In this document: one piece after another, positions 1 through 64,000 of the stretch | How positions within the stretch are numbered: the first letter of the stretch is position 1 | How the letters are laid out: every line of letters starts with the position of its first letter | Source: Halorussus amylolyticus | Lineage (GTDB): Archaea; Halobacteriota; Halobacteria; Halobacteriales; Haladaptataceae | Reading direction: 5' to 3' | DNA: 64,000 nucleotides | Assembly (NCBI RefSeq): GCF_004143485.2 | Contig: NZ_ML974136.1 | Span: forward strand, 1 to 64,000 | Notes under the pieces: model-generated | The model's database searches: none | Told to the model about the DNA's origin: nothing | Seen by the model: the letters and a program-made list of their open reading frames with translations, nothing else | Program-made: the position numbers and the translations under genes

Positions 1-52
<52 letters not shown>

Positions 53-103
53 GGCCGTTCCGGGCGTGCGACTGACAGGGCTTCAAATCCAGTCCGACAG
101 GCC

Positions 104-161
104 TCTCCGACCGCAGTTTGTTCGCGCCGCTACGCAGCGCTCACAGTATTGCGGTCGGAGA
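104..161 (-). terminator. stem-loop just downstream of tRNA-Ser
   Basis: A perfect 12-bp inverted repeat (104-115 with 150-161) encloses a 34-nt loop. It begins three bases after the 3' end of the minus-strand tRNA gene, so it could end that transcript or take part in 3' trailer processing. The role is inferred from position only. Confidence 0.35.
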
Positions 162-163
162 AA

Positions 164-245
164 CGCCGGGACAGGGATTTGAACCCTGAACCCCGTAAGG
201 GGACACGCTTTCCAGGCGTGCGCTTTGCCATTCGGCCATCCCGGC
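164..245 (-). tRNA. tRNA-Ser (GGA anticodon)
   Basis: On the minus strand a 7-bp acceptor stem (GCCGGGA pairing with TCCCGGC), a D-arm, an anticodon loop CTGGAAA with anticodon GGA, a long class II variable arm (CCCC TTAC GGGG) and a T-arm with TTCAAAT can all be folded. The long variable arm and GGA anticodon identify a serine tRNA reading UCC/UCU. Position 164 is the discriminator G; no CCA is encoded. No intron is visible. Confidence 0.93.
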
Positions 246-272
246 CCGCGCGAAGATAGTCGCGTCCGGCGT

Positions 273-479
273 TTAAGTCCTTCCCTTCGACTCGAACAGC
301 ACGGAATCACCGACGTACGACAGGCCGGTCGCACCGACGGCGACCCCGACGGCGACCCCGGCCTTGACTCCGAGGTCGTACCGGTAGCCCGTCCAGAGTT
401 CGTACCCCTGCAGGAGGACCAGAAACGCGAGGACGCCGATGACGCCCCACAGAACGCTGGCCTTCACTCGCGGTCGCAC
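273..479 (-). CDS. small two-helix membrane protein, conserved haloarchaeal type
   Basis: This 68-residue protein has two hydrophobic helices, about residues 9-27 and 38-57, with a basic N-terminus and a short charged tail, so it should sit in the cytoplasmic membrane. It starts with GTG one base after the ridA stop codon, so it is almost certainly the third gene of an ilvA-ridA operon. I recognise no catalytic motif. A role with threonine deamination is suggested only by the operon. Confidence 0.65.
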   Translation of the reverse strand: MRPRVKASVLWGVIGVLAFLVLLQGYELWTGYRYDLGVKAGVAVGVAVGATGLSYVGDSVLFESKGRT

Positions 480-480
480 G

Positions 481-861
481 TCACTCGCTGGAGGCGATGG
501 CCTCGATTTCGACGCCGATGCCCTTCGGGAGGTTGCCGACCTCGAACGCGCTTCGGGCGGGCGGATTGTCCTGGAAGTACTCCTTGTAGGCGTCGTTCAT
601 CTCGTCGAAGTCGTCGATGTCGCCCATGAACACGGTGACCTTCAGCACGTCCTGCATCGTCAGGCCCTCCTCTTCGAGGATTGCCTTGATGTTTTCGAGG
701 CTCTGGCGGGTCTGGACCGCGATGGGTTCGTCGTCGAGCAGGTCGCCGTCCGGGGTCAGCGGAATCTGACCCGCGGTGAAGACGAGGTCGCCGTTCGTCG
801 TGCCCTGACTGTACGCCCCGACCGCGGAAGGGGCGTCCTGCGTGCTGATAATTCGCTTCAT
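481..861 (-). CDS. ridA: RidA family reactive enamine/imine deaminase
   Basis: At 126 residues it matches the usual size of the YjgF/YER057c/UK114 family. The N-terminal 'AVGAYSQG' and 'VFTAGQIPL' segments and the later 'VTVFMGDIDDF' segment are typical. RidA proteins are cytosolic trimers that hydrolyse 2-aminoacrylate and 2-aminocrotonate, which are released by PLP-dependent dehydratases, to 2-ketoacids plus ammonia. The gene lies 59 bases downstream of ilvA on the same strand, the enzyme that makes these intermediates. This is strong support for the assignment. Another RidA-like gene lies at 59724-60119. Confidence 0.92.
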   Translation of the reverse strand: MKRIISTQDAPSAVGAYSQGTTNGDLVFTAGQIPLTPDGDLLDDEPIAVQTRQSLENIKAILEEEGLTMQDVLKVTVFMGDIDDFDEMNDAYKEYFQDNPPARSAFEVGNLPKGIGVEIEAIASSE

Positions 862-920
862 ACCACGTTGCTTCGCGCCCTGTCACTTAAACCTACGCGA
901 GTACCGCCGTCGCTCTCGCG

Positions 921-2132
921 CTACGCCAGCACGTCCACGTCGAACCCCTCCTCGCGGAGCGCCGCCAGCAACGACTCGACGTGGTCGAGGCCGCGAGTCT
1001 CGATGTCCAACTCCACTTCGGCGGCGTTCATCGCGATGTCCTTCGAGGTGCGGTCGTGCTGGATGGCGTAGATGTTCGCGCGCTGGTCGGAGAGGACCGT
1101 GAGCAGGTCGTCGAGCGCGCCGGGTCGGTCCTTGAGGACGGTCCGAATCTTGACGTACCGCCCGGTCTCGACCAGTCCCCGCATCACGACCGTCGTGAGG
1201 GTGTTCATGTCGATGTTGCCGCCCGACAGCACCGGGACGATGACTTCGCCCTCGTCGTACTCGATGGCTCCCGACAGCAGGGCGGCGAGCGACACCCCGG
1301 CCGCGCCCTCCACGAGCGTCTTCGCGCGTTCGAGCAGGTGCGTGACCGCAATCGCAATCTCGGAGTCCGAGACCGTGACCACCTCGTCCACGCGCTCCTC
1401 GATGACTTCGAACGTCTGCTCGCCGACGCTCCGGGTCGCGATGCCGTCCGCGATGGTGTCCACCCGGTCGAGGGTGTGAACCGAGCCTTTCTGCAGCGAG
1501 GTGGCGACGCTGGAGGCTCCTTCGGCCTGCACGCCGACGATTCGTGCGTCGGGCTTCTGCTCCTTGATTGCGGTCGCGACGCCCGAAATCAGGCCGCCGC
1601 CGCCGATGGGGACGATGACGGTGTCGAGTTCGGGCAGGTCTTCGAGGATTTCGAGGCCGATGGTGCCCTGACCGGCCATCACCATCTCGTCGTCGAAGGC
1701 GTGGACGTAGGTTCGGCCCTCCTCGGCCTCGATTTCGTGGGCCTTCCTCGACGCCTCGTCGTAGTCCTCGCCGTGGAGGACCACGGTCGCGCCGTAGCTA
1801 CGGGTCGCCTGCACCTTCGAGATGGGGGCGTTCTCGGGCATCACGATTTTCGAATCGACGCCGCTTCGGGTAGCCGCCAGCGCGACTCCTTGGGCGTGGT
1901 TGCCCGCGCTGGCGGTCACGACTCCGGCGGCGCGTTCGTCTTCAGAGAGCGTCTCGATGCGGTTGGTCGCGCCCCGAATCTTGAACGACCCGGTGCGCTG
2001 GAACGTTTCGAGTTTGAGGTGGACCTCCGCGCCCGTCATGTCCGAGAAGGTGTGAGAGTAGTCGAGCGGCGTGCGCCGCGAGGTCTCGGACACCCGGACT
2101 CGGGCGTCGAGAACGTCCGCGAGTTCGAGCAT
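921..2132 (-). CDS. ilvA: threonine ammonia-lyase (threonine dehydratase) with ACT domain
   Basis: This PLP fold-type II enzyme converts threonine to 2-oxobutanoate plus ammonia, the first step toward isoleucine. The PLP lysine lies in 'TGSFKIRGA' (Lys51), the substrate-binding loop is 'SAGNHAQG' and the phosphate-binding loop is 'GGGG' near residues 177-180. A C-terminal ACT domain (about 327-402, starting 'KIRTVLKDRPGALDDLL') suggests amino-acid feedback, as in the 400-residue single-ACT class. ATG at 2132 is 25-30 bases from a TATA-like element, as in leaderless haloarchaeal mRNAs. It is the first gene of an operon with ridA and a small membrane protein. A catabolic role is possible. Confidence 0.93.
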   Translation of the reverse strand: MLELADVLDARVRVSETSRRTPLDYSHTFSDMTGAEVHLKLETFQRTGSFKIRGATNRIETLSEDERAAGVVTASAGNHAQGVALAATRSGVDSKIVMPENAPISKVQATRSYGATVVLHGEDYDEASRKAHEIEAEEGRTYVHAFDDEMVMAGQGTIGLEILEDLPELDTVIVPIGGGGLISGVATAIKEQKPDARIVGVQAEGASSVATSLQKGSVHTLDRVDTIADGIATRSVGEQTFEVIEERVDEVVTVSDSEIAIAVTHLLERAKTLVEGAAGVSLAALLSGAIEYDEGEVIVPVLSGGNIDMNTLTTVVMRGLVETGRYVKIRTVLKDRPGALDDLLTVLSDQRANIYAIQHDRTSKDIAMNAAEVELDIETRGLDHVESLLAALREEGFDVDVLA

Positions 2133-2156
2133 ACGAGACCTACGTCCTCACGCGTC

Positions 2157-2162
2157 TTTAAC
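2157..2162 (-). promoter_or_regulatory. TATA box for ilvA operon
   Basis: GTTAAAG on the minus strand lies about 27 bases before the ilvA ATG, the spacing expected for a leaderless haloarchaeal promoter. An AT-rich stretch with a second TATA-like run (TTATAAAG) lies a few bases further out. Confidence 0.45.
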
Positions 2163-2377
2163 ACTTTATAACAGTTCGGAGCGACCGATAGCCCTGCCGC
2201 TCTCAGTTGTGAGTACCAAAGGGGGGAATGTGGAACGTAGGCGCGAAGCGTGTGACGCGCAATTGGAGTATGTCACGCATGGGACTTAAATCCTCGGTGG
2301 GCGGAGCGAAAGTGAAATCGCACGACTGCGGCGGGAAAGGCCTCGCGTCAGACGGGCGGCACACACCGTGTCTGACG

Positions 2378-2803
2378 CTACCGTGATACGTCACCTCTCG
2401 GGTCGCACGTCCGAACGGTCACCCCGCGCTCCCGGACGACTCGCCGAACTCGCTCGGCGAACGACCCCGTTCCCGGCCACTCCGCGTCGGCACCGAGCGA
2501 GTCGGGGTCGCCGACGTACACCTCGACCTCGTCCGCGTTTTCGGCCCGGACTTTCGCGTCCTCGCGCGGCACCGAAACCCGGACGTACAGTCCCGAATCC
2601 ACGCCCTCGTAGGCGTCGAGCGCCGCCACGTCGGGCGTGCGAAGGATGCGTCCCGAGACCGACCCGCCGGGCGCGAGCGTCGGGTACTCGCCTTCGATGC
2701 GGTGGAGACCGTCGAGAATCGCGTCGTCGCCGAACTCGAACTCCGAGACGATTCGGGCGACCTGTGCGGGGTCGGTCAGCGTGCCGTAGACGAACGCGTC
2801 CAT
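2378..2803 (-). CDS. gamma-glutamylcyclotransferase-like (AIG2/GGCT) protein
   Basis: The 141-residue protein opens with 'DAFVYGTLTDP', the YGTL signature of the gamma-glutamylcyclotransferase/AIG2 fold, and continues with 'GSVSGRILRTP' and 'LDAYEGVDSGLYVR', the usual second and third blocks. The conserved catalytic Glu is probably in 'DAYEGV'. The family cleaves gamma-glutamyl compounds to 5-oxoproline, but archaeal members are uncharacterised and haloarchaea use gamma-glutamylcysteine as their main thiol, so the substrate is open. It stands alone. Its stop codon abuts a 9-bp inverted repeat (2345-2353 and 2370-2378). Confidence 0.8.
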   Translation of the reverse strand: MDAFVYGTLTDPAQVARIVSEFEFGDDAILDGLHRIEGEYPTLAPGGSVSGRILRTPDVAALDAYEGVDSGLYVRVSVPREDAKVRAENADEVEVYVGDPDSLGADAEWPGTGSFAERVRRVVRERGVTVRTCDPRGDVSR

Positions 2804-2936
2804 CGAGCGTCTTCTGCTCGCTCAGTCACTTCGTTCCTTCGCTCGTGAGTCTCCTCTCGGCTTCCGTCGCTCGGAAACGAGCAATCCCGTCGGATTTCCG
2901 TACACTCAAACCGCTTTGGCCCCTCGAACGAACCGA

Positions 2937-4316
2937 ATGGCCGACGGACTCCGCGCTCGCCTGTTCGCCATCTGGCGGCGCGTCCTCTCGCTTTCGTGGC
3001 CCGTGATGGCCGAGCAGGTCCTCCGGACGATGATGCGGACCACCGACATCATCGTGACCGGCCTGTTCTCGCCCGCCGCGGTCGCGGCCATCGGTCTCGC
3101 GGACCTCTACGCTCGGCTTCCGCTCCGAATCGGTCTCGGTCTCGGCGGCGGCGCAATCGCGCTGTCGAGTCAGGATACGGGGAGCGACGCCACCGCCAAC
3201 CGCGACGAGGCTATCACGCAGGCCATCGTCATCGGCGCGCTCTCGGGGATTCCGTTCATTCTGTTCGGCTTCTTCCTCGGCGAGACCGCGATTTCGATTC
3301 TCGGTGCGCCCGCCGAAGTCGCTCGAATGGGCGGCACCTACCTCGCGGTCATCTTCGCCACCGCGCCCGCGCGCCATGTCGCGCTCGTGGGCGCGCGGTC
3401 GTTGCAAGGGACGGGCGACACCCGAACGCCGATGTACATCAACGTCGTCTCGAACCTGCTCAACATCGGCGGGACGGTCGCGCTCGGTCTCGGAGTCGGT
3501 CCGTTTCCGCGCCTCCACATCGTCGGCGTCGGCATCGCCACCGCGTTCGGGAATCTGTTTACCGCGGTCGCGCTCCTCGCGGCCATCTACGGCGGATGGA
3601 CGAAGGCGTCGTTCGCCCGCCCGAAGGACACTATCATCGCGCGCCAACTCCTCACCGTGAGCGCGCCCCGAATCGCCGAGGGTCTGGCCGCCACGATAGC
3701 GGAGTTTCCCTTCAACTCCATCCTCCTCGCGTTCGGCACCGACGTGAACGCCGCCTACCAAATCGGACGCCGGATGTACCAACAGGTCACGGGGCCGCTC
3801 TCGCGCGGGTACAGCGTGGCCTCCAGCGTGGTCGTCGGGCAGGCGCTCGGGTCGGGCGACCCTGACCGCGCCCGGTTCGAAGGCTGGGCGACCGGCGCGC
3901 TCGCGGTCATCACGGTCGGCGGGGTCGGCCTCGCCCTCTTTTTCGGTGCGGACTGGTTCGTCGGCTTCTTCACCGACGACTCGGCGACCCTCGACTACGC
4001 CGCCGACTTCGCGCGAGTGTACGGTCTCTCCGCGCCGTTCCTCGCGCTGTTCGTCGTCCTCTCGGGCGCGCTTCAGGGCGGGAGCGACACCCGAACCCCG
4101 TTCGTCGCCCGGACCACGGGGATGTTCGGCTTTCTCGTCGGCTTCTCGTGGCTCGTCGGGGTCCACCTCGGCTACGGCGTGCCGGGCGTCTACGCCGGCA
4201 TCTTCTGCTACTACGTCTGGGCGCTGTTGGTGGTCGGCGCCGGATTCCGGTGGGGCGGATGGGCGGACCGGGCCGCGAAGATGATGGAAGAGCGCGGGAG
4301 CGTCGAGGAGGCGTAA
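2937..4316 (+). CDS. MATE family efflux transporter
   Basis: This ~459-residue protein has about 12 hydrophobic segments in two similar halves. The repeated motifs 'SLSWPVMAEQVLRTMMRTTDI', 'ARSLQGTGDTRTPMYINV' and, in the second half, 'SGALQGGSDTRTPFVART' are typical of the MatE fold. Members export drugs and other cationic compounds in exchange for Na+ or H+. I start at ATG 2937 rather than an in-frame TTG 21 bases upstream because it fits the family start better. The gene is monocistronic. Its substrate cannot be read from sequence. Confidence 0.9.
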   Translation: MADGLRARLFAIWRRVLSLSWPVMAEQVLRTMMRTTDIIVTGLFSPAAVAAIGLADLYARLPLRIGLGLGGGAIALSSQDTGSDATANRDEAITQAIVIGALSGIPFILFGFFLGETAISILGAPAEVARMGGTYLAVIFATAPARHVALVGARSLQGTGDTRTPMYINVVSNLLNIGGTVALGLGVGPFPRLHIVGVGIATAFGNLFTAVALLAAIYGGWTKASFARPKDTIIARQLLTVSAPRIAEGLAATIAEFPFNSILLAFGTDVNAAYQIGRRMYQQVTGPLSRGYSVASSVVVGQALGSGDPDRARFEGWATGALAVITVGGVGLALFFGADWFVGFFTDDSATLDYAADFARVYGLSAPFLALFVVLSGALQGGSDTRTPFVARTTGMFGFLVGFSWLVGVHLGYGVPGVYAGIFCYYVWALLVVGAGFRWGGWADRAAKMMEERGSVEEA

Positions 4317-4781
4317 AACCACTCACTGATTCCGGTCTCTCTGGAGTACCGGGGTCGCTTTCCCTTCACATGAATCGCGTCAGGATTCGGATGGCGTACC
4401 AACTCGCTCGTGCGAGATTGAGAACGACTTCCGAAGCCTTCGTGAGCCATGTGGGTACTCGCTTTGGAACTCTCTTCTTCATTCGGACCGCCGAGGTCAT
4501 CAGTTGGTGTAGTGGGACAACCCCGGCAGTAAGTAGTCAATATCGACTACAGATAAAATTTCGCAAATTCAGACCGGTTCTGACCGTCTCGACTCCCGAC
4601 AGAACCAAGGATTTATCAGAGTAGGCGATATAGTCGCATCTGTAGTTGGTGTAGTGGGGCACTGGCTCCCCAAAAGCCAGCGGAACTCTCTTCCGAAGTG
4701 ACGAATATTACCCACGAGACTACCAGTGGCCGGTCTATCGAAACTGCTGGGAAGAACTGAGGCTGGAAAATCGTCGCGATT
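4317..4781. other. 465-bp AT-richer intergenic region with a repeated 15-mer
   Basis: No convincing gene was found. The region is richer in A/T than its neighbours. A 15-base word AGTTGGTGTAGTGGG occurs at 4502-4516 and again at 4644-4658 in the same orientation, and GGAACTCTCTTC occurs at 4466-4477 and 4682-4693. A 6-bp stem-loop sits at 4533-4550. After the second 15-mer, CTGGCT/AGCCAG (4661-4680) can form a 7-nt loop hairpin. The 15-mer resembles a tRNA D-arm, but no complete tRNA can be folded. It may be the remains of a small mobile or RNA element. Confidence 0.4.
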
Positions 4782-5918
4782 CTACCGCTCGCCAATCGGC
4801 ACGAACTCCTGATTCTTCGGACCGATGTACTTCGCACGGGGCCGAATCAGCCGATTGTCGTCGTACTGCTCCAAGACGTGGCCGACCCATCCGCCGGACC
4901 GACTCATCGCGAAGATGGGGGTGTAGAGGTCGATGGGGATGCCCATCTGGTAGTACGTCGAGGCCGAGTAGAAGTCCACGTTGGGCGCGAGGCCCTTCTC
5001 CGACTTGACGTACTCCTCGATGGCGACCGACATCTCGTACCACTTCGTGTCGCCCGCGGCCTCGCCGAGTTCCTCGCTCTTCGCCCCGAGAATCTTCGCA
5101 CGGGGGTCCTTGACGTTGTAGACTCGGTGGCCGAATCCGGCGACTCGACGGCCCTCGTCGAGGGCGGTCTCGACCCACTCGGTCGGCTCCATGTCGCTGT
5201 CGTCTATCTCCTTGAGCATCCGCATCACGTTGGCGTTCGCGCCGCCGTGGAGCGACCCGGCGAGCGTGCCGACGGCGCTCGTGACCGCGCTGTAGATGTC
5301 CGAGAGCGTCGAGGACGTGACCATCGAGGAGAACGTCGATGCGTTCAGGCCGTGGTCGGCGTGGAGCACCAGCGCCATGTCGAACGTCTCGGCCAGCACG
5401 TCGTCGGGTTCCTCGTCGTTGAGCATATAGAGGAAGTTCTCGGCGTGGGTGAGGTCCTCGCGGGGTTCGACCGGGTCGTTGCCGTTCCGGATGCGCTTGA
5501 ACGCCGCCACCGCCGTCGGCATCTTCGCGGTGATGCGTCGTCCCTTCCGGAGATTTGCCTCGCGGTCGGTGGGGTCTGCGTCGGCGTCGGGGTCGCTGGC
5601 CGACAGCATCGAGGTGGCGGTTCGGACCGCCGCCATCGGCTCCTCGTCGGCCTCCGCGAGTCGGCGCACGGTCGCGAGCGTCGCGTCGTCGAGGTCGCGC
5701 TCGCTCGACATCGCGTCGGCGAACGTCGCGAGTTCGTCCTCGTCGGGGAGATTGCCGTGCCAGAGCAGGTACAGCACCTCCTCGTAACTCGCGTCTCTGG
5801 CGAGGTCCTCGATGTCGTACCCTCGATAGACCAGTCGCCCTTCGTCGCCGTCGATGTAGCTCAGACCCGACTCAGCGACGACGACGCCCTCTAACCCTTT
5901 CTTGACCTCGTCTGACAT
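4782..5918 (-). CDS. citZ: citrate synthase
   Basis: The 378-residue protein is the length of the short archaeal/Gram-positive citrate synthases. It condenses oxaloacetate and acetyl-CoA in the cytosol as the first step of the TCA cycle. Catalytic residues are visible: His in 'HADHG' (about 186), the active His in 'GFGHRVYN' (264) and Asp in 'NVDFYS' (315). 'YRGYDIEDLA' is the N-terminal signature. 2-Methylcitrate synthases are close relatives, but no other propionate genes are nearby. The promoter region carries an 8-bp inverted repeat (5923-5954) that may be a regulator site. Confidence 0.94.
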   Translation of the reverse strand: MSDEVKKGLEGVVVAESGLSYIDGDEGRLVYRGYDIEDLARDASYEEVLYLLWHGNLPDEDELATFADAMSSERDLDDATLATVRRLAEADEEPMAAVRTATSMLSASDPDADADPTDREANLRKGRRITAKMPTAVAAFKRIRNGNDPVEPREDLTHAENFLYMLNDEEPDDVLAETFDMALVLHADHGLNASTFSSMVTSSTLSDIYSAVTSAVGTLAGSLHGGANANVMRMLKEIDDSDMEPTEWVETALDEGRRVAGFGHRVYNVKDPRAKILGAKSEELGEAAGDTKWYEMSVAIEEYVKSEKGLAPNVDFYSASTYYQMGIPIDLYTPIFAMSRSGGWVGHVLEQYDDNRLIRPRAKYIGPKNQEFVPIGER

Positions 5919-5922
5919 ACTC

Positions 5923-5954
5923 TAATCCTTCTCGGTATGTCGGGAAAAGGATTA
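5923..5954 (-). promoter_or_regulatory. inverted repeat in the citrate synthase promoter
   Basis: TAATCCTT (5923-5930) and AAGGATTA (5947-5954) form a perfect 8-bp inverted repeat with a 16-base spacer. It lies 5 to 36 bases upstream of the citZ ATG, over the place where the TATA/BRE should be. That position suits a repressor or activator site; this is inference. Confidence 0.35.
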
Positions 5955-5998
5955 TCTTTCGTTTCTATTTTCTAACGTCCCGCTCGCCGCCGCGAACG

Positions 5999-6005
5999 TT
6001 TTTAT
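5999..6005 (+). promoter_or_regulatory. TATA box for the PhoU/RCK_C gene
   Basis: The run TTTTTAT ends about 24 bases before ATG 6029, the haloarchaeal TATA-to-leaderless-start distance. Confidence 0.5.
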
Positions 6006-6028
6006 CGAATCGCGTACAACGTCAGGAC

Positions 6029-7297
6029 ATGGACCCGACGGGGGGCGACGTCGAGTACGAACCGGTCAGCGTCAAGGCGGTGTTGGCCGAGATGAAAGAC
6101 ACCGCGGAACTGCTCATCGACCTCTCGTTCTCGGCGGTCCTCCACGGGAGCGACGACGTGGCCCGCGAGGTGCTCGACCTCGAAGCCCGGATGGACGTGC
6201 TTCAGCTTCAGGCCCGGATGAGCCTCCTGATGGCGGCCCGAAGCCCCGAGGACGCCGAACAGCTCGCTCCCGTCCTCGGCGTGGTGGGCGCGGCCGAGAA
6301 GATTAGCGACGCCGCTGGCGACATCGCGAAGGTGATTCTGGAGGACATCGGCCTCCCCGACGCCATGCGGGCGGCGCTCCCCGAAGCGGTCGAGACGCTT
6401 GTCCGTGCGGAACTCGCGGCCGACTCCCCGCTCGCGGGCCGGACGCTGGCCGACCTGAATCTGGAGACCGACACCGGTGTCCGGGTCATCGCTATCCGCC
6501 GCGGGAGCGACTGGATTACGAACCCCGACCGCGACACGCGCCTCGAAGCGGGCGACACGACGCTCCTGCGCGGCGTCGAGGAGGGCGTCGCCGACGTGTA
6601 CGAGCGCGCGACCGGCCACGCCTACGAACCGCCCGACCCGGTCGAACCAGATATCGAGGACCTCGAACGCGCCGTTGACTCCATCGTGCTGATGAAGAAC
6701 ATGAGCGAACTCGGCGTCGATTTGGCGTACGGGAGCGTCCTCTTCGACAGCGAGGACGTGGCCGAGGAGGTGGTCGAACTCGAAGCCGAGGTGGACGCGC
6801 TCCAGTCGCGATTCGAGGCGTGGACGCTCCGGGCGGCGGCCCGGGTCGAGGACCCCGTCTCGCTCCGCGGACTGGTCCACCTCGCGAACGCCACCGAGGT
6901 CATCAGCGACGCCGCGGTCGAAATCAGCGAGGGCGTCCTCCGCGGTCTCGGCACTCACCCCGTGGTCGAACAGGCAGTCAGGGAGAGCGACGAGGTCATC
7001 GTCCGCCGAACCGTCGTGCCCGGAAGCGAGTTCGACGGCGTGACCCTCGGCGACCGGCAAGTCAAAACCGAGACCGGAATGCGAGTCATCGCGGTCCGGC
7101 GGCCGGAAGATGGTGAGCGGAGCGAGCGCGAGTCCCGCCGGACGGGGTCCGACGGCGAGTGGATTATCCAACCCGGCCCGACCACGGAACTCCGGGGCGG
7201 CGACGTGTTCCTCGCGAAGGGAACCCGGTCCGGGGCGAAGCGACTCGCCGAACTCACGGGTGGCGATTCGGACGGGTGGGACGACTCGGACGAATGA
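6029..7297 (+). CDS. duplicated PhoU-like plus RCK_C (TrkA-C) protein, K+ transport regulator
   Basis: The 422-residue protein is made of two similar halves, each with a PhoU-like helical block (about 14-110 and 212-310) and an RCK_C/TrkA-C domain (about 125-200 and 325-410). Conserved pairs include 'SVLFDSEDVAEEV' against 'AVLHGSDDVAREV', and 'TGVRVIAIRRGSDWITNP' against 'TGMRVIAVRR' followed by 'WIIQP'. RCK_C domains bind nucleotides or cyclic di-AMP and gate K+ channels or transporters. No transmembrane helix or full RCK_N domain is present, so this should be a soluble regulator, even though such proteins are often labelled potassium channel family. A charged insert (about 362-371) interrupts the second RCK_C. 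Confidence 0.8.
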   Translation: MDPTGGDVEYEPVSVKAVLAEMKDTAELLIDLSFSAVLHGSDDVAREVLDLEARMDVLQLQARMSLLMAARSPEDAEQLAPVLGVVGAAEKISDAAGDIAKVILEDIGLPDAMRAALPEAVETLVRAELAADSPLAGRTLADLNLETDTGVRVIAIRRGSDWITNPDRDTRLEAGDTTLLRGVEEGVADVYERATGHAYEPPDPVEPDIEDLERAVDSIVLMKNMSELGVDLAYGSVLFDSEDVAEEVVELEAEVDALQSRFEAWTLRAAARVEDPVSLRGLVHLANATEVISDAAVEISEGVLRGLGTHPVVEQAVRESDEVIVRRTVVPGSEFDGVTLGDRQVKTETGMRVIAVRRPEDGERSERESRRTGSDGEWIIQPGPTTELRGGDVFLAKGTRSGAKRLAELTGGDSDGWDDSDE

Positions 7298-7328
7298 CTT
7301 CCCGACCGGAGACTCGACTCTCGGGAAC

Positions 7329-7589
7329 TCAGTCGAGTTCCTGGGCGAGTCGGTACGCCGAAAACAGGGTCAGCACGGTCGTCGCCAGCGCACCGAGCGC
7401 GGTGGCGAGGACGAACGCCAGCCCCAGATAGTAGGGTATCGGTCGGTTCGCGCCCGGCAGGAACACGAAGAACGCCAGCACGCCCGCGGTAACGAGCAGG
7501 GCGAACGCGAAGCCGACGATTGCGTTCCGGCGGACGTTCAGCGCCGCGACGAAGTTCGCCCGCGGGCGCTCGGGGACGCTTTCGGACAC
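7329..7589 (-). CDS. small two-helix membrane protein, haloarchaeal
   Basis: The ~86-residue protein has a soluble N-terminal segment with 'NVRRNAIVGFAF' followed by two hydrophobic helices (about 24-45 and 54-78). I chose GTG at 7589 because a TATA-like ATAAAA lies 23-28 bases upstream, which fits leaderless transcription; longer in-frame starts would place the TATA inside the gene. Proteins of this shape recur as unnamed families in haloarchaea. Function unknown. Confidence 0.65.
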   Translation of the reverse strand: MSESVPERPRANFVAALNVRRNAIVGFAFALLVTAGVLAFFVFLPGANRPIPYYLGLAFVLATALGALATTVLTLFSAYRLAQELD

Positions 7590-7611
7590 GTCCGGAGGTT
7601 CGGAGCGGCGG

Positions 7612-7617
7612 ATAAAA
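7612..7617 (-). promoter_or_regulatory. TATA box for the 7329-7589 gene
   Basis: TTTTATCC read on the minus strand sits about 25 bases before the GTG at 7589. It decides the start codon of that gene. Confidence 0.5.
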
Positions 7618-7703
7618 GGCGCGTCGGTTCGGCGCATCCGTGAGGTCGAGTGTCGGAAGTGTTGTTCGGTGTATCGCGCGAATGCTACCGAATTGGACAG
7701 GTG

Positions 7704-7829
7704 GCTAGCTACTCCTTGAGCCAATGAGGACCGCACCGCACCTCGGACCTCCCCAGCCTCCTGCGTTACTCACTCCGCTTCGCTCCGTTGCGTTACTCGT
7801 CCCTCGCGCGCGTTGCTCGCGCGCGCCGA
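7704..7829. repeat. dispersed intergenic repeat, copy 1
   Basis: This segment and 17420-17546 share GCTAGCTACTCC, then GACCGCACC, CCTCCCCAGCCTCCT and CTCGTCCCTCGC in the same order, followed by a hairpin and GCGCGCCGA. In copy 1 the hairpin is CGCGCGCG around a 5-nt loop (7804-7824). Both copies lie just past the 3' end of a minus-strand gene (here the MFS transporter), so they may act as 3' ends or be small non-coding mobile repeats. A tandem 17-19 bp repeat follows at 7842-7877. The remaining bases of the 306-bp gap (7590-7895) hold nothing else I recognise. Confidence 0.55.
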
Positions 7830-7895
7830 ATCGAAAAGTGTGAGACGGCAGACGCACGACGAGACGGCAGACGCACGTCGGCCTGTCAAACGGTC

Positions 7896-9182
7896 TTAGG
7901 CGTAGGCGTCCAAATCCTCGCCGAACGCGAGGAAGTAGCCCGTGCCAACCACGCCTACCACGGTCGCGAGTCCGAACGCGACCTCGGGCGCGAAGCCGTA
8001 AATCCACCCGCCGATGGCGGCGCTCGGGATGGTCACGGCGTTCCGGACGAGGTAGTACGACCCCACGACGCGGCCCCCGGCGTCCTTCTCGGCGGGACCG
8101 ACGATGAGCGCCTTGTGGGCCGGAAGTCCAGCGAATCTGAGACCCGAGAACGCGAACAGCAGGCCGACCACGAGGGAGTTCGCGGGCGCGGCGATGAGCA
8201 GGACGGGGAAGACGGCGTACACAGCGAACCCGAGCGCGACCACGGGCTTGAGTCCGACGCGTCGGGCGAGCTTCGAGATGGGAATCATCACCAGCAGGGC
8301 GACCGCCATCTCGACCGCGAGCAGGACGCCGAACAGGGCTTCGGGACCGAGGTAGCCGACGACCGGTAGGGTGGCGTCCACCGCGAGGAAGTCGGTGACG
8401 ACGATGACGAAGAAGACGTACACCATCCCGTTCGCGAATCGGACGAGCGTGTCGCCCACCAGCAGGGGCCGGAGGGGGTCGGGCATCCCCCGCAAGTCGG
8501 CGAGAATCTGGGCGACGCCCTCGAACGACTTGCCGAACGAGTCCTCGCTGGCGTCGTAGAGGACGTGCTGGACGACGGTCGCCAGCAGGCCGAACCCGGC
8601 CGCGACCGCCAGCACGTACCGGAACCCGAGTTCGAACTGGTAGGCCGCGATGAGACCCGCAGCGAGGAGCGGTCCGAGCAGGAACGCGGTCCGGCGGAAC
8701 GTCTCGGTGCTGGCGAACCCGGTTGCGAGTTCGTCGGGCGGAACGCTCTGTTTCACGATGGCGAACGTCGCGCCGAGACCGAACGACTTCCACGCCTGGG
8801 CCAAGAACAGGCCGACGAAAATCCAGACCCACACCGGCAGTCCGGGAACGTCGAGGACGGGCGCGAGAACCCACAGCACGAAGCCGAGCGTCGAGGTCAG
8901 ACCGAACGCGGTCAGCGCGGTTCGGGAGCCGACTCGGTCCGAAATCGCGCCGCCGGGATAGGGGTAGACCGCGCTGATGAGGTTCCCGACGCTCCCGTAC
9001 AGACCGATAACGACGCTCGACGCACCGAGAAAGCTCAGATACTGGGGCATGTACCGCCCGGTCATCTGGAAGCCGAGGCTGAACGCGAACATCGCCACCG
9101 AGAGGACCAGCACGTCGCGTTCGAGCGCGAGAAACTGCCTGAACGCCGCCAGGGGGTCGGCTCGGTCTCGCCCGGTCGCCAT
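7896..9182 (-). CDS. major facilitator superfamily transporter
   Basis: This ~428-residue protein has about 12 hydrophobic helices. The motif after helix 2 reads 'GGAISDRVGSRTAL', a good match to the MFS loop 2-3 signature, and a related segment 'SKLARRVGLKPVVALG' follows helix 8. I use ATG 9182 instead of a TTG 27 bases upstream. Substrate cannot be assigned. It is transcribed alone, toward the dispersed repeat at 7704-7829. Confidence 0.88.
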   Translation of the reverse strand: MATGRDRADPLAAFRQFLALERDVLVLSVAMFAFSLGFQMTGRYMPQYLSFLGASSVVIGLYGSVGNLISAVYPYPGGAISDRVGSRTALTAFGLTSTLGFVLWVLAPVLDVPGLPVWVWIFVGLFLAQAWKSFGLGATFAIVKQSVPPDELATGFASTETFRRTAFLLGPLLAAGLIAAYQFELGFRYVLAVAAGFGLLATVVQHVLYDASEDSFGKSFEGVAQILADLRGMPDPLRPLLVGDTLVRFANGMVYVFFVIVVTDFLAVDATLPVVGYLGPEALFGVLLAVEMAVALLVMIPISKLARRVGLKPVVALGFAVYAVFPVLLIAAPANSLVVGLLFAFSGLRFAGLPAHKALIVGPAEKDAGGRVVGSYYLVRNAVTIPSAAIGGWIYGFAPEVAFGLATVVGVVGTGYFLAFGEDLDAYA

Positions 9183-9293
9183 GTGAGAGGGATTGGAGGG
9201 TACCGACAAAACTCTCGGGGATGCTCGCGTTTCACCTCGATTTCTACCCCGAGACCGAACCGCTAAAGGGGGTGTAGACGTCCATTATGCGCA

Positions 9294-10250
9294 ATGAAGA
9301 CGCTCGGAACGGCGAGTGCGGGTCCCGGCGAGTTCGACACGGGACGGTTGCAGGTGGGCGAGACCCGAGACGGGAGCGAGTTCGGTCTCCCGGTCGGGGT
9401 CCTGAACGGCGCGGACGACGGGCCGACGCTGTACGTCCAGGCGGTCAGCGACGGCGACGAACTCAACGGTCTCGGGGTCGTCCAGCGCGCGATTCCCCAG
9501 ATTTCCCCGTCCGAACTCTCGGGGACGATTCTGGTGGTCGGCATCGTGAACTACCACGCGTTTCAGGTGGCCGAGCACCGCAACCCCATCGACGACACGA
9601 AGATGAATCGGACGTACCCCGGCGACGAGTCGGGCACGTCGAGCGAGCGCATCGCGGCCGCGACGTTCGAGGCGGCCTCGCGCGCCGACTACATCCTCGA
9701 CCTCCATCAGGGCTCGACGAGCAAAATGCTGAACGAAGTCCGGGTCCGGTGTGGCCGCCGTCACCGACTCCACGACGAGTGTCTCGAACTCGCGAAGGTG
9801 TTCGACTGCGGTCACGTCCTCGACCAGAAGGGACCCGACGGCCAACTCGCCCGCGCGGGACCCGACGAGGGCATCCCGACCATCGACCCCGAACTCGGTG
9901 GCGCAATCGGCTGGGACGAGGAGAGCATCGAGTACGGCGTTCGGGGCGTGTTCAACGTCCTGCGCCACTACGGCTTCCTCGACGGCGAGGTAAATCCCGA
10001 CTCGCAGACTCGCGCGACCGGCTTCGACCGCTACGGCTCGCCCGTGGGCGGACTCGCGGACTTCCGGAAAGACCTCGGCGACAGCGTCGAACCCGGCGAC
10101 GTGTTGTTCGAAGTCACCGACCCGTTCGGCCAACTCAAGGCCGAAGTGACCGCCGACGACCCGGGTGTCTTCTGGCGGTCGCGCAGGCTCCCGCAGGTGG
10201 CGACCGGCGAGTACGTCTGCTCGGTCGGGACGGGCGTGGACGAGTACTGA
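9294..10250 (+). CDS. succinylglutamate desuccinylase/aspartoacylase-family zinc hydrolase
   Basis: The 318-residue protein has the AstE/AspA layout. 'GPTLYVQAVSDGDELNGLG' holds the first metal Asp/Glu, 'RTYPGDESGTSSERIA' is the substrate Arg region, and 'DYILDLHQGS' holds the third metal ligand His. A C-terminal beta-domain 'GDSVEPGDVLFEVTDPFG' resembles a biotinyl-like fold. Family members remove acyl groups from amino acids. The gene begins an operon with a threonine synthase-like gene (3-base gap) and a Nudix hydrolase (4-base overlap). Note that the first metal position here is 'DGDE' rather than the usual 'HGDE', so activity on classic substrates is uncertain. Confidence 0.82.
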   Translation: MKTLGTASAGPGEFDTGRLQVGETRDGSEFGLPVGVLNGADDGPTLYVQAVSDGDELNGLGVVQRAIPQISPSELSGTILVVGIVNYHAFQVAEHRNPIDDTKMNRTYPGDESGTSSERIAAATFEAASRADYILDLHQGSTSKMLNEVRVRCGRRHRLHDECLELAKVFDCGHVLDQKGPDGQLARAGPDEGIPTIDPELGGAIGWDEESIEYGVRGVFNVLRHYGFLDGEVNPDSQTRATGFDRYGSPVGGLADFRKDLGDSVEPGDVLFEVTDPFGQLKAEVTADDPGVFWRSRRLPQVATGEYVCSVGTGVDEY

Positions 10251-10253
10251 CCG

Positions 10254-11366
10254 ATGCCCACCGACCTCACCTGCCCGGACTGCGGGGCGACCTACCGCGC
10301 CGCACCCGACGAACCGTGGCGGTGTGACTGCGGCCACCCGCTCGAATTCGCGACCCGGCCCCTGCCCGACCGTCCCGTCCCCGACTTCTCCGAACTCGAC
10401 ACCCGTCGGGGACTCTGGGCGTTCGAGGAGTTTCTGCCAATTAGCCCCGAAGTCACGCTCGGCGAGGGGTTCACGCCGCTTCAGGACGCCCCCGGGTGGG
10501 CGGACGGCGAAGGCGGCGTCCAGTTCAAATTGGAGTACGTCTTCCCCTCAGGGAGTTTCAAAGACCGGGGCGCGACCGCCACGCTCTCGCGGGCCGCCGA
10601 GTTGGGCGTCGGGAAAGTCGTTGAGGATTCGTCGGGCAACGCGGGCGCGGCCATCGCCCAGTATGCCGCCCGCGCCGGAATCGACGCCGACATCTACGTC
10701 CCGACGTCGGTCAAGAAGTCGAAACTCGCTGCCATCGAGCGCGTCGGCGCGAACCCCGTCCGAGTCGAAGGGACGCGCCAGGACGTGACCGACGCCTGCA
10801 TCGAAGCCGTCGAGGCCGACGACCGGGACAGCTGGTACGCCAGCCACGCGTGGAACCCCGCCTTCTTCGCGGGCACCGCGACGTTCGCATTCGAGGTCGC
10901 GGCCCAGCGCGACTGGGCGGTCCCCGACGCCGTGGTTACTCCCTTGGGTCACGGCACCCTCTTTTTGGGTGCCTACCGGGGCTTTCGCGCGCTGAACGAG
11001 GCCGGGTGGACCGACCGGATGCCCCGCCTCCTCGGCGTGCAGGCCGCCGGGTACGCGCCGATTGCTGACGAACTGCACGGCGAGGGAGACGCCGGGCAAA
11101 ACGACGTGGCCGACGGCATCCAGATTCTCGACCCCACTCGGAAGGACCAGATTCTGTCGGCCATCGACGCGACCGACGGCGACGCCATCGCGCTCGATGC
11201 CGACTCCGCGACGGAGGCGCTCGACCGCCTCCATCGCGGCGGTTTCTACGTCGAACCGACCTCCGCGGTCGCGCCCGCCGCGCTCGCGGAGTTCCGCGAG
11301 CGCGGCGTTCTCGACTCGGACGACGACGTGGTGGTTCCGCTCACAGGGAGTGGTCTCAAGTCGTGA
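10254..11366 (+). CDS. thrC: threonine synthase-like PLP enzyme
   Basis: This 370-residue fold-type II PLP enzyme has an N-terminal zinc-ribbon-like segment (Cys7, Cys10, Cys24, Cys26), the PLP lysine in 'SGSFKDRGAT' (Lys103), 'DSSGNAGAAIAQYA' and the late 'PLTGSG' phosphate loop. Threonine synthase converts O-phosphohomoserine to threonine. The zinc-ribbon and the motif pattern fit archaeal ThrC, but paralogues of this class exist in haloarchaea, so the substrate is not certain. It sits between the AstE-like gene and the Nudix gene in one operon. Confidence 0.83.
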   Translation: MPTDLTCPDCGATYRAAPDEPWRCDCGHPLEFATRPLPDRPVPDFSELDTRRGLWAFEEFLPISPEVTLGEGFTPLQDAPGWADGEGGVQFKLEYVFPSGSFKDRGATATLSRAAELGVGKVVEDSSGNAGAAIAQYAARAGIDADIYVPTSVKKSKLAAIERVGANPVRVEGTRQDVTDACIEAVEADDRDSWYASHAWNPAFFAGTATFAFEVAAQRDWAVPDAVVTPLGHGTLFLGAYRGFRALNEAGWTDRMPRLLGVQAAGYAPIADELHGEGDAGQNDVADGIQILDPTRKDQILSAIDATDGDAIALDADSATEALDRLHRGGFYVEPTSAVAPAALAEFRERGVLDSDDDVVVPLTGSGLKS

Positions 11367-11893
11367 CGACCCGTTCAGCCGACTTCTGTCCGTACTGCGG
11401 AACCGAACTCGCACACCGGAAAATCGACGGACGTGACCGTCAGTACTGCGAGTCCTGCGAGCGCGTCGTCTGGCGCAACCCCGTACCGACCGCGGGGGTC
11501 GCAGTCGTCTCCGATGCGGGCGTCCTCCTGACTCGGCGCGCAATCGAACCCGGCGTCGGCGACTGGGCGGTCCCCGGCGGCCATCTCGAACTCGACGAGT
11601 CGCCCGCGGCGGCCGCGGTCCGGGAGCTCCGCGAGGAGACCGGCGTCCGCGTCGCTCCCGAGGATGTCACACTGCTCGATACGTTCGCTGCCGACGGCGC
11701 CGGCGGCAAGCGAATCGTCTCGGTCGGCTTCGCAGTTCGACGCGAGGACACGACCGGCGACCCGGAACCGCGGTCGGAGGTGTCCGAAGTCAGGTGGTTC
11801 ACGCCCGAGTCGTTCGCCGAGACCGACGCCGCGTTTCTGCCGCCCCACCGCGAGCGATTCGAGCGTGCGTGGAAATGGTTCGGCCGGGAGTGA
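11363..11893 (+). CDS. Nudix hydrolase with N-terminal zinc ribbon
   Basis: The 176-residue protein has a four-cysteine ribbon (Cys9, Cys12, Cys29, Cys32) followed by a complete Nudix box, 'GGHLELDES' then 'RELREETGV' (about 72-95), with the REXXEE catalytic core. Zinc-ribbon Nudix enzymes often act on NADH or ADP-ribose-type dinucleotides; the true substrate is unknown. Translation starts with GTG that overlaps the TGA of the preceding gene by four bases, which indicates coupled translation. Confidence 0.88.
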   Translation: MTTRSADFCPYCGTELAHRKIDGRDRQYCESCERVVWRNPVPTAGVAVVSDAGVLLTRRAIEPGVGDWAVPGGHLELDESPAAAAVRELREETGVRVAPEDVTLLDTFAADGAGGKRIVSVGFAVRREDTTGDPEPRSEVSEVRWFTPESFAETDAAFLPPHRERFERAWKWFGRE

Positions 11894-11912
11894 CCCCGGG
11901 CGCGTCCCTCGC

Positions 11913-13337
11913 TCAGAGCCACCCCTCGTCGGCGCGTGCGACTAACTCCGAGTCGGCCGCGCGCCAGTCGTCCTCGGCGTCCGCGAAGATGCGAGTCGCG
12001 CGCTCTTTCGCGTCGGCGACCACGGCCTCGGGGTCGGCGTCCACGAACTCGCCGTCGCGGAGAATCGGCTCTCCGGCGACGAACACGTCCCGGACCTCTC
12101 TGCCCGTCGTGGAGTGGACCAGATTCGGAACCGCGGTGTGGAACGGTCGCGAGACGGTCGGCGCGACCCCGAGCGACTCCAAATCGACGGTCACGATGTC
12201 GGCTTTCGTCCCCTCTTCCAGCGTGCCGACCTCGTCGGCGATGCCGAGCGCCTTCGCGCCCTCGACGGTCGCCAGACGCAGGGCCTGCCACGCCGGAATC
12301 GCTGTCGGGTCGCCGAGTTCGACCTTCGAGAGGAGGCTCGCGGTTCGAACTTCGCGGAGCAGATTGTGGTGGCCCGGTCCCGGTGCTTGGTCGGTGCCGA
12401 CGCCTGCGACCCCGCCCCGGTCGGTGAAGTCGGCGACCGGCGGCACCTCGCCGTCTATCATCCCGATGGAACTCGGGCAGGCGACCATCCGCGCTCCGAC
12501 TTCCACGAGTCGGTCGCGCTCCTCGGAGGTCGTGCCGTGGCAGTGGACCGCCACGAGAAAGTCGTCGAGCGCGCCGAGTTCGTCGAGGACCGAGACCGTC
12601 GTCTCGTCGTCGCCGTATCGTTCCTCGATTTGGAGTCGCTCGCGCTCGCCCTGCGCGACGTGGACGTGGACGTCGCGCCCGTGTTCGCGCGCTCGCGAGC
12701 AGATTTCGGTGAGCAGGTCGGGCGACACCATGTCGAGCGCCTGCGGGCCGTACGCCGGATGAACGAGCGAGTCGTCGCCCCACTGCTCGAACAGGCTCTC
12801 GGCGCGGTCGAGCGCGGCCTCGCCCTGCTCACGGTCGAAGGGGTAGCGGTCGCGCGGTCCGAGGTCCGAACGGTCGTCGGGCACCTCGTTGATGGTCTCG
12901 ATTGCGGCGACCCGAACCCCGAGTGGTCGGTACACCTCCTCGACTAGCCGACCGACCTCGCCCGCGTACTCACCCATCGTGGTGACGCCGCCACGGACCG
13001 CTTCGAGCACGCCGAGTCGCGCTCCCGCGATTTCGTCCTCGGGAGTCATGTGGTTCGCCAGCGGTCCGAGCGCGCGGTTCATCCACTCGATTTCGGGCAC
13101 GTCCTGCGCGCCGCCCCGGAGGAGGGTGTGGCGGGTGTGAGCGTGGGCGTTCACGAGGCCGGGCAACGTGGCGGTTCCGGAGCCGTCGATGACGGTGTCG
13201 GCGCTCTCCTCGACTTCCGAGGCGGGGCCGACGTACGCGATTTCGTCGCCGGAGATACCGATTGCGCCGTCTTCGACGATGCCGAGCGCGTCGTCTCGGA
13301 AGGTAAGGAGTGTGGTGTTGCGAATGAGGGTGTCCAT
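11913..13337 (-). CDS. amidohydrolase, MtaD/SsnA-like (5-methylthioadenosine/SAH deaminase type)
   Basis: The 474-residue protein is a metal-dependent TIM-barrel hydrolase. Metal ligands are visible in 'VNAHAHTRH' (near residues 62-70), 'AVHCHG' and 'GVGTDQAPG'. The N-terminal 'MDTLIRNTTLLTF' and C-terminal 'EGTKADIVTVDLES' plus 'VRDVFVAGEPIL' form the urease-like beta-sandwich. This subgroup deaminates methylthioadenosine, S-adenosylhomocysteine or related bases. AhcY is encoded in the same window (61821-63104), so both routes for S-adenosylhomocysteine may coexist; guanine or other base deaminase activity is also possible. Confidence 0.85.
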   Translation of the reverse strand: MDTLIRNTTLLTFRDDALGIVEDGAIGISGDEIAYVGPASEVEESADTVIDGSGTATLPGLVNAHAHTRHTLLRGGAQDVPEIEWMNRALGPLANHMTPEDEIAGARLGVLEAVRGGVTTMGEYAGEVGRLVEEVYRPLGVRVAAIETINEVPDDRSDLGPRDRYPFDREQGEAALDRAESLFEQWGDDSLVHPAYGPQALDMVSPDLLTEICSRAREHGRDVHVHVAQGERERLQIEERYGDDETTVSVLDELGALDDFLVAVHCHGTTSEERDRLVEVGARMVACPSSIGMIDGEVPPVADFTDRGGVAGVGTDQAPGPGHHNLLREVRTASLLSKVELGDPTAIPAWQALRLATVEGAKALGIADEVGTLEEGTKADIVTVDLESLGVAPTVSRPFHTAVPNLVHSTTGREVRDVFVAGEPILRDGEFVDADPEAVVADAKERATRIFADAEDDWRAADSELVARADEGWL

Positions 13338-13417
13338 GCCGGACGCTCGTGGACGCGGTGCTTAGCTTTCGGGGTGGCGGAAAGCGCGGGAGACGGCAGT
13401 AATTGGAAACCCCGAAC

Positions 13418-14821
13418 TCACTTCTCCGGATGAACCGGCGCGTCGAACCCGCCCCGAATCAGCGGCTTGGCGATGTGTCGGCGGGCCTCCGGCGGCACCT
13501 CGTACCACCCGATTTCGAGGTCGCGGGCGACCTCGCGCTCGACCTTCCCCGGCGCGGTCGTCTTGCAGTCTCGGCATCGGTAGCCCTGTCCGGCCCCGGC
13601 GCTCTTCATCGACCGGCCGCAGTCCGGGCAGTTGGGGGTGACGAACTCCGTCCGGTTCAGGTCGCGGACCGCGAACTTTTCGAGTTTCAGGGTTCCCTGC
13701 GCGACTTCACCGCAAGCGGTGATTCGGTCGCCGGGTCGGAGGCTTCGCACCCGGTCGCGGAATCGCTTGGTGGGTTCGAACGCGGCGCACGGAAGTTCGG
13801 CGTTCGAGTCCGAATCGCCGTCCTCGCTTTCGAGGTCGAAGAAGACGTGGCCCCCTCGTCGCGTCTCGGGTGCGGTCGCGACCGCGCCCGAGACGCGGTA
13901 GCTCTTGCCGTCTTCGACTTCCCGGAGGTCGCCGTCCCGGAGGTGGGCGTCGGTGCCCTGATTCGTCACGAACGTTGCCCGGCGCTCGACCGACTCGCTC
14001 TCGATGGCGTCGGCGACCTCCCGAACCGTCTCGGGGTCGTCGCCCCGGATGCCGTGGAGGATAGGTCCCGGCGTGTGGGGTACGCAGACCAGTTCGCCCG
14101 TCTCGCGGTCCACGGTGTCCCACGCGACCGGGTAGGCGTCGTTCGCGGCCGCGAAGACGGATTCGGCGTCCACCTCGCGCGGAGTCCCCCACCGGTCGCG
14201 CTCGCGGTAGGAGATGCACTCGTAAGTCCACTCGCCGTCCCGTCCGCCGAATCCCGCCCACGCGCCGATGGCGGCGAGCGCCCCGATTTTCCCGCGCCCG
14301 ACCTTCCATCCGGCGTGGCGGTAGCCCGCGGATTCGATTCGCTCCTCGGCGTCCTCGACGGTGAGGTGCTCCCGGACGGCGTTTCGGGCGAAGTCGGCGA
14401 CTTCCTCGGGCACGACCTCGGGGTCGCCCGGCGCGACGACGACCCCCGGATTCGTCCGGGGGTCGTCGGTCTCCGCGGTCTCGGCGACCGCCTCGCGCGC
14501 GATTTCGAACGCCGTCTCGGGGTCGGCATCGGTGTGAATCGCGAGCGCGGCGTTGCCCCGCGTCTTGTACTCGACCGCGGGATTGAGTCTCACGAGGAGC
14601 AGTCGCTCGACGCTCGGCGTCCGGTCGGCGACCGGACGCCGAGCGCGACCAGTCGTGTCGCGACTGCCCGAGTCCTGACTGCCCGAGTTGCGACTACTCG
14701 AGTTGTGACCCTCCGAGTCGCGGCCCGAATCGCCGAGCGTCTCGGCGATTCGGGCCGCGAGGTAGGTCGTACACATCCCTCGCTCGCGCGAATCGGTGTC
14801 GTCCACGCCGATGACTGTCAC
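13418..14821 (-). CDS. tiaS: tRNA(Ile2) 2-agmatinylcytidine synthetase TiaS
   Basis: TiaS modifies C34 of tRNA-Ile(CAU) with agmatine so that it reads AUA. The N-terminal 'VIGVDDTDSRERGMCTTY' is the ATP/Mg signature of the family, 'NPAVEYKTRGNAA' follows, and an OB-like domain plus a C-terminal zinc ribbon ('CPDCGRSMKSAG', then 'CRDCK') close the protein. It starts with GTG. Odd feature: residues about 34-70, between the signature and the next family block, are an insert of four degenerate five-residue units rich in Ser/Asp/Asn plus a basic stretch. The DNA there is a 15-bp tandem repeat bracketed by two perfect hairpins (14611-14645, 14718-14760). Confidence 0.9.
   Translation of the reverse strand: MTVIGVDDTDSRERGMCTTYLAARIAETLGDSGRDSEGHNSSSRNSGSQDSGSRDTTGRARRPVADRTPSVERLLLVRLNPAVEYKTRGNAALAIHTDADPETAFEIAREAVAETAETDDPRTNPGVVVAPGDPEVVPEEVADFARNAVREHLTVEDAEERIESAGYRHAGWKVGRGKIGALAAIGAWAGFGGRDGEWTYECISYRERDRWGTPREVDAESVFAAANDAYPVAWDTVDRETGELVCVPHTPGPILHGIRGDDPETVREVADAIESESVERRATFVTNQGTDAHLRDGDLREVEDGKSYRVSGAVATAPETRRGGHVFFDLESEDGDSDSNAELPCAAFEPTKRFRDRVRSLRPGDRITACGEVAQGTLKLEKFAVRDLNRTEFVTPNCPDCGRSMKSAGAGQGYRCRDCKTTAPGKVEREVARDLEIGWYEVPPEARRHIAKPLIRGGFDAPVHPEK
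14611..14645. repeat. perfect hairpin, 16-bp stem, 3-nt loop, within tiaS
   Basis: Bases 14611-14626 are exactly complementary to 14630-14645 around loop GGC. It lies on one side of the tiaS minisatellite and is translated in frame. One of several hairpins of this form in the window. Confidence 0.85.
14646..14717. repeat. 15-bp minisatellite inside tiaS
   Basis: Four degenerate 15-base units lie end to end, built round GACTGCCCGAGT. On the coding strand they give five-residue units of the type DSxGx / NSxSx. The array lies exactly between two perfect hairpins and adds residues that the TiaS family does not need. Confidence 0.7.
14718..14760. repeat. perfect hairpin, 20-bp stem, 3-nt loop, within tiaS
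   Basis: Bases 14718-14737 pair without mismatch with 14741-14760 around loop CGT. This is the longest perfect stem found in the window, and it lies inside an essential-type gene. Confidence 0.88.
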
Positions 14822-14941
14822 TGTCGGCGTTTGGCGCGTGTCGGACTAACGACTTTCGGACCCGGTGGCACTTCCCATATGAACGTATCGCCGTTCCAAC
14901 AGCCAATCGCAAGCAGTAGCCGGTACCGTCTGCACAACGCA

Positions 14942-14947
14942 TATATA
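14942..14947 (+). promoter_or_regulatory. TATA box for the HTH regulator gene
   Basis: TATATA, within GCATATATAGGG, is centred about 26 bases before ATG 14970. This supports that start over an out-of-frame ATG at 14962. Confidence 0.6.
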
Positions 14948-14969
14948 GGGGAATCACTTACATGCGGAT

Positions 14970-15929
14970 ATGTCCCGGTCTGCACTGGTCGGGAACGTGA
15001 CCGCGATGCTCGAGGATGCCGGATTCTCCGTGAGCGACCGGTGTGCGATTCGACCCAAGAGCTTCGACGTGGCGGCGCGCCGCGGTCGAGACCTGCTGTT
15101 ACTGAAAGTCCTCGCGAACGTGGACGCGTTCGACGCCGCGACGGGTGTGGAGATGCGGCGTCTCGGCGCGTATCTCGACGCCACGCCGTTAGTCGTTGGA
15201 CTCCGGACCCGCGACGAGGACCTCGAACCCGGCGTCGTCTACTTCCGACACGGGGTTCCGGTGTTCAGTCCCGACACCGCGATGGAACTGTTCGTGGAAG
15301 GCATGGCTCCGCTCGTCTACGCCGCGCCGGGCGGTCTCTACGTCAACATCGACGGCGACGTGCTCCGCGACGAGCGCGAGGAGCGCGGGTGGAGCCTCGG
15401 CCAACTCGCGTCGGAACTCGGCGTCTCGCGGCGCACCGTCTCGAAGTACGAGGACGGCATGAACGCGAGCGTCGAGGTCGCGCTCGAACTCGAAGAGATG
15501 TTCGAGGACGACCTCACCAGTCCGGTCGAGGTCCTCGACGGGGCCGAGGAGGTCCGGGAGGGCGAACCCACGCCCGAGGACCCCGAACCCGAGAGCGACG
15601 ACGAGCGCATCGTGACGGTGCTGACCCGCGCTGGCTTCGAAGTCCACCCCACGCTCCGCGCGCCGTTCAAGACGGTCAGCGAGGACGAGGGCGACCACGA
15701 GAACGTCCTGACCGGCCACTCGGCGTTCACCAAGACCGCCGAGAAGCGCGCCCGAATCATGAGTTCCATCGGGGAAGTCACCCACACCCGGTCGGTCTAC
15801 TTCGTGGACGAGGCCAAGCGCGAGAACGTGGACGGCACGGGCTTGGTCGAGCGCGACGAACTGGAGCGAATCGACGACCCCGACGAACTGCGGGATTTGA
15901 TTCGCGAGCGCGCTGAGGGTCCGGCGTAA
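14970..15929 (+). CDS. conserved archaeal HTH transcriptional regulator
   Basis: The 319-residue protein has an N-terminal domain (about 1-120) that resembles a restriction-endonuclease-like/DUF fold ('[20 protein letters not shown]'), then a Cro/C1-type helix-turn-helix (about 130-185, '[22 protein letters not shown]' region) and a C-terminal domain. This architecture matches the widespread archaeal 'putative HTH-type transcriptional regulatory protein' family. Its targets are unknown. It diverges from tiaS, so both could share the 148-bp spacer for control. Confidence 0.82.
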
Positions 15930-15950
15930 TCCGTCTTTTCTACCGCTTCA

Positions 15951-16775
15951 TCACCCGCCGCCGCGAGTGACGTGGCCGTACTTCAGCAGGCCGACGAACA
16001 CGGCCCCGCCGACCGCATTTCCGACCGTCGCCAGCGAGAGGAACGTCGCGTAGTCGGCCAGCGACACCGTCGGCGAGACGAACACGCCGAACAGCACCTC
16101 GACGTTGCCCGCGATAGAGTGTGGGAGGTGGAGGATGCCGATAGACGCCGTGACGAGCCAGATGATGAGCAGTCGGCTCACCGTCTCCTGTGCCGCGGTG
16201 ATGAGCCACGCCAGCAGGCCCATCAGCCACCCCGCGAGGATTCCGGCCGCGAACAGCCACATGGGTTCGTGGTCCACCAGTTTCTGCGCGATGGTCCCGA
16301 ACGCTTCGGGGTCGGCGACTCCGAGGTTCGGGAACAGCGTGACCACGAAGAAGGTGAACGCCGCGCCGCCGACGATATTCCCGGCGAAGACGAGACTCCA
16401 GAGGCGGCCGAGTTCGCGAAGCGACGCCTGCCCGTCGAGCACCGGCATCACCGCGAGCGTCGTGTGCTCGGTGAACAGTTCCGACCGGCCGACGATGACG
16501 AAGATGAAGCCGACGGAGTAGACGCTCGCAAGCAGAATTTCCGTGCCGATGTCGCCGTAGCCGCCCTCCGAGAGCGTGAGCACCACCGCCATCAAGAGCG
16601 GTCCGAAGCCGATGTCGAGACCGGCCGAGAACCCCGAGAGCGCCAATCCAGACCACTCGCGGCGTATCTCGTGGAGACCGCTGTCTATCAGCGATTTCAG
16701 AACGTCGGGTGTCGGGGTCTGCTCGGCCCGACTCGCGTTCTGTCCTTCGGGTTCTGCTCCCTCGGTGTCGCCCAC
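15951..16775 (-). CDS. formate/nitrite transporter (FNT) family channel
   Basis: The 274-residue protein has an acidic tail of about 25 residues, then six hydrophobic helices. 'SGFSAGLDIGFGPLL', 'FTEHTTLAVMPVLDG' and 'HLPHSIAGNVEVLFGVF' match FNT membrane-loop motifs, with the pore His in 'LHLPHSIAGN'. FNT proteins are pentameric channels for small monoacids such as formate, nitrite, hydrosulfide or acetate. It starts at GTG with an unusual strong Shine-Dalgarno GGAGG (16783-16787) seven bases upstream, and a perfect 13-bp palindrome lies further up (16848-16860). Confidence 0.87.
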   Translation of the reverse strand: MGDTEGAEPEGQNASRAEQTPTPDVLKSLIDSGLHEIRREWSGLALSGFSAGLDIGFGPLLMAVVLTLSEGGYGDIGTEILLASVYSVGFIFVIVGRSELFTEHTTLAVMPVLDGQASLRELGRLWSLVFAGNIVGGAAFTFFVVTLFPNLGVADPEAFGTIAQKLVDHEPMWLFAAGILAGWLMGLLAWLITAAQETVSRLLIIWLVTASIGILHLPHSIAGNVEVLFGVFVSPTVSLADYATFLSLATVGNAVGGAVFVGLLKYGHVTRGGG

Positions 16776-16782
16776 ACTACTG

Positions 16783-16787
16783 CCTCC
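16783..16787 (-). promoter_or_regulatory. Shine-Dalgarno GGAGG for the FNT gene
   Basis: GGAGG on the minus strand lies seven bases before the GTG at 16775. Most genes here look leaderless, so this supports the GTG start and indicates a leadered mRNA. Confidence 0.5.
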
Positions 16788-16847
16788 GTGGGTTCGTGTC
16801 GCACCGCGTGCTCGTCGTCGATTCGACAGCGCGGTCGTAGAACTGTC

Positions 16848-16860
16848 TCATACCGTATGA
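16848..16860 (-). promoter_or_regulatory. palindromic operator-like site upstream of the FNT gene
   Basis: TCATAC-C-GTATGA is a perfect 6+1+6 palindrome about 73-85 bases before the FNT start. Its position suits an operator near the promoter of the leadered transcript. No binding protein is known. Confidence 0.3.
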
Positions 16861-16926
16861 TGTCGGCACGGTTACGTAGGTTTTGCTGTGCGGTAGGGCG
16901 TCGTTTTCTGCGGATGTGCTCGGCGA

Positions 16927-17184
16927 CTACGCCGCCCCGTCGCCGTACGTCTTCTCCAGATACGCCACGATGTCGTCGCTCTCGGGCATGCCTTCGACGC
17001 CGTTGTCTTCGTCCACCAGCACCGGCACGCCGGCTTGGCCGCTGACGGCCTTGACCTCGTCGCGCGCTGCGCGCGACGAGGGGACCTTGTGGGATTCGTA
17101 GTCGAGGCCGAGTTCTTCGAGTTTGGTCACCACTTTCGCGCAGTACGGACAGCCGTCGAGTTCGTACAGTTCGAGGTTCGCCAT
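16927..17184 (-). CDS. glutaredoxin-like protein with CPYC active site
   Basis: A thioredoxin-fold protein of about 85 residues with 'LYELDGCPYCAKVV' (CPYC) near the N-terminus, the cis-Pro in 'AGVPVLVD' and a C-terminal 'SDDIVAYLEKTYG'. It should reduce disulfides or carry low-molecular-weight thiols; haloarchaea use gamma-glutamylcysteine rather than glutathione. ATG 17184 fits the family start; ATG 17190, two codons upstream, is also possible. A perfect 12-bp hairpin (17055-17081) lies in the coding sequence before the cis-Pro block. Confidence 0.85.
   Translation of the reverse strand: MANLELYELDGCPYCAKVVTKLEELGLDYESHKVPSSRAARDEVKAVSGQAGVPVLVDEDNGVEGMPESDDIVAYLEKTYGDGAA
17055..17081. repeat. 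perfect hairpin, 12-bp stem, 3-nt loop, in the glutaredoxin gene
   Basis: Bases 17055-17066 pair exactly with 17070-17081 around CTG. It encodes the 'SSRAARDE' stretch of the glutaredoxin. Confidence 0.75.
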
Positions 17185-17257
17185 GTCCATTCGTTGGGGT
17201 GTCGGACCTAAGAGCGTGCTGGTCGCGGTAGCGCGTGACGCGACCACCCGAGTTCGC

Positions 17258-17333
17258 GTTTCGGTGTCGTTCGTCGCGGGGTCGTTTCGGCGTCGTTCGT
17301 CGCGGGGTCGTTTCGGTGTCGGTCGTCGTTGAC
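17258..17333. repeat. 26-bp tandem repeat, about 2.9 copies
   Basis: Two near-identical 26-base units (17258-17283 and 17284-17309, one mismatch) are followed by a partial third (17310-17333). The unit starts GTTTCGG and contains TTCGTCGCGGGG. It lies upstream of the glutaredoxin gene in a 398-bp gap (17185-17582) that also holds the second dispersed repeat. A short AT-rich patch (17340-17400) separates them. Confidence 0.65.
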
Positions 17334-17419
17334 GATGATTCCGACGGCGAGAAGCTATTCACTTCTATTATTCTGTTGAAAGCGTTACCATCGCCGATTA
17401 GGACCTCGGCGGCGAGAAG

Positions 17420-17546
17420 CTAGCTACTCCCGTCACCTAGAAGACCGCACCTCGTTCCTCCCCAGCCTCCTCGTTTGCTCCCTTCGGTCGCTCACTCGTC
17501 CCTCGCACGAGAATCGCGGCCACAGGCCGCGATTCCGCGCGCCGAG
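17420..17546. repeat. dispersed intergenic repeat, copy 2
   Basis: It matches 7704-7829 in the order of its conserved blocks (GCTAGCTACTCC, GACCGCACC, CCTCCCCAGCCTCCT, CTCGTCCCTCGC, GCGCGCCGA). Its internal hairpin is different: an 11-bp perfect stem with loop ACA at 17512-17536. The copy lies just downstream of the minus-strand aryl-sulfotransferase gene. Confidence 0.55.
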
Positions 17547-17582
17547 GATGAACGTCAGACCGTCCGAAATCCGCTTCTCCGG

Positions 17583-18992
17583 TCACTTCGTTCTCCGCCG
17601 GTCGTTCCACTCCCTTGCTCTCCCGACCATCGCCGAAATCCCGCCTCGAATCCGGCGGCGGTGATACACCGTCTCGCCGAGTCCCCACGCGAGAGCCACG
17701 ACGACCCCGCCAATCGCGCCGAGGAACTCCCACCCGGTCATCCACACCGGGCGAATCCACGGGGTGACGTGCGCCCACGTCCGGGCGAACGAGGTCGCCT
17801 GTTCTTCGAGCATCGTCCCCTCGAACGTCTCGACGACCCAGAACGAGACGCCCTCGCCGTCTTGGACCGACAGACTGCTTCCGGTCAGGTCGTAGTCGCC
17901 GGTCTCGCCTATGTCGCTCGCGGTCGGGCCGCCGGGTTCGTCGCCGAGGTGCATCCGCTCGACGTCGTAGGGTGCCCACGGCGCGCGGAACTCCCAGACG
18001 ACTTCGCCCTCGGGCGTGGTCTCGAACACGCGTTGGTTCATCGTGTCCACGACGAGCGTGTTGCCGTTCGGGAGGCGGTCGGCGTCTCGGGGCCAACTCA
18101 GGCCCTCGGTGCCGAGGTTCCACGTCCGGTTCCACTCGCCGTCTCGGTTTTCGTACTCCACGATGCGGTCGTTCTCGCTGTCGGCCACGAGAATCGTGGG
18201 GTCGCCGTCCTCGCTTTCGAGGTACATCGGATTGTGCTGTTCGTAGAGGGTGTCGTGGTCGCCGTCCTCGCCGAGTTTCATGTCGATTTCGTCGGTCGAG
18301 CGATTCACCACGATGACTTGGTCGAAGTTCCGGGGCGACACCAGATACTCGCCGTCGCTGATTTTGTCGATGTCGTTGACGTGAGTCCAGTCGTTCGATG
18401 GGCCGCCCACGTCCTCGGGGTAGTGGTCGTCGAAGCGCCACTCCCACTCGATTTCGCCGGTCGTCATGTTGTGGACGAAGATGCGGTCCTCCTTGCCGTC
18501 CTCGCGCATGTTGGCGACCAGCAGTTCGTCGCCGTTGATGAGGTCCACGTCGTGGGTGTCGTGGATGTCGAGCCGTTCGGTCCAGACCCGCTCTTGGGTC
18601 TCGGGGTCGAGTTCGTACACCAACGTCTCGCCCTGGGCGGTCGCGGTCACGAGCAGGTGGCCGTTGTCGAGGGGGTCCACGTCGTAGAACCACGTCGCGT
18701 CGAAGCCCGAGCCGTTGTGGACCCACTCGATTTCCCCCTGCGGTCCCACGGCGACGAGGCGCGCGGGCTTGTTCTCGTTCGCCATGCCCTGAAAGTGGAA
18801 GCCCTGAATCGAGATAATCGTCGTGCCGTTCGCGGGTTCGTCCACCGACGCGCGGAGATTTCCGGGGTTCTCGTCGGTGAGGAGGTACGTCGCGCCGGAG
18901 ATGACGGCGGGCGCGAGGAGCGCGAGTGCGAGGAGCGCGACTCCGCCGCGAATCAGCCACCGCCGCGAGAGAGAGGGCGCGGAGACGTTCAT
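17583..18992 (-). CDS. Tat-exported, membrane-anchored aryl-sulfotransferase (ASST)-like propeller protein
   Basis: The ~469-residue protein begins with a twin-arginine-type signal ('SLSRRWLIRGG' then a hydrophobic core to about residue 32), followed by a repeat-rich domain with 'DWTHVNDIDKISDGEYLVS', 'HNPMYLESEDGDPTILVADSEN' and 'PNGNTLVVDTMNQRVFE', the pattern of the arylsulfotransferase six-bladed propeller. A C-terminal helix (about 425-445) and basic tail anchor it in the membrane, so the propeller should lie outside the cell. The family transfers sulfate between phenols; the haloarchaeal substrate is unknown. I prefer ATG 18992 to GTG 19004 because a TTAAA-type TATA lies about 27 bases before it. 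Confidence 0.8.
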   Translation of the reverse strand: MNVSAPSLSRRWLIRGGVALLALALLAPAVISGATYLLTDENPGNLRASVDEPANGTTIISIQGFHFQGMANENKPARLVAVGPQGEIEWVHNGSGFDATWFYDVDPLDNGHLLVTATAQGETLVYELDPETQERVWTERLDIHDTHDVDLINGDELLVANMREDGKEDRIFVHNMTTGEIEWEWRFDDHYPEDVGGPSNDWTHVNDIDKISDGEYLVSPRNFDQVIVVNRSTDEIDMKLGEDGDHDTLYEQHNPMYLESEDGDPTILVADSENDRIVEYENRDGEWNRTWNLGTEGLSWPRDADRLPNGNTLVVDTMNQRVFETTPEGEVVWEFRAPWAPYDVERMHLGDEPGGPTASDIGETGDYDLTGSSLSVQDGEGVSFWVVETFEGTMLEEQATSFARTWAHVTPWIRPVWMTGWEFLGAIGGVVVALAWGLGETVYHRRRIRGGISAMVGRAREWNDRRRTK

Positions 18993-19028
18993 GTTATCCG
19001 TCACGACGCCGCCGGGGTTAAAGCTACG

Positions 19029-19322
19029 TCAGACGGGGAGGCGGTCGGCGAACGATTCGGCCTCCTCGCCCTCGACGCCGTATCCGGTCACGCGCCGCCC
19101 GTTTCGGGTGAACGACGCGTACTCGGGCGACATCACGCCGATGACCTTCTCGACGGGGATGGAGACGTAGTCGTACTCGTCGGTCGCCACCTGATTGAAC
19201 CCGACCACCCAGTCCCAGTCCTCGATGACGAACGCGGCGTCGACCTGAGTCGCCTCCTCGTCGGCGTAGTATATCTTCGCAATCGGGTCCGAATCGGTCG
19301 GGTAGCTCTCGTGTTCGTCCAT
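19029..19322 (-). CDS. conserved small acidic protein, unknown function
   Basis: The 97-residue protein is soluble and acidic, with no recognised motif. Segments such as 'IAKIYYADEEATQVDAAF' and 'WDWVVGFNQVATDEYDYV' look like a compact beta-rich fold. ATG 19322 is chosen over upstream TTG/ATG codons because it gives the cleanest start. It lies downstream of the purine permease gene on the same strand (67-base gap) and upstream of the aryl-sulfotransferase gene. Confidence 0.6.
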   Translation of the reverse strand: MDEHESYPTDSDPIAKIYYADEEATQVDAAFVIEDWDWVVGFNQVATDEYDYVSIPVEKVIGVMSPEYASFTRNGRRVTGYGVEGEEAESFADRLPV

Positions 19323-19389
19323 TGTCGAACATATCAACGACGGGTGACGTAATAGCTGTTTCCGTAGCGAGAGAGCGTCTCGCAGGGAC

Positions 19390-20871
19390 TCAGACGCTCC
19401 CCGCGAGGACGCCGCCCGTCCGGACGAAGAAGTAGAGCACGAACGCGGCGGCGAGCACCCAGTGACCGAGCCGGGTGTCGTCGAGTTCGCCCGCGGCGGC
19501 CTTCACGATGGGGTACGAGACGATGCCCGCCGCGATGCCGTACGCGATGGAGAACGTGAACGGCATCACGAAGATGGTGAGCGCGGCCGGGATGGCGTAG
19601 GTGAGGTCGTCCCACGCGATTTCGGCGACGTTCGCGAGCATGATGATGCCCACGACCACGAGGACGAGGTGGGAGGCGTAGGTCGGAACCGCGACCGCGA
19701 GCGGGACGACAGCGAGCGATGCGAGAAAGAGAAGCGCGACCACGAGCGCGGTCATGCCGGTCCGACCGCCCTCCTCGACGCCCGTCGCGGACTCGATGTA
19801 CGTCGTCACGGTCGAGGTGCCGAGCATGCCGCCGACGGTGGTGCCGACCGCGTCGGCCATCAGGGGCTTCTCTATCTCGGGGAGGTTGCCGTCCTCGTCG
19901 AGGAAGCCCGCGGCCTGCGAGACGCCCGTGAGCGTCCCCGCGGTGTCGAAGAAGTCCACGAAGAAGAACGTGAACACGACGAGCGCGAACGAGAACGCCT
20001 CGATGTTCTGCAGTCCGGAGACGAACGCGCCAGCCAGCGGCGCGATGTTGTAGCTCGCGGCGTCGTAGGTGATGGGCGCGTTGGGCGCGAGCGCAACGTC
20101 GAGGAGATTGACACCCATCTCTTCGAGCGCCGGGGAGTCGGCGGGATACCCCGCGTAGCCGAGCGCGGACGCGGCGTAGCCCATGATGGACGTGATGATG
20201 ATGCCCGCGACGATGGACCCGCGGACGCCCCGAGCGTAGAGCGCGAGCGTCACGAACAGTCCGACAACCGAGACGATTGCGACCGGGTCCGAAGCGAACA
20301 CGGGGCTGAAGGTGACGAACGTCGCGCCGTCGCCAGCGACGACCCGCATCTCTTCCAAGCCGATGATTGCGAGAAAGAGACCGATACCAGCGCCGACCGC
20401 GAGCTTCACCGGTTCGGGAAAGAGCCTGATGATGTACTTGCGCGCGCCGACCGCGGTCAGCGCGATGAAGACGATTCCCTCGACGACGACCGCCGCGAGC
20501 GCGACCTGCCAGTCGATGCCGAGACCGAGGACCACGGTGAACGCGAAGAAGGCGTTGAGTCCGAGGCCCGGCGCTTGCGCGAACGGTCGCTTCGCGTACA
20601 GCGCCATCACGAGGGTCGCGGTCGCGGCCGCGATGATGGTCACGACCGCGAGCATCTGGAAGGTTCGGTTCGGGCCGATGCCCTCGGGCTGAATCGCGGC
20701 CGAGAGGATGGTCGGGTTCACCACGACGATGTAGCTCATCGTCAGGAACGTGGTTATCCCCGCCAGAATCTCGGTCCGCATGTCGGTGCCGTGCTCCTCG
20801 AAATCGAAGTACTCCGCGAGCGCGCCTGACCCGCTCGCCGAGCCGTCAGCGGTAGCGTCCTTGGCTCCCAT
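19390..20871 (-). CDS. NCS2 family (AzgA-like) purine/uracil permease
   Basis: The 493-residue protein has about 12-14 hydrophobic segments. 'RTEILAGITTFLTMSYIVVVNP' is the N-terminal AzgA signature, and 'QAPGLGLNAFFAFTVVLG', 'FFFVDFFDTAGTLTGV' and 'GTSTVTTYIESATGVEEGGRTG' are the conserved pore and exposed-loop motifs. AzgA-type proteins import adenine, guanine and hypoxanthine with protons. It is followed upstream in the genome by GfcR and PyrE on the same strand, so a purine/pyrimidine salvage neighbourhood is likely. Confidence 0.9.
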   Translation of the reverse strand: MGAKDATADGSASGSGALAEYFDFEEHGTDMRTEILAGITTFLTMSYIVVVNPTILSAAIQPEGIGPNRTFQMLAVVTIIAAATATLVMALYAKRPFAQAPGLGLNAFFAFTVVLGLGIDWQVALAAVVVEGIVFIALTAVGARKYIIRLFPEPVKLAVGAGIGLFLAIIGLEEMRVVAGDGATFVTFSPVFASDPVAIVSVVGLFVTLALYARGVRGSIVAGIIITSIMGYAASALGYAGYPADSPALEEMGVNLLDVALAPNAPITYDAASYNIAPLAGAFVSGLQNIEAFSFALVVFTFFFVDFFDTAGTLTGVSQAAGFLDEDGNLPEIEKPLMADAVGTTVGGMLGTSTVTTYIESATGVEEGGRTGMTALVVALLFLASLAVVPLAVAVPTYASHLVLVVVGIIMLANVAEIAWDDLTYAIPAALTIFVMPFTFSIAYGIAAGIVSYPIVKAAAGELDDTRLGHWVLAAAFVLYFFVRTGGVLAGSV

Positions 20872-21022
20872 GATTCACGAGTGAGCGTATTCGCGAAACG
20901 ATACTTAAGGGTTCCCATAGAAAACACGCAAATATGCACAATCTTGCTATAAAAGCGCCGAAAAAGTGGGTCTCGAACGACAGTTAAACGCACAGACGTG
21001 GGTAGGTCCGTGTTGACCTGCG

Positions 21023-21739
21023 TCACTCCTCGAACGTCGTGAGCGCGCCGACCGGGGCGTCGGTTCGCCCCTTCGCGCGCTCCAGACCCTCCTCGCCCGC
21101 GGCGATGAGCGTGAACACGCCGCCGACACGCGCACCGGCGCGCTCGGCGATGTCCAACAGGAGTTCTTGAGTCTCGCCCGACCGAATCAGGTCGTCCACG
21201 ACCAGTACGGTCTCGCCCGAACCGATGGCCGAGGCCGGTAGGTAGTACGTGAGTTCGATGCCGGAGGCGAGTCGCTGGCGCGACTCGATGAACTCCTCGA
21301 CCGCGGTCTCCTTCGACTTCTTGGCGTACGCGATTCGGGCGTCGAAGTACTCGGCCATCGCCGCGCCGAGGGTGATGCCGTCTGTCGCCGCGGTCAACAC
21401 CACGTCGGGGCGGTCGAAACCGAACGTCTCGGCCGCCACGGGCGCGACGAGGTCGAGAAACGACTGGTCGAACACGACCGCCGAGTTGTCGACGTACCCC
21501 TCACCGTCCACCTGAATCCGGGCTTCGAGTTCGGCGGCGAGTTCGTCGCGGCCCACGCCGCCGACGATTTCCTCGGCCCGGTCGACGCTCGGCAGGACGT
21601 GACCGTTGACGTAGCGGTTCAAATCGCCCGCGGGAAGCCCGGTGACCTCGGCGAGTTCGTCGTAGGTTCGGGTCTCTTTCAGCATTCGGAGGACGGCGAC
21701 CGCCTGTAGTTGGAGAGTCGCCTTCTCGGCGCGGTTCAT
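21023..21739 (-). CDS. gfcR: transcriptional regulator GfcR (HTH plus phosphoribosyltransferase domain)
   Basis: The 238-residue protein has an N-terminal helix-turn-helix (about 5-50, 'TYDELAEVTGLPAGDLNRYVNG') joined to a PRTase fold. The PRPP-binding loop is 'ETVLVVDDLIRSGETQ' (about 170-185), typical of type I phosphoribosyltransferases. This fusion is the haloarchaeal GfcR/PyrE-like class, which controls central sugar metabolism genes; the PRT domain probably senses a ligand. I use ATG 21739, as the family begins with the HTH. Confidence 0.86.
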   Translation of the reverse strand: MNRAEKATLQLQAVAVLRMLKETRTYDELAEVTGLPAGDLNRYVNGHVLPSVDRAEEIVGGVGRDELAAELEARIQVDGEGYVDNSAVVFDQSFLDLVAPVAAETFGFDRPDVVLTAATDGITLGAAMAEYFDARIAYAKKSKETAVEEFIESRQRLASGIELTYYLPASAIGSGETVLVVDDLIRSGETQELLLDIAERAGARVGGVFTLIAAGEEGLERAKGRTDAPVGALTTFEE

Positions 21740-21871
21740 ATCCGCGCACAATCATTCCACGAACTTGAATACCTCGAAAGCGGTTCGGCGAGAGATAGCG
21801 CAGGAGTGTGCAACCGTCCAACCCTCTCGTTCGCGAACGCACGTCCTCGCAGAAGCACGTCCTCGCGGACG

Positions 21872-22393
21872 CTACTCGGCGTCGAGGAGTTCCGACGCGG
21901 TCAGCAGCGATTCGAGTTTCACGTCGTACTCCGCGAGGTTCTCGGCCGCGCCCTCCTCGCGGTCCACGACGACCAGCACTCGCTCGACCGTCGCGCCCGC
22001 CTCGCGCAGGGCTTCGACCGCGTCGGCCGCGCTCTGGCCGGTGGTGGCGATGTCTTCGAGGACGACGACCTCTTCGCCCTCGTCGAGTCTCCCCTCGACC
22101 AAGTTCGCCGTGCCGTACTCCTTCTTCTGCTTGCGGACGATGACGTAGGGATTTCCGGTCTCGACGCTCGTGACCGCGACGAGCGGAACCGCGCCGAGCG
22201 CGACGCCCGCGAGTTTCGTGTCGCCGACTCGCTCGGCGAACGCCTCGGCGACGAGTTCGAGACACCGGGCGTCGGTCTCGAACAGGTACTTGTCCACGTA
22301 GTAGTCGCTGGTGCCGCCGTGAGAGAGTTCGAACTCGCCGTACTTGACTGCATCCGCGTCTTCGAGCGCCGCGATGAGTTCGTCGTTCGCCAT
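21872..22393 (-). CDS. pyrE: orotate phosphoribosyltransferase
   Basis: The 173-residue protein makes OMP from orotate and PRPP in pyrimidine synthesis. '[20 protein letters not shown]' is the orotate-binding N-terminus, '[17 protein letters not shown]' follows, and '[18 protein letters not shown]' is the PRPP loop with the DxxTTG signature. Length is normal. It is encoded just upstream of gfcR on the same strand; the gap of 132 bases suggests separate promoters. Confidence 0.94.
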
Positions 22394-22542
22394 TGTCGGA
22401 AGACGGGGCGGCGACCGTCATAAACCGTGTCCTTTGGGTCACGCGGCGCTCGATTTCGCCGACGGTTCGGGCCGTATCGCGGTCAGCGTCGCCGACGGGT
22501 CCTTTCGAAGCCCTTTTGGAGGTACCCCCGGAAGCCATCCCC

Positions 22543-22746
22543 ATGAACGTAGAGCGGGAGACGATACGCGATATCGCCGTCTCCGTGGGCGCGGTCGGGC
22601 TGTTCGTCGCGGCGCTGGCGTGGGTCGGTCTGACCTACGGTGGCAACGGTCTCACGGAGACCGGCGCGATAGCGGTCGTCGCCGCAATCGTCCTCTTCGT
22701 ATTCCTGATGACCGGCATCGGCGTCTGGATGGCACACCAGCAGTAG
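22543..22746 (+). CDS. small two-helix membrane protein, haloarchaeal
   Basis: The 67-residue protein has two hydrophobic helices (about 8-26 and 38-60) joined by a short glycine-rich loop ('TYGGNGLTETG'). ATG 22543 is chosen because the upstream in-frame extension does not look like protein. It diverges from pyrE. Function unknown. Confidence 0.65.
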   Translation: MNVERETIRDIAVSVGAVGLFVAALAWVGLTYGGNGLTETGAIAVVAAIVLFVFLMTGIGVWMAHQQ

Positions 22747-22819
22747 GCGTTCGCGCAGCGGTTCGGCGACTCGTGTTCCGAAGGGAGGATTTTTGCCGGG
22801 CGGTCTCACACGTACTCAC

Positions 22820-23275
22820 ATGACCGACCAGCCGCTCGCAGTGGACACCGTTCTCGTCCCCGTCGATGGAAGCGACGAGTCGGTCGAGGCCGTCGAGTAC
22901 GCCGCCGCGGTCGCGGAGAAGTACGACGCCTCGGCCCACGCGATGTACGTCTTCGGCGAGGACATCGTCCGGGGCATCGAAACAGGTGCGGTCGCCGAAG
23001 ACGACGTGCTCTCGGAGACCGAGGCGTTCATGGAGACCGTTCAGGCCATCGCCGACGAGTACGACGTGGACCTCTCGACCTCGAACGCCTACGGCTTCTC
23101 GACCACGCGCAAGACCCAACACCCCGGAAGCGCGATTCTCGACACCGCTGAAGACCTCGACGCCGACTTCATCGTGGTCCCGCGCGAACCCCTCAGCGGC
23201 GAACCCGGCGAGGTGCTGGAGAAGGCCGCCGAGTACGTGTTGCTATACGCGAGCCAGCCCGTGCTTTCGGTATAG
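22820..23275 (+). CDS. universal stress protein (UspA family)
   Basis: The 151-residue protein has the Usp fold: 'TVLVPVDGSDESVEAVEYA' at the start and 'AEYVLLYASQPVLSV' at the end. The nucleotide loop usually reads G-2x-G-9x-G-S/T; here the corresponding part is 'PREPLSGEPGEVLEKAAEYV', so ATP binding may differ. Role in stress response is inferred from the family. It is monocistronic. Confidence 0.85.
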   Translation: MTDQPLAVDTVLVPVDGSDESVEAVEYAAAVAEKYDASAHAMYVFGEDIVRGIETGAVAEDDVLSETEAFMETVQAIADEYDVDLSTSNAYGFSTTRKTQHPGSAILDTAEDLDADFIVVPREPLSGEPGEVLEKAAEYVLLYASQPVLSV

Positions 23276-23280
23276 GGTCG

Positions 23281-23397
23281 CTACTCGTCTTCGTTGTCGT
23301 CGTATCTCCGTCGCCGAATGAGCCACTTCGTAAGCCACGCTGGGCCTTTGTGACTTCGCTGGCCCTTCTCTGCCGGAGTCGTTGGACCGTCTGTCAT
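23281..23397 (-). CDS. 38-residue basic mini-protein
   Basis: A short frame begins with ATG 23397, 24 bases after the stop of the 23422-23913 frame. It encodes a basic peptide with 'GPAWLTKWLIRRRRYDD' near its C-terminus. The close spacing suggests co-transcription with the membrane protein. There is no other evidence that it is translated. Confidence 0.35.
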   Translation of the reverse strand: MTDGPTTPAEKGQRSHKGPAWLTKWLIRRRRYDDNEDE

Positions 23398-23421
23398 TGA
23401 ACGAGAGTTCGTCGCTTTCGA

Positions 23422-23891
23422 TTATAAAAGTACGGAGAGACCAGTAAACACTATCCCGACGACCAGCAGTATCTGCGTTGTTAGAAGCAGATGGCCGTTT
23501 AATCGCACCTGCTTGGTGTTCTCGGAGACCCATACGCCAAAGCAATACAGTAAGTCCTGTTTCCATTGTCTCTCGTCGAAGTCCCCATCAGTTAGCTGTT
23601 CGATATACTCTTTATTTGGGCCTAAGTAAAGGTCCGATTCGCTGTACGTGAACGTCCCGGCGGTGAGTGACCCAACGAGTGCCAGACCGCCCAACACCGC
23701 AAGTACGGGATCGAAAAGTCCCGAGTCGATTTTCCACGCTGAAACGAGTATTCCGGCCAACACGACCGTAATCCGAACCGTTTGGACCGCTTTGGTGTCT
23801 ACGTCCGAAATCGTCTCTGCTGCGCTTCTAATACTGCTCGCGCCTCCTCGTACGTCACTGCTCGGCGTTCGTGTTCGTCGTGTAGTGCCAT
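23422..23891 (-). pseudogene. three-helix membrane protein, likely frameshifted near its N-terminus
   Basis: The main reading frame (23422-23913) has three hydrophobic segments after 'DVDTKAVQTVRI' and no enzymatic motif. Its ATG (23913) sits only a few bases from a TTTAAA-type TATA, too close. A second ATG (23891), 25-30 bases from that TATA, opens a different frame reading 'TYEEARAVLEAQQ' before stopping after 30 codons; this runs into 'ETISDVDTKA' of the main frame if one base is restored near 23818-23822, a CAG repeat. I therefore infer a single-base frameshift in a small haloarchaeal membrane-protein gene. A sequencing error would also explain it. Confidence 0.5.
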
Positions 23892-23937
23892 CCGGCCCGA
23901 GTTCCTTCGGCATCCGATTTAAAAACCAGGTCCGAAC

Positions 23938-24462
23938 TCAGAGCCGCAGCGCCATCTCCTTCTCGAAGCTCTCGGCACCGTACGTCTCGAAGCCGACCGA
24001 CTCGTAGAGACCCACCGCGGCGTGGTTCCACCGCTCGACCGTAAGCCACACCTTCCCGACGCCGTTCGCGCGGCCGTGCCCGAGCAAGGCGCGGATGAGC
24101 CGCGACCCGATTCCGGCGCGCTGGTAGTCCTGATGCACGAAGATGGCGAGCTCGTGGTCGTCGTTACCGCCCGGAACGAGGGTGGCGTGGCCGACCGCCC
24201 GGTCGCCGTGCCACGCCACGACGTTCAGTCCCTCGAACAGGGTTTCGAGCCAGTCGCGGACGCGCTCCTCGGTAGCTGGCGGGATTCCCTGCGCGCGGTC
24301 CGCCGGGTCGAAATCGACGTACATCTCCACGACTTCTTCGAATTCGTCCTCGTCGTAGGGGCGAATCTCGATGTCGCGGCCCTCCCTATCGGCGAACGAG
24401 ACCGGCGGCTCGGGGAACGACCCCGCCGTGCCGTCGGGGTACTCGCTGTCGTCCGGACTCAT
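23938..24462 (-). CDS. GNAT family N-acetyltransferase
   Basis: The 174-residue protein carries the GNAT acetyl-CoA loop 'HQDYQRAGIGSRLIRALLGHG' (the Q/RxxGxG/A pattern) with beta-4 'DDHELAIFVH' and the late 'NHAAVGLYESVGFE'. It transfers acetyl groups from acetyl-CoA to an unknown amine. Its ATG overlaps the stop of the upstream universal stress protein gene by four bases, so the two are co-translated. Confidence 0.88.
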   Translation of the reverse strand: MSPDDSEYPDGTAGSFPEPPVSFADREGRDIEIRPYDEDEFEEVVEMYVDFDPADRAQGIPPATEERVRDWLETLFEGLNVVAWHGDRAVGHATLVPGGNDDHELAIFVHQDYQRAGIGSRLIRALLGHGRANGVGKVWLTVERWNHAAVGLYESVGFETYGAESFEKEMALRL

Positions 24463-24827
24463 CGTACCAGGGTCACGGTGACGGGGGAGTTCAGCAGGAC
24501 GAACTCCGCGATGTGGCCGAGCTGAATCTTCCCCATCGGGCTTCGCTGGCCGCCGCCGAGGACGACTTGGTCGTACCCGTCGCTCTCGGCGAGGTCCACG
24601 AGTTCGGGACCGGGGTCGCCCGAGACGTGTCGGACCTCGGCGTCGAACCCGGCGTCCGCGAGCGTGTCGCGGACGCGGGTCTCGATGTTGGACGGTTCGC
24701 GGTCGCTCTCGGGATTTTCGAGGATAGCGACGGTGAGTTCGTCGCCCGCCGCCTTCGCGCGCGAGACGGTGCGTTCGAGCGCGCGAATCGAGTCGTCGCT
24801 TCCGCCGATGCCGAGCAGGACGTTCAT
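24459..24827 (-). CDS. universal stress protein (UspA family), short
   Basis: The 122-residue protein starts 'NVLLGIGGSDDSIRAL' and carries 'QVVLGGGQRSPMGKIQLGH', close to the Usp G-2x-G-9x-G-S/T ATP loop, then 'LLNSPVTVTLVR'. Start ATG 24827 matches the family. It forms an overlapping pair with a GNAT acetyltransferase, which suggests a stress-linked acetylation function. Confidence 0.85.
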   Translation of the reverse strand: MNVLLGIGGSDDSIRALERTVSRAKAAGDELTVAILENPESDREPSNIETRVRDTLADAGFDAEVRHVSGDPGPELVDLAESDGYDQVVLGGGQRSPMGKIQLGHIAEFVLLNSPVTVTLVR

Positions 24828-24932
24828 ATTCGACCCAACCGCCCCATCCGTAAAAACAGTTGTGCGGTCCGAACGCCGTGGGAACCCCCGACAGACGACA
24901 CGCTTTTCCACCTGCCCCCGTAACCCCGACGC

Positions 24933-25778
24933 ATGCCGAACGACCCGTCGCGTCCGCCGGAAAACGAACGACAGGACGCCGAACAGGCGGTCGGCGAGTC
25001 GCGAGGCGACTCGCCGACCGCGGAGCCAGCGGTTTCCGAACGCGAGTCTGCGCGAGACGACTCCGACGACGAACCGACCGCGGACGACGCCGACGCCGCC
25101 TCGGCGTCCGAGGCGGCGTCGGCGACCGAGGATGTTTCGGGCGACGAGGAAAGCGATGACGCCGAGGAAGCGTCCGATACCGAGGACGCGCCCGACGTCG
25201 AGGAGTCGTCTTCCGAAGATGCCGACGAAACACCCCCCGAAAACACCGTCCCGTCAGACGTCCGCAAGTACGAGCGATTCAAGAAGATGGACGGCGCGGA
25301 GTACGACCGGGTCAACGAGTTCCTGCGCGAGCGGACGTACATCACCGCCCGCGAGTGGGCCATCGCCCGACTCTGTGCGGACTTCCGGACCGAGACCGGG
25401 GTCGAGATGACGAAAATCGGCGAGAATCTGCCCGAGTTGGTGCCGTTCATGACCGACACCTACACCCCGCAGGCGGTCAATCAGGCCCGGTCGTCGTTCG
25501 AGGACAAGGTCCGGCAGGCCGGAGCCACCTTCCTCTACGGCGCGATGTCGGGCTTTTTCACCGCCGAGGAACTCGACGACACGATGTACGAGGTGACCGA
25601 GGTGGCGAAGTTCCTGCTCGAAGTCGAGGGCGTCGATTTGTCGGTCGAGGAGGAACTCGAAGCCGAGGACCGGATTTCGAGCGTGATGCGCGAGGTCCAG
25701 TCGGCGAGCGAACAGCTCCGCCACGACGAACTCGAATGTCCGCACTGCGGCCACGAGATGGAGTCGGCCGACGACTGA
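24933..25778 (+). CDS. DUF5806-type haloarchaeal protein with long acidic N-terminus
   Basis: The 281-residue protein has an N-terminal ~105 residues of low complexity (Asp, Glu, Ser, Ala), then a conserved helical domain ('DVRKYERFKKMDGAEYDRVNE', 'REWAIARLCADFRTETGVEMTKIG') and a C-terminal zinc-ribbon half 'ELECPHCGHEM'. The domain matches what I know as DUF5806. The acidic region contains two perfect hairpins (24987-25021 and 25088-25124), translated in frame, so it appears to have grown by insertion. Function unknown. Confidence 0.78.
   Translation: MPNDPSRPPENERQDAEQAVGESRGDSPTAEPAVSERESARDDSDDEPTADDADAASASEAASATEDVSGDEESDDAEEASDTEDAPDVEESSSEDADETPPENTVPSDVRKYERFKKMDGAEYDRVNEFLRERTYITAREWAIARLCADFRTETGVEMTKIGENLPELVPFMTDTYTPQAVNQARSSFEDKVRQAGATFLYGAMSGFFTAEELDDTMYEVTEVAKFLLEVEGVDLSVEEELEAEDRISSVMREVQSASEQLRHDELECPHCGHEMESADD
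24987..25021. repeat. perfect hairpin, 16-bp stem, 3-nt loop
   Basis: Bases 24987-25002 pair with 25006-25021 around GAG, inside the acidic N-terminal part of the DUF5806 gene. Confidence 0.85.
25088..25124. repeat. perfect hairpin, 17-bp stem, 3-nt loop
   Basis: Bases 25088-25104 pair with 25108-25124 around CGT, 66 bases after the previous hairpin in the same gene. It encodes part of the Asp/Ala/Ser stretch. Confidence 0.85.
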
Positions 25779-25834
25779 CCGCACGACCGAAACGATAGCA
25801 CGGCGTTTTTCCCGACTCGCTTCCTACCCGGAGT

Positions 25835-26251
25835 ATGCACAAGCGCGAGCAGTTCCTCGCGGGCGACCGACCCGACGACGTGGCGCTCTACCTCGCGGAC
25901 TCGTTCGTCGAGGGCGACGGTCTCGCCAAACACGGCGAGGACACCGACCGCGGCGTCGTGCTGGTGGTCGAGGGCGAACAGGGCCGGAGCGTGTTCCAGA
26001 CCGCGACCGGGATGGACGCGATGGGGTTCGCGAAGCGAGCGATGGGCACCGACGGCGATATCGACCGCGACCTCGCGGGCGGCACGTGTCCCGACTGTGA
26101 CGGCGACCCCGAATTCATCTTCGCGTTCGCCGAGGCCGAAAACGAGGAGGTCGGCGGTCTGTACGCTGAAGGCGACGTGATTCATGCCTACGCCTACTGC
26201 GATTGCGGGACGGCGTACGCCGACAAGTGGGTCGCTGACGGAACGAACTGA
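25835..26251 (+). CDS. DUF5807-type haloarchaeal protein
   Basis: The 138-residue soluble protein has a four-Cys pattern 'GTCPDCDGD' and, later, 'AYCDCGTAY', probably a zinc site. 'VVLVVEGEQGRSVFQTATG' lies between the N-terminal and zinc parts. It matches a family known only in haloarchaea (DUF5807). It follows the DUF5806 gene by 56 bases on the same strand, and the two families are likely co-transcribed. Confidence 0.78.
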   Translation: MHKREQFLAGDRPDDVALYLADSFVEGDGLAKHGEDTDRGVVLVVEGEQGRSVFQTATGMDAMGFAKRAMGTDGDIDRDLAGGTCPDCDGDPEFIFAFAEAENEEVGGLYAEGDVIHAYAYCDCGTAYADKWVADGTN

Positions 26252-26274
26252 GAGCACCTCCGAGAAGCTCGTCG

Positions 26275-26799
26275 TCAGTAGAGCATTTTCTCGTCCGCCG
26301 AGAGGGACAGCCCCGAGTCCCGTATCGTCCCGTTCTGACTGTAGTACCAACCGGCTGTTCGAAAGACGAACCACGCGGTTATTCCGCCAATCGAAAGTAG
26401 CGAATGCACGCTTCCGACCCGACGGTCGACGACCGGGAAAAGCACGGCGATGCCGATAGGGAGGAGCGTCGGACCGAACAGGACGGTCGACAGTTCGGCC
26501 AGAGCGACGACTGCCAGTAACTGTGCGGTCACTGCCACGACCGTCGACACGAGCATAAGCCCGAGTAGCCGGACCTGCGCGCGGTCGGATAGCTCTTCGA
26601 TGTCGAGTCGACTCTCGTCGGACGTATTGATTCGCTTCGCGGAGACGAACAGGACCAGGACCGTCGTGGATATCACTAGATATCCGACGCCATCGGGAAA
26701 GAGAACCGAAGACAACACTACCGCTGGCAGCGCGAACAGGACGCCGAGTAGCGCGTTCGTGCGAACGGCACGAACGAAACGGACTACGACGCTCTTCAT
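26275..26799 (-). CDS. unknown membrane protein, AT-richer
   Basis: The 174-residue protein has four to five hydrophobic helices (about 13-55, 75-120, 130-150) and a short polar tail ending in a Leu-Tyr. I recognise no family. The gene has lower GC than its neighbours and is on the same strand as the next unknown membrane gene (60-base gap), which suggests an accessory two-gene unit. Confidence 0.6.
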   Translation of the reverse strand: MKSVVVRFVRAVRTNALLGVLFALPAVVLSSVLFPDGVGYLVISTTVLVLFVSAKRINTSDESRLDIEELSDRAQVRLLGLMLVSTVVAVTAQLLAVVALAELSTVLFGPTLLPIGIAVLFPVVDRRVGSVHSLLSIGGITAWFVFRTAGWYYSQNGTIRDSGLSLSADEKMLY

Positions 26800-26859
26800 T
26801 CTCCGCGACCTCCGACTGTCATATTACAGTTCAACTGGCTTGTATCTGTGGGCATACTG

Positions 26860-27597
26860 TTAAAGTTGCGTATTTTGTCGACCTTGCCGGTACTTTTGGG
26901 AAGTCACCGCGTCTAAATAGAACTCTGTAATTGCGTAACTAATCCAGTCATCCTCTAACTCCTTTCTGATTGTGGCGAACACCAGTCCGATGACAGCCGT
27001 AACGGCGAACGCGAGAAATATAGCCGTCGTACTCCGGAAATCCGCTAGTTGCAGGTTCACCATCTCCAAGGACGCGGCTGTCAGGTAATCGAACTCGAAC
27101 GAGACGAAAAGCGTCACGAACCAGATGATGAGCAACCCTGTCCCGACCCACACCCCACGTGCGAGGAGATACAGAGCCTGCATGCGAAGTGCACGAGTAC
27201 GTCCGGAGTATTCGAGATACGCAAGTAACAGCTTGAATAGGCGCGAGTAGTCGTCGAACTCGGCGGACAGCCCGAACGTGTCGTGGCACAGGACCACAAA
27301 GTACTCGTCGAACTCGGTACAGTCGAATCTAGATTCGGAACGACGGTGAACGATATCCTGGACGAGCAGGGAGAAGCCGTGGTCGCCGTCGGCCCAACCG
27401 CCGATAGCCTGCAATATTTGCCCCACGACGAGCGAAAGAAAGAGGAACAACGTGACTGCAATCGCAGCGTTCGCTCCCTCGCCGACGAACTGCTGGAGTT
27501 TAAACGGGAACGAAAGTCCGATCAGAAACACGACTCCGGGAACGATATTCGCGAAGACGTCGTAGATATTGAACGAACCGAGCCGCTTCCTATTCAC
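26860..27597 (-). CDS. unknown membrane protein with N-terminal 'NIYDVFANIVPGVVFL' type segment
   Basis: The 245-residue protein starts with a short cytoplasmic tail, then a first helix following 'FNIYDVFANIVPG'. It has two more helical pairs around a soluble region (about 75-130) and ends with a basic tail. Proteins with this kind of N-terminus occur in variable genomic regions, but I cannot name the family. The GTG at 27597 fits a TATA-like TATAAC about 22-25 bases upstream. GC is lower than in the flanking core genes, suggesting transfer. A role in defence or envelope function is only a guess. Confidence 0.6.
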   Translation of the reverse strand: MNRKRLGSFNIYDVFANIVPGVVFLIGLSFPFKLQQFVGEGANAAIAVTLFLFLSLVVGQILQAIGGWADGDHGFSLLVQDIVHRRSESRFDCTEFDEYFVVLCHDTFGLSAEFDDYSRLFKLLLAYLEYSGRTRALRMQALYLLARGVWVGTGLLIIWFVTLFVSFEFDYLTAASLEMVNLQLADFRSTTAIFLAFAVTAVIGLVFATIRKELEDDWISYAITEFYLDAVTSQKYRQGRQNTQL

Positions 27598-27715
27598 GTG
27601 GAATTACTTCCGCGTTATAGTATTAGTAATTTACGCGCTGGAAGAGAACCCGCACGCAATCACAGCAGTCTTACTCCCCGTGACCGACAGTGACTTATAT
27701 GAGTGAGGAACGCGG

Positions 27716-28663
27716 ATGACCGACTTCGACGCGGTCGCGGTCGGAAGCGCGGTCGTGGACCGTATCTACGCGCTCACGAACCTCCCCGAACCCGACGGCG
27801 GCGCGTTCGTCCGCGAGGAATCCACCGCAATCGGCGGGGTCGCCGCGAACGTCGCGGCGGGCCTCTCGGAGTTGGGCCGCGAGACGGGCGTCGTCTCGCG
27901 CGTCGGTGACGACGAGGCTGGCGACCGCGTCCTCGCGGACCTCCGCGAGCGCGCCATCGACGCCAGCAGGGTCACTCGGGGCGACGAGCAGACCTCCTAC
28001 TCGATGATTCTGCGCGACCCCGACGGCGAGCGAATGATTATCGCGGGCGGCCAGAGCGTTCCGAAGCTTCGACTCGACGCCCGGGACCTCGATTACGTCC
28101 GGGGGGCAGACGTGATTTTCACGAGCGCCTACGCGCCGGACGCCGTCGTCTCCGACCTCGTGGACGCCGTCGAAAGTCCCGACGCCGACTCCGACCCCTT
28201 CCCGCCGTTCGCGTTCGACCTCTCGGGACCGCTCTCGGAACTCGACGGCCGCGCGACTCGCCCCGAAACCATCGACGCGCTCCTGCCGATTTGCGACCTG
28301 TTCGTCGCCAACGAGGTGTCGGCCCGGTCGTACCTCGGAGTCGGACCGCGCGAAGCCGTCGAAGAACTCCGCGCTCGGGGCGTCCGCCGGGCCGCGGTCA
28401 CCTGCGGGACCGACGGCGCGCTCCTGCTCGACGGCGACGACGTATTCGAAATTTCGGCGTTCGACGTGGACGCCGCCGACACGACCGGCGCAGGCGACGC
28501 ATTCACCGCGGGCCTGCTCCACGCGTGGCTTCTCGAGGGTCGGCCGGTGGCGGAGTCCGGGCGATTCGCGGCGGCCGCGGCCGCGCTCAACTGCACTGCG
28601 GAGGGCGCGCGCGGCGGACTGGCGACCCGAAAAGAAGTGCAAAACCTGCTCGATTCGGAGTAG
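27716..28663 (+). CDS. PfkB family carbohydrate kinase
   Basis: The 315-residue ribokinase-fold protein has 'GGVAANVAAGLSELG' near the N-terminus and the ATP/anion-hole signature 'DTTGAGDAFTAGLLHAW' (Asp base in GAGD) near residue 258. It phosphorylates a sugar or nucleoside whose identity is not evident. It faces the BtpA-DHH pair, with only 14 bases between stop codons, a set that may work together on a sugar phosphate. Confidence 0.87.
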   Translation: MTDFDAVAVGSAVVDRIYALTNLPEPDGGAFVREESTAIGGVAANVAAGLSELGRETGVVSRVGDDEAGDRVLADLRERAIDASRVTRGDEQTSYSMILRDPDGERMIIAGGQSVPKLRLDARDLDYVRGADVIFTSAYAPDAVVSDLVDAVESPDADSDPFPPFAFDLSGPLSELDGRATRPETIDALLPICDLFVANEVSARSYLGVGPREAVEELRARGVRRAAVTCGTDGALLLDGDDVFEISAFDVDAADTTGAGDAFTAGLLHAWLLEGRPVAESGRFAAAAAALNCTAEGARGGLATRKEVQNLLDSE

Positions 28664-28677
28664 CGAACGACTCCCGA

Positions 28678-29493
28678 TTAACGAGCCTCGTCCGCGGCCG
28701 CCACCAATTCTTCGACCCGCACCTCGTCCACCGGAGCGGTCGTCTCGCCGCCTTCCTTGAGCGCGGTGCCGACGATGACTCCGTCCGCGATGTCGAGCAG
28801 GTCGGCGACGTTCTCGGTGGTCGTGCCGCTCCCCACCAAGACCGGGGCGTCGATGTTCGCGCCGTCGCGGGCCTCGACGACCGCTTCGAGGTGGTCGGTC
28901 GCGACCGCATGGCCCGTGCCCGCGCCGCTAACGACGACGCCGTCCGCGAGTCCGCGCTCGATTGGTTCGGCGACGGCTTCCGCGTCGAGGGGGCGCTCCG
29001 CGAGGGCTGCGGAGTGTTTCACGTCGAGGTCCGCGAGAATCGCCACGTCCGAATCGAGGCGCTCGCGCAGTCGTACCGTCTCGTGGGCCTGCCCCTCGAC
29101 GATTCCTTGGTCGGTCACGCGCGCGCCGACGTGGACGTTCACCCGGACGAGCGCGGCGTCCGCGGCGGCCGCGACCGAGAGCGCGGCCGCCGCGTCGTTC
29201 CGAAGGACGTTGATTCCGATGGGGAGGTCCACTGCCTCGCGGAGTTCCGTGGCAACGCGGGTCATCGACGCGACGACGTGTTTGGGTACGTCGTCGGGGT
29301 AGAACGGCGCGTCTCCGAAGTTCTCGACCATCAGGGCGTCCACGCCGCCGGATTCGAGTCGGCGGGCGTCCCGCAGGGCGGCCTCTCGGACTGCTCGGAA
29401 GTCGCCGTCGAATTTCGGTGCGGCGGGGAGCGGACCGAGGTGGACCATCCCGACGACGGGGTTGTCGGCGCCGATGGCGTCGAGCGTCGTCAT
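28678..29493 (-). CDS. BtpA/SgcQ family TIM-barrel protein
   Basis: The 271-residue protein reads 'VVGMVHLGPLPAAPKF' at the start, 'VDALMVENFGDAPF', 'LPIGINVLRND' and 'ADGVVVSGAGTG', the BtpA family pattern. Cyanobacterial BtpA aids photosystem I assembly; archaeal members are probably metabolic enzymes of unknown reaction. Its ATG overlaps the stop of the DHH phosphoesterase gene by four bases, so the pair is co-translated. Confidence 0.86.
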   Translation of the reverse strand: MTTLDAIGADNPVVGMVHLGPLPAAPKFDGDFRAVREAALRDARRLESGGVDALMVENFGDAPFYPDDVPKHVVASMTRVATELREAVDLPIGINVLRNDAAAALSVAAAADAALVRVNVHVGARVTDQGIVEGQAHETVRLRERLDSDVAILADLDVKHSAALAERPLDAEAVAEPIERGLADGVVVSGAGTGHAVATDHLEAVVEARDGANIDAPVLVGSGTTTENVADLLDIADGVIVGTALKEGGETTAPVDEVRVEELVAAADEAR

Positions 29494-30599
29494 TCGTTGC
29501 CGTCCTCTTCGGATTCGTCTGCCTCCGCCTCCTCGTCCCACTCCAGATTCCAGAACGCCTCCACGATTACTTGCTTGGTCACCGCGCCGCGAGTCGTCCA
29601 GTGGTGGGCGTAGTCGAGCATGTCGTCGTAGATGGCGGGCTTGCACCCCGCGGCCTTCGGGTGGCCGCCGCCCCCGACCTGCCCGGCGACCTCGTGGCAT
29701 CGCTCGAACTCGTCGGTGCCCCGAATCGAGGCGCTCCCCGAGGGCTTGACGATGACCGCGGCGTCGGTCCCCTGCTGGCGGAGCGCCTCGGCGACCTCGT
29801 TCTGCGAACACCGGCCGTAGGTCACGCCGACCGTCCACGGTCCGACCTCCTCGATGTCGGCGCGGGCGACCGCCTTCTCGATGAGCGCGTCCTTCTCGAC
29901 GCGCATCTCGGCGAGGAACTCCTCGATGTCCTCGGGCAGATTCGCGCCGTGTTCGGCGACGACTTCGATGTACTCCTCGGGGTCGGCCCAGTAGGAGAAG
30001 TCCGCGAGGTCGTCGCTCCGGGGGTCCTCGCGAAGCCAGAGGTCGTGGTCGCGGGTGACGACCGCGAGTTCCGAAAGGTAGTTCGGGAAGTCGTAGTCCA
30101 GTGCGCGAACCGCCACGTCGGCCGTACACTCCTCGTCGCTGTCGCCGACCACGAGGCTCACGCCCGCGCCTCGGACCGCCTCGGCCACGGTGTCGTCCCA
30201 CTGGTGGTGGTCGAACCACCGAACCTCGTTCGCCCGCTCGACCACGGTCGGGAGCGTCTCGCCGACCTCGTCGTAGGTGTCGGGACAGAGGTCACAAATG
30301 AACACTCGCGCGCCGGGTTCGGTGTAGTCGGCGACCCGTTCGAGCGCGTCTTCGAGGTCGTGTGGTCCCGCCGGAATGAGGGCGGCGTCGCCGTACACTT
30401 CTCGGACGAGCGCGGTGCAGGCCAGTCCGTCGGCGTCGGGGTCGGCCACGACCGCCACGTCCGCGCCGGTCAGTTCGGCCTCCGCCTCGGCTTCCTCTTT
30501 GGCCTCCTCGATGGAGTCGGGGACGAAGAATCCCTCGCCAGGGAGGATGGACTTGCGTTCGAGCGAGAGATTGTCGTCGTCGATGACCCAGTCTTTCAT
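29490..30599 (-). CDS. DHH family phosphoesterase
   Basis: The 369-residue protein has 'AVVADPDADGLACTALV' (DHH motif I), 'VRWFDHHQWDD' (the DHH signature) and a C-terminal DHHA1 block 'GQVGGGGHPKAAGC'. Such enzymes use Mn/Mg to cut phosphodiesters in short nucleotides, cyclic dinucleotides or 3'-phosphonucleotides. The 5' start ATG 30599 was chosen because the domain begins shortly after. It is the first gene of an overlapping pair with the BtpA-like gene. Substrate unknown. A c-di-AMP link with the RCK_C protein at 6 kb would be pure speculation. Confidence 0.87.
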   Translation of the reverse strand: MKDWVIDDDNLSLERKSILPGEGFFVPDSIEEAKEEAEAEAELTGADVAVVADPDADGLACTALVREVYGDAALIPAGPHDLEDALERVADYTEPGARVFICDLCPDTYDEVGETLPTVVERANEVRWFDHHQWDDTVAEAVRGAGVSLVVGDSDEECTADVAVRALDYDFPNYLSELAVVTRDHDLWLREDPRSDDLADFSYWADPEEYIEVVAEHGANLPEDIEEFLAEMRVEKDALIEKAVARADIEEVGPWTVGVTYGRCSQNEVAEALRQQGTDAAVIVKPSGSASIRGTDEFERCHEVAGQVGGGGHPKAAGCKPAIYDDMLDYAHHWTTRGAVTKQVIVEAFWNLEWDEEAEADESEEDGNE

Positions 30600-30646
30600 A
30601 CGTCCTCTTCCGGGCGGGGCAGGAAAGAAGCCCCGGTTGTGGTCTG

Positions 30647-30683
30647 GCGGTCTCCGACCGGCCAGCGGCCGGTCGGAGACCGC
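30647..30683. repeat. perfect hairpin, 17-bp stem, 3-nt loop, intergenic
   Basis: Bases 30647-30663 pair with 30667-30683 around AGC. It lies between a minus-strand Usp gene (30716) and the DHH gene start (30599), so it could act as terminator of the Usp gene; no T-run follows. Confidence 0.85.
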
Positions 30684-30715
30684 GAAACTCGGAGCCTCGC
30701 CCGGCCAGTCGGAAC

Positions 30716-31144
30716 TCAGTCGTCGGCCAACTGCCGCACCGTCAGCACGGGCACGGGACACGACCGGACGACGCGCTCGGCGACGCTCCCGATGAGAAAC
30801 CGATTCTCGCCGTGGCGGCCGCGGGTTCCGGTCGCCACGAGGTCGGCGTCCTGTTCGCGGGCGTACTCGGTGATTTCGACCGCGGGGTGGCCCTCCCGAA
30901 CCGCGGTCGTGAGTTCGCGGTCGGCGTGGTCGCGCACGGCGTCGAGCGCGTCCTCGGACTGGGACTCCAGCGCCGCACGAAGCTCCTCGCGGAGTTTCTC
31001 GGGCGAGGACTCGACCTCGCCAGCGTCCACGACGTACAGCGCGTGAACCGCGGCGTCGAACCGTTCGGCGAGGTCGAGCGCGACCTCTACGGCCCGCGTC
31101 ACGCTCTCGGAGCCGTCGGTAGCGATGACGACGGTGTCTATCAT
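30716..31144 (-). CDS. universal stress protein (UspA family)
   Basis: The 142-residue protein begins 'DTVVIATDGSESVTRAVEVAL' and has the full ATP loop 'GTRGRHGENRFLIGSVAERVVRSCPVPVLTV', i.e. G-2x-G-9x-G-S. It is therefore the most classical of the three Usp proteins here and should bind ATP. Stress-related role is from the family. Confidence 0.92.
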   Translation of the reverse strand: MIDTVVIATDGSESVTRAVEVALDLAERFDAAVHALYVVDAGEVESSPEKLREELRAALESQSEDALDAVRDHADRELTTAVREGHPAVEITEYAREQDADLVATGTRGRHGENRFLIGSVAERVVRSCPVPVLTVRQLADD

Positions 31145-31228
31145 GTCCGCCTCTACCGCCGGGCACCTCTTAAAGTTCGGTGAGTCGGCTGTCGGCGCGA
31201 GGTCGAGCGGCCGGTACGAACATTGGCG

Positions 31229-31262
31229 GTCGGCGCGCGCAGAACTACGCGCGCCGACCGTG
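31229..31262. terminator. 13-bp stem-loop between Usp and priL
   Basis: CGGTCGGCGCGCG pairs with CGCGCGCCGACCG across an 8-nt loop (about 31229-31262). It sits just downstream of the stop of priL (minus strand) and may end its transcript. Confidence 0.4.
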
Positions 31263-31285
31263 TGCCAGTCGTCGAAAAACTCCGG

Positions 31286-32371
31286 CTACGACTCTGCTTC
31301 CCGGTTCTCGCGCCAGTCCTCGATTTCTCCCGCGTCCGCGAGCGCGTCCTCGTAGTAGGTCAGCGGATGCGAAACCGTCTCACACCGGTCGTCCGTGTTC
31401 ACGCAGTCGCCGTAGGCGGCCATCGTCTCGCACGACGGCGGGGCGTACTGCGCGCCCGCCTCGTCGCCGACGCGGGCCGCGCGGTACCGGATTTCGGACG
31501 CTTCGACCGGGTCGTCGGTGCCGAGGAGGGCCAGCATCTCGTCGGTCTCGGCTCCGGCGCTCGCCAGAAACGAGACGAGTGCGAACTTCGAGTGGGCCGG
31601 AAGGTCCTCGCCCGCCCGCGCTCGTTCGAGCAGCGCGGCCATGCAGGGCGGGAACTCGCCGGGCGCGAGCACGTCGATGCTCCGCGAGATGTCGATTTCC
31701 GAGAAGGTGTCCTCCAACTCCGCCACCTCGTCGGTCAGCGCGGTCCGAATCTCGTCGGGGACCTGCGTCGGAAGCCCCTCGGCGACTCGCATCCGGACCG
31801 CCTCCCGGAGGAGGCGGTGGAGTTCGGAGTCCTCCACTTCGACGTACCCCTCGGCCAACTGTCGCGTGGCGAGGTTCCACGAGTCGCCGTCGAGTCCCGA
31901 CGACAGTCGGAGGTACGGCCCGACCGCGACCCGGTAGCCGTCGCCGGTCTCCTCGACGCCTCGCGCGAGGTCGAACTCCGCGAGGAGGGCGTCGAGCGAG
32001 ATGGCGTTGTTCGGGGTGCTCTTGAGACCGTCGTCGGGGTTCTCGAAGTCGGCGGTGAATCGGTCGTAGGCGGTGTCGGCCTCCGCGCTGGCGTACTTCT
32101 CGACCGCGCCCGGCGCGTCCAACAACGAGACCAGCACCCGCGCGACCGGATACGAGAGGAGTTCCGCGCTCGTGGCCCACCGCCGCGAATCCGCCGGACG
32201 CGCGACCGTGCCGTCGAGGAGCGCCCGGCGAACACGCTCGACCCCGCGCTCGACCGCGGGATGGCGGTCGTCGCCCTCGCTCACCACGATGGCTCCGAGA
32301 CCGAGGTCCGCATCCCGAACGGTCTCGCGGGCCGCCGCGAGGAACGGGTATCGGGCGTGAAGCGGGTCCAT
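31286..32371 (-). CDS. priL: DNA primase large subunit PriL
   Basis: The ~361-residue protein begins 'DPLHARYPFLAAARETV', typical of PriL. Four Cys for the [4Fe-4S] cluster are visible: 'FPPCMAALL', then 'PPSCETMAAYGDCVN' and 'RCETVSHPLTYYE'. PriL partners the catalytic PriS subunit (not in this window) for primer synthesis at forks. ATG 32371 matches the family N-terminus. Confidence 0.93.
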   Translation of the reverse strand: MDPLHARYPFLAAARETVRDADLGLGAIVVSEGDDRHPAVERGVERVRRALLDGTVARPADSRRWATSAELLSYPVARVLVSLLDAPGAVEKYASAEADTAYDRFTADFENPDDGLKSTPNNAISLDALLAEFDLARGVEETGDGYRVAVGPYLRLSSGLDGDSWNLATRQLAEGYVEVEDSELHRLLREAVRMRVAEGLPTQVPDEIRTALTDEVAELEDTFSEIDISRSIDVLAPGEFPPCMAALLERARAGEDLPAHSKFALVSFLASAGAETDEMLALLGTDDPVEASEIRYRAARVGDEAGAQYAPPSCETMAAYGDCVNTDDRCETVSHPLTYYEDALADAGEIEDWRENREAES

Positions 32372-32493
32372 ACGACCCCAATCTTGGCGGACCCCGATAA
32401 ACGCGGCGAATGCGGACGGTCCGACTTCGACGAGGATCCGGGAACGACGAAAACGGGCGGGGTTTGATACGCGCTCGGTCCGTCCAATCACGT

Positions 32494-32826
32494 ATGACCG
32501 AGGCGACCGCGCTGGCCTACTACGACGCCATCGACGCCGACGACTACGACGCGCTGGCGTCGTTGCTCGCGCCCGGCGTCGTCCACGACCGCCCGGACCG
32601 AACCATCGAGGGCCGCGAGACGCTGGTGGGGTTCATGCGCGACGGACGGCCGAACAAGAGGACCTCCCACGAAGTGACGACTGTGTTCGCGGAGGGAGAA
32701 GACGGCGAGCGCGTCGCAGTCGAAGGCCGCCTGTTCGATTCAGGGGGCGAGAAGATGTTCGGATTCGTGGACGCTTTCGCGTTCGAAGACGGGAAAATCG
32801 CGGAGATTCGAACGTACACCGATTAG
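32494..32826 (+). CDS. NTF2/SnoaL-like fold protein
   Basis: The 110-residue protein shows the SnoaL/NTF2 pattern: helix 'ALAYYDAIDADDYDALASLL', 'GRETLVGFMRDG', and beta strands ending 'VDAFAFEDGKIAEIRTYTD'. The fold is used by many small enzymes and binders, so function is open. Its stop codon overlaps the convergent serS stop by four bases. Confidence 0.82.
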   Translation: MTEATALAYYDAIDADDYDALASLLAPGVVHDRPDRTIEGRETLVGFMRDGRPNKRTSHEVTTVFAEGEDGERVAVEGRLFDSGGEKMFGFVDAFAFEDGKIAEIRTYTD

Positions 32827-34181
32827 TCCTTCTCGCCCGCGCCGAGCGCGCTCTCGCCGACTGGCTCGTGGCCCTCGATGACCTCCTTGCCGCCCATGTA
32901 GGGCCGGAGGGGTTCGGGAATCGTCACCGTGCCGTCGTCGTTCTGGTAGTATTCGAGGATGGCGACCATCACGCGGGGGAGCGCGAGGCCCGACCCGTTG
33001 AGCGTGTGGATGTACTCGGCCGACTCGTGGCGCTCGGGCCGGTACCGGAGTCCGGCGCGCCGGGCCTGAAAGTCCTCGAAGTTCGACACCGACGACACTT
33101 CGAGCCACCGGCCGCCCTCCTCGGGGCCGTCGTCCATCTCGTCGCCGGGTGCCCACACCTCGATGTCGTACTTTTTGGCCTGTGTGAATCCGAGGTCGGC
33201 GGTACACATCTCCAAGATTCTGTAGGGCAGGTCGAGTCGGCGCAGGACCTCCTCGGCCTCGTCCACGAGTCGGTCGAACGCCTCGTAGCTCGTGTCGGGT
33301 TCCACGAAGTTCACCATCTCGACCTTGTTGAACTGGTGGACCCGGACGATGCCCCGCGTCTCGGTGCCGTGTTCGCCCGCCTCGCGCCGGAAGTTCGGGG
33401 TGTAGGCCTGATGCTTGATGGGGAGGTCTTCTTTGAGGAGGATGTCGTCGCGGTACATGTTCGTGACCGGCACCTCCGCGGTGGGGCAGAGCCAGAGGTC
33501 CTCGCCCTCCAGTTTGTAGGCGTCCTCCGCGAACTTCGGGAGTTGGCCCGTCCCGGTCATCGACTCGCTGTTGACCGGAATCGGCGGGAACAGGTCCACG
33601 TACCCCTGCTCGCGGTGGAGTTCGAGCATGAACTGAAGCAGGGCGTACTCCAACTGCGCGCCCTCGCCCTTGAGGAAGTAGAAGCCGCTTCCCGTCGTTT
33701 TGGCGGCGCGCGCCTCGTCGATGATGTCCAACTCCTCGCCGAGTTCGTAGTGGGGCGTCACCTCCTCGGGAAGTTCGCGCAGGTCGTCGAAGCCTTCGCG
33801 TCTGCGCTCTCTGTTGTCGTCCTCGCTGTCGCCCACCGGCACGTCCTCGTGGGGTATCTGGGGGAGTTCGAGCAGGAGGTCGTCCAGTTTCGCCTCTAAT
33901 TCGGCGGCGCGGTCCTCGACACTTTCGAGTTCGGCCTTGAGTTCCTGCGAGGTTTCGATGGCCTCGTCGGCCTCCTCGTGTTCTCCGGCCTGCTTGAGTT
34001 CGCCGATTTTGCTACTCACTTGGTTTCGCTCGTGGCGGAGGTCGTCGCCGCGAGCCTTGAGTTCGCGCCACTCCTCGTCGTAGTCGAGTATCGCGTCGAA
34101 GTCCACGTCCTCGACGCCCTTCTGTTCGAGCGCCGCCCGAACTTCGTCGGGGTGGTCCCGGATGTAGTTCCTGTCGAGCAT
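32823..34181 (-). CDS. serS: serine--tRNA ligase
   Basis: The 452-residue class II synthetase has the N-terminal coiled-coil arm (about 30-105, 'LKARGDDLRHERNQVSSKIGELKQ') that contacts the long variable arm of tRNA-Ser. Motif 2 is 'NFRREAGEHGTETRGIVRVHQF' in the catalytic core, and motif 3 is 'NGSGLALPRVMVAILEYYQ'. The window also holds a tRNA-Ser gene. I use ATG 34181; the upstream in-frame extension does not look coding. A TTTTTT-rich element about 30 bases upstream may be the promoter. Confidence 0.95.
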   Translation of the reverse strand: MLDRNYIRDHPDEVRAALEQKGVEDVDFDAILDYDEEWRELKARGDDLRHERNQVSSKIGELKQAGEHEEADEAIETSQELKAELESVEDRAAELEAKLDDLLLELPQIPHEDVPVGDSEDDNRERRREGFDDLRELPEEVTPHYELGEELDIIDEARAAKTTGSGFYFLKGEGAQLEYALLQFMLELHREQGYVDLFPPIPVNSESMTGTGQLPKFAEDAYKLEGEDLWLCPTAEVPVTNMYRDDILLKEDLPIKHQAYTPNFRREAGEHGTETRGIVRVHQFNKVEMVNFVEPDTSYEAFDRLVDEAEEVLRRLDLPYRILEMCTADLGFTQAKKYDIEVWAPGDEMDDGPEEGGRWLEVSSVSNFEDFQARRAGLRYRPERHESAEYIHTLNGSGLALPRVMVAILEYYQNDDGTVTIPEPLRPYMGGKEVIEGHEPVGESALGAGEKD

Positions 34182-34352
34182 TCCTACTCTCCACAATCCG
34201 CTCCCGGCAAAAAACCGTATCGTTCGTGGGATAGGGGTTGACACGGTGTGACGAAGGTCAATGGTAGGGTCGTTGGCGCAAGCCTCTACGCGGGTGGTCC
34301 ATCACAACATCTCAGCCAAGCATTCTTACACTCGTCGTTCAAATACGCACAC

Positions 34353-34547
34353 ATGAGCGACAGCGGTCGTTCGGAGGTCGAAATCGCAATCCAACTGTAC
34401 CGAGAGAGGTTAGTCTCGCTCGGCCGAGCCGCCGAAATAGCCGACGTATCGGTTTGGTGCTTCCTCGACATTCTGAATGAGTTCGGAGTCGAAATGAACT
34501 ACGACGAAAGTGACCTCGAAATCGACCTTGCAGCAGTAGAAAGCTGA
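34353..34547 (+). CDS. UPF0175 family small protein (antitoxin-like), orphan
   Basis: The 64-residue protein matches UPF0175: 'AIQLYRERLVSLGRAAEIADVS' and 'FLDILNEFGVEMNYDESDLE'. Family members are small DNA-binding proteins often paired with a PIN-type nuclease as toxin-antitoxin modules. Here no partner gene lies on either side, so it is an orphan. The local DNA is AT-richer than the neighbours. ATG 34353 was chosen as the family start. Confidence 0.8.
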   Translation: MSDSGRSEVEIAIQLYRERLVSLGRAAEIADVSVWCFLDILNEFGVEMNYDESDLEIDLAAVES

Positions 34548-34615
34548 CCCCTGAGAACGAGTCTTCGATATCTCGCGGTACTCCACCGAAGCGTATGCAA
34601 GCGGCCGACCGCCGA

Positions 34616-34623
34616 TTTAAATA
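34616..34623 (+). promoter_or_regulatory. TATA box for truA
   Basis: TTTAAATA is centred about 27 bases before ATG 34647, a near-perfect haloarchaeal promoter for a leaderless mRNA. Confidence 0.7.
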
Positions 34624-34646
34624 TCCTCACCCCTGACTTCGACCCG

Positions 34647-35444
34647 ATGCGCGCCTTCCGGGTCGCCTACGACGGTCGCCCGTTTTACGGCTTCCAGCGC
34701 CAGCCGGACGTACCCACCGTCGAGGACCGACTGTTCGACGCGCTCGCGGCCCTCGGAGTCGCGGACGGAACGCCCGAAGGGTACGCCGCGGCGGGCCGAA
34801 CCGACGCCGGGGTCTCGGCGGTCGCTCAGACCGTCGCGTTCGAGTGTCCCGACTGGCTCACCCCCGCCGCGTTCAATTCCGAACTCCCGGCGTCGATTCG
34901 AGCGTGGGCGAGCGCGGACGCCCCGAAGGGCTTTCACGCGACTCACCACGCCGAATCGCGCGAGTACGTCTACCACTGCTACGCGCCCGATGCCGACCTC
35001 GACAGGGCAAAATCCGCGCTCTCGCGACTCTCGGGCGAGAACGACTTCCACAATCTCACGGCCGACGACGGGGGAACCGTGCGAGACTTGCAGGCCGACG
35101 TTCGCCGGGAGGACGAGTATCTGGTGTTCACGCTCCGGGCCGGGGGGTTCGTCCGCGAGATGGTCCGCCGAGTGGTGTCGCTCGTGCAGGCGGTGGCGAC
35201 CGGCGATGCGGGTTTGGCGAAAATCGAGCGCGTGCTGGGACCGGAGCCAATCGACGGTCCCGAGGGCGTTCCACCAGCGCCAGCCTACCCGCTCGTGCTG
35301 ACCGACGCCGCGTACCCGATGTTGGAGTTCTCGGCGGATTCGGAGGCCGCGGCGAGGTCGCGAAACGTGTTCGACGACCTGCGCGTCGAGCGCGCGACGG
35401 GGGCGCGAGTCGCCCGCGAGGTTGTGACTCGAATCGGCGAATGA
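34647..35444 (+). CDS. truA: tRNA pseudouridine synthase A
   Basis: The 265-residue protein makes pseudouridine at positions 38-40 of the tRNA anticodon stem. The catalytic Asp lies in 'AAGRTDAGVSAVAQ' (Asp53). 'FRVAYDGRPFYGFQRQP' and the late 'FTLRAGGFVREMVRRVVSLVQAV' are the conserved TruA blocks. Length is typical for archaeal TruA. Confidence 0.94.
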   Translation: MRAFRVAYDGRPFYGFQRQPDVPTVEDRLFDALAALGVADGTPEGYAAAGRTDAGVSAVAQTVAFECPDWLTPAAFNSELPASIRAWASADAPKGFHATHHAESREYVYHCYAPDADLDRAKSALSRLSGENDFHNLTADDGGTVRDLQADVRREDEYLVFTLRAGGFVREMVRRVVSLVQAVATGDAGLAKIERVLGPEPIDGPEGVPPAPAYPLVLTDAAYPMLEFSADSEAAARSRNVFDDLRVERATGARVAREVVTRIGE

Positions 35445-35484
35445 GGAGCCGAATCGTGGAACGGAAACTGTTTACTTGGCGTCG

Positions 35485-36861
35485 CTACTCCCAGCCCTCG
35501 GGCCAGATTTCCGCGGCCTTCATTCCCTCCTCGTAATCGCCGTCTCGAAGGTCTCCGGCGACCGCCTCGACGCTCCGGCGCGGAATCTCGTCGGTCGCCG
35601 CGACTTCCTGAATCAGCAGGGCCGCGAGCATGGCGTGTTCCCGGAGATTCCTGTCGTCCACCTTGTCGCGGGTGTCGGCGTGGGTGTGTCCCCATCCTCT
35701 GCCGCGCTCGCCGCTCACGCTGTGGAGTTGGAGCGCGGGCACCTCGCGCTTGAGAAACGGCCAGTGGTCGCTGAAGGGGTGGACGTGGTCGGTAGTGTCG
35801 ATGGGCTGATTCGCATCCTCGGACACCGCCGAAACCACGTCAGCCATCGTCTCCGAGCCGTGGATGTACGCCAGCATGTCGCGGAATCGGCCCGCGCCGT
35901 CGATGTTCACGACCGCCCGAACGTCGTCGAGGTCGAGGCGCTCGGCCATCGTCTCGGCTCCGAGCAGGCCGACCTCCTCACAGCCGACGCCCGCGACCCG
36001 GACCTTCGTGTCGAGGTCCATCTCCGCGAGCAGGTGCGCGGCGGTGACGACGGTGGTGATGCCACAGCCGTTGTCGAGCGCGCCCTCCGCGATGTCGTGG
36101 GCGTCGTGGTGGCCGACGACCACGATTTCCTCGTCGGTGTCCGGCCCGAGAACGGCGTGGGCGTTGTGGCTCGTCCCGCGCTCGGTGGCGGCGTCCACTC
36201 GGAGGGTCGCGGTCGCGCCGCGGTCGGCGTAGTCGGTCAGCCACGCGCCGGTCTCCTTGCTCACGCCGACGCCCGGAATCGCGGCCTCGGCGTCGAACTT
36301 GAGCGACCCGGTCGGCGGAAGCTGGCCGGACTTGTGATTTCGGAAGACGAACGCCTTCGCGCCGCCCGCCGCCGCGTGGCCGAACTTCTCCATCCGGTGG
36401 ATGAACCGCGACCCCTTCGGGGTGGTGGTCGAGGCGACCACGATTTTGCCCTGCAAGTCGAGTTCGTCGAGTTCCTCGGGCGTGCCGTGGCCCGCGTCCA
36501 CGAGTTCGCCCCGGACCTCACCCGGCGGCGAGTAGGGGAGCGCGATGGTCTCGAACGAGCGCTCGACCGGGTCGGTGACTGCGAGGTCGGCACTTCCTCG
36601 GGTCCACCGCCACATCTCGAACGAATCGATTTCGACCTCGCGTGCGCCAGCGTGCTCGAACCCCTCGGCCACGAGGTCGGCGGCCCGTCGCTCGCCCGGG
36701 TGGCCGCCCATCCGACTCTCGATTTCGGTGAGTCGGGTGATGAACTCCCACGGGTAGTCGTCGGTCCACGCCCCGCCGAGGACGGCGTCGATGTCGTCTG
36801 CGTTCCTCTCGTTCGCGTCCCCATTGTCCGCGTCCCCGTCGCCCGTATCGGTCTCGCTCAT
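35485..36861 (-). CDS. M28 family metallopeptidase
   Basis: The 458-residue protein has the M28 zinc ligands in 'VGHHDAHDIAEGALDNGCG' (first His/Asp), 'GCEEVGLLGAE' (Glu-Glu), 'NIDGAGRF' and 'HVHPFSDHWPF'. A protease-associated-like insert lies between about residues 120 and 215. There is no export signal after the acidic N-terminus, so it is probably cytosolic. The first ~20 residues contain an Asp/Asn/Gly low-complexity stretch. A decayed copy of this gene's 5' end lies 5 kb away (41877-41961), beyond the signalling block. Confidence 0.87.
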   Translation of the reverse strand: MSETDTGDGDADNGDANERNADDIDAVLGGAWTDDYPWEFITRLTEIESRMGGHPGERRAADLVAEGFEHAGAREVEIDSFEMWRWTRGSADLAVTDPVERSFETIALPYSPPGEVRGELVDAGHGTPEELDELDLQGKIVVASTTTPKGSRFIHRMEKFGHAAAGGAKAFVFRNHKSGQLPPTGSLKFDAEAAIPGVGVSKETGAWLTDYADRGATATLRVDAATERGTSHNAHAVLGPDTDEEIVVVGHHDAHDIAEGALDNGCGITTVVTAAHLLAEMDLDTKVRVAGVGCEEVGLLGAETMAERLDLDDVRAVVNIDGAGRFRDMLAYIHGSETMADVVSAVSEDANQPIDTTDHVHPFSDHWPFLKREVPALQLHSVSGERGRGWGHTHADTRDKVDDRNLREHAMLAALLIQEVAATDEIPRRSVEAVAGDLRDGDYEEGMKAAEIWPEGWE

Positions 36862-36898
36862 GGCCGGATGTAACCGTGACGAGCCAAAAAGGTGCGTC
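36846..36898. repeat. direct repeat L bounding the signalling block
   Basis: This ~53-base segment covers the start of the M28 gene and its upstream bases. It matches 41909-41961 in the same orientation with about nine mismatches, both containing TCGCTC, TGGCCGGA, GTAACC, CGAGCCAAA and AGGTGCGT in order. Confidence 0.7.
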
Positions 36899-36916
36899 CT
36901 TGAGCAAAAGGTCGAA

Positions 36917-38674
36917 TCAGTCTCGTAGCTCGACACCAGTCACCTCGAATCGTGCTCCTCCCGTTGTACTCTCGGTGACTGCTACTTCCCAGTCGTGTGC
37001 ATCGATAATCTGTTTCACAATGGCGAGACCAAAGCCTGTCCCGTCTGCTGAAGTCGTGTATCCCGACTCGAAGATTCTGTCGCGTCGGTCGGTCGGAATT
37101 CCCGGTCCATCGTCGGCGACGTAGAAACCGTCGTCGAGCGCCCCGACTCGAATCGAGACGCCTGTTCCGCCGTGTTCCACGGCGTTCGAAAGCAGATTTT
37201 CGAACAGTTCGTACAGTCGAGTTTCGTCGGCCATCAGCTGTATATCGGACTCGACCAAGAGCACACCGCCCGGAGCGTCTACGACCTCCCACGCTGTCTC
37301 GGCACACGTCTCAAGCGACACCGGTTCGGACTCGAGCACCGTACGGCCCTGTTTGGCGAGCTCCAGCACTTCCTCAACGAGCCGTTCCATCCGATTGGCC
37401 GCCTGCTCAGCGTCCTCCAAAAACTTTCCTTCGCCGGTGTTTCGAGCGAGTTCGATTTTGCCCTGCACCACGTTGAGCGGGTTCCGAAGGTCGTGGGCAA
37501 CCGTGTGAGCGAACGATTCGAGCGTACGGTTCTGCCGACGAAGTTCGCGTTCGTGGACCTTCCGTTGGTAAATATCGCGGAAGATTCCCTGAAACAACTG
37601 TTTACCGTCGACCTCTATCAACTGGGCGTTTATCTCGACGGGCGTGGTTTCACCGTCGGCGTTCACTACCTCTATCTCCGTCCCGTCGGGTAACTCCCGG
37701 ATGACCGCAGACTCCGACTCGACGTGGTCGGCGAACAGTTGTCGATAGCGCTCGTACTCGTCGTCTGGATGGAGAATCGACTGACACGACCCGACGAGTT
37801 CCGATTGGGACCGTCCCGTCAGTTCGGCCGCGGCCCGATTAACTTCGACTATCTCGCCCGTTTCGGCATCGGCGACGACGATAGCGTCGGGTGCAGCGTC
37901 TATGAGCGAACGATACTTTTTTTGCGACCGTTCGAGCTGCCGCTCTCGTTCGACTCGCTCGGAGATATCGCGGTTAATCGCGACGAACCGCACTACGTTT
38001 CCAGCCTCGTCTTCGATAGGTGCGATGGTCTGCTCGATGGGGTAGACTTCCCCCGACTTGTGGCGGTTTTGAAGTTGGCCCTCCCATACCTCTCCGTCGA
38101 GGATAGTCTGCCACAGGTCGACGTAGAACTCCGCATCGTGGACGCCTGATTTCAGCAAACTGGGCCGCTTTCCGACCGCTTCCTCCTCGTCGTAGCCCGT
38201 TATCTCCTCGAATGCGGGATTAACGTACTCGATAGTGCCGTCCCGCCCGGTTAACATGATGGCGTGTCCAGCGTGTTCGACGGCCTCTCGGAACCCCACG
38301 AGGTCGCTCATACCGCGACACCGTCTCACCTCTCGACATATCTGGTCAGCGAGCAGTCCCGATTTCCCCCACTCGGCGAGTACGATGGGTGTTCCCGGGT
38401 GGCTCTCCCGAACCGCGCTCGGAAACGAGTGTCCATCACCCGTCAGCGCGGTTGCAGAGACGACCACACAGTCGATGTCTGGCTCTTCCTCTAGGCGGTC
38501 AAGTGCCTCGTTTGGCGAAGCCGTGCTCTCGATTCGTAGTTCGGGGTGGTCGCGGAGCGCGGCCGTCGCGTCACCACGACCTTGGTCGGTGGTAACGACG
38601 AGTACGTTGAGGTCGATTGAGGAATCGTCGCTCGTCGGACCTCCGACTTCGAGATATGGTGCGCTTTCAGTCAT
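36917..38674 (-). CDS. PAS-PAS sensor histidine kinase with receiver-like N-terminus
   Basis: The 585-residue protein has a degenerate receiver-like N-terminus (about 20-130), two PAS/PAC units (about 133-255, 'AIMLTGRDGTIEYVNPAFEEI'; about 262-380, 'AIVVADAETGEIVEVNRAAAEL'), a HisKA domain with the phospho-His in 'AHTVAHDLRNPLNVV' and an HATPase with 'ENLLSNAVEHG', 'DDGPGIP' and 'GTGFGLAIV'. No transmembrane segments are visible, so it is a soluble sensor. Its ATG overlaps the end of the response regulator gene by eight bases, so the pair is coupled. The input signal is unknown but oxygen or redox is likely given HemAT beside it. Confidence 0.92.
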   Translation of the reverse strand: MTESAPYLEVGGPTSDDSSIDLNVLVVTTDQGRGDATAALRDHPELRIESTASPNEALDRLEEEPDIDCVVVSATALTGDGHSFPSAVRESHPGTPIVLAEWGKSGLLADQICREVRRCRGMSDLVGFREAVEHAGHAIMLTGRDGTIEYVNPAFEEITGYDEEEAVGKRPSLLKSGVHDAEFYVDLWQTILDGEVWEGQLQNRHKSGEVYPIEQTIAPIEDEAGNVVRFVAINRDISERVERERQLERSQKKYRSLIDAAPDAIVVADAETGEIVEVNRAAAELTGRSQSELVGSCQSILHPDDEYERYRQLFADHVESESAVIRELPDGTEIEVVNADGETTPVEINAQLIEVDGKQLFQGIFRDIYQRKVHERELRRQNRTLESFAHTVAHDLRNPLNVVQGKIELARNTGEGKFLEDAEQAANRMERLVEEVLELAKQGRTVLESEPVSLETCAETAWEVVDAPGGVLLVESDIQLMADETRLYELFENLLSNAVEHGGTGVSIRVGALDDGFYVADDGPGIPTDRRDRIFESGYTTSADGTGFGLAIVKQIIDAHDWEVAVTESTTGGARFEVTGVELRD

Positions 38675-39251
38675 TGTCACTCTCACGGAGCATCCGAAAC
38701 GCGGCGTCGTACTTACCACCGGTGAACTCTCGTAGCGACTCATCCGTCCGCTCGCGGAGTTCGGTCAACCGTCTGGTGAGAGAAGCGAACTTCGGAGACT
38801 CGGCTAACTCAGCCTCGCCTTGGGTGTCTATCAACGTCGCTCGCTTGACCGCGAGTGTGTAGAGTTCGCGAAGTTGGTCTCCGTAGGTCGCTCGCTGTTC
38901 GAGCGATTGGACGAGCGAGAGAAGTTCTTCGCTGCCAATCGGTTTGACTTCGTAGGCATCGAACGACATGTCCATATCGTCGATGTCGGGTTCGACGGCA
39001 GTTAACATCCCGACCTCGACATCGACGTCACGTGCTTGAATCTCTTCGAGTAGTTCGTCGCCGGTGGTATCCGGCATCTTGCGGTCGAGTAGCACTATGT
39101 CGGCCCCACTCAGTTTTTCGCGCGCTTCTTCTGCGCAGGTTGCCTGTCGAACGTCGTACTCGGATTCGAGCCACGCTGCGAATGTTGTCACGAGTGCGGG
39201 TTCGTCGTCCACGATGAGCACTGTGGACTGTTCGGAGTCGTCCGAATCCAT
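38667..39251 (-). CDS. response regulator with HalX domain
   Basis: The 194-residue protein has a receiver with 'VLIVDDEPAL' (Asp15, Asp16), phospho-acceptor Asp56 in 'IVLLDRKMPD' and the Lys in 'YEVKPIG', followed by a C-terminal HalX domain (about 120-190, helical). HalX response regulators are specific to haloarchaea and usually pair with PAS kinases. It overlaps the downstream kinase gene. No DNA-binding motif is obvious. Confidence 0.9.
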   Translation of the reverse strand: MDSDDSEQSTVLIVDDEPALVTTFAAWLESEYDVRQATCAEEAREKLSGADIVLLDRKMPDTTGDELLEEIQARDVDVEVGMLTAVEPDIDDMDMSFDAYEVKPIGSEELLSLVQSLEQRATYGDQLRELYTLAVKRATLIDTQGEAELAESPKFASLTRRLTELRERTDESLREFTGGKYDAAFRMLRESDND

Positions 39252-39347
39252 CTTTTGTCACAGTTTGGTAAGCTACCGGCCGTACGTGCTTTATCCAAAC
39301 ATGTTAAAATCAACGTGTCGCCAAACAGTTCGCTCTTTTAAATAGAA

Positions 39348-39989
39348 TCACTCGACGTCGAACGTCTGCCGGAGGAGTTTTTGAACTGCGGTTCGCGTGT
39401 GACTGGAGAACGTGGACGCCGAAACACCGAGTTCGTCGGCAAGATCCTCTGTGTCCGCTCCGTCGGCCCCGAAATACTCGCCTTCCACGGCGACCCTGAG
39501 GGCCTCTCGCTGACGAGCGGTCAGTGACTGGAGATCGATACGGACGCTCGACTCGACTTCGAGGTCGGCGTCACCCAGAGCGAGGTGTTTGAGTTCGACG
39601 GTGTATCCCGCCCTTCGGAAACGGTCCACGACCGTTTTGAGCTCGTCTTGGTTCCGAAACGCGAATTTGAGGTGTAGTTCCTCTTTCCGCCAGAAGCACT
39701 CGTACGGTAGCGTCGGGAGGAATGAGAACGTCGAAAGCAAGCACTCCGTCACGTCACATTCTCTGCACGCCGAACGGCCGATCGAGGAGTCGTCTTCGTC
39801 GGTGGAGATGTCCTCCTCTTTACCGAACCCGGTCACCCGGTAGTACGTGTAGTCGTCCGTCCGAAGGGTCGGTACGAGATGGGGCCAATCGTCGAGTTCG
39901 TTCGTGTGGCGAGCTTCGACGAGTATCTGACTGTCAGCTTGGTCGTTGCTAGCGGGAACGAACCCGGCGATAAAACTGGCCTTCGCCAT
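39348..39989 (-). CDS. Bat-type HTH regulator with N-terminal Cys cluster
   Basis: The 213-residue protein ends with an HTH_10-type domain ('SLTARQREALRVAVEGEYFG', then 'LADELGVSASTFSSHTRTAVQKLL') as in bacterioopsin activator relatives. The N-terminal sensing domain contains the unusual 'ACRECDVTEC' (C-x2-C-x4-C), which could bind metal or react with oxidants. It lies between the kinase/regulator pair and HemAT. Start ATG 39989 is chosen from the usual 'MAKASF' family opening; longer in-frame starts exist. The upstream 345 bases (39990-40334) are unusually AT-rich and hold no other gene. Confidence 0.82.
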   Translation of the reverse strand: MAKASFIAGFVPASNDQADSQILVEARHTNELDDWPHLVPTLRTDDYTYYRVTGFGKEEDISTDEDDSSIGRSACRECDVTECLLSTFSFLPTLPYECFWRKEELHLKFAFRNQDELKTVVDRFRRAGYTVELKHLALGDADLEVESSVRIDLQSLTARQREALRVAVEGEYFGADGADTEDLADELGVSASTFSSHTRTAVQKLLRQTFDVE

Positions 39990-40334
39990 GTCCACGATTG
40001 GACAGCGACCGACGGGCTGGATTCCGATTCGGGCACTGATACCGGAGGTCACAGGTATTGAGAGGGGTAAGCGTCGTTTGAATGTTTTGTTATTTTTCCC
40101 GTTTTTGGAGGCTTTCTTCCAATTCCACAACTTATACTTTTTCTATCTGAAACCAATATTCTGGTCGTAGTAATACTCCACGAGCATACACGATTCATAT
40201 TAAAGTGCAAATAATTCGGGCTAACTGTTATATCTCCTGTCTCTCACCGTCCACCCATACTGGTCGGGATTGACTGAGGAGCTCAACGATTCCGGTACTC
40301 ACCTCGGCCAGCGCCACACGATTCACTCTCCAAC

Positions 40335-41852
40335 ATGACAAACGATATGGATTCCGCGAAAAAGACAGGTGCGCAGAAATCGTTGGCCGCGCGCGTTGAC
40401 GGAGAGGAAACGAGCGCGGCCATCGGTCTCGACGGCGAGGAAATCGAGTGGCGGAAAGACTACGCGGGCTTCGACGACGACGACGTCCGGCGACTCGAAC
40501 GACTCGGACCGTTGTTCGAGCGCGTCGCGGACGACCTGGTGGCCGACTTCTACGACCACCTCCAACAGTACGACGAGACGCTCACCATCCTCGACCGTTC
40601 GACTCGGAGCATCGAACAGTTGAAGCAGACCCAATCACAGTACCTCATCGACCTCGGAAGCGGCGAGTACGGGCGAGACTACTTCCACCGACGCGCCCGC
40701 ATCGGTAAGATTCACGACCTGCTCGACCTCGGGCCCAAGATCCACCTCGGTGCGTACGTCGTCTATTACGAGGGACTCGTTCGGGCCATCGCCGACGATG
40801 CGAAAGCCGACCTCGACCAAGACGCGTCGTCAGTACTCGACGAGACGGTCGAAGACATCCTCTCGGTGCTCCGAATCACGAACGTCGACCAGCAGGTCGC
40901 AATGGATGCGTACATCGATTCGTACAGTGATCGATTGTCGTCCGAACTCGAAACTCGAAAGCGAGTCTCTGAGGACATAACCGCTTCGGTCGAAGAGCTC
41001 GGCGACTCGGCCGACGAAATCGCGACCAGTTCGAGTCAGATAAGCGACCTCGCCGACGGTCAGTCGGCCAGCATGAACGAGGTCGCGAGCGAAGTCGCTG
41101 ACCTCAGCGCGACCGTCGAGGAGATCGCATCGAGTGCGGAGGAGGTCGCTTCGACCAGTCGGGAGACCGAAGAACTCGCGGACGAGGGCCAGCGCGCCGC
41201 CAACGACGCTATCGACGCGATGGAGGACATCGACCGCGCTCAGACCAACGTGAACACGGACGTGACTGATCTCCAGCAGACGGTCGCGGAAATCGACGCG
41301 GTCGTCGACGTGATAAACGACATCGCCGACCAGACGAATCTCCTCGCGCTCAACGCCAACATCGAGGCCGCCCGCGCAGGCGACGCCGGAAGCGGGTTCG
41401 CGGTCGTCGCCAACGAGGTGAAATCGCTGGCTGAGGAGTCGAAGGCGCAGGCCGAGAACATCGAGTCGATGATCAGTGATATCGAGGAGAGCACCGAGAA
41501 CACGGTCGAGAGCCTGAAGACGACCGAAGACCGGGTCGAAGCCGGTCTCGAAAACGTCGAGACGGCAGTCGAGACGCTGACCGACATCGTGGAAGGCGTC
41601 AGAGAGACCGTCCACGGCATCGACGAGGTAGCCGGGGCGACCGACGAGCAGGCCGCGAGCACCGAGGAGATCGCCGCGATGGTCGATCAAGCGGCGGAGA
41701 AAGCCGAAGACATCTCGGGCGAAATCGAAGCCGTGGCGGCGGCGACGGAGGAACAAAGTGAGAAGATTCGCAAGATAGAGGACTCTTGCGAACAACTGAG
41801 TGATACCGACGACGAGAGCGAGTTCGAATTTCGGCCGTCCAACCCCAACTGA
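40335..41852 (+). CDS. hemAT: HemAT-type globin-coupled transducer (aerotaxis)
   Basis: The 505-residue protein has an N-terminal globin sensor (about 35-190) with the expected proximal His region '[18 protein letters not shown]', and a C-terminal methyl-accepting signalling hairpin ('[21 protein letters not shown]', then '[16 protein letters not shown]', near residues 325-370). There are no transmembrane helices, so it is a soluble transducer. HemAT proteins bind O2 and steer the flagellar/archaellar motor through CheA. Its position with a kinase pair and a Cys-cluster regulator suggests one oxygen or redox block. Confidence 0.93.
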
Positions 41853-41876
41853 GAAAAACGTGCGATTCGGCCTCCG

Positions 41877-41924
41877 GTGGTCGTCGCGCCACGCCTTGTC
41901 GAGAACGATATCGGTGTCGCTCGT
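41877..41924 (-). pseudogene. 5'-end remnant of an M28 peptidase gene
   Basis: The minus strand reads, from a mutated start (ACG instead of ATG at 41922-41924), a ~16-codon stretch with 'SDTDIVLDKAWRDDH'. It resembles the true M28 N-terminus, which reads 'SETDTG' then 'DIDAVLGGAWTDDY'. Coding then stops matching near 41877, just after the HemAT gene. Together with the shared upstream bases (to 41961) this is a broken duplicate of the M28 gene start. Confidence 0.55.
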
Positions 41925-41961
41925 GGCCGGACGTAACCCCCGCGAGCCAAAGAGGTGCGTA
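41909..41961. repeat. direct repeat R bounding the signalling block
   Basis: It matches 36846-36898 in the same orientation (about 83% over 53 bases). The pair lies 5.06 kb apart and encloses the kinase, response regulator, Bat-type and HemAT genes. This copy lies within the spacer before sufS. Confidence 0.7.
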
Positions 41962-42065
41962 CTCCTGCGAAGAATCCGATTGAAGTGCGGAGCGAAACCG
42001 ATTCCGGTTACGAACCCCCGCCCGGACCGAAGGAATGTTCATCCTCGAACCCCTAAATATCCACA

Positions 42066-43313
42066 ATGGGACTTCAGAAATCGGACGCGTTCGACGTGGA
42101 GCGCATACGGGAGGACTTCCCCATCCTCGAACGCGAAGTCAACGACGGCCAGCAGGTGGTGTATCTCGACAACGGCGCGACGACCCAGAAGCCGAATCAG
42201 GTCATCGACGCCATGTCCGAGTACTACCGGACGTACAACGCGAACGTCCATCGCGGCATCCACCAACTCAGCCAAGAGGCCTCCATCGCCTACGAGGAGG
42301 CCCACGACACGGTCGCCGACTTCATCGGTGCGGACGGCCGCGAGGAGGTTGTGTTCACCAAGAACACCACCGAAGCCGAGAATCTGGTCGCCTACGCGTG
42401 GGGACTCAACGAACTCGGGCCGGGCGACGAGGTCGTGCTCACGGAGATGGAACACCACGCCTCGCTCGTGACGTGGCAACAAATCGGCAGGAAGACCGGT
42501 GCGGACGTGAAATTCATCCCCGTGACCGACAACGGCTACCTCGACATGGCGGCCGCGAGAGACCTCGTGACCGACGACACGGAGATGGTGAGCGCGGTCC
42601 ACGTCTCGAACACGCTCGGCACGATAAACCCGGCCGAAGAACTCGCGGACCTCGCCCACGACCACGACGCCTACGTCTTCCTCGACGGCGCGCAGGCGGT
42701 TCCCACGCGCCCGGTGGACGTGAAGGACCTCGACGCCGACTTCTACGCCTTCTCGGGCCACAAGATGGTCGGTCCGACCGGAATCGGGTGTCTCTACGGC
42801 AAAAAAGAGATTCTGGAGGAGATGGAACCGTACCTCTACGGCGGCGACATGATTCGGAAGGTCACGTTCGAGGAGACGACGTGGAACGACCTGCCGTGGA
42901 AGTTCGAGGCCGGGACGCCCAACATCGCCGAAGCCATCGGTCTCGCCGTGGCTGTCGAGTACCTCGAAGACATCGGGATGAGCAACGTCCAGCGCCACGA
43001 GGAGCGACTCGCGGGCTACGCCCTCGAACGGATGGCGGAACTCGACGACATCGAGGTGTACGGCCCGACCGACGCGCGCGACCGCGGCGGCCTCGTCTCG
43101 TTCAACCTCGACGGCGTCCACGCCCACGACCTCGCCTCTATCATGAACGACCACGGGGTCGCCATCCGGGCGGGCGACCACTGCACCCAACCGCTCCACG
43201 ACAAACTCGGCATCGCGGCGTCGGCGCGCGCATCGTTCTACATCTACAACACGACGGACGAAATCGACGCTCTGCTGGAGGCGGTTGACGACGCGCGGCA
43301 GTTGTTCGCCTGA
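42066..43313 (+). CDS. sufS: cysteine desulfurase SufS
   Basis: The 415-residue class V PLP enzyme takes sulfur from cysteine for Fe-S clusters. The PLP Lys is in 'FSGHKMVGPTGIG' (Lys233), the N-terminal signature is 'YLDNGATTQKP', the PLP ring is stacked by His in 'EMEHHASLVTW', and the sulfur-carrying Cys is in 'RAGDHCTQPL' (Cys373). It is a group II desulfurase (SufS), which usually works with SufU, found 1.3 kb downstream on the same strand. Confidence 0.95.
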   Translation: MGLQKSDAFDVERIREDFPILEREVNDGQQVVYLDNGATTQKPNQVIDAMSEYYRTYNANVHRGIHQLSQEASIAYEEAHDTVADFIGADGREEVVFTKNTTEAENLVAYAWGLNELGPGDEVVLTEMEHHASLVTWQQIGRKTGADVKFIPVTDNGYLDMAAARDLVTDDTEMVSAVHVSNTLGTINPAEELADLAHDHDAYVFLDGAQAVPTRPVDVKDLDADFYAFSGHKMVGPTGIGCLYGKKEILEEMEPYLYGGDMIRKVTFEETTWNDLPWKFEAGTPNIAEAIGLAVAVEYLEDIGMSNVQRHEERLAGYALERMAELDDIEVYGPTDARDRGGLVSFNLDGVHAHDLASIMNDHGVAIRAGDHCTQPLHDKLGIAASARASFYIYNTTDEIDALLEAVDDARQLFA

Positions 43314-43381
43314 CTACCGCGAGCGACCTGTTCGCCTGACGTTTCGATTCTTTTTCACGCTCGGCCTGCGTTCGCCGACCC

Positions 43382-44011
43382 ATGAGAGACGCAGTCCGCC
43401 GACGCGCCCGCGAATACTTCGATAGTGAATCGCCCGCGCACGACTGGCACCACGTCGAGCGGGTCGGCGAACTCGCCGAGACGCTCGCCGAGGCGTACGA
43501 GGTGGACGAGGACGTGCTGTTCGCCGCGGTCTGGCTCCACGACATCGGTCGGGCGAGAGAGGACCGCGGCGAAATCGAAGACCACGCCGAGTGGGGCGCG
43601 AGCGAGGCGGGCGACATCCTCGCGGACGGTCTCGGCGCTCGCGCCGAGACCGTCCGCGCCGTCCAGCACTGCATCCGGGCGCACCGCTACTCGAACGACG
43701 TGGAACCGGAGAGTCGGGAGGCCGAACTCCTCTCGGACGCCGACAATCTCGACGCGCTCGGTGCGGTCGGCATCGCGCGGTGTTTCGCGTACGGCGGCGA
43801 ACTCGGCCAAGTGCTGTACGACTCCGACTTGTCGCTCGAGGACGACGACACTGCCGCGGGAGCGACCCAGTTCAATCACTTCCACAAGAAGATTCTCTCG
43901 CTCCCCGACCGGATGTACACCGAGGCGGGCCGCGAACTCGCGGCGGAGCGCCGCGAGTTCGTCGTCGAATTTCTCGACCGATTCGAGCGCGAGGTCGCGG
44001 GCGAGGTCTGA
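43382..44011 (+). CDS. HD domain phosphohydrolase
   Basis: The 209-residue protein has the HD metal motifs: 'HDWHHVERV', 'WLHDIGRA', 'IRAHRYS' and 'SDADNLDALGAVG'. It should hydrolyse a nucleotide or other phosphate ester with divalent metals; YedJ-type proteins are the closest relatives I know. A perfect 17-bp hairpin (43621-43658) lies in the coding sequence between the first and third motifs. It is between sufS and sufU but there is no clear functional link. Confidence 0.86.
   Translation: MRDAVRRRAREYFDSESPAHDWHHVERVGELAETLAEAYEVDEDVLFAAVWLHDIGRAREDRGEIEDHAEWGASEAGDILADGLGARAETVRAVQHCIRAHRYSNDVEPESREAELLSDADNLDALGAVGIARCFAYGGELGQVLYDSDLSLEDDDTAAGATQFNHFHKKILSLPDRMYTEAGRELAAERREFVVEFLDRFEREVAGEV
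43621..43658. repeat. perfect hairpin, 17-bp stem, 4-nt loop, in the HD gene
   Basis: Bases 43621-43637 pair with 43642-43658 around CTCG. It encodes 'ADGLGARAETVRA' in the HD protein. Confidence 0.82.
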
Positions 44012-44074
44012 CCTCGCCGAATCTCCGAGACGCGAACCGTCCGTATTTTGTCGGGTGAGTTCCTCGCTCCGAAC

Positions 44075-44521
44075 ATGGTAGACTGGACACTCGCGGCGGT
44101 GATGGGTTCGCACACGCTGATGGCGGTCCTCTGGGCGGGCGGCTATCTGGTTACGTCGATGCTCGTCGTGCCCGCGGCAAAGCGTCACGACGCGCCCGGG
44201 TTCGCGCTCGACGTGCTCGACTCGCTGAAGTGGTTCGCGCTCGGGGGCATCGTAGTAATGGGCGCGTCGGGCGGCGCGGCGCTCCTGTTTCTCTACAACA
44301 ACGAACTCCCCGGCGGGTCGCGCGGCACGGCCCTGATAGCGATGATGACTCTCTACGGCGTCTTCTCGCTCACGAGCGTCTGGGCGTGGTGGGAGACCAA
44401 ATCCGCCCGCGAAGACCGCGTTTCGGCGCTCCCGACTCGGCTCAAGATGGCGTTCCGGACGAACGCGCTGGTCGCCACGCTCCTCGTACTGAACGCCTCG
44501 GTCATCGGCTACGTGGTCTGA
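44075..44521 (+). CDS. four-helix membrane protein, CopD-like
   Basis: The 148-residue protein has four hydrophobic helices (about 5-25, 48-72, 84-105, 128-147). The N-terminal helix carries 'SHTLMAVLWAGGYL', a His-containing pattern found in copper-resistance CopD and DUF2269-type proteins. A heme- or metal-related role is possible but not proved. I use ATG 44075. It lies 60 bases before sufU. Confidence 0.7.
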   Translation: MVDWTLAAVMGSHTLMAVLWAGGYLVTSMLVVPAAKRHDAPGFALDVLDSLKWFALGGIVVMGASGGAALLFLYNNELPGGSRGTALIAMMTLYGVFSLTSVWAWWETKSAREDRVSALPTRLKMAFRTNALVATLLVLNASVIGYVV

Positions 44522-44581
44522 ACCGCCGTAATCCCGCCTGCGCAACCCTTTTACGCGATACTCACCTACACTGCTCTAACA

Positions 44582-45001
44582 ATGGGCATGGGCTCGGACA
44601 TGTATCGTCAGCAGATTCTCGACCACTACAAGAACCCGCGGAATCACGGGGAACTGGACGAAAAGACCTACTCACACGCTGGCGAGAATCCGATGTGCGG
44701 CGACGAAATCGCCATCGACGTGAAACTCGACGACGACGAAGAGACCATCGAACGCGTCGCGTTTCGGGGCGACGGCTGTGCCATCAGTCAGGCCAGCGCG
44801 AGCATGCTGTCTCAGAAACTGCCGGGCATGTCGGTCGCGGAGATGCGCGAGATGGACCGCGACGACATCATCGATATGCTCGGCGTGGATATCAGCCCGA
44901 TGCGGGTGAAGTGCGCGGTCCTCGCCGAGAAGGTCGTGCAGGACGGCGTGGAGATTTACGAGGGCGAGAAGAACCTCGACAAGACCTCGACCGAGGAGTA
45001 G
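44582..45001 (+). CDS. sufU: Fe-S cluster scaffold/sulfur acceptor SufU
   Basis: The 139-residue protein has the three conserved cysteines Cys39 ('NPMCGDE'), Cys66 ('GDGCAISQAS') and Cys111 ('VKCAVLAEK'), with an insert before the third Cys as in SufU rather than IscU. SufU accepts sulfur from SufS or holds nascent clusters. SufS is encoded upstream on the same strand. A TTTTAC-type TATA lies about 25-30 bases before ATG 44582. Confidence 0.94.
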   Translation: MGMGSDMYRQQILDHYKNPRNHGELDEKTYSHAGENPMCGDEIAIDVKLDDDEETIERVAFRGDGCAISQASASMLSQKLPGMSVAEMREMDRDDIIDMLGVDISPMRVKCAVLAEKVVQDGVEIYEGEKNLDKTSTEE

Positions 45002-45018
45002 GCGGCCGCTTTTCCGAT

Positions 45019-46011
45019 TCACGCCGAGAGGCCGTAGTAGTCGGAGAACACCTCGACAGTCGCCTTGAACAGCGCGAGGATTATCGGACCGACGAACAGG
45101 CCGACGGGACCGAGGAAGTACGCCGCGCCGAACACACCTAGTAGAATCACGGCCGAGTGGAGCGACGACCCCTTCTCGATGACCATCGCCCGCAGGTAGT
45201 CGTCCACGATTGCGACGATGCTGAGTCCGTAGACGACGACCAGCACGCCAGCGAGTGGTCGGCCTTCCAGCGCCAGATACACTGCCGCCCCGCCGAGCAC
45301 CGGCGCGACGCCGACGATGGGAATCAGCGCCAGCACCACCATCACGCCGGTCCAGAACGTGGCGTTCGGGACGCCGGTCGCGAAGAGACCGAGTCCCGCG
45401 ACGAACCCCTGCACGAACGCGACGAAGATGTGTCCCTTCAGCACGGCCCACGTCGCGTCCTCGGCCTCCGCGTAGAGTTCGTCCTGCACCTCGCGCGGGA
45501 GCGGCGTGACGCGCTTGGTCCACCGAACGAGGTCTTCGCCGTCCTTGAGCAGGTAGTAGAGGAGGAACACGAGCAACAGGAGTCCCAAGAACGCGTGGAC
45601 TCCGGCCTCGGCGATTTGCGACGTTCGCTCGCCGATGCCCGCCGTGATTCCCGAGAACAGCCTCTCGACAATCGGTCCAATCCGGATTCCGAGCGAGTTC
45701 TCCACGCTGGTCTGGACCGACTGGAGTCCCCGGAGGTCGTCCACCGAGGTCGGAAGGCTCTCGATTTCTACGAGACCAACCGTCACGAGGAGCGCAACCG
45801 GGCCGAGGACCGCCACGGCCGCGAGCGTGACGAGTCCGGCGGCCGCTACTCGCTCGTCGACGACCGGTTCCAGTCGCCGCTGGAGGGGGGTGAACACGAA
45901 CGCCAGCAACACCGCTCCGAGAACGTACCCGAGAAACGGTCGGACGACGAGCGCGGAGAGAATCGCCAGCGCTCCGACAACCACGATTGCGAACCCGGTC
46001 CGCGCCTTCAT
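45019..46011 (-). CDS. AI-2E family transporter (PerM/YdiK-like)
   Basis: The 330-residue protein has seven to eight hydrophobic helices in the AI-2E pattern: two helices at the N-terminus, a soluble helical region (about 65-130) and C-terminal helices with 'GVAPVLGGAAVYLALEGR' and 'FLGPVGLFVGPIILALFK'. Related proteins are exporters or Na+/H+ antiporters; autoinducer export is not shown in archaea. It converges with sufU. Confidence 0.87.
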   Translation of the reverse strand: MKARTGFAIVVVGALAILSALVVRPFLGYVLGAVLLAFVFTPLQRRLEPVVDERVAAAGLVTLAAVAVLGPVALLVTVGLVEIESLPTSVDDLRGLQSVQTSVENSLGIRIGPIVERLFSGITAGIGERTSQIAEAGVHAFLGLLLLVFLLYYLLKDGEDLVRWTKRVTPLPREVQDELYAEAEDATWAVLKGHIFVAFVQGFVAGLGLFATGVPNATFWTGVMVVLALIPIVGVAPVLGGAAVYLALEGRPLAGVLVVVYGLSIVAIVDDYLRAMVIEKGSSLHSAVILLGVFGAAYFLGPVGLFVGPIILALFKATVEVFSDYYGLSA

Positions 46012-46108
46012 GCGCCACGAATACGGCCCTCGTCCGTAAAGGCAGAAGGGCCGGAATCGGGTGGCTACACGTTCTATATCGTGATTCGGGGGACGAGGGT
46101 CCGTACCG

Positions 46109-46145
46109 TCGGCGAACCGAGGCGCATAGCGCCTCGGTTCGCCGA
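46109..46145. terminator. perfect hairpin, 17-bp stem, 3-nt loop, downstream of radA
   Basis: Bases 46109-46125 pair with 46129-46145 around ATA. It begins 14 bases after the radA stop codon (minus strand) and lies before the AI-2E gene start, so it could terminate radA. It also belongs by form to the hairpin family seen elsewhere. Confidence 0.7.
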
Positions 46146-46158
46146 ACTGTCGAGGTCG

Positions 46159-47190
46159 TTATTCGGGCTTCAGTCCGCCGTCTTGGACGCGCATCACGGC
46201 CTCGCCGTCGGCGAGGTTCGGCGCGTCTACGAGTCGGACGATGCGCTTGTCGCCCTTCGATTTCCGGAGGTAGATGCGGAACGTCGATTTGTGACCGAGG
46301 ATGTTACCGCCGATTGGCTGGGTCGGGTCGCCGAAGAACGAGTCGGGGTTCGACGCGACCTGATTCGTGACCACGATGGCGGTGTTGTGGAGGTTCCCGA
46401 CCTTGTCGAGGTCGTGGAGGTGCTTGTTGAGCTTCTGCTGGCGCTCGGCGAGTTCGCCACGACCGACGTACTCCGCGCGGAAGTGGGCGGTGAGCGAGTC
46501 CACGCAGAGCAGGCGGATGGGGTACTCGTCCTCTTGGGTCTCGCTCGCGAGCTCTTGGGCCTTCTCCGCGAGGAGCATCTGGTGGTTGGAGTTGAACGCC
46601 TTCGCGACGTGGATGTGGTCGAGGACGCTCTCGACGAGTTCGTCCATCGCTTCGTCGTCGTCGGGCGTGCCCTCTATCTCGCGGTCGTCCATGAGCGCCT
46701 GGAGCGCGTCGTCTTCGAGACCCCGAACCATGTCGTCGATTCGCTCGGGCCGGAAGGTGTCCTCGCTGTCGATGAACATCGCGGCTCCGCCGAGACCGCC
46801 CTGCTCTTTCGGAAGCTGGACGTTAACCGCGAGCTGGTGGGTGACCTGCGATTTCCCGGCTCCGAACTCGCCGTACACTTCGGTGATGGACTGGGTTTCG
46901 ACGCCGCCGCCGAGCAGGTCGTCCACCTCGTCGATTTTCCAGCTGAGCTTTCCAATTTTCTCGCGTCGTTCGAGGACCGCCGCACCGGTCTCGAATCCGC
47001 CCACGTCGGCGGCCTTGCGGGCCGCCTGAACGATGTCCGCCGCGGTCGATTCGCCCACGTCGGCGGTGTTCGAGAGCTCGGCGGGACTCGCTACTGCGAG
47101 ACTGGGATAGGAGTCGAATCCTGCGTCGTGAAGCTTTTCGGCCGTCGCCGGACCCACGCCCGGTAGTTCTTCGAGGTCTTCGTCTGGCAT
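46159..47190 (-). CDS. radA: DNA repair and recombination protein RadA
   Basis: The 343-residue recombinase has an N-terminal helix-hairpin-helix domain (about 5-60, '[19 protein letters not shown]'), Walker A 'GEFGAGKSQ' (107-114), Walker B '[14 protein letters not shown]' and the L2 region '[21 protein letters not shown]'. It forms filaments on single-stranded DNA for homologous recombination. No intein is present. Its Holliday junction partner Hjc is encoded at 59 kb. Confidence 0.96.
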
Positions 47191-47271
47191 CGTAATTCTG
47201 GCTTGTGCGCCTCGTCATATAAACCCCCGTTAACAGTAGAGTGAAAGTGAAAATGCAAGCAGGCGGAGCGA

Positions 47272-47289
47272 GTCAGACGTGCGTCTGAC
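47272..47289. promoter_or_regulatory. palindrome upstream of radA
   Basis: GTCAGACG-TG-CGTCTGAC is an 8+2+8 perfect palindrome 82-99 bases before the radA ATG, followed by TTTAAA. A half of the same word, GCGTCAGAC, also appears in the inverted repeat at 2345-2378. It could be a regulatory or terminator element. Confidence 0.3.
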
Positions 47290-47364
47290 GCGGTTTAAAA
47301 AGGGATGACGAGACGGGGCCGGGTCGGCCTCCCGTCGGTCCGACCGCGGTTCGGGCGCGTCAGT

Positions 47365-47970
47365 TCACTCCCACGGATGCTGGCCGGGCGCGTCGGGCCA
47401 GAGGGGGTACCAGTACTCCTTGTCGCTCTCGACTTCGAGTTCGCGGTCGAGGTTGCTCTCCAGTTTGAACTCCGCGCCCGAGTCGCGGTCGCTCGTGCCC
47501 TGCGGAACGAAGGGGTAGTACGACCCGCGCCGGAACGAGTACACCCAGTAGGCGTGGGTCCCGTCGCGGTCGAATCCGAATATCGCGGCGAGTAACCGAG
47601 AGCCGTAGCCGTGTTCGATGAGCGTGTCGGCCGCGAAGTGGAGGCTCGTCACGAGGTCCTCGAAGTCGTCGTCGCGCAGGACGACCCACGAGTAGCCGTA
47701 GTCGTCGGTGTGGCCCTCGGCCTCGGTGCCGGTCTCCTCCGCGCCGAACTCCAGAATATCGTGTACCTCGTCGAGCGCGTCCTGAAAGTCTGTGTTGTCC
47801 ACTTCCGAGAAACACAGCGCGGCCTCGCCGACCGCTTCGTAGCCCATCTCGGCCTCCATCGTGATGTAGGCCGTGCTCATCCCGAACAGGTCCTCGGGGT
47901 CCGCCTTCCGGGTCGCGTCGGCCTCGGCGCGGATGCCCAGCACCTCTCGAAGTCCGTCGAACAGTCCCAT
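47365..47970 (-). CDS. pspAB: PspA-associated protein PspAB-like
   Basis: The 201-residue protein begins 'MGLFDGLREVLGI' and has 'EDLFGMSTAYITMEAEMGYEAVG' and 'DDYGYSWVVLRDDDFEDLVTSLHFAADTL', a pattern I associate with PspAB, a partner of phage-shock protein A. A gene for HtpX, another member of this envelope-stress set, lies 344 bases upstream on the same strand. The remaining PspA genes are not here. The function is membrane stress support, by association only. Confidence 0.75.
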   Translation of the reverse strand: MGLFDGLREVLGIRAEADATRKADPEDLFGMSTAYITMEAEMGYEAVGEAALCFSEVDNTDFQDALDEVHDILEFGAEETGTEAEGHTDDYGYSWVVLRDDDFEDLVTSLHFAADTLIEHGYGSRLLAAIFGFDRDGTHAYWVYSFRRGSYYPFVPQGTSDRDSGAEFKLESNLDRELEVESDKEYWYPLWPDAPGQHPWE

Positions 47971-48076
47971 GCGCGTGTGTACGCAGTCGTCGGTAAAAAG
48001 GAAGGTGTCCTATGAACGGATGGAATTATTATTGAGTTACTCTGAACCGCGAGGAGGAAGTCGATGAAGGTGGCTC

Positions 48077-48200
48077 AGAAAGCCCCCGCTCGCTCGCGGT
48101 CGCTGACCGACATATCCACGCCTCTCAGCACCGCCCGGCGCGGATAGTGGTCGGTCAGACGACCACGGCCTACGGCCGCGAGCGAGCGGCCCCTTTCAGT
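48077..48200. repeat. nested inverted-repeat element, intergenic
   Basis: A perfect 14-bp inverted repeat (48086-48099 and 48176-48189), a second one inside it (about 48102-48111 with 48150-48159, nine of ten pairs), and AGAAAG/CTTTC ends give a symmetric ~120-base unit. It fits a large hairpin or a small non-coding mobile element. It lies in the 344-bp gap between htpX and pspAB (47971-48314); nothing else in the gap looks like a gene. Confidence 0.6.
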
Positions 48201-48314
48201 CCACCCAGACGCGGTAGAACCGTGCCCGCGGGCGTCAGCGAGGCGCTCAACCGACAGCGCGGCGGCTACGCCTACGTTGAGGTGCCGTGACGGCCGAAAA
48301 GCGAGTTCGTCGTC

Positions 48315-49190
48315 TCAGGCCGACTCCATCTGGCGTTCGAGGTCGCGGAGCGCGTCGATGCGCTTCTCGGTGTCCGGGTGGGTGCTGAACAGTTTGCTGA
48401 TGAGACCGCTCTTGATGGGGATGATGAAGAAGGCGTTCATCTCCGACTCCGAGCGGAGGTCGTCTTTCGGCACCTTGTCCATCTCGCCCGAAATCTTCAT
48501 CAGCGCCGACGCGAGCGCCGCGGGCTTGCCGGTGATGGTCGCCGCGCCGCGGTCGGCGGCGTACTCGCGGTACCGCGACAGCGCCCGGATGAGGAAGAAG
48601 CTGATGACCCAAACCACGAGCGACGCCACGATGGCGACCCAGACGGGCATCTGGTTCCGACTGTCGCCGCCACCGCCGAACCACCAGCCCCACCGGACCA
48701 CGAGGAACGCGATGGTTGAGAGGAACGACGCGATGGTCATCACCATCATGTCGCGGTTCTTGACGTGGGCGAGTTCGTGGGCCATCACGCCCTCCAGTTC
48801 CTCCTGGTCGAGCGAGCGCATCAGGCCGGTCGTGACCGCGACCGCGGCGTTGTCCTGCGAGCGTCCCGTCGCGAACGCGTTCGGGACGCGACTGTCCACG
48901 ACCGCGACCTTCGGTTTCGGCAGGTCGGCCTGCTGGGAGAGCCGTCCAATCATCCGGTGGAGTTCGGGGTACTCGTCCTCGCTGACCTCCTTCGCACCCA
49001 TGCTCCACAGCGTGAGTTTGTCGCTAAAGAAGAACTGCCCGAGCGAGAACGCGCCCATTATCGCGACGAGGAACACCAACCTGACCCCGACTTGTGACAA
49101 CACGCCGATGAACACGACGTACAGCGCGAACAGTAGGAACATCGTGAGGACCATCCGACCGCGGAGTCCCCAGTCTGCTTTCCATTCCAT
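48315..49190 (-). CDS. htpX: HtpX-type M48 membrane protease
   Basis: The 291-residue protein has two N-terminal helices, the zinc motif 'MAHELAHVKN' (HELAH, His138-His142), two more helices (about 150-200) and the third zinc ligand in 'SRYREYAADRGAA'. HtpX cleaves misfolded membrane proteins on the cytosolic side. ATG 49190 is chosen, as the family starts just before the first helix. It pairs with pspAB downstream. Confidence 0.92.
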   Translation of the reverse strand: MEWKADWGLRGRMVLTMFLLFALYVVFIGVLSQVGVRLVFLVAIMGAFSLGQFFFSDKLTLWSMGAKEVSEDEYPELHRMIGRLSQQADLPKPKVAVVDSRVPNAFATGRSQDNAAVAVTTGLMRSLDQEELEGVMAHELAHVKNRDMMVMTIASFLSTIAFLVVRWGWWFGGGGDSRNQMPVWVAIVASLVVWVISFFLIRALSRYREYAADRGAATITGKPAALASALMKISGEMDKVPKDDLRSESEMNAFFIIPIKSGLISKLFSTHPDTEKRIDALRDLERQMESA

Positions 49191-49315
49191 ACCCGACCAT
49201 AGGGGGTCACCCGTTTTAAACGTTCTTTGAACTGTCGCGCAGACTCCAACGTAAACGCGCGTCGCCGCCGCCCCCGCCAAACGTATTTATCCGCGGTCGT
49301 TGTCCGTTCTCTGCG

Positions 49316-50068
49316 ATGGCCCAGTCCACGACGAGACCCCTCAAGCGCGTCGCCACCGCGACCGGTCTCTCGGTGCTCGGGGTCGCGTTCAGCGTCCTGC
49401 TCTCGATTCCCGTCTTCTTCGTCTCGCTCGACCTCCTGACCGAGTTCGTGGTCGCGCTCGTCCTCTCGGAGTTGGGGTTCGTGGCGGCCGCGCTCGTGTT
49501 CCTCCGGGCGACCGGACGGGGGTGGGACTACCTGAATCTCGGCTTCCTGAGCCGTCGGGAGGTCGGCTTCGTCGTCGCCGGAACGGTCGGTCTGTTCGTC
49601 TTCCGAATCGTCGCCATCCTCGCGGCCCAGGCGCTCGGCCTGCCGCTCGCGGGCAACTCCATCACCCAGCTCGCCGAAGAGGGCGTGCTGGCGACCCTCC
49701 TCGTACTGATTCCGCTGTCGATACTCGTAATCGGCCCGGCCGAGGAGTTGCTGTTCCGCGGGGTCGTCCAGCCGTACCTCTCGGAGTCGATTCCCGAGTG
49801 GGCCGCCATCGTGTTTGCGAGCGTCCTGTTCGCGCTCGTCCACGTCCCGACCTCGTTCGTCGCCACGCCGAATCCCGTCGCGGTGGGCGTTACCCTGACG
49901 ATTCTGTTCGGACTGTCGATTCTGCTCGGATACCTCTACGTCTGGTCCGGAAATCTGCTCGTGCCGATTCTGGTCCACGGCTTCTACGACGCGCTCCTGT
50001 TCGCGCTGGCCTACCTCGTGCTTTCGAGCGACGACCTCTCGGCCGTCCTCGCCAGCGCCATGGGGTAG
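49316..50068 (+). CDS. CPBP family intramembrane metalloprotease
   Basis: The 250-residue protein has about seven helices and the CPBP motifs: 'PAEELLFRGVVQPYL' (Glu143, Glu144, Arg), 'FALVHVPT' and 'VHGFYDALLFA'. These are the Rce1/Abi metal ligands. Substrate unknown; relatives process prenylated proteins or bacteriocin-type peptides. A TATTTAT box lies about 30 bases before ATG 49316. It diverges from htpX. Confidence 0.9.
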   Translation: MAQSTTRPLKRVATATGLSVLGVAFSVLLSIPVFFVSLDLLTEFVVALVLSELGFVAAALVFLRATGRGWDYLNLGFLSRREVGFVVAGTVGLFVFRIVAILAAQALGLPLAGNSITQLAEEGVLATLLVLIPLSILVIGPAEELLFRGVVQPYLSESIPEWAAIVFASVLFALVHVPTSFVATPNPVAVGVTLTILFGLSILLGYLYVWSGNLLVPILVHGFYDALLFALAYLVLSSDDLSAVLASAMG

Positions 50069-50158
50069 TTTCCGACATCGGACACGTTTTCGCTCGGAGA
50101 AACCGACGCTGGCTGTCTGTTCGGGTAAATTTATCTTGGAGGCCGCCAACACGCGTGT

Positions 50159-51481
50159 ATGTCCGAACAGCAGACGGTCTCGGAAGGGTCGCTTCCACAC
50201 TGGTACGACGGCGACGGTGACGGAAGCGTCCCGACGATTACGCGTGGGGAAGGAACGTACGTCTACGACGACGAGGGCACGGAGTATCTCGACTTCATCG
50301 CGCAACTCTACTGCGTCAACGCCGGGCACAGCAACGACGCCATCATCGACGCGATGAACGAGCAGGCAAAGCGGATTCCCTACGTCTCGTCGTCGAAACA
50401 CAACGACACGCGCTCGAAGCTCGCCCGTCGAATCGCCGACGTCGCGCCCGACGGACTCTCGGACGTGTACTTCTCGATTTCCGGAAGCGAGGCGAACGAG
50501 TCGGCGATTCAGTTCGCGCGCGAGCATCAGGACGCCCACAAGGTGCTGACCCGATGGCAGTCGTACCACGGCGGCACCTACGGCGCTGGGTCGCTCACGG
50601 GCGACCCCGGAACGCGCGCGACCCTCGAACGCTACGCCGCGACCACCGGCACCGCGAAGTTCCTCCCGCCGCTTCCGGAGGTGTTCGGCACGGACTCGCC
50701 CGAGGAACTCGCGAAGGAGGCCGCCGACCACCTCGAATTCGTCATCCAGAACGAGGGCGCGGACTCCATCGCCGCAATCCTCACCGAACCAATCGCGGGC
50801 ACCAGCGGTGCCTACACCGCGCCGCCGGGCTACTTCGAGCGCGTCCGCGAACTCTGTGACGAGTACGACATCCTCTTGATTTCTGACGAGGTCATCGCGG
50901 GGTTCGGCCGGTGCGGCGACTGGTTCGGCATCCAGACCGAGGACGTGACTCCCGACATGATAACGTTCGCCAAGGGCGTCACCAGTTCGTACTCGCCGCT
51001 GGCGGGCGTGGTCGTCTCCGACGAAATCGGCGACCAAATCCGCGACGACGGCACCGACCTCGGCCAGACGTTCGCGGGCCACCCGGTCGCGTGCGCGGCC
51101 GGACTCGCCGCGATGGACGAGTACGAGAACGGACTCATCGACAACTGCCGGGACCTCTCGGGCTTCCTCGAAGACGAACTCCGCAACGTCGCCGACTCCC
51201 ACGATGCGGTCAGCGGGGTCCGCGGCCGGGGCTTCCTCTGGTCGGTCACGTTCGCCGACCCGGAGACCGGCGACCCGTTCGTCCACCCGTGGGCGGCGGA
51301 TAACGACGAGGACAACCCCGTCTCGGACGTTCTCGAAACCGCCGCCGAGAAGGGCGTGCTGTTCGGGAGCGGGCGGCCCGCGTTCCAGATTATCGTCTCG
51401 CCGCCGCTCTGTGCGGACGAGGGCGAGATTCGGGAGGCGGTCGGCGTGCTTGACGACGCGATTGGCGGAGTGTTCGCGTAA
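50159..51481 (+). CDS. class III aminotransferase (aspartate aminotransferase family)
   Basis: The 440-residue PLP enzyme has 'DFIAQLYCVNAGHSNDAI', 'SISGSEANESAIQFAR', 'YHGGTYGAGSLTGD', 'LLISDEVIAGFGRCGDWFG' and the PLP Lys in 'ITFAKGVTSSYSPL'. Class III enzymes act on omega-amines such as beta-alanine, GABA or taurine, with pyruvate or 2-oxoglutarate. The substrate is not clear. It is transcribed alone from a TAAATTTATC promoter about 28 bases upstream. Confidence 0.88.
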   Translation: MSEQQTVSEGSLPHWYDGDGDGSVPTITRGEGTYVYDDEGTEYLDFIAQLYCVNAGHSNDAIIDAMNEQAKRIPYVSSSKHNDTRSKLARRIADVAPDGLSDVYFSISGSEANESAIQFAREHQDAHKVLTRWQSYHGGTYGAGSLTGDPGTRATLERYAATTGTAKFLPPLPEVFGTDSPEELAKEAADHLEFVIQNEGADSIAAILTEPIAGTSGAYTAPPGYFERVRELCDEYDILLISDEVIAGFGRCGDWFGIQTEDVTPDMITFAKGVTSSYSPLAGVVVSDEIGDQIRDDGTDLGQTFAGHPVACAAGLAAMDEYENGLIDNCRDLSGFLEDELRNVADSHDAVSGVRGRGFLWSVTFADPETGDPFVHPWAADNDEDNPVSDVLETAAEKGVLFGSGRPAFQIIVSPPLCADEGEIREAVGVLDDAIGGVFA

Positions 51482-51583
51482 CGACTCGGACGACGCCACA
51501 ACTGTCCGACGTTTTACAGAGCAGTAATATACTGGTACGTCTTAGATTCCTAAGGTGTCGAGGGGCGCCCTCGGCGGACGTAT

Positions 51584-52270
51584 ATGAACCGAAGCGAGGC
51601 ACTCGTCGCGGTTTGCGTACTCGCCGTCCTCGTCGGTAGTTCGACTGCTTTCGCCGCGGCTACCGATTCACTGGGAGCACGGCACGGGTCCGAGCAGATT
51701 GCGCTGGCCGGTCAGACCGGGTCGGTGGACGTGACGGTACTGCCAGAGACGTACCGCATTTCGCGAGACCAGCCGATGACGTTCGTCGTTCACGTGGTCT
51801 CGGCGTCCTCGGACGCGATTTTCCTCGGCTTTACCGTTCGCTCGGACGCACCGGTCTCGTTCGAGTTCCACCATCCCGCCGTCCGCGCGATGCCGCGGTC
51901 GTGGATGTTTTCGGAGTTCGACTTCGTGGGCTACATCCCAGCTACTGAGGCGGGAACCGACGAATTCGTACCGGTGACGGTCTCGCCGGACGAAAAATTC
52001 CCTCACGGGGAATCGGTGGTCGAGGTCCGGGTCGGGTCGCGGGTCGATGCGAGCATGGCCCGCGCGGAACTGGCGTTCCAAACGCGGTGTCCGGTCTCGT
52101 GCCGGGTCGAACTGTTCGCCCAGTGGTTCGTCGAGAACCTCGACCTGCTCGTCGCGCTCGCCGGACTGCTCATCGCGTTCTTCGGTCGGAAGAAAATCTG
52201 GGCCGCGATTCGCGCATCGAAACGAAGTCTCGCTCGCGTCGGCGAGCGGACACCGAAACGCGACGAGTGA
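51584..52270 (+). CDS. secreted, C-terminally anchored protein of unknown function
   Basis: The 228-residue protein has a signal-type N-terminus (hydrophobic 6-27, 'AVCVLAVLVGSSTAFAAAT') and a beta-rich outer domain ('VDVTVLPETYRISRDQPMT' region). A Cys pair ('TRCPVSCR') is followed by a C-terminal helix (about 180-198) and a basic cytoplasmic tail. It should be anchored in the membrane with the domain outside. I recognise no family. Confidence 0.65.
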   Translation: MNRSEALVAVCVLAVLVGSSTAFAAATDSLGARHGSEQIALAGQTGSVDVTVLPETYRISRDQPMTFVVHVVSASSDAIFLGFTVRSDAPVSFEFHHPAVRAMPRSWMFSEFDFVGYIPATEAGTDEFVPVTVSPDEKFPHGESVVEVRVGSRVDASMARAELAFQTRCPVSCRVELFAQWFVENLDLLVALAGLLIAFFGRKKIWAAIRASKRSLARVGERTPKRDE

Positions 52271-52400
52271 TAGTGATTGCTGTGATTTCTGCCGGTAGGA
52301 AGTTACAGACCGACGGATTCACGCCTCGACACCTCGAAATTTCTGGCGGGTGCTGAAAATACTCACAGCACTCGCTATGAGTTCGCCCGCTTCTTCAGAC

Positions 52401-52406
52401 TTAAAA
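52401..52406 (+). promoter_or_regulatory. TATA box for nmd3
   Basis: TTAAAA is about 26 bases before the nmd3 ATG (52430), suited to a leaderless mRNA. Confidence 0.6.
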
Positions 52407-52429
52407 GCGCGAGACCCCTACCTCACGCC

Positions 52430-53581
52430 ATGACTACCGACGCCCGCGAGTTCTGCCCGAACTGCGGGGACCCCATCGAGAGCGACCCCGGCGAGCGCGA
52501 ACCGCTCCCGGACTCTGCAGGGCTGCGCGGCAAGGAGCAGAAGCTCTGTGACTCGTGTTACTTCGAGCGATTCGACCTCGTTGACGCCCCCGACCGAATC
52601 GAGGTCCGGGTCTGCGCCCGGTGCGGCGCGGTGTATCGCGGGAATCGCTGGGTGGACATGGGCGCGGAGGACTACACCGACGTCGCCGTCGAGGAGGTCA
52701 GCGAGGCGCTCGGCGTCCACCTCGACGCGCGGGACGTGACGTGGCACGTCGAACCCGAGCAGGTGGACCAGAACACCATCCGGATGCACTGTCACTTCAC
52801 GGGTATCGTACGCGGAACCGCGGTCGAGGAGTCGGTCGTGGTGCCGGTCAAAATCTCCCGGCAGACCTGCACCCGGTGCGGTCGCATCGCGGGCGACTAC
52901 TACGCCAGCATCGTCCAGATTCGGGCCGCGGACCGCACGCCGACCGCCGAGGAGACCGAGCGCGCCGAGACCGTCGCTCGCGAAATCGTCGCTTCGATGG
53001 AGGCGACCGGCGACCGGGACGCCTTCGTGACCGACGTGAGCGAGACCGACGACGGGATGGACATCAAGGTCTCGACCTCGAACATCGGGAAGAAAATCGC
53101 GGCCAAGATGGTCGAGGAGTTCGGCGGGAGCTACTCGGATTCGGAGACGCTCGTCACCGAAGACGAGGACGGCAACGAGGTGTACCGGGTGACGTTCGCG
53201 GTCCGCCTGCCGCCGTACGCGCCGGGCGAGATTATCGACCTCGACGACGATGACGGCGGGCCGGTCCTCGTCAAGAGCGTCCGGGGGAACCTCAAGGGAA
53301 CTAGACTCACCACGGGCGAGTACTACGAGGCCGGATTCGAGGAGGGAGACGCCCCAGAGGCCCGACGACTCGGGCGCATCGAGGACGCCGAGGAGACGAC
53401 CCTCGTGACCGTCGAGGACGAACACGCGGTGCAGGTCCTCGACCCCGAGACGTATCGGGCCAAGACCGTCGCGCGCCCCGACTACATGGACCCCGACGCC
53501 GAGATGGTCCCGGTGTTCAAGAGTCGGGCGGGCCTCCACGTCGTGCCCGAGGACGGAGAGAGCGGCGGAACCGGAGAATGA
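52430..53581 (+). CDS. NMD3-related ribosome export/assembly factor
   Basis: The 383-residue protein has several CxxC zinc sites at the N-terminus: 'FCPNCGDPI', 'LCDSCYFERFD', 'VCARCGAVYRG' and 'TCTRCGRIAGDYY'. The rest matches archaeal NMD3, the relative of the eukaryotic 60S export adaptor, which in archaea probably acts on the large subunit. Its stop overlaps the start of the next gene by four bases, so both are one operon. Confidence 0.92.
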   Translation: MTTDAREFCPNCGDPIESDPGEREPLPDSAGLRGKEQKLCDSCYFERFDLVDAPDRIEVRVCARCGAVYRGNRWVDMGAEDYTDVAVEEVSEALGVHLDARDVTWHVEPEQVDQNTIRMHCHFTGIVRGTAVEESVVVPVKISRQTCTRCGRIAGDYYASIVQIRAADRTPTAEETERAETVAREIVASMEATGDRDAFVTDVSETDDGMDIKVSTSNIGKKIAAKMVEEFGGSYSDSETLVTEDEDGNEVYRVTFAVRLPPYAPGEIIDLDDDDGGPVLVKSVRGNLKGTRLTTGEYYEAGFEEGDAPEARRLGRIEDAEETTLVTVEDEHAVQVLDPETYRAKTVARPDYMDPDAEMVPVFKSRAGLHVVPEDGESGGTGE

Positions 53582-54591
53582 CCGACGAATCCCTCGCCGC
53601 GGTCGTCGCCAAGCCCGATAGCGAGACGGCCATCGCGTCCCTCCGGTCGGAGGGCGTCTACGACGAGACCCGAAAAGTCCGGGAACACGACGCCGAGACG
53701 GTCGAACTCCCCGTGACCGATCCGCCCGGCGAGACAGCCGTTCTCGACGTAATCGAGCAGGTGGCCCCCGAGCGACGCCTGTCGGACCTCGACGACCACC
53801 TCCGCGAGATGGGGTGGACCGACGCAGAAATCGAGCGCGCGCCGAAATCGTGGGCCGTCGTCGGAAGCGTCGTCCTCGCGACGTTCCCCGAAGACTGCCC
53901 TCGCAGGGAAGAAGTCGGTGACGCTCTGCTCGACCTCCACGGCGAGGCCGACACCGTCCTCGCTCGCGGGGGAATCTCGGGCGAACACCGCGAACCCTCG
54001 GTGTCGGTCGTCGCGGGCGCGGGCGACACCGAGACGGTCCACACCGAACACGGAACTCGGTACGCGCTCGACTTCGCGGAGGTCATGTTCTCGCCGGGCA
54101 ATCAGGCCGAGCGCGTCCGGATGGGCGAGGCGGTCGAACCCGGTGAGCGCGTCTTCGACATGTTCGCGGGAATCGGCTACTTCACGCTCCCGATGGCCCG
54201 CGCAGGAGCCGAGGTCACGGCGGCCGAGCGCAACCCTGCATCGTTCCGATTCCTCGTGGAGAACGCGATGCTCAACGACGTTGAGGCGCGCGTCTCGGCG
54301 TTCCGGGCGGACTGCCGGGACGTCGAAATCGACCCGAAAGCCGACCGCGTGGTGATGGGCTACTACGAGGCTCACGAGTACCTCGACGCCGCCCTCGACG
54401 CCCTGAAACCCGGCGGCCTGATTCACATGCACGAGACCACGCCTGAGGACTTGCTCTGGGACCGCCCGGTCTTGCGGTTGCGCGAGGCTGCGGCCTCGCG
54501 CGACCGCGAGGTCGAGGTCCTCGACCGCCGGAGAGTCAAGAGCCACAGCGAGGGCGTCTGGCACGTCGTCGTGGACGCGCGAATGGAGTGA
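53578..54591 (+). CDS. Trm5/Taw2-type tRNA methyltransferase or aminocarboxypropyltransferase
   Basis: The 337-residue protein has an N-terminal RNA-binding part and a SAM domain with 'FDMFAGIGYFTLPMARAGAEV', 'AAERNPASFRFLVENAMLN' and 'GYYEAHEYLDAAL' in place of the NPPY motif. The missing NPPY suggests Taw2/TYW2 chemistry (wybutosine precursor, position 37 of tRNA-Phe) more than m1G37 Trm5. It begins within the stop of nmd3 (ATGA). Confidence 0.83.
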   Translation: MTDESLAAVVAKPDSETAIASLRSEGVYDETRKVREHDAETVELPVTDPPGETAVLDVIEQVAPERRLSDLDDHLREMGWTDAEIERAPKSWAVVGSVVLATFPEDCPRREEVGDALLDLHGEADTVLARGGISGEHREPSVSVVAGAGDTETVHTEHGTRYALDFAEVMFSPGNQAERVRMGEAVEPGERVFDMFAGIGYFTLPMARAGAEVTAAERNPASFRFLVENAMLNDVEARVSAFRADCRDVEIDPKADRVVMGYYEAHEYLDAALDALKPGGLIHMHETTPEDLLWDRPVLRLREAAASRDREVEVLDRRRVKSHSEGVWHVVVDARME

Positions 54592-54630
54592 CCACGCCTC
54601 GTCTGGACGCGGGGATGGACTAAGAATGCA

Positions 54631-54681
54631 CGCCGGGGCGACCCGCTGGCGGGTCGCCCCGTTGCAGATGTCGCCCCGGCG
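54631..54681 (+). promoter_or_regulatory. overlapping alternative hairpins upstream of ilvE
   Basis: GGGGCGACCCG (54635-54645) pairs with CGGGTCGCCCC (54650-54660) around a 4-nt loop. Alternatively CGCCGGGGCGAC (54631-54642) pairs with GTCGCCCCGGCG (54670-54681). The two folds exclude each other. The element lies between the Taw2 stop and the ilvE start, so it may be a terminator or an attenuator; no leader ORF was seen. Confidence 0.45.
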
Positions 54682-54756
54682 TCGATTCCGGAAGCGGATA
54701 ATCGTCCGTGACGAACCGTGAACACTCATAAAGGTGGCCTCCGTTCGTCCGGACGT

Positions 54757-55692
54757 ATGAGCTTCGACGAGATGGACGTGGACACCATCTGGATGGACGG
54801 CGAGTTCGTCGATTGGGACGACGCGCAGATTCACGTCCTCACGCACGGACTGCACTACGGCACGGGCGTCTTCGAGGGCGTTCGGTGTTACGACACCGAG
54901 AACGGCCCCGCCATCTTCCGGTGGGACGAACACCTCCAGCGCCTCTACGACTCGTGTAAGCCCTACGAACTCGACATCGACCACGACCCCGAGGAACTCA
55001 CCGAGGCGACTACCGAACTCCTCGCCAACGAGGGACTTGAGTCGTGTTACATCCGACCCATCGTGTTCTACGGCTACGGGAGCCTCGGCGTGAGTCCGGG
55101 CGACAATCCGACTCGGACCGCCATCGCGGCGTGGCCGTGGGGCGCGTACCTCGGCGAGGAGGCGCTCGAAAACGGCGTCGAGGTCATGATTTCCTCGTGG
55201 CGCAAGCACGCCTCCAGCCAGATTCCGACCAACGCGAAGACCACCGGCCTGTACGTCAACAGCATGCTCGCCGGTGAGGAGGCCCGCCGGAACGGCTACG
55301 CCGAGGCCATCGTCCTCAACAAGGAGGGCGACGTCGCCGAGGGACCGGGCGAGAATCTGTTCCTCGTCCGCGACGACGAGATTTACACGCCCGGACTCTC
55401 CGAGAGCATCCTCGACGGCATCACCCGCGACACGGTCATCACGCTCGCCGAGGAACTGGGCTACACGGTCCACGACAGCGCGACCATCTCGCGGGGCGAA
55501 CTCAACACCGCCGACGAACTGTTCTTCAGCGGGTCGGCAGCGGAGGTCACGCCCATCCGCAAAGTGGACAACGTCACCATCGGAAACGGAAGCCGCGGTC
55601 CCGTGACCGAGGAGATTCAGAGCAAGTTCTTCGACCTCGTGAACCGCAGAATCGACGACCACGACGAGTGGTTCACCTACGTCGAGGCGTAG
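54757..55692 (+). CDS. ilvE: branched-chain amino acid aminotransferase
   Basis: The 311-residue fold-type IV PLP enzyme has 'TIWMDGEFVDWDDAQIHVLTHGLHYGTGVFEGVRCY', the PLP Lys in 'NAKTTGLYVNS' and the phosphate motif 'EGPGENLFLVRD'. It transfers amino groups for Leu, Ile and Val. ATG 54757 was chosen from the family start. The isoleucine-pathway ilvA gene is in the same window but far away. Overlapping hairpins lie upstream. Confidence 0.93.
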   Translation: MSFDEMDVDTIWMDGEFVDWDDAQIHVLTHGLHYGTGVFEGVRCYDTENGPAIFRWDEHLQRLYDSCKPYELDIDHDPEELTEATTELLANEGLESCYIRPIVFYGYGSLGVSPGDNPTRTAIAAWPWGAYLGEEALENGVEVMISSWRKHASSQIPTNAKTTGLYVNSMLAGEEARRNGYAEAIVLNKEGDVAEGPGENLFLVRDDEIYTPGLSESILDGITRDTVITLAEELGYTVHDSATISRGELNTADELFFSGSAAEVTPIRKVDNVTIGNGSRGPVTEEIQSKFFDLVNRRIDDHDEWFTYVEA

Positions 55693-55731
55693 GACCGAAA
55701 CCGCTCTCGAAAACAACGACCGAAACGACAA

Positions 55732-56343
55732 CTACTGCGACGGCGGCGACTGCGCCTCTTTTTCGTCCCGCACGTCGATGGGGATGCCCGACTCGCTCGT
55801 CTCGCCGAATCCCGCGCTCAGGACGCGAGTCAGCGCGTCTTCGACGGTCTCGTCGGTCTCCTCGTACTGGCTCTGTTCGACCTCGATGACGAAGCCGGTC
55901 GTGATGTTCGGGGCGGTCGGCAGAAAGAGGAGTTCACGGCCGTCCTCGGCGGTTTTTCCCGTCTTGAACGCGGTCATCCGCATCCCGTTCCACGTTTCGA
56001 GTTTGACGGGGGCTTGGAGGTCGGTGGTGTCCGAGAACGCGGTTTCGGCCGCCATCTTCGAGGCGTTGTAGACCACGCGGAGGACGGGAACGCGGTTCAT
56101 CAGACCGTCGATGACGCCCTCGAACAGCGACCCGACCGCGGTTCGCATCATGTAGCCGACGCTGAGGACGAGGAGGCTGAACACGGCGAGGACCGTCCCG
56201 ACTCGGAGTATGTCGTGGTCCATACTTTCGAGGAACGGAAGACCCGCGATTTTCAGGTAGAGCCACGCGACGATGTATGCCGTGACGATGATGGGGACGA
56301 GGACGATGAGGCCGCTCGCGACGTCGCGTTTCCACGAGGACAT
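55732..56343 (-). CDS. DUF502 family membrane protein
   Basis: The 203-residue protein has two helices (about 10-30 and 50-68) followed by a soluble region with 'PVLRVVYNASKMAAETAF', 'WNGMRMTAFKTGK' and 'FLPTAPNITTGFVIEV', the DUF502 signature. Members occur widely in bacteria and archaea with unknown function. It converges with ilvE. Confidence 0.87.
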   Translation of the reverse strand: MSSWKRDVASGLIVLVPIIVTAYIVAWLYLKIAGLPFLESMDHDILRVGTVLAVFSLLVLSVGYMMRTAVGSLFEGVIDGLMNRVPVLRVVYNASKMAAETAFSDTTDLQAPVKLETWNGMRMTAFKTGKTAEDGRELLFLPTAPNITTGFVIEVEQSQYEETDETVEDALTRVLSAGFGETSESGIPIDVRDEKEAQSPPSQ

Positions 56344-56403
56344 GTTCTCGATTTCGAGTATCCGACCCCAGCACTATAAACTAGATGCTATCCGGTGAGT
56401 CGG

Positions 56404-57240
56404 CTACCGTCCGAGAACCGCCCGGAGTGCGAAGAAGAGGTTCTCCTTGCGCTCCATCACGCGCCGGTAGAAGTACGACAGCCACTTGCCGCCGTAGGGG
56501 ACGTACTGGTACACCTCGTACTCGCCGGCGAGGTCGAACTGGGCGTCCTCGCGCACGCCCATCAGCATCTGAATCTCGAAGTCGGTGCCGTGTTCGTCGT
56601 GGAGGTCTCTCGCGAGCGCTATCATCTCGGGGTCGTGGCTCCCGACCGCGACGCCGCCCTCGAAGTGCTCGAACATGTATTCGAGATACGTCTGATACGC
56701 CTCGTTGACCTCGGACTTCTCGGTCAGCGCGACCGATTCGGGTTCGTCGTACGCGCCCTTCACGAGTCTGACCTTTCCCGGCACGTCCGCGAGTCGCGCC
56801 AAGTCGTCCTCGGTCCGTCGCAGATTCGCCTGCACGCAGACGCCGACGCCGCCCTCGTGTTTGCGAGCCAGTTCCTCGTAGGCGTCGAGCGTCGCGTCGG
56901 TCGTGGTGTGGTCCTCCATGTCTATCCAGACGAACACGTCGCGGGCGGCGGCGAAGTCGGCGATTCGCTCGACGTTCTCGCGGAACACGGTCACGCCAGC
57001 GTCGAGACCGATTTGGGAGGGCTTGACCGAGATGCACGCCTCGACGCCGGACTCCTCGATGTCTTCGACCAATCGGAGGTACGCCTCGGCGTCCTCGTCG
57101 GCCGGGCCGCGGTCGTGGTAGTGTTCGCCGAGCAGATTCAGAATTGCCTTCACGTTCCTCTCGTTGAGTTGCCGGGCGTGTTCGAGCGCCTCGGCAGGCG
57201 TCTCGCCCGCGACGAAGTTGCTGGCGATGGGCGGTATCAT
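56404..57240 (-). CDS. proline dehydrogenase
   Basis: The 278-residue protein is a short flavin-dependent proline dehydrogenase, with 'FVAGETPAEALEHARQLNER', 'CISVKPSQIGLD', 'WIDMEDHTTTDATL' and 'QMLMGVRED' in the TIM-barrel core and the C-terminal 'YQYVPYGGKWLSYFYRRVMERKENL' containing the substrate-binding YxxRR-type motif. It oxidises proline to pyrroline-5-carboxylate. The partner P5C dehydrogenase is not here. Confidence 0.91.
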   Translation of the reverse strand: MIPPIASNFVAGETPAEALEHARQLNERNVKAILNLLGEHYHDRGPADEDAEAYLRLVEDIEESGVEACISVKPSQIGLDAGVTVFRENVERIADFAAARDVFVWIDMEDHTTTDATLDAYEELARKHEGGVGVCVQANLRRTEDDLARLADVPGKVRLVKGAYDEPESVALTEKSEVNEAYQTYLEYMFEHFEGGVAVGSHDPEMIALARDLHDEHGTDFEIQMLMGVREDAQFDLAGEYEVYQYVPYGGKWLSYFYRRVMERKENLFFALRAVLGR

Positions 57241-57266
57241 TTGGCGTTCGTTTTCGACCGCGACCC

Positions 57267-57272
57267 TTTAAA
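57267..57272 (-). promoter_or_regulatory. TATA box for proline dehydrogenase
   Basis: TTTAAA within AATTTAAAGGG (minus strand) lies about 27-32 bases before the ATG at 57240. Confidence 0.55.
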
Positions 57273-57315
57273 TTGCGCTATTCCGACGGTGTTCGCGCGG
57301 ATTCGAACTCCCGGC

Positions 57316-57323
57316 GCTTAAGA
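57316..57323 (+). promoter_or_regulatory. TATA box for carS
   Basis: GCTTAAGA is about 27 bases before ATG 57347 and belongs to a short (106-bp) divergent promoter region shared with proline dehydrogenase. Confidence 0.5.
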
Positions 57324-57346
57324 CCCCGGCGTTCGCGTACTCCGAC

Positions 57347-57892
57347 ATGAGCCTCTTCGAGACGGTCGCAATCGCGCTCTGGGCGATGCTCCCGGCCTAC
57401 GTGCCGAACAACGCCGCCGTCCTCGCGGGCGGCGGCCGCCCCATCGACGCCGGGCGAACGTGGCGCGGCAAGCGCGTCCTCGGCGACGGCAAGACGTGGC
57501 GCGGAACCGCGGTCGGCATCCTCGCCGGAACCGCGCTGGCGGTGGCCCTCAACGCGGTTGAACCGGCCGCTTCCACCGCGCTCGGCGTCGAACTCCCGAC
57601 GTTCCCGCTCGTCGCGGGACTCGCGCTCGCGGCGGGCGCGATGACCGGCGACATCGCGGCGTCATTCCTCAAGCGCCGGACCGGCCGCGAGCGTGGCGCG
57701 GCGTTCCCCGGACTCGACCAACTCGACTTCGTGGTGTTCGCGCTCCTGTTCGCGTTTCTGGCCGCGCCCGCGTGGGCAACCGAGGTGTTCACGCTCTCGG
57801 CGCTCGCCGTCGTCGTCGTCGTGACGCCCCTGCTCCACGTCGTCACGAACGCCATCGCGTACGCGCTCGGACTGAAAGACGAACCGTGGTGA
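57347..57892 (+). CDS. carS: CDP-archaeol synthase
   Basis: The 181-residue protein activates unsaturated archaetidic acid with CTP, making CDP-archaeol for archaeal lipid synthesis. 'MLPAYVPNNAAVLAGG' and 'RVLGDGKTWRGTAVGILAG' are the DUF46/CarS signatures, then four or five helices including 'PGLDQLDFVVFALLF'. Length is typical. Confidence 0.92.
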   Translation: MSLFETVAIALWAMLPAYVPNNAAVLAGGGRPIDAGRTWRGKRVLGDGKTWRGTAVGILAGTALAVALNAVEPAASTALGVELPTFPLVAGLALAAGAMTGDIAASFLKRRTGRERGAAFPGLDQLDFVVFALLFAFLAAPAWATEVFTLSALAVVVVVTPLLHVVTNAIAYALGLKDEPW

Positions 57893-58048
57893 GACGCGGT
57901 TCGTATCTCCGGCCGGGTCGTCTCGAAATCCCGAATCACCACTCAGCGCGCGGAAGAACGCCTCGAAGACACGTCTAGCGTCCTCGACAGGTGCAAGACT
58001 TAGGTTCGTTCGGCACCTACCTATTTGTACGCGGAATCGACCGCAGGA

Positions 58049-58100
58049 ACGACGATTAGGGGTGAGGCAGACGACGATTCACCCGGAGAAGACGACGATT
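58049..58100 (+). promoter_or_regulatory. three 9-bp direct repeats upstream of the SWIM gene
   Basis: ACGACGATT occurs at 58049-58057, 58071-58079 and 58092-58100, spaced 22 and 21 bases apart, about two helix turns each. They lie 39-90 bases before ATG 58139, so they could be binding sites for a regulator or an RNA leader motif. Confidence 0.45.
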
Positions 58101-58126
58101 TTGCTGGCCGACGGTCGCCGCACACA

Positions 58127-58131
58127 GGAGG
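58127..58131 (+). promoter_or_regulatory. Shine-Dalgarno GGAGG for the SWIM gene
   Basis: GGAGG lies seven bases before ATG 58139. It decides that start over an in-frame upstream start and shows that the mRNA has a leader. Confidence 0.6.
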
Positions 58132-58138
58132 GAAGCCA

Positions 58139-58825
58139 ATGGAAAACACAACAGCTTCCGGACAGACGCGAGCATCGCTCGCTCCCGCCGACGTGAGCGC
58201 GTTCGACATCCGGTCCCAGCGCGCTCGGACGGAGCGAATGGGGGTCACGCCGCTCGGAGGCGGCGTCTACGAAGTCGAGAGCCAGACCGGTCACACCTAC
58301 TCGGTGGACCTGCTCGGCAGCCGGTGTACCTGCCCGGACCACACGTTCCGACAGGTCCGGTGCAAGCACATTCGGCGGGTCGCCATGGAGGTCACCGAGG
58401 GACTCGTCCCGCCGCCGGGAAAGGAAACAGTCGCCTGCGCGAACTGCGGCGCGGAGACCTTCGTCGAGGAGGGCGCTGACGGACCGCACTTCTGCGAAAC
58501 GTGCTGGCTCGCGCCCGGCGAGGCGGTCGTGGACCGCGAGACGGGCGACCTGCTCATCGTGGTTCGGACGACCGCTCGGCGGGCCGACGAGGTCGAAATC
58601 ACGGGCCGAGACTCGACGGTCGCCGACTACCCGACCAACGAGGGCTACCGCGCCGACGACGCAGTGGTCGAGGCGATGTACCCCGTTCCGGCGGGGCTTC
58701 GGACCGCGGACATCAAACCACATCATCTCCGGCGCTACTCGTTCCCGCGCGGGCGACTCGCCCGCCGTCGGGAACTCGCAGACGACGACCAGTCGAAACT
58801 GGCGGACTTCGCAGTCGCCGAGTAG
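58139..58825 (+). CDS. SWIM zinc finger protein
   Basis: The 228-residue protein has a SWIM domain (about 40-85): 'YSVDLLGSRCTCPDHTFRQVRCKHIRRVAME', with the CxCx(n)CxH ligands, then a CxxC pair ('CANCGAE', 'CETCWLAPG') and a C-terminal part with 'LLIVVRTTARRADEVEI'. SWIM domains bind DNA or proteins and occur in recombination and transposon contexts; some haloarchaeal SWIM proteins cluster with the Rad51 paralogues. Here it is alone. The upstream region has three phased repeats. Confidence 0.85.
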   Translation: MENTTASGQTRASLAPADVSAFDIRSQRARTERMGVTPLGGGVYEVESQTGHTYSVDLLGSRCTCPDHTFRQVRCKHIRRVAMEVTEGLVPPPGKETVACANCGAETFVEEGADGPHFCETCWLAPGEAVVDRETGDLLIVVRTTARRADEVEITGRDSTVADYPTNEGYRADDAVVEAMYPVPAGLRTADIKPHHLRRYSFPRGRLARRRELADDDQSKLADFAVAE

Positions 58826-59095
58826 CACAACGAAAAACGACGGAACGAGAGACGGCGGGCCGACGGTTCGGCTCGGCCCGCTTCGGCCACGAAGTCGGCC
58901 GCCGTCGAGGGTGAGTGTATCCTCGGAATCCCCGCTGAGGGTCGGAAAGGTGCAATCGGGTGATTTCGCCACGTCGGCGAGCAGTCGAAGCACCGTCCTG
59001 ACCAGTCTACTTCGACTATACTGCCGACATTGGCGAAATAGTCTACTCTGCAGATATATCTTTCCATATCTGATTCCGGCTCCGAAACGAAGCGA

Positions 59096-59590
59096 CTATT
59101 CGAGAATGTCGGCGGCTTCGTCCACCGAGAGAACGCCCTGCTCGACAGCGACCAGTACGTCTCGGACGCTGTGTTCGCTTTCGTCGTCTGCGTTGTCGCC
59201 GTCGCCTCGCAGGTCCGAGAGGGGTTCACCGCGTTCGAGCGCGGTCTCCTTCTTCACTCGATAGTTGCCGCCCTTGGTCTGATGTACGTCGGCGGGGTGG
59301 AAGAAGAACCAATCCTCGCGGTCGAACCGCACGCCGATTTTGGGTTTCGCGCCGAAGTTTCGGCTGAAGTAGACCAGCGCCTCGACCTCCTCGCCGGTCA
59401 GGTAGATGGGGTCGCCCGAACTCGACTTGGCCTCGACGGCGTAGAACACGTCGCCGTCGCCCGCGAGCACGTCCGGGAGTTCGCGCTCGGTCGCGGCCCC
59501 GGAGGCGGGCGCGCGCATCACCGCGAATCCGGCCTCGTCGAGTCGGTTCACGAGTTCGCGTTCCCGGCGATTACCCTTGGCGTTGGACAC
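59096..59590 (-). CDS. hjc: Holliday junction resolvase Hjc
   Basis: The 164-residue nuclease has the Hjc catalytic set: Glu in '[11 protein letters not shown]', Asp in 'ELPDVLAG' and Glu-x-Lys in 'YAVEAKSS', with '[25 protein letters not shown]' downstream. It resolves four-way DNA junctions after RadA strand exchange. It starts with GTG. The C-terminal ~30 residues beyond the core are acidic. The 270-bp gap upstream of its 3' side (58826-59095) holds no gene I can support. Confidence 0.92.
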
Positions 59591-59723
59591 GCGAACACCC
59601 CCGAGACTGCCCGGTGCTTCCCCGAATCTCCGTCGCGTCGGTCATATCGGGTAGTGGTTTCTTCGGGATGTTAAGTCCGCCGGGAGCGCGGCGAAAGTGA
59701 AGCCAACCGTCGCGGGTCGGAAA

Positions 59724-60119
59724 TCATTCGTCGTCGGCCACGCGAGCAACGGCTTCGACCTCGACGACCATCTCGGGGTCGATGAGTCGCGACACCTCGA
59801 CCATGCTCGTCACCGGGCGCACCTCGCCGAACACCTCGGCGTGGGCCTCGCCAATCGCCTCCCACTCCTCGATGTCGGTGACGTACATCCGGGTTCGAAC
59901 CACGTCCTCGATTCTCGCGCCCGCTTCGTCGAGCGCGCGCTCGACGTTTTCGAGCGCGCGTTTCGTCTGGGCATACGGGTCGTTTTTGCCCACGAGGTTC
60001 CCCTCCTCATCGGTCGCGGTCGTGCCCGAGACGTGGATTTCCGGCCCGGTTCGGACCGCCCGCGAGTAGCCGACCTTCGCTTCCCACTCAGTGCCGCTGG
60101 AGATTGTTCGGCGTTTCAT
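59724..60119 (-). CDS. RidA family protein, second copy
   Basis: The 131-residue protein matches the RidA/YjgF fold ('VGYSRAVRTGPEIHVSGTTATD', 'EDVVRTRMYVTDIEEWEAIGEAHAEVFG') and has the late 'MVVEVEAVARV'. It is less like the canonical enamine deaminase than the copy at 481-861 and may have another substrate. It is between hjc and an alpha/beta hydrolase gene on the same strand. Confidence 0.86.
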   Translation of the reverse strand: MKRRTISSGTEWEAKVGYSRAVRTGPEIHVSGTTATDEEGNLVGKNDPYAQTKRALENVERALDEAGARIEDVVRTRMYVTDIEEWEAIGEAHAEVFGEVRPVTSMVEVSRLIDPEMVVEVEAVARVADDE

Positions 60120-60144
60120 GTGGAGTGAGTTGGAGCGAGACGGC

Positions 60145-61086
60145 TTAACTGTCCGTCAAAAACCCAACCGCACTCTCTGTGGCTGAATCTCCCGGTTCGA
60201 GCCACGGCATGTGACCGTGGTCGTCGAGCACGACCAGTTCGGCGTTTGGCATTCGCTCGACCGTCGGGCGACCGACTTCGGGCTTCCAGAAGTAGTCCTC
60301 GGTCCCCCAGACGAACCGCGTCGGGACCTCGACCGATTCGAGGTCGTCGCGGAGGTCGAACTCCGGAGCCATCCCTCGGAACGAACCGAGCACCTCCATC
60401 AGCGACCACAGACTCTCGCGCTGACCGGGCAGGCCCTCGGTCACGAGTCCGGGTTCGAAGTAGGAGTCGGGGAGCGCCGAATCGTCCTCGGCGTTGATTC
60501 GGCGGTGGGCCGTCCGAGCCTCCGAGACGGTCTCGGGTTCGATTGCGCCGAACAGCCACTGTCCGACGAAAGGCAGGTCGAGCACCCGAAACAGGAGCGG
60601 AATCGACCGCGAGAGACCACCGGGCGCGCCGACGAGACAGAGCCGATTCACGCGCTCGGGGCGGTCGAGCGCCAGCGTGAGCGACTGAAAGCCGCCGAGG
60701 GAGTTGCCCATCACTGCGGTCTCGTCGATTCCGAGTGAGTCGAGGAAGTCGGCGACGTACTCGACGCCGAACTCCCGGAACCCGGTTTCGCGGTAGTCCA
60801 CCGCGGTCGAGAGCCCTCGACCGGGCCGGTCGGGGGCGTACACCGTGAAGTGGTCGGTCAGCGCGTCGAACAGCGGAATCCAGACGTGGGCGGTGCTGTT
60901 GAGTCCGTGGAGCAAGAGGAGGGGCGGTCCCTCGCCCGCGGTCAGGTAGTGGACGCGGTTCGCGGGGTCGGGTAATTCTGCGTATTTGGACTCGGCGGTT
61001 ACTCCGTAGTGGTCGCAGAGGTCGGCGAGCGCGTCGAGGAAGGGTTCGGCTTCGGCGCTCGGGTCGGCGATGTGGTTGAGGGGCAT
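60145..61086 (-). CDS. alpha/beta hydrolase fold enzyme
   Basis: The 313-residue protein has the nucleophile elbow 'VMGNSLGGFQS' (Ser), an oxyanion region 'LLLLHGLNSTAHVW' and catalytic His in 'LDDHGHMPWLEP'. Its substrate is unknown: esterase, C-C hydrolase and dienelactone hydrolase are all possible. It lies 25 bases before the second ridA gene, so the two probably share an operon. Confidence 0.87.
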   Translation of the reverse strand: MPLNHIADPSAEAEPFLDALADLCDHYGVTAESKYAELPDPANRVHYLTAGEGPPLLLLHGLNSTAHVWIPLFDALTDHFTVYAPDRPGRGLSTAVDYRETGFREFGVEYVADFLDSLGIDETAVMGNSLGGFQSLTLALDRPERVNRLCLVGAPGGLSRSIPLLFRVLDLPFVGQWLFGAIEPETVSEARTAHRRINAEDDSALPDSYFEPGLVTEGLPGQRESLWSLMEVLGSFRGMAPEFDLRDDLESVEVPTRFVWGTEDYFWKPEVGRPTVERMPNAELVVLDDHGHMPWLEPGDSATESAVGFLTDS

Positions 61087-61128
61087 GCTACGAAATTCGG
61101 ACGGTTGAGAGAAAAGTGTTGGTCCGAT

Positions 61129-61178
61129 TACGTCCCGTGCTGCCAGCTACCCATATGTACTTGGCCTGCTCATTGGCC
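61129..61178. repeat. decayed copy of the ahcY 3' end (direct repeat L)
   Basis: It matches 61822-61869 in the same orientation: 20 bases are identical (TACGTCCCGTGCTGCCAGCT), followed by further matches with a 2-base insertion. On the minus strand it resembles the last residues of AhcY ('DEQAEYMGSWQHG') but is shifted by the insertion, so it is not coding. Confidence 0.7.
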
Positions 61179-61215
61179 AAATTGTTCCACTTAGAAAATA
61201 GCTTGCGATGAGCCT

Positions 61216-61656
61216 TCAGGCTAGAACCTTGAGGTACACGGCGACGACCCTGTCGTTCTTCCGAATGTAGTTCCCACTCGGATTTTCTCGTCCTCCGCTG
61301 TACCACGGGAGTTCGCCCAGACCTTCCTCGACTTCCAGAACTTGCTCACCGGTGACGTGGACGGTGACGTTCTGTTCCGTCGTCGTTGCGTTCTCGATTG
61401 CTCGCTGGACGACTGTGACGTTTCGGATGGTTTCGTTGTTGGCATCGACGACAGTGGCGTCATCTGGCACTTCGTCCACAATCTCAATCTCCAGATATCC
61501 CTCCATGTCTTTCGAATTGTGTGTCGTTTCTGATGGCGTGGCAATCGTCGATGTCTCGCTTTCAGGGGTGTTTTCGCCGATGGGGTCGCCAACCCCGGAC
61601 AGACACCCCGAGCTTACAACGAGGGCCAGTACGGCGAGGACTGCTATCGTTCTCAC
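61216..61656 (-). CDS. haloarchaeal lipoprotein, unknown function
   Basis: The 146-residue protein has a lipobox 'VSSGC' (Cys18) after a hydrophobic signal, a Thr/Ser/Glu-rich linker (about 25-50), then a small domain with 'ITVVQRAIENATTTEQNVTVHVTGEQVLEV'-like sequence. It should be anchored to the outer face of the membrane by a Cys-linked lipid. It starts with GTG and is AT-richer than its neighbours. It lies between two copies of the ahcY 3' end, so it is probably inserted DNA. Confidence 0.72.
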   Translation of the reverse strand: MRTIAVLAVLALVVSSGCLSGVGDPIGENTPESETSTIATPSETTHNSKDMEGYLEIEIVDEVPDDATVVDANNETIRNVTVVQRAIENATTTEQNVTVHVTGEQVLEVEEGLGELPWYSGGRENPSGNYIRKNDRVVAVYLKVLA

Positions 61657-61820
61657 AACGTCAATATATAGTTTTGTAACAAGTGTCTTGTGGGTTAGTA
61701 ACTCCAGATGTCTCTGTTGTCTCCCGTCTTTTCAGCGCAGGTCTCATCGGATTCCGTCCGGAACCGGGCAACTACCCACCGATATAAAAGCTGAAAACCT
61801 GGGTCGTCGGTTGCTCGCTT

Positions 61821-63104
61821 CTACGTCCCGTGCTGCCAGCTCCCCATGTACTCGGCCTGCTCGTCGGTCAGGTCGTCGTACGCGATACCCTCGGCGTCCA
61901 GCTTTATCTCCGCAATCTCCTTGTCGAGTTCGTCGGGCACGTCGTGGACTCCGGCGTCGTACGCCTCGCTATTTTCGACCATCTCGCGGACGCAGGCGGC
62001 CTGCACGCCGAAGCTCTGGTCCATCACTTCGACCGGGTGGCCGAGCGCGATGGGTGAGGCGAGGTTGACGAGTCGGCCTTCTGCGAGAACGTTGAGGCGG
62101 CGGCCGTCCTCCAATTTGTACTCTCGCACGCCCTCGCGGGCGTCGCGCTGGCTGACGGCCATCTCCGAAAGCTGGTCGAGATTGATTTCGATGTCGAAGT
62201 GGCCCGCGTTGGCGAGCAGAACCCCGTCGTTCATTTTCTCGAAGTGGTCGGCCGTGATTACGTCGCGGTTCCCGGTCGTCGTGAGGAACACGTCGCCGAT
62301 TTCGGCGGCCTCGTCCATCGGCATCACGTCGTAGCCTTCCATGTGGGCTTCGAGCGCGCGCCGGGGTTCGACCTCCGTGACGACGACGCTGGCGTTCTGG
62401 CCCGCCGCCTTCTTCGCGACGCCCTTGCCGCAGTAGCCGTAGCCCGCGACGACGACGTTCTTGCCCGCCCACGAGAGGTTCGTGGTCATGGCGATGTTGG
62501 CGAGCGACGACTCGCCAGTGCCGTGAACGTTGTCGAACAGGCGCTTCATCGGCGTGTCGTTGACGGCGAAGACGGGGTATTCGAGCGCGCCGTCCGCGTC
62601 CATCGCGCGGAGTCGATGGACGCCCGTGGTGGTCTCCTCACACCCGCCGACGATGGTGTCGATGAGTTCGGGGTAGTCCTCGTGGATGGCCGCCACGAGG
62701 TCCATGCCGTCGTCTACCGTGATGGTCGGCTCGTGGGAGATGACGGCTTCGATGGCCTCGTAGTACTCCTCGTCGTCCACCTCGCGCTTGGCGTACGACG
62801 AGATGTTCGGGTGTTCGTCGAGCGCGGCGCTCACGTCGTCGTGAGTCGAAAGGGGGTTACAGCCGGTGACGGCGACCTCCGCGCCAGCCTCCGCGAGCGT
62901 CTCGACCAGCACCGCGGTCTTGGCCTCGACGTGCATCGCCATTCCGATTCGCTGGCCCTCGAAGGGCTGGTCGGCCTCGAAATCGGCCTGCAACGCGGTT
63001 AGAATCGGCATGTGTTCGCGCGCCCAGTCCATCTTCCGGTGACCCTCCTCGCGAGCGGTCTGTACGTCTTCGACCTGCTCGGTGATGGTCGGGTAGTCTG
63101 CCAT
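61821..63104 (-). CDS. ahcY: adenosylhomocysteinase
   Basis: The ~427-residue enzyme reversibly splits S-adenosylhomocysteine to adenosine and homocysteine, clearing the product of SAM-dependent methylation. The NAD-binding segment is 'VVVAGYGYCGKGVAKKAAGQ', and the nucleoside-binding and C-terminal features match the family. 'ADYPTITEQVEDV' gives the start (ATG 63104). The C-terminus is shorter than in eukaryotes and lacks the usual 'KPxHYRY' tail. The 3' end is duplicated at 61129-61178. Confidence 0.94.
   Translation of the reverse strand: MADYPTITEQVEDVQTAREEGHRKMDWAREHMPILTALQADFEADQPFEGQRIGMAMHVEAKTAVLVETLAEAGAEVAVTGCNPLSTHDDVSAALDEHPNISSYAKREVDDEEYYEAIEAVISHEPTITVDDGMDLVAAIHEDYPELIDTIVGGCEETTTGVHRLRAMDADGALEYPVFAVNDTPMKRLFDNVHGTGESSLANIAMTTNLSWAGKNVVVAGYGYCGKGVAKKAAGQNASVVVTEVEPRRALEAHMEGYDVMPMDEAAEIGDVFLTTTGNRDVITADHFEKMNDGVLLANAGHFDIEINLDQLSEMAVSQRDAREGVREYKLEDGRRLNVLAEGRLVNLASPIALGHPVEVMDQSFGVQAACVREMVENSEAYDAGVHDVPDELDKEIAEIKLDAEGIAYDDLTDEQAEYMGSWQHGT
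61822..61869. repeat. ahcY 3' end (direct repeat R)
   Basis: The last ~16 codons of ahcY on the minus strand. It pairs with 61129-61178 as a direct repeat that encloses the lipoprotein gene and about 640 bases of AT-richer DNA. Confidence 0.7.
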
Positions 63105-63208
63105 ACCCGAGACGACGGGTACCGCGCCCAAAACGCTACCGAAGGCCGACGCGAACGCCGAGAATCGGTTCGTGGGCGGGCGGTCCAAACAAAACGTGTC
63201 GAAACCGC

Positions 63209-64000
63209 TCAGTCGTTCTTGTTGTTGCCGTTACTCTTTCCGTTGCCGCGGTCGCCTCTCTCGTCGTCCTCGTCGTCGGTCTCCTCTTCGGTTTCTTCGT
63301 CGTCGGTCTCTCCTTCGATTTCTTCGTCGTCGGTGACCTCTTCGGTTTCTTCGTCACCTTCGCCGTCGTCCTCGTTCTCGCTATCGTCGTCGCTGTCGTC
63401 GTCCTCACTGTCGTCACCGCCCGGCCCGGCGTGTTCGGGCGGGCCACGGTCGCCGTCGTCGTCGGTCTCGTTGCCCGAGTTCGCGTCGTCGGCGTTTCCG
63501 GCGTTATCCGGCTTGCCAGCGTGGTCGGGCTTGTTGTCAGCGCCGGGGTTGTTCGACGTGACGAACTCCGAGACGGCTTGGCCGATGGCCCCGTCGTCGC
63601 CCCCGGCGTCGAGCATCTCGTGGACGAACGACGAGACGAGCTGGCCGAACGAGCCGTTCTCGCTTTCGTTCTCGTCGTCAGCTTCGACGGCGGTCAGGTT
63701 CGCGGTCGTCTCGCCCGTGAGATTGCCCGCCGCGGCGGTGACCTCGACGGTCACGTTCTGCTCGGGCGCGGGAAGTTCGACCGTGCCGTTCTCGTCGGTC
63801 GCGTGGGTTCCAACGCCTTCGTAGGTGACGTTGTCCGCGGTCTCGACTCCGACCGAGGCGTTCTCGACCGCCGAGTCGTTCTCCGTCACTGTTACCGTCG
63901 CATCGCCGTCGTCGGACTGGGCGACCCCGACGACCAGCGAGTCGTTGGCCGTCGAATCGTTGGCCGCAGTACTCTGTGCCGCGCCCGCGGGGGCCACGAC
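63209..64000 (-). CDS. secreted acidic protein, 5' end outside the window (partial)
   Basis: The visible part, ~263 residues, begins with the end of a likely signal peptide ('APAGAAQS') and an Ig-like beta domain ('TVTVTENDSAVENASVGVETAD', 'DENGTVELPAPEQNVTVEVTAAAGN'). It then runs into a ~130-residue tail that is mostly Asp, Glu, Gly and Asn. The tail repeats DDEExEEETDD-type units. It is probably an exported or surface protein. The start codon lies beyond position 64000. Function unknown. Confidence 0.75.
   Translation of the reverse strand, partial: VVAPAGAAQSTAANDSTANDSLVVGVAQSDDGDATVTVTENDSAVENASVGVETADNVTYEGVGTHATDENGTVELPAPEQNVTVEVTAAAGNLTGETTANLTAVEADDENESENGSFGQLVSSFVHEMLDAGGDDGAIGQAVSEFVTSNNPGADNKPDHAGKPDNAGNADDANSGNETDDDGDRGPPEHAGPGGDDSEDDDSDDDSENEDDGEGDEETEEVTDDEEIEGETDDEETEEETDDEDDERGDRGNGKSNGNNKND

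Follow-up and report, generated by a model that had tools for sequence, protein, structure and literature searches.

How did a small set of signalling genes come to lie between two copies of the start of an M28 peptidase gene in the haloarchaeon Halorussus amylolyticus? We addressed this question in a stretch of 64,000 nucleotides of its genome (contig NZ_ML974136.1, positions 1 to 64,000), hereafter the window; the genome itself is labelled G000. A preliminary description of this DNA had proposed that the signalling genes entered the spacer between M28 and sufS in one event that duplicated the M28 start.

Two copies of an M28 gene start

The features on which the comparison of the two copies rests are the following.

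35485-36861, minus strand: intact M28 peptidase gene (PA and Peptidase_M28 domains), native to the genus, with an extended acidic N-terminus, MSETDTGDGDADNGDANERNADDIDAVLGGAWTDDYPW
36846-36900, minus strand: left repeat copy, which spans the promoter (T-rich box at 36885-36890), the start codon and the first codons of M28
36862-36916, minus strand: gap with the retained M28 promoter, 55 bases from the kinase stop codon to the M28 ATG
41877-41924, minus strand: M28 stub, in which ACG replaces ATG and is followed by SDTDIVLDKAWRDDH; M28 homology ends at codon 16
41909-41963, minus strand: right repeat copy, with the start of the stub and a decayed M28 promoter; TCTTTG at 41948-41953

The direct repeat first described as about 53 bases with some nine mismatches is real: the two copies are in the same orientation and align without gaps at 46 of 55 bases. 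With gaps allowed, their local alignment scores 74, the best of about 3,000 random segments of the window only 44, and the second-ranked match to the 55-mer elsewhere in the window reaches 30 bases. Genome-wide (3.78 Mb), a search for a pattern with 40 bases specified, allowing at most three mismatches, matched the two repeat copies and nothing else, and the control gave no match. A chance similarity or a shared promoter motif, without any duplication, might be suggested by the T-rich box that lies within the match and is also found before M28 in relatives. With only two such sites genome-wide, 46 matches against a next-best 30, and homology that enters codons, this explanation is practically ruled out, and the common promoter motif that had been named as a possible objection is not what we found.

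The homology of the right copy extends beyond the 53-55 bases as protein-coding sequence, to about 41877. As reported earlier, the start codon has decayed: ACG stands at 41922-41924 where the intact gene has ATG at 36859-36861, and 15 codons follow on the minus strand. Together these 16 codons resemble the short M28 N-termini of relatives, such as MSDTDRLLGEAWRDP, with MSDIDRLLGETWRDDYPW in G006 and MSDTDRLLGEAWRDPYPW in G009, whereas the N-terminus of the intact M28 is extended and acidic. This match identifies the right copy as a dead M28 start, made of the promoter and first 16 codons of an M28 gene. Its promoter box has also decayed (TCTTTG for TTTTTG), and its M28 homology stops 24 bases from the HemAT stop codon at 41852. 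The extension of the intact protein is encoded at 36790-36861 and is acidic and rich in repeats (MSETDTGDGDADNGDANERNADD); an extension similar in character, and independent, is present in G017.

Of the 39 bases that precede the start, the left and right copies share 32, and each shares 25 with the nearest congener (G006), a difference that alone is not significant (p = 0.12). All other M28 promoters match this region at 22 of 39 bases or fewer, even with sliding, and M28 fourfold sites, which give a scale for the comparison, are 62-67% identical between G000 and congeners. The two promoter copies look like each other's closest relatives. In codons 2-16 they agree at 32 of 45 positions, which is not above the agreement of each copy with other congeners. 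Visual comparison with G006 and G009 suggests, in addition, that each copy has private changes. Taken together, the promoter counts and the private changes are suggestive of a duplication younger than the G006 split, or of a second copy from a source closer than G006.

Decay of M28 to a 5′ stub does occur within the genus. In G005, a dead M28 remnant lies between truA and pepF (L121, about 970-1200), with codons 26-72 or so readable and followed by apparent C-terminal debris; it records an independent loss of the gene. Neither G001 nor G003 yielded an orthologue of M28.

A signalling block of unusual composition

Four genes lie between the repeat copies, and their domains confirm the gene content given in the preliminary description.

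36917-38674, minus strand: histidine kinase (PAS-PAS-HisKA-HATPase, Pfam); GC3 0.66; 8-base overlap with the HalX gene
38667-39251, minus strand: REC-HalX response regulator (Pfam); GC3 0.65
39348-40055, minus strand: HTH_10 (Bat/DmsR-like) regulator (Pfam); GC3 0.69, measured on 39348-40130
40335-41852, plus strand: HemAT (protoglobin, PF11563, and MCP signalling, PF00015); GC3 0.79

The regulator previously called Bat-type does have HTH_10 as its main Pfam match; it is not a full Bat, since it has no PAS or GAF match and its DmsR_N match is weak and below the cut-off. No integrase, recombinase or transposase was detected by Pfam among the block genes, in line with the earlier statement on integrases. 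By their domains, the genes would encode a two-component pair of the ordinary kind, accompanied by an HTH_10 regulator and a soluble haem-based aerotaxis transducer. The overlap of the kinase and HalX genes makes translational coupling possible, and joint control of these genes by oxygen or redox state is a plausible guess from the domains.

The GC3 values of the first three genes, and to a lesser degree that of HemAT, are lower than those of the flanks (mostly 0.83-0.89). As composition could reflect the type of gene, we measured as a control the HemAT paralogue and six further signalling genes of G000, which gave 0.81-0.90. In a rough sample of 83 ORFs of G000 (mean 0.81, sd 0.07, 5th percentile 0.66), values of 0.65-0.69 fall in roughly the lowest tenth, which is low and still within the range. 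Together with their patchy distribution, described below, these values give the three genes (kinase, HalX and HTH_10) the look of an acquisition.

The window HemAT matches 1or4 with an E-value of 1.7e-7 and, in its first 215 residues, has an identity of about 50% with the genus-type HemAT. A genus-type HemAT is also present in G000, on contig C14, and is 68-73% identical to those of congeners over the same residues. The window HemAT is thus a second, divergent HemAT of this genome.

A new junction between M28 and sufS

The block and its repeats are framed by genes whose usual neighbours can be compared across the family.

34647-35444, plus strand: truA, found next to M28 at each of the 20 M28 loci examined
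41964-41991, no strand: junction of M28-upstream DNA with conserved sufS-upstream DNA; lineage-specific synteny breakpoint
41992-42065, plus strand: region upstream of sufS, conserved in most congeners (78-87% identity)
42066-43313, plus strand: sufS (cysteine desulfurase); conserved HD-domain and sufU genes come next

M28 does not adjoin sufS in any family genome searched, the two genes being far apart there; the other side of M28 usually faces a divergent pepF. Relatives thus have an M28-pepF arrangement without the block, and none has M28 next to sufS. A TPR gene precedes sufS in 20 of 20 loci examined, with a small gene between them in G001 (one locus read). In G000, pepF adjoins a different gene, on contig C1, and the TPR gene with its small companion adjoins yet another, on C2, so that pepF, the gene preceding sufS, and M28 and sufS themselves all have new neighbours. 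At least three synteny breakpoints are private to G000 among the sampled congeners (C1:256727, C2:77400 and C9:41964-41991).

Since M28 and sufS are apart in all family genomes searched, their adjacency is itself new, with the junction within 41964-41991, and the right repeat copy also marks a lineage-specific rearrangement. The idea that the block entered an existing M28-sufS spacer is not supported as it stood: such a spacer is not ancestral in the family genomes searched.

In G018, pepF and M28 are 13.5 kb apart (L100, 1-10045), and the part of this gap that was read contains ordinary genes. The gap looks like another rearrangement at the pepF-M28 site, with no obvious insertion of mobile genes, and gives no support to the pepF-M28 interval as an insertion hotspot.

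A related cluster in another genus

Of the 28 family genomes, 2, which belong to different genera, have the kinase-HalX-HTH_10 core; among these and 392 genomes of the order, the only comparable copy elsewhere is that of G020, which belongs to another genus. Its HalX is the best match to ours (61% identical), all others in the 392 order genomes reaching 49% at most. In G020 the cluster lies between pepF and M28, and the series HTH_10-HalX-kinase-M28-truA is arranged and oriented as in the window, with identities of 49% for HTH_10, 61% for HalX, 57-61% for the two halves of the kinase and 74% for M28. The G020 cluster has neither HemAT nor a second M28 start or repeat, and no donor carrying the block together with HemAT was found in the genomes searched.

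In G000 and G020 alike, the kinase gene ends shortly before the M28 promoter: from its stop codon to the M28 ATG there are 55 bases in the window and about 47 in G020. M28 keeps its own promoter, but read-through from the kinase gene is possible. The kinases themselves differ in PAS content, with two PAS domains in the window (36917-38674) and one in G020 (L082, 12195-13577); a whole second PAS domain (residues 240-366 approximately) was presumably gained or lost between them.

The M28 gene gives no sign of having crossed between the genera. Trees of the whole gene and of its first 190 residues both place M28 in its genus, no clear cross-genus mosaic breakpoint was found, and an origin of the 5′ part in another genus has no support in the trees. 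The left promoter matches that of G020 at 19 of 39 bases or fewer, which argues against an M28 end of the G020 type as the carrier of the block. From this and the lack of a mosaic, any donor would be a near relative.

Origin of the block

The genome has two M28 starts, one of them decaying, around a block of unusual composition and patchy distribution. The explanation that we tentatively prefer, at close to an even chance, is that the block was gained at the 5′ edge of M28 by recombination anchored in that gene, the resident 5′ end being left as a stub. The kinase, HalX regulator, HTH_10 regulator and HemAT would have joined the lineage at this edge either through one-sided homology, with the opposite end joined illegitimately, or through a single crossover of a circle bearing a 5′ fragment of M28. 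On the left, the outcome would be a complete M28 with its promoter; on the right, the resident M28 5′ end (promoter and 16 codons) would persist between HemAT and sufS as a dying stub. We infer both the anchoring in M28 and a donor nearer to this species than its nearest sampled relative. M28-anchored recombination would account for the full M28 on the left, the stub on the right, the block between them and the direct orientation, with no need of an integrase or inverted ends. A single-crossover circle, a one-sided homology joint, or duplication followed by deletion would leave the same anatomy, and either the M28-sufS rearrangement or the arrival of the block may have come first. From the original proposal we thus retain a block that was probably acquired and a duplicated M28 start, and find no support for an ancestral M28-sufS spacer as its target; that a single event was involved is possible.

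Among the alternatives, separate events are a less probable explanation, to be kept in mind as the main competitor: in two or more steps, the M28 5′ end would have been doubled, or an entire second M28 reduced by deletion to a stub, with independent arrival of the signalling genes between the copies. The internal-deletion decay of M28 in G005 and the failure to find the gene in G001 and G003 fit this scenario, as do the private changes that both copies seem to carry. In addition, the block may be composite, as HemAT differs from the other three genes in GC3 and is missing from the G020 cluster. More steps are needed, however, and no genome in the set has a duplicated M28 start without the block. 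An ancestral kinase-HalX-HTH_10 cluster beside M28, lost by nearly all of the family so that only HemAT and the stub are new, seems unlikely to us. It would explain why two genera share the same kinase-M28 junction just upstream of the M28 promoter, and HalX (61%) and the kinase (57-61%) are not much less similar to their G020 counterparts than M28 is (74%); yet with 2 of 28 family genomes it requires about seven losses on the M28 tree against two gains, and the GC3 of these genes is low in G000 compared with its other signalling genes.

Site-specific entry is more doubtful still. If the block were a decayed integrative element with its attachment site in the M28 5′ end, the two repeats would be attL and attR; direct repeats do flank the block, and the left one restores a full gene start. 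Against it, the block encodes no integrase, recombinase or transposase, the copies are only 84% identical, G020 has no second M28 start, and no inverted-repeat pair is found at the two block ends, which also disposes of transposon ends. A duplication of about 55-90 bases, as here, also exceeds the usual target duplications. Slightly less probable again is a mobile kinase-HalX-HTH_10 module that lands recurrently at the upstream edge of the M28 promoter in this family, and has done so twice independently, with a recombinase acting in trans and the M28 start as attachment site.

Likeness to known systems

Bacteria provide documented cases of integration in which one end is joined by homology and the other illegitimately (PMC3240628), and homology-facilitated illegitimate recombination was invoked for displaced effector/immunity arrays, in which parts of older genes are left behind new modules (PMC5361080). 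The locus, like these cases, has part of an older gene beyond new ones, and the new genes would likewise have joined at a homologous anchor. It differs in that the leftover is a 5′ stub, the host is haloarchaeal, and the anatomy also fits a single-crossover circle or a later deletion: the stub end at codon 16, close to the HemAT stop, would look identical after such a deletion. For haloarchaea we found no documentation of this mechanism, the descriptions being bacterial.

Like other haloarchaeal kinase-HalX pairs, the block has a PAS kinase gene overlapping that of a REC-HalX regulator, with an HTH_10 regulator adjoining. Unlike them, it lies beside M28, and only here does a divergent HemAT adjoin the HTH_10 gene. 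HemAT has the protoglobin and then MCP signalling domain of the haem-based aerotactic transducer (1or4), as well as an 11-residue stretch common to other haloarchaeal HemATs; it differs from the genus type as a second, divergent copy with about half of the first 215 residues identical. The HTH_10 regulator departs from classical Bat, the bacterioopsin activator, in which a PAS/GAF sensor is joined to HTH_10.

Significance

The acquisition of genes with a partial-gene scar is an already known kind of event and no new system, and the block leaves the knowledge of oxygen sensing unchanged. Its value lies in a readable scar of signalling-gene gain in a haloarchaeon, at a site with no visible mobile element, where the dead M28 start would both date and orient the acquisition. 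Moreover, with the same three genes at the same core-gene edge in two genera, the locus may serve as a small test case for the travel of modules by recombination in flanking core genes.
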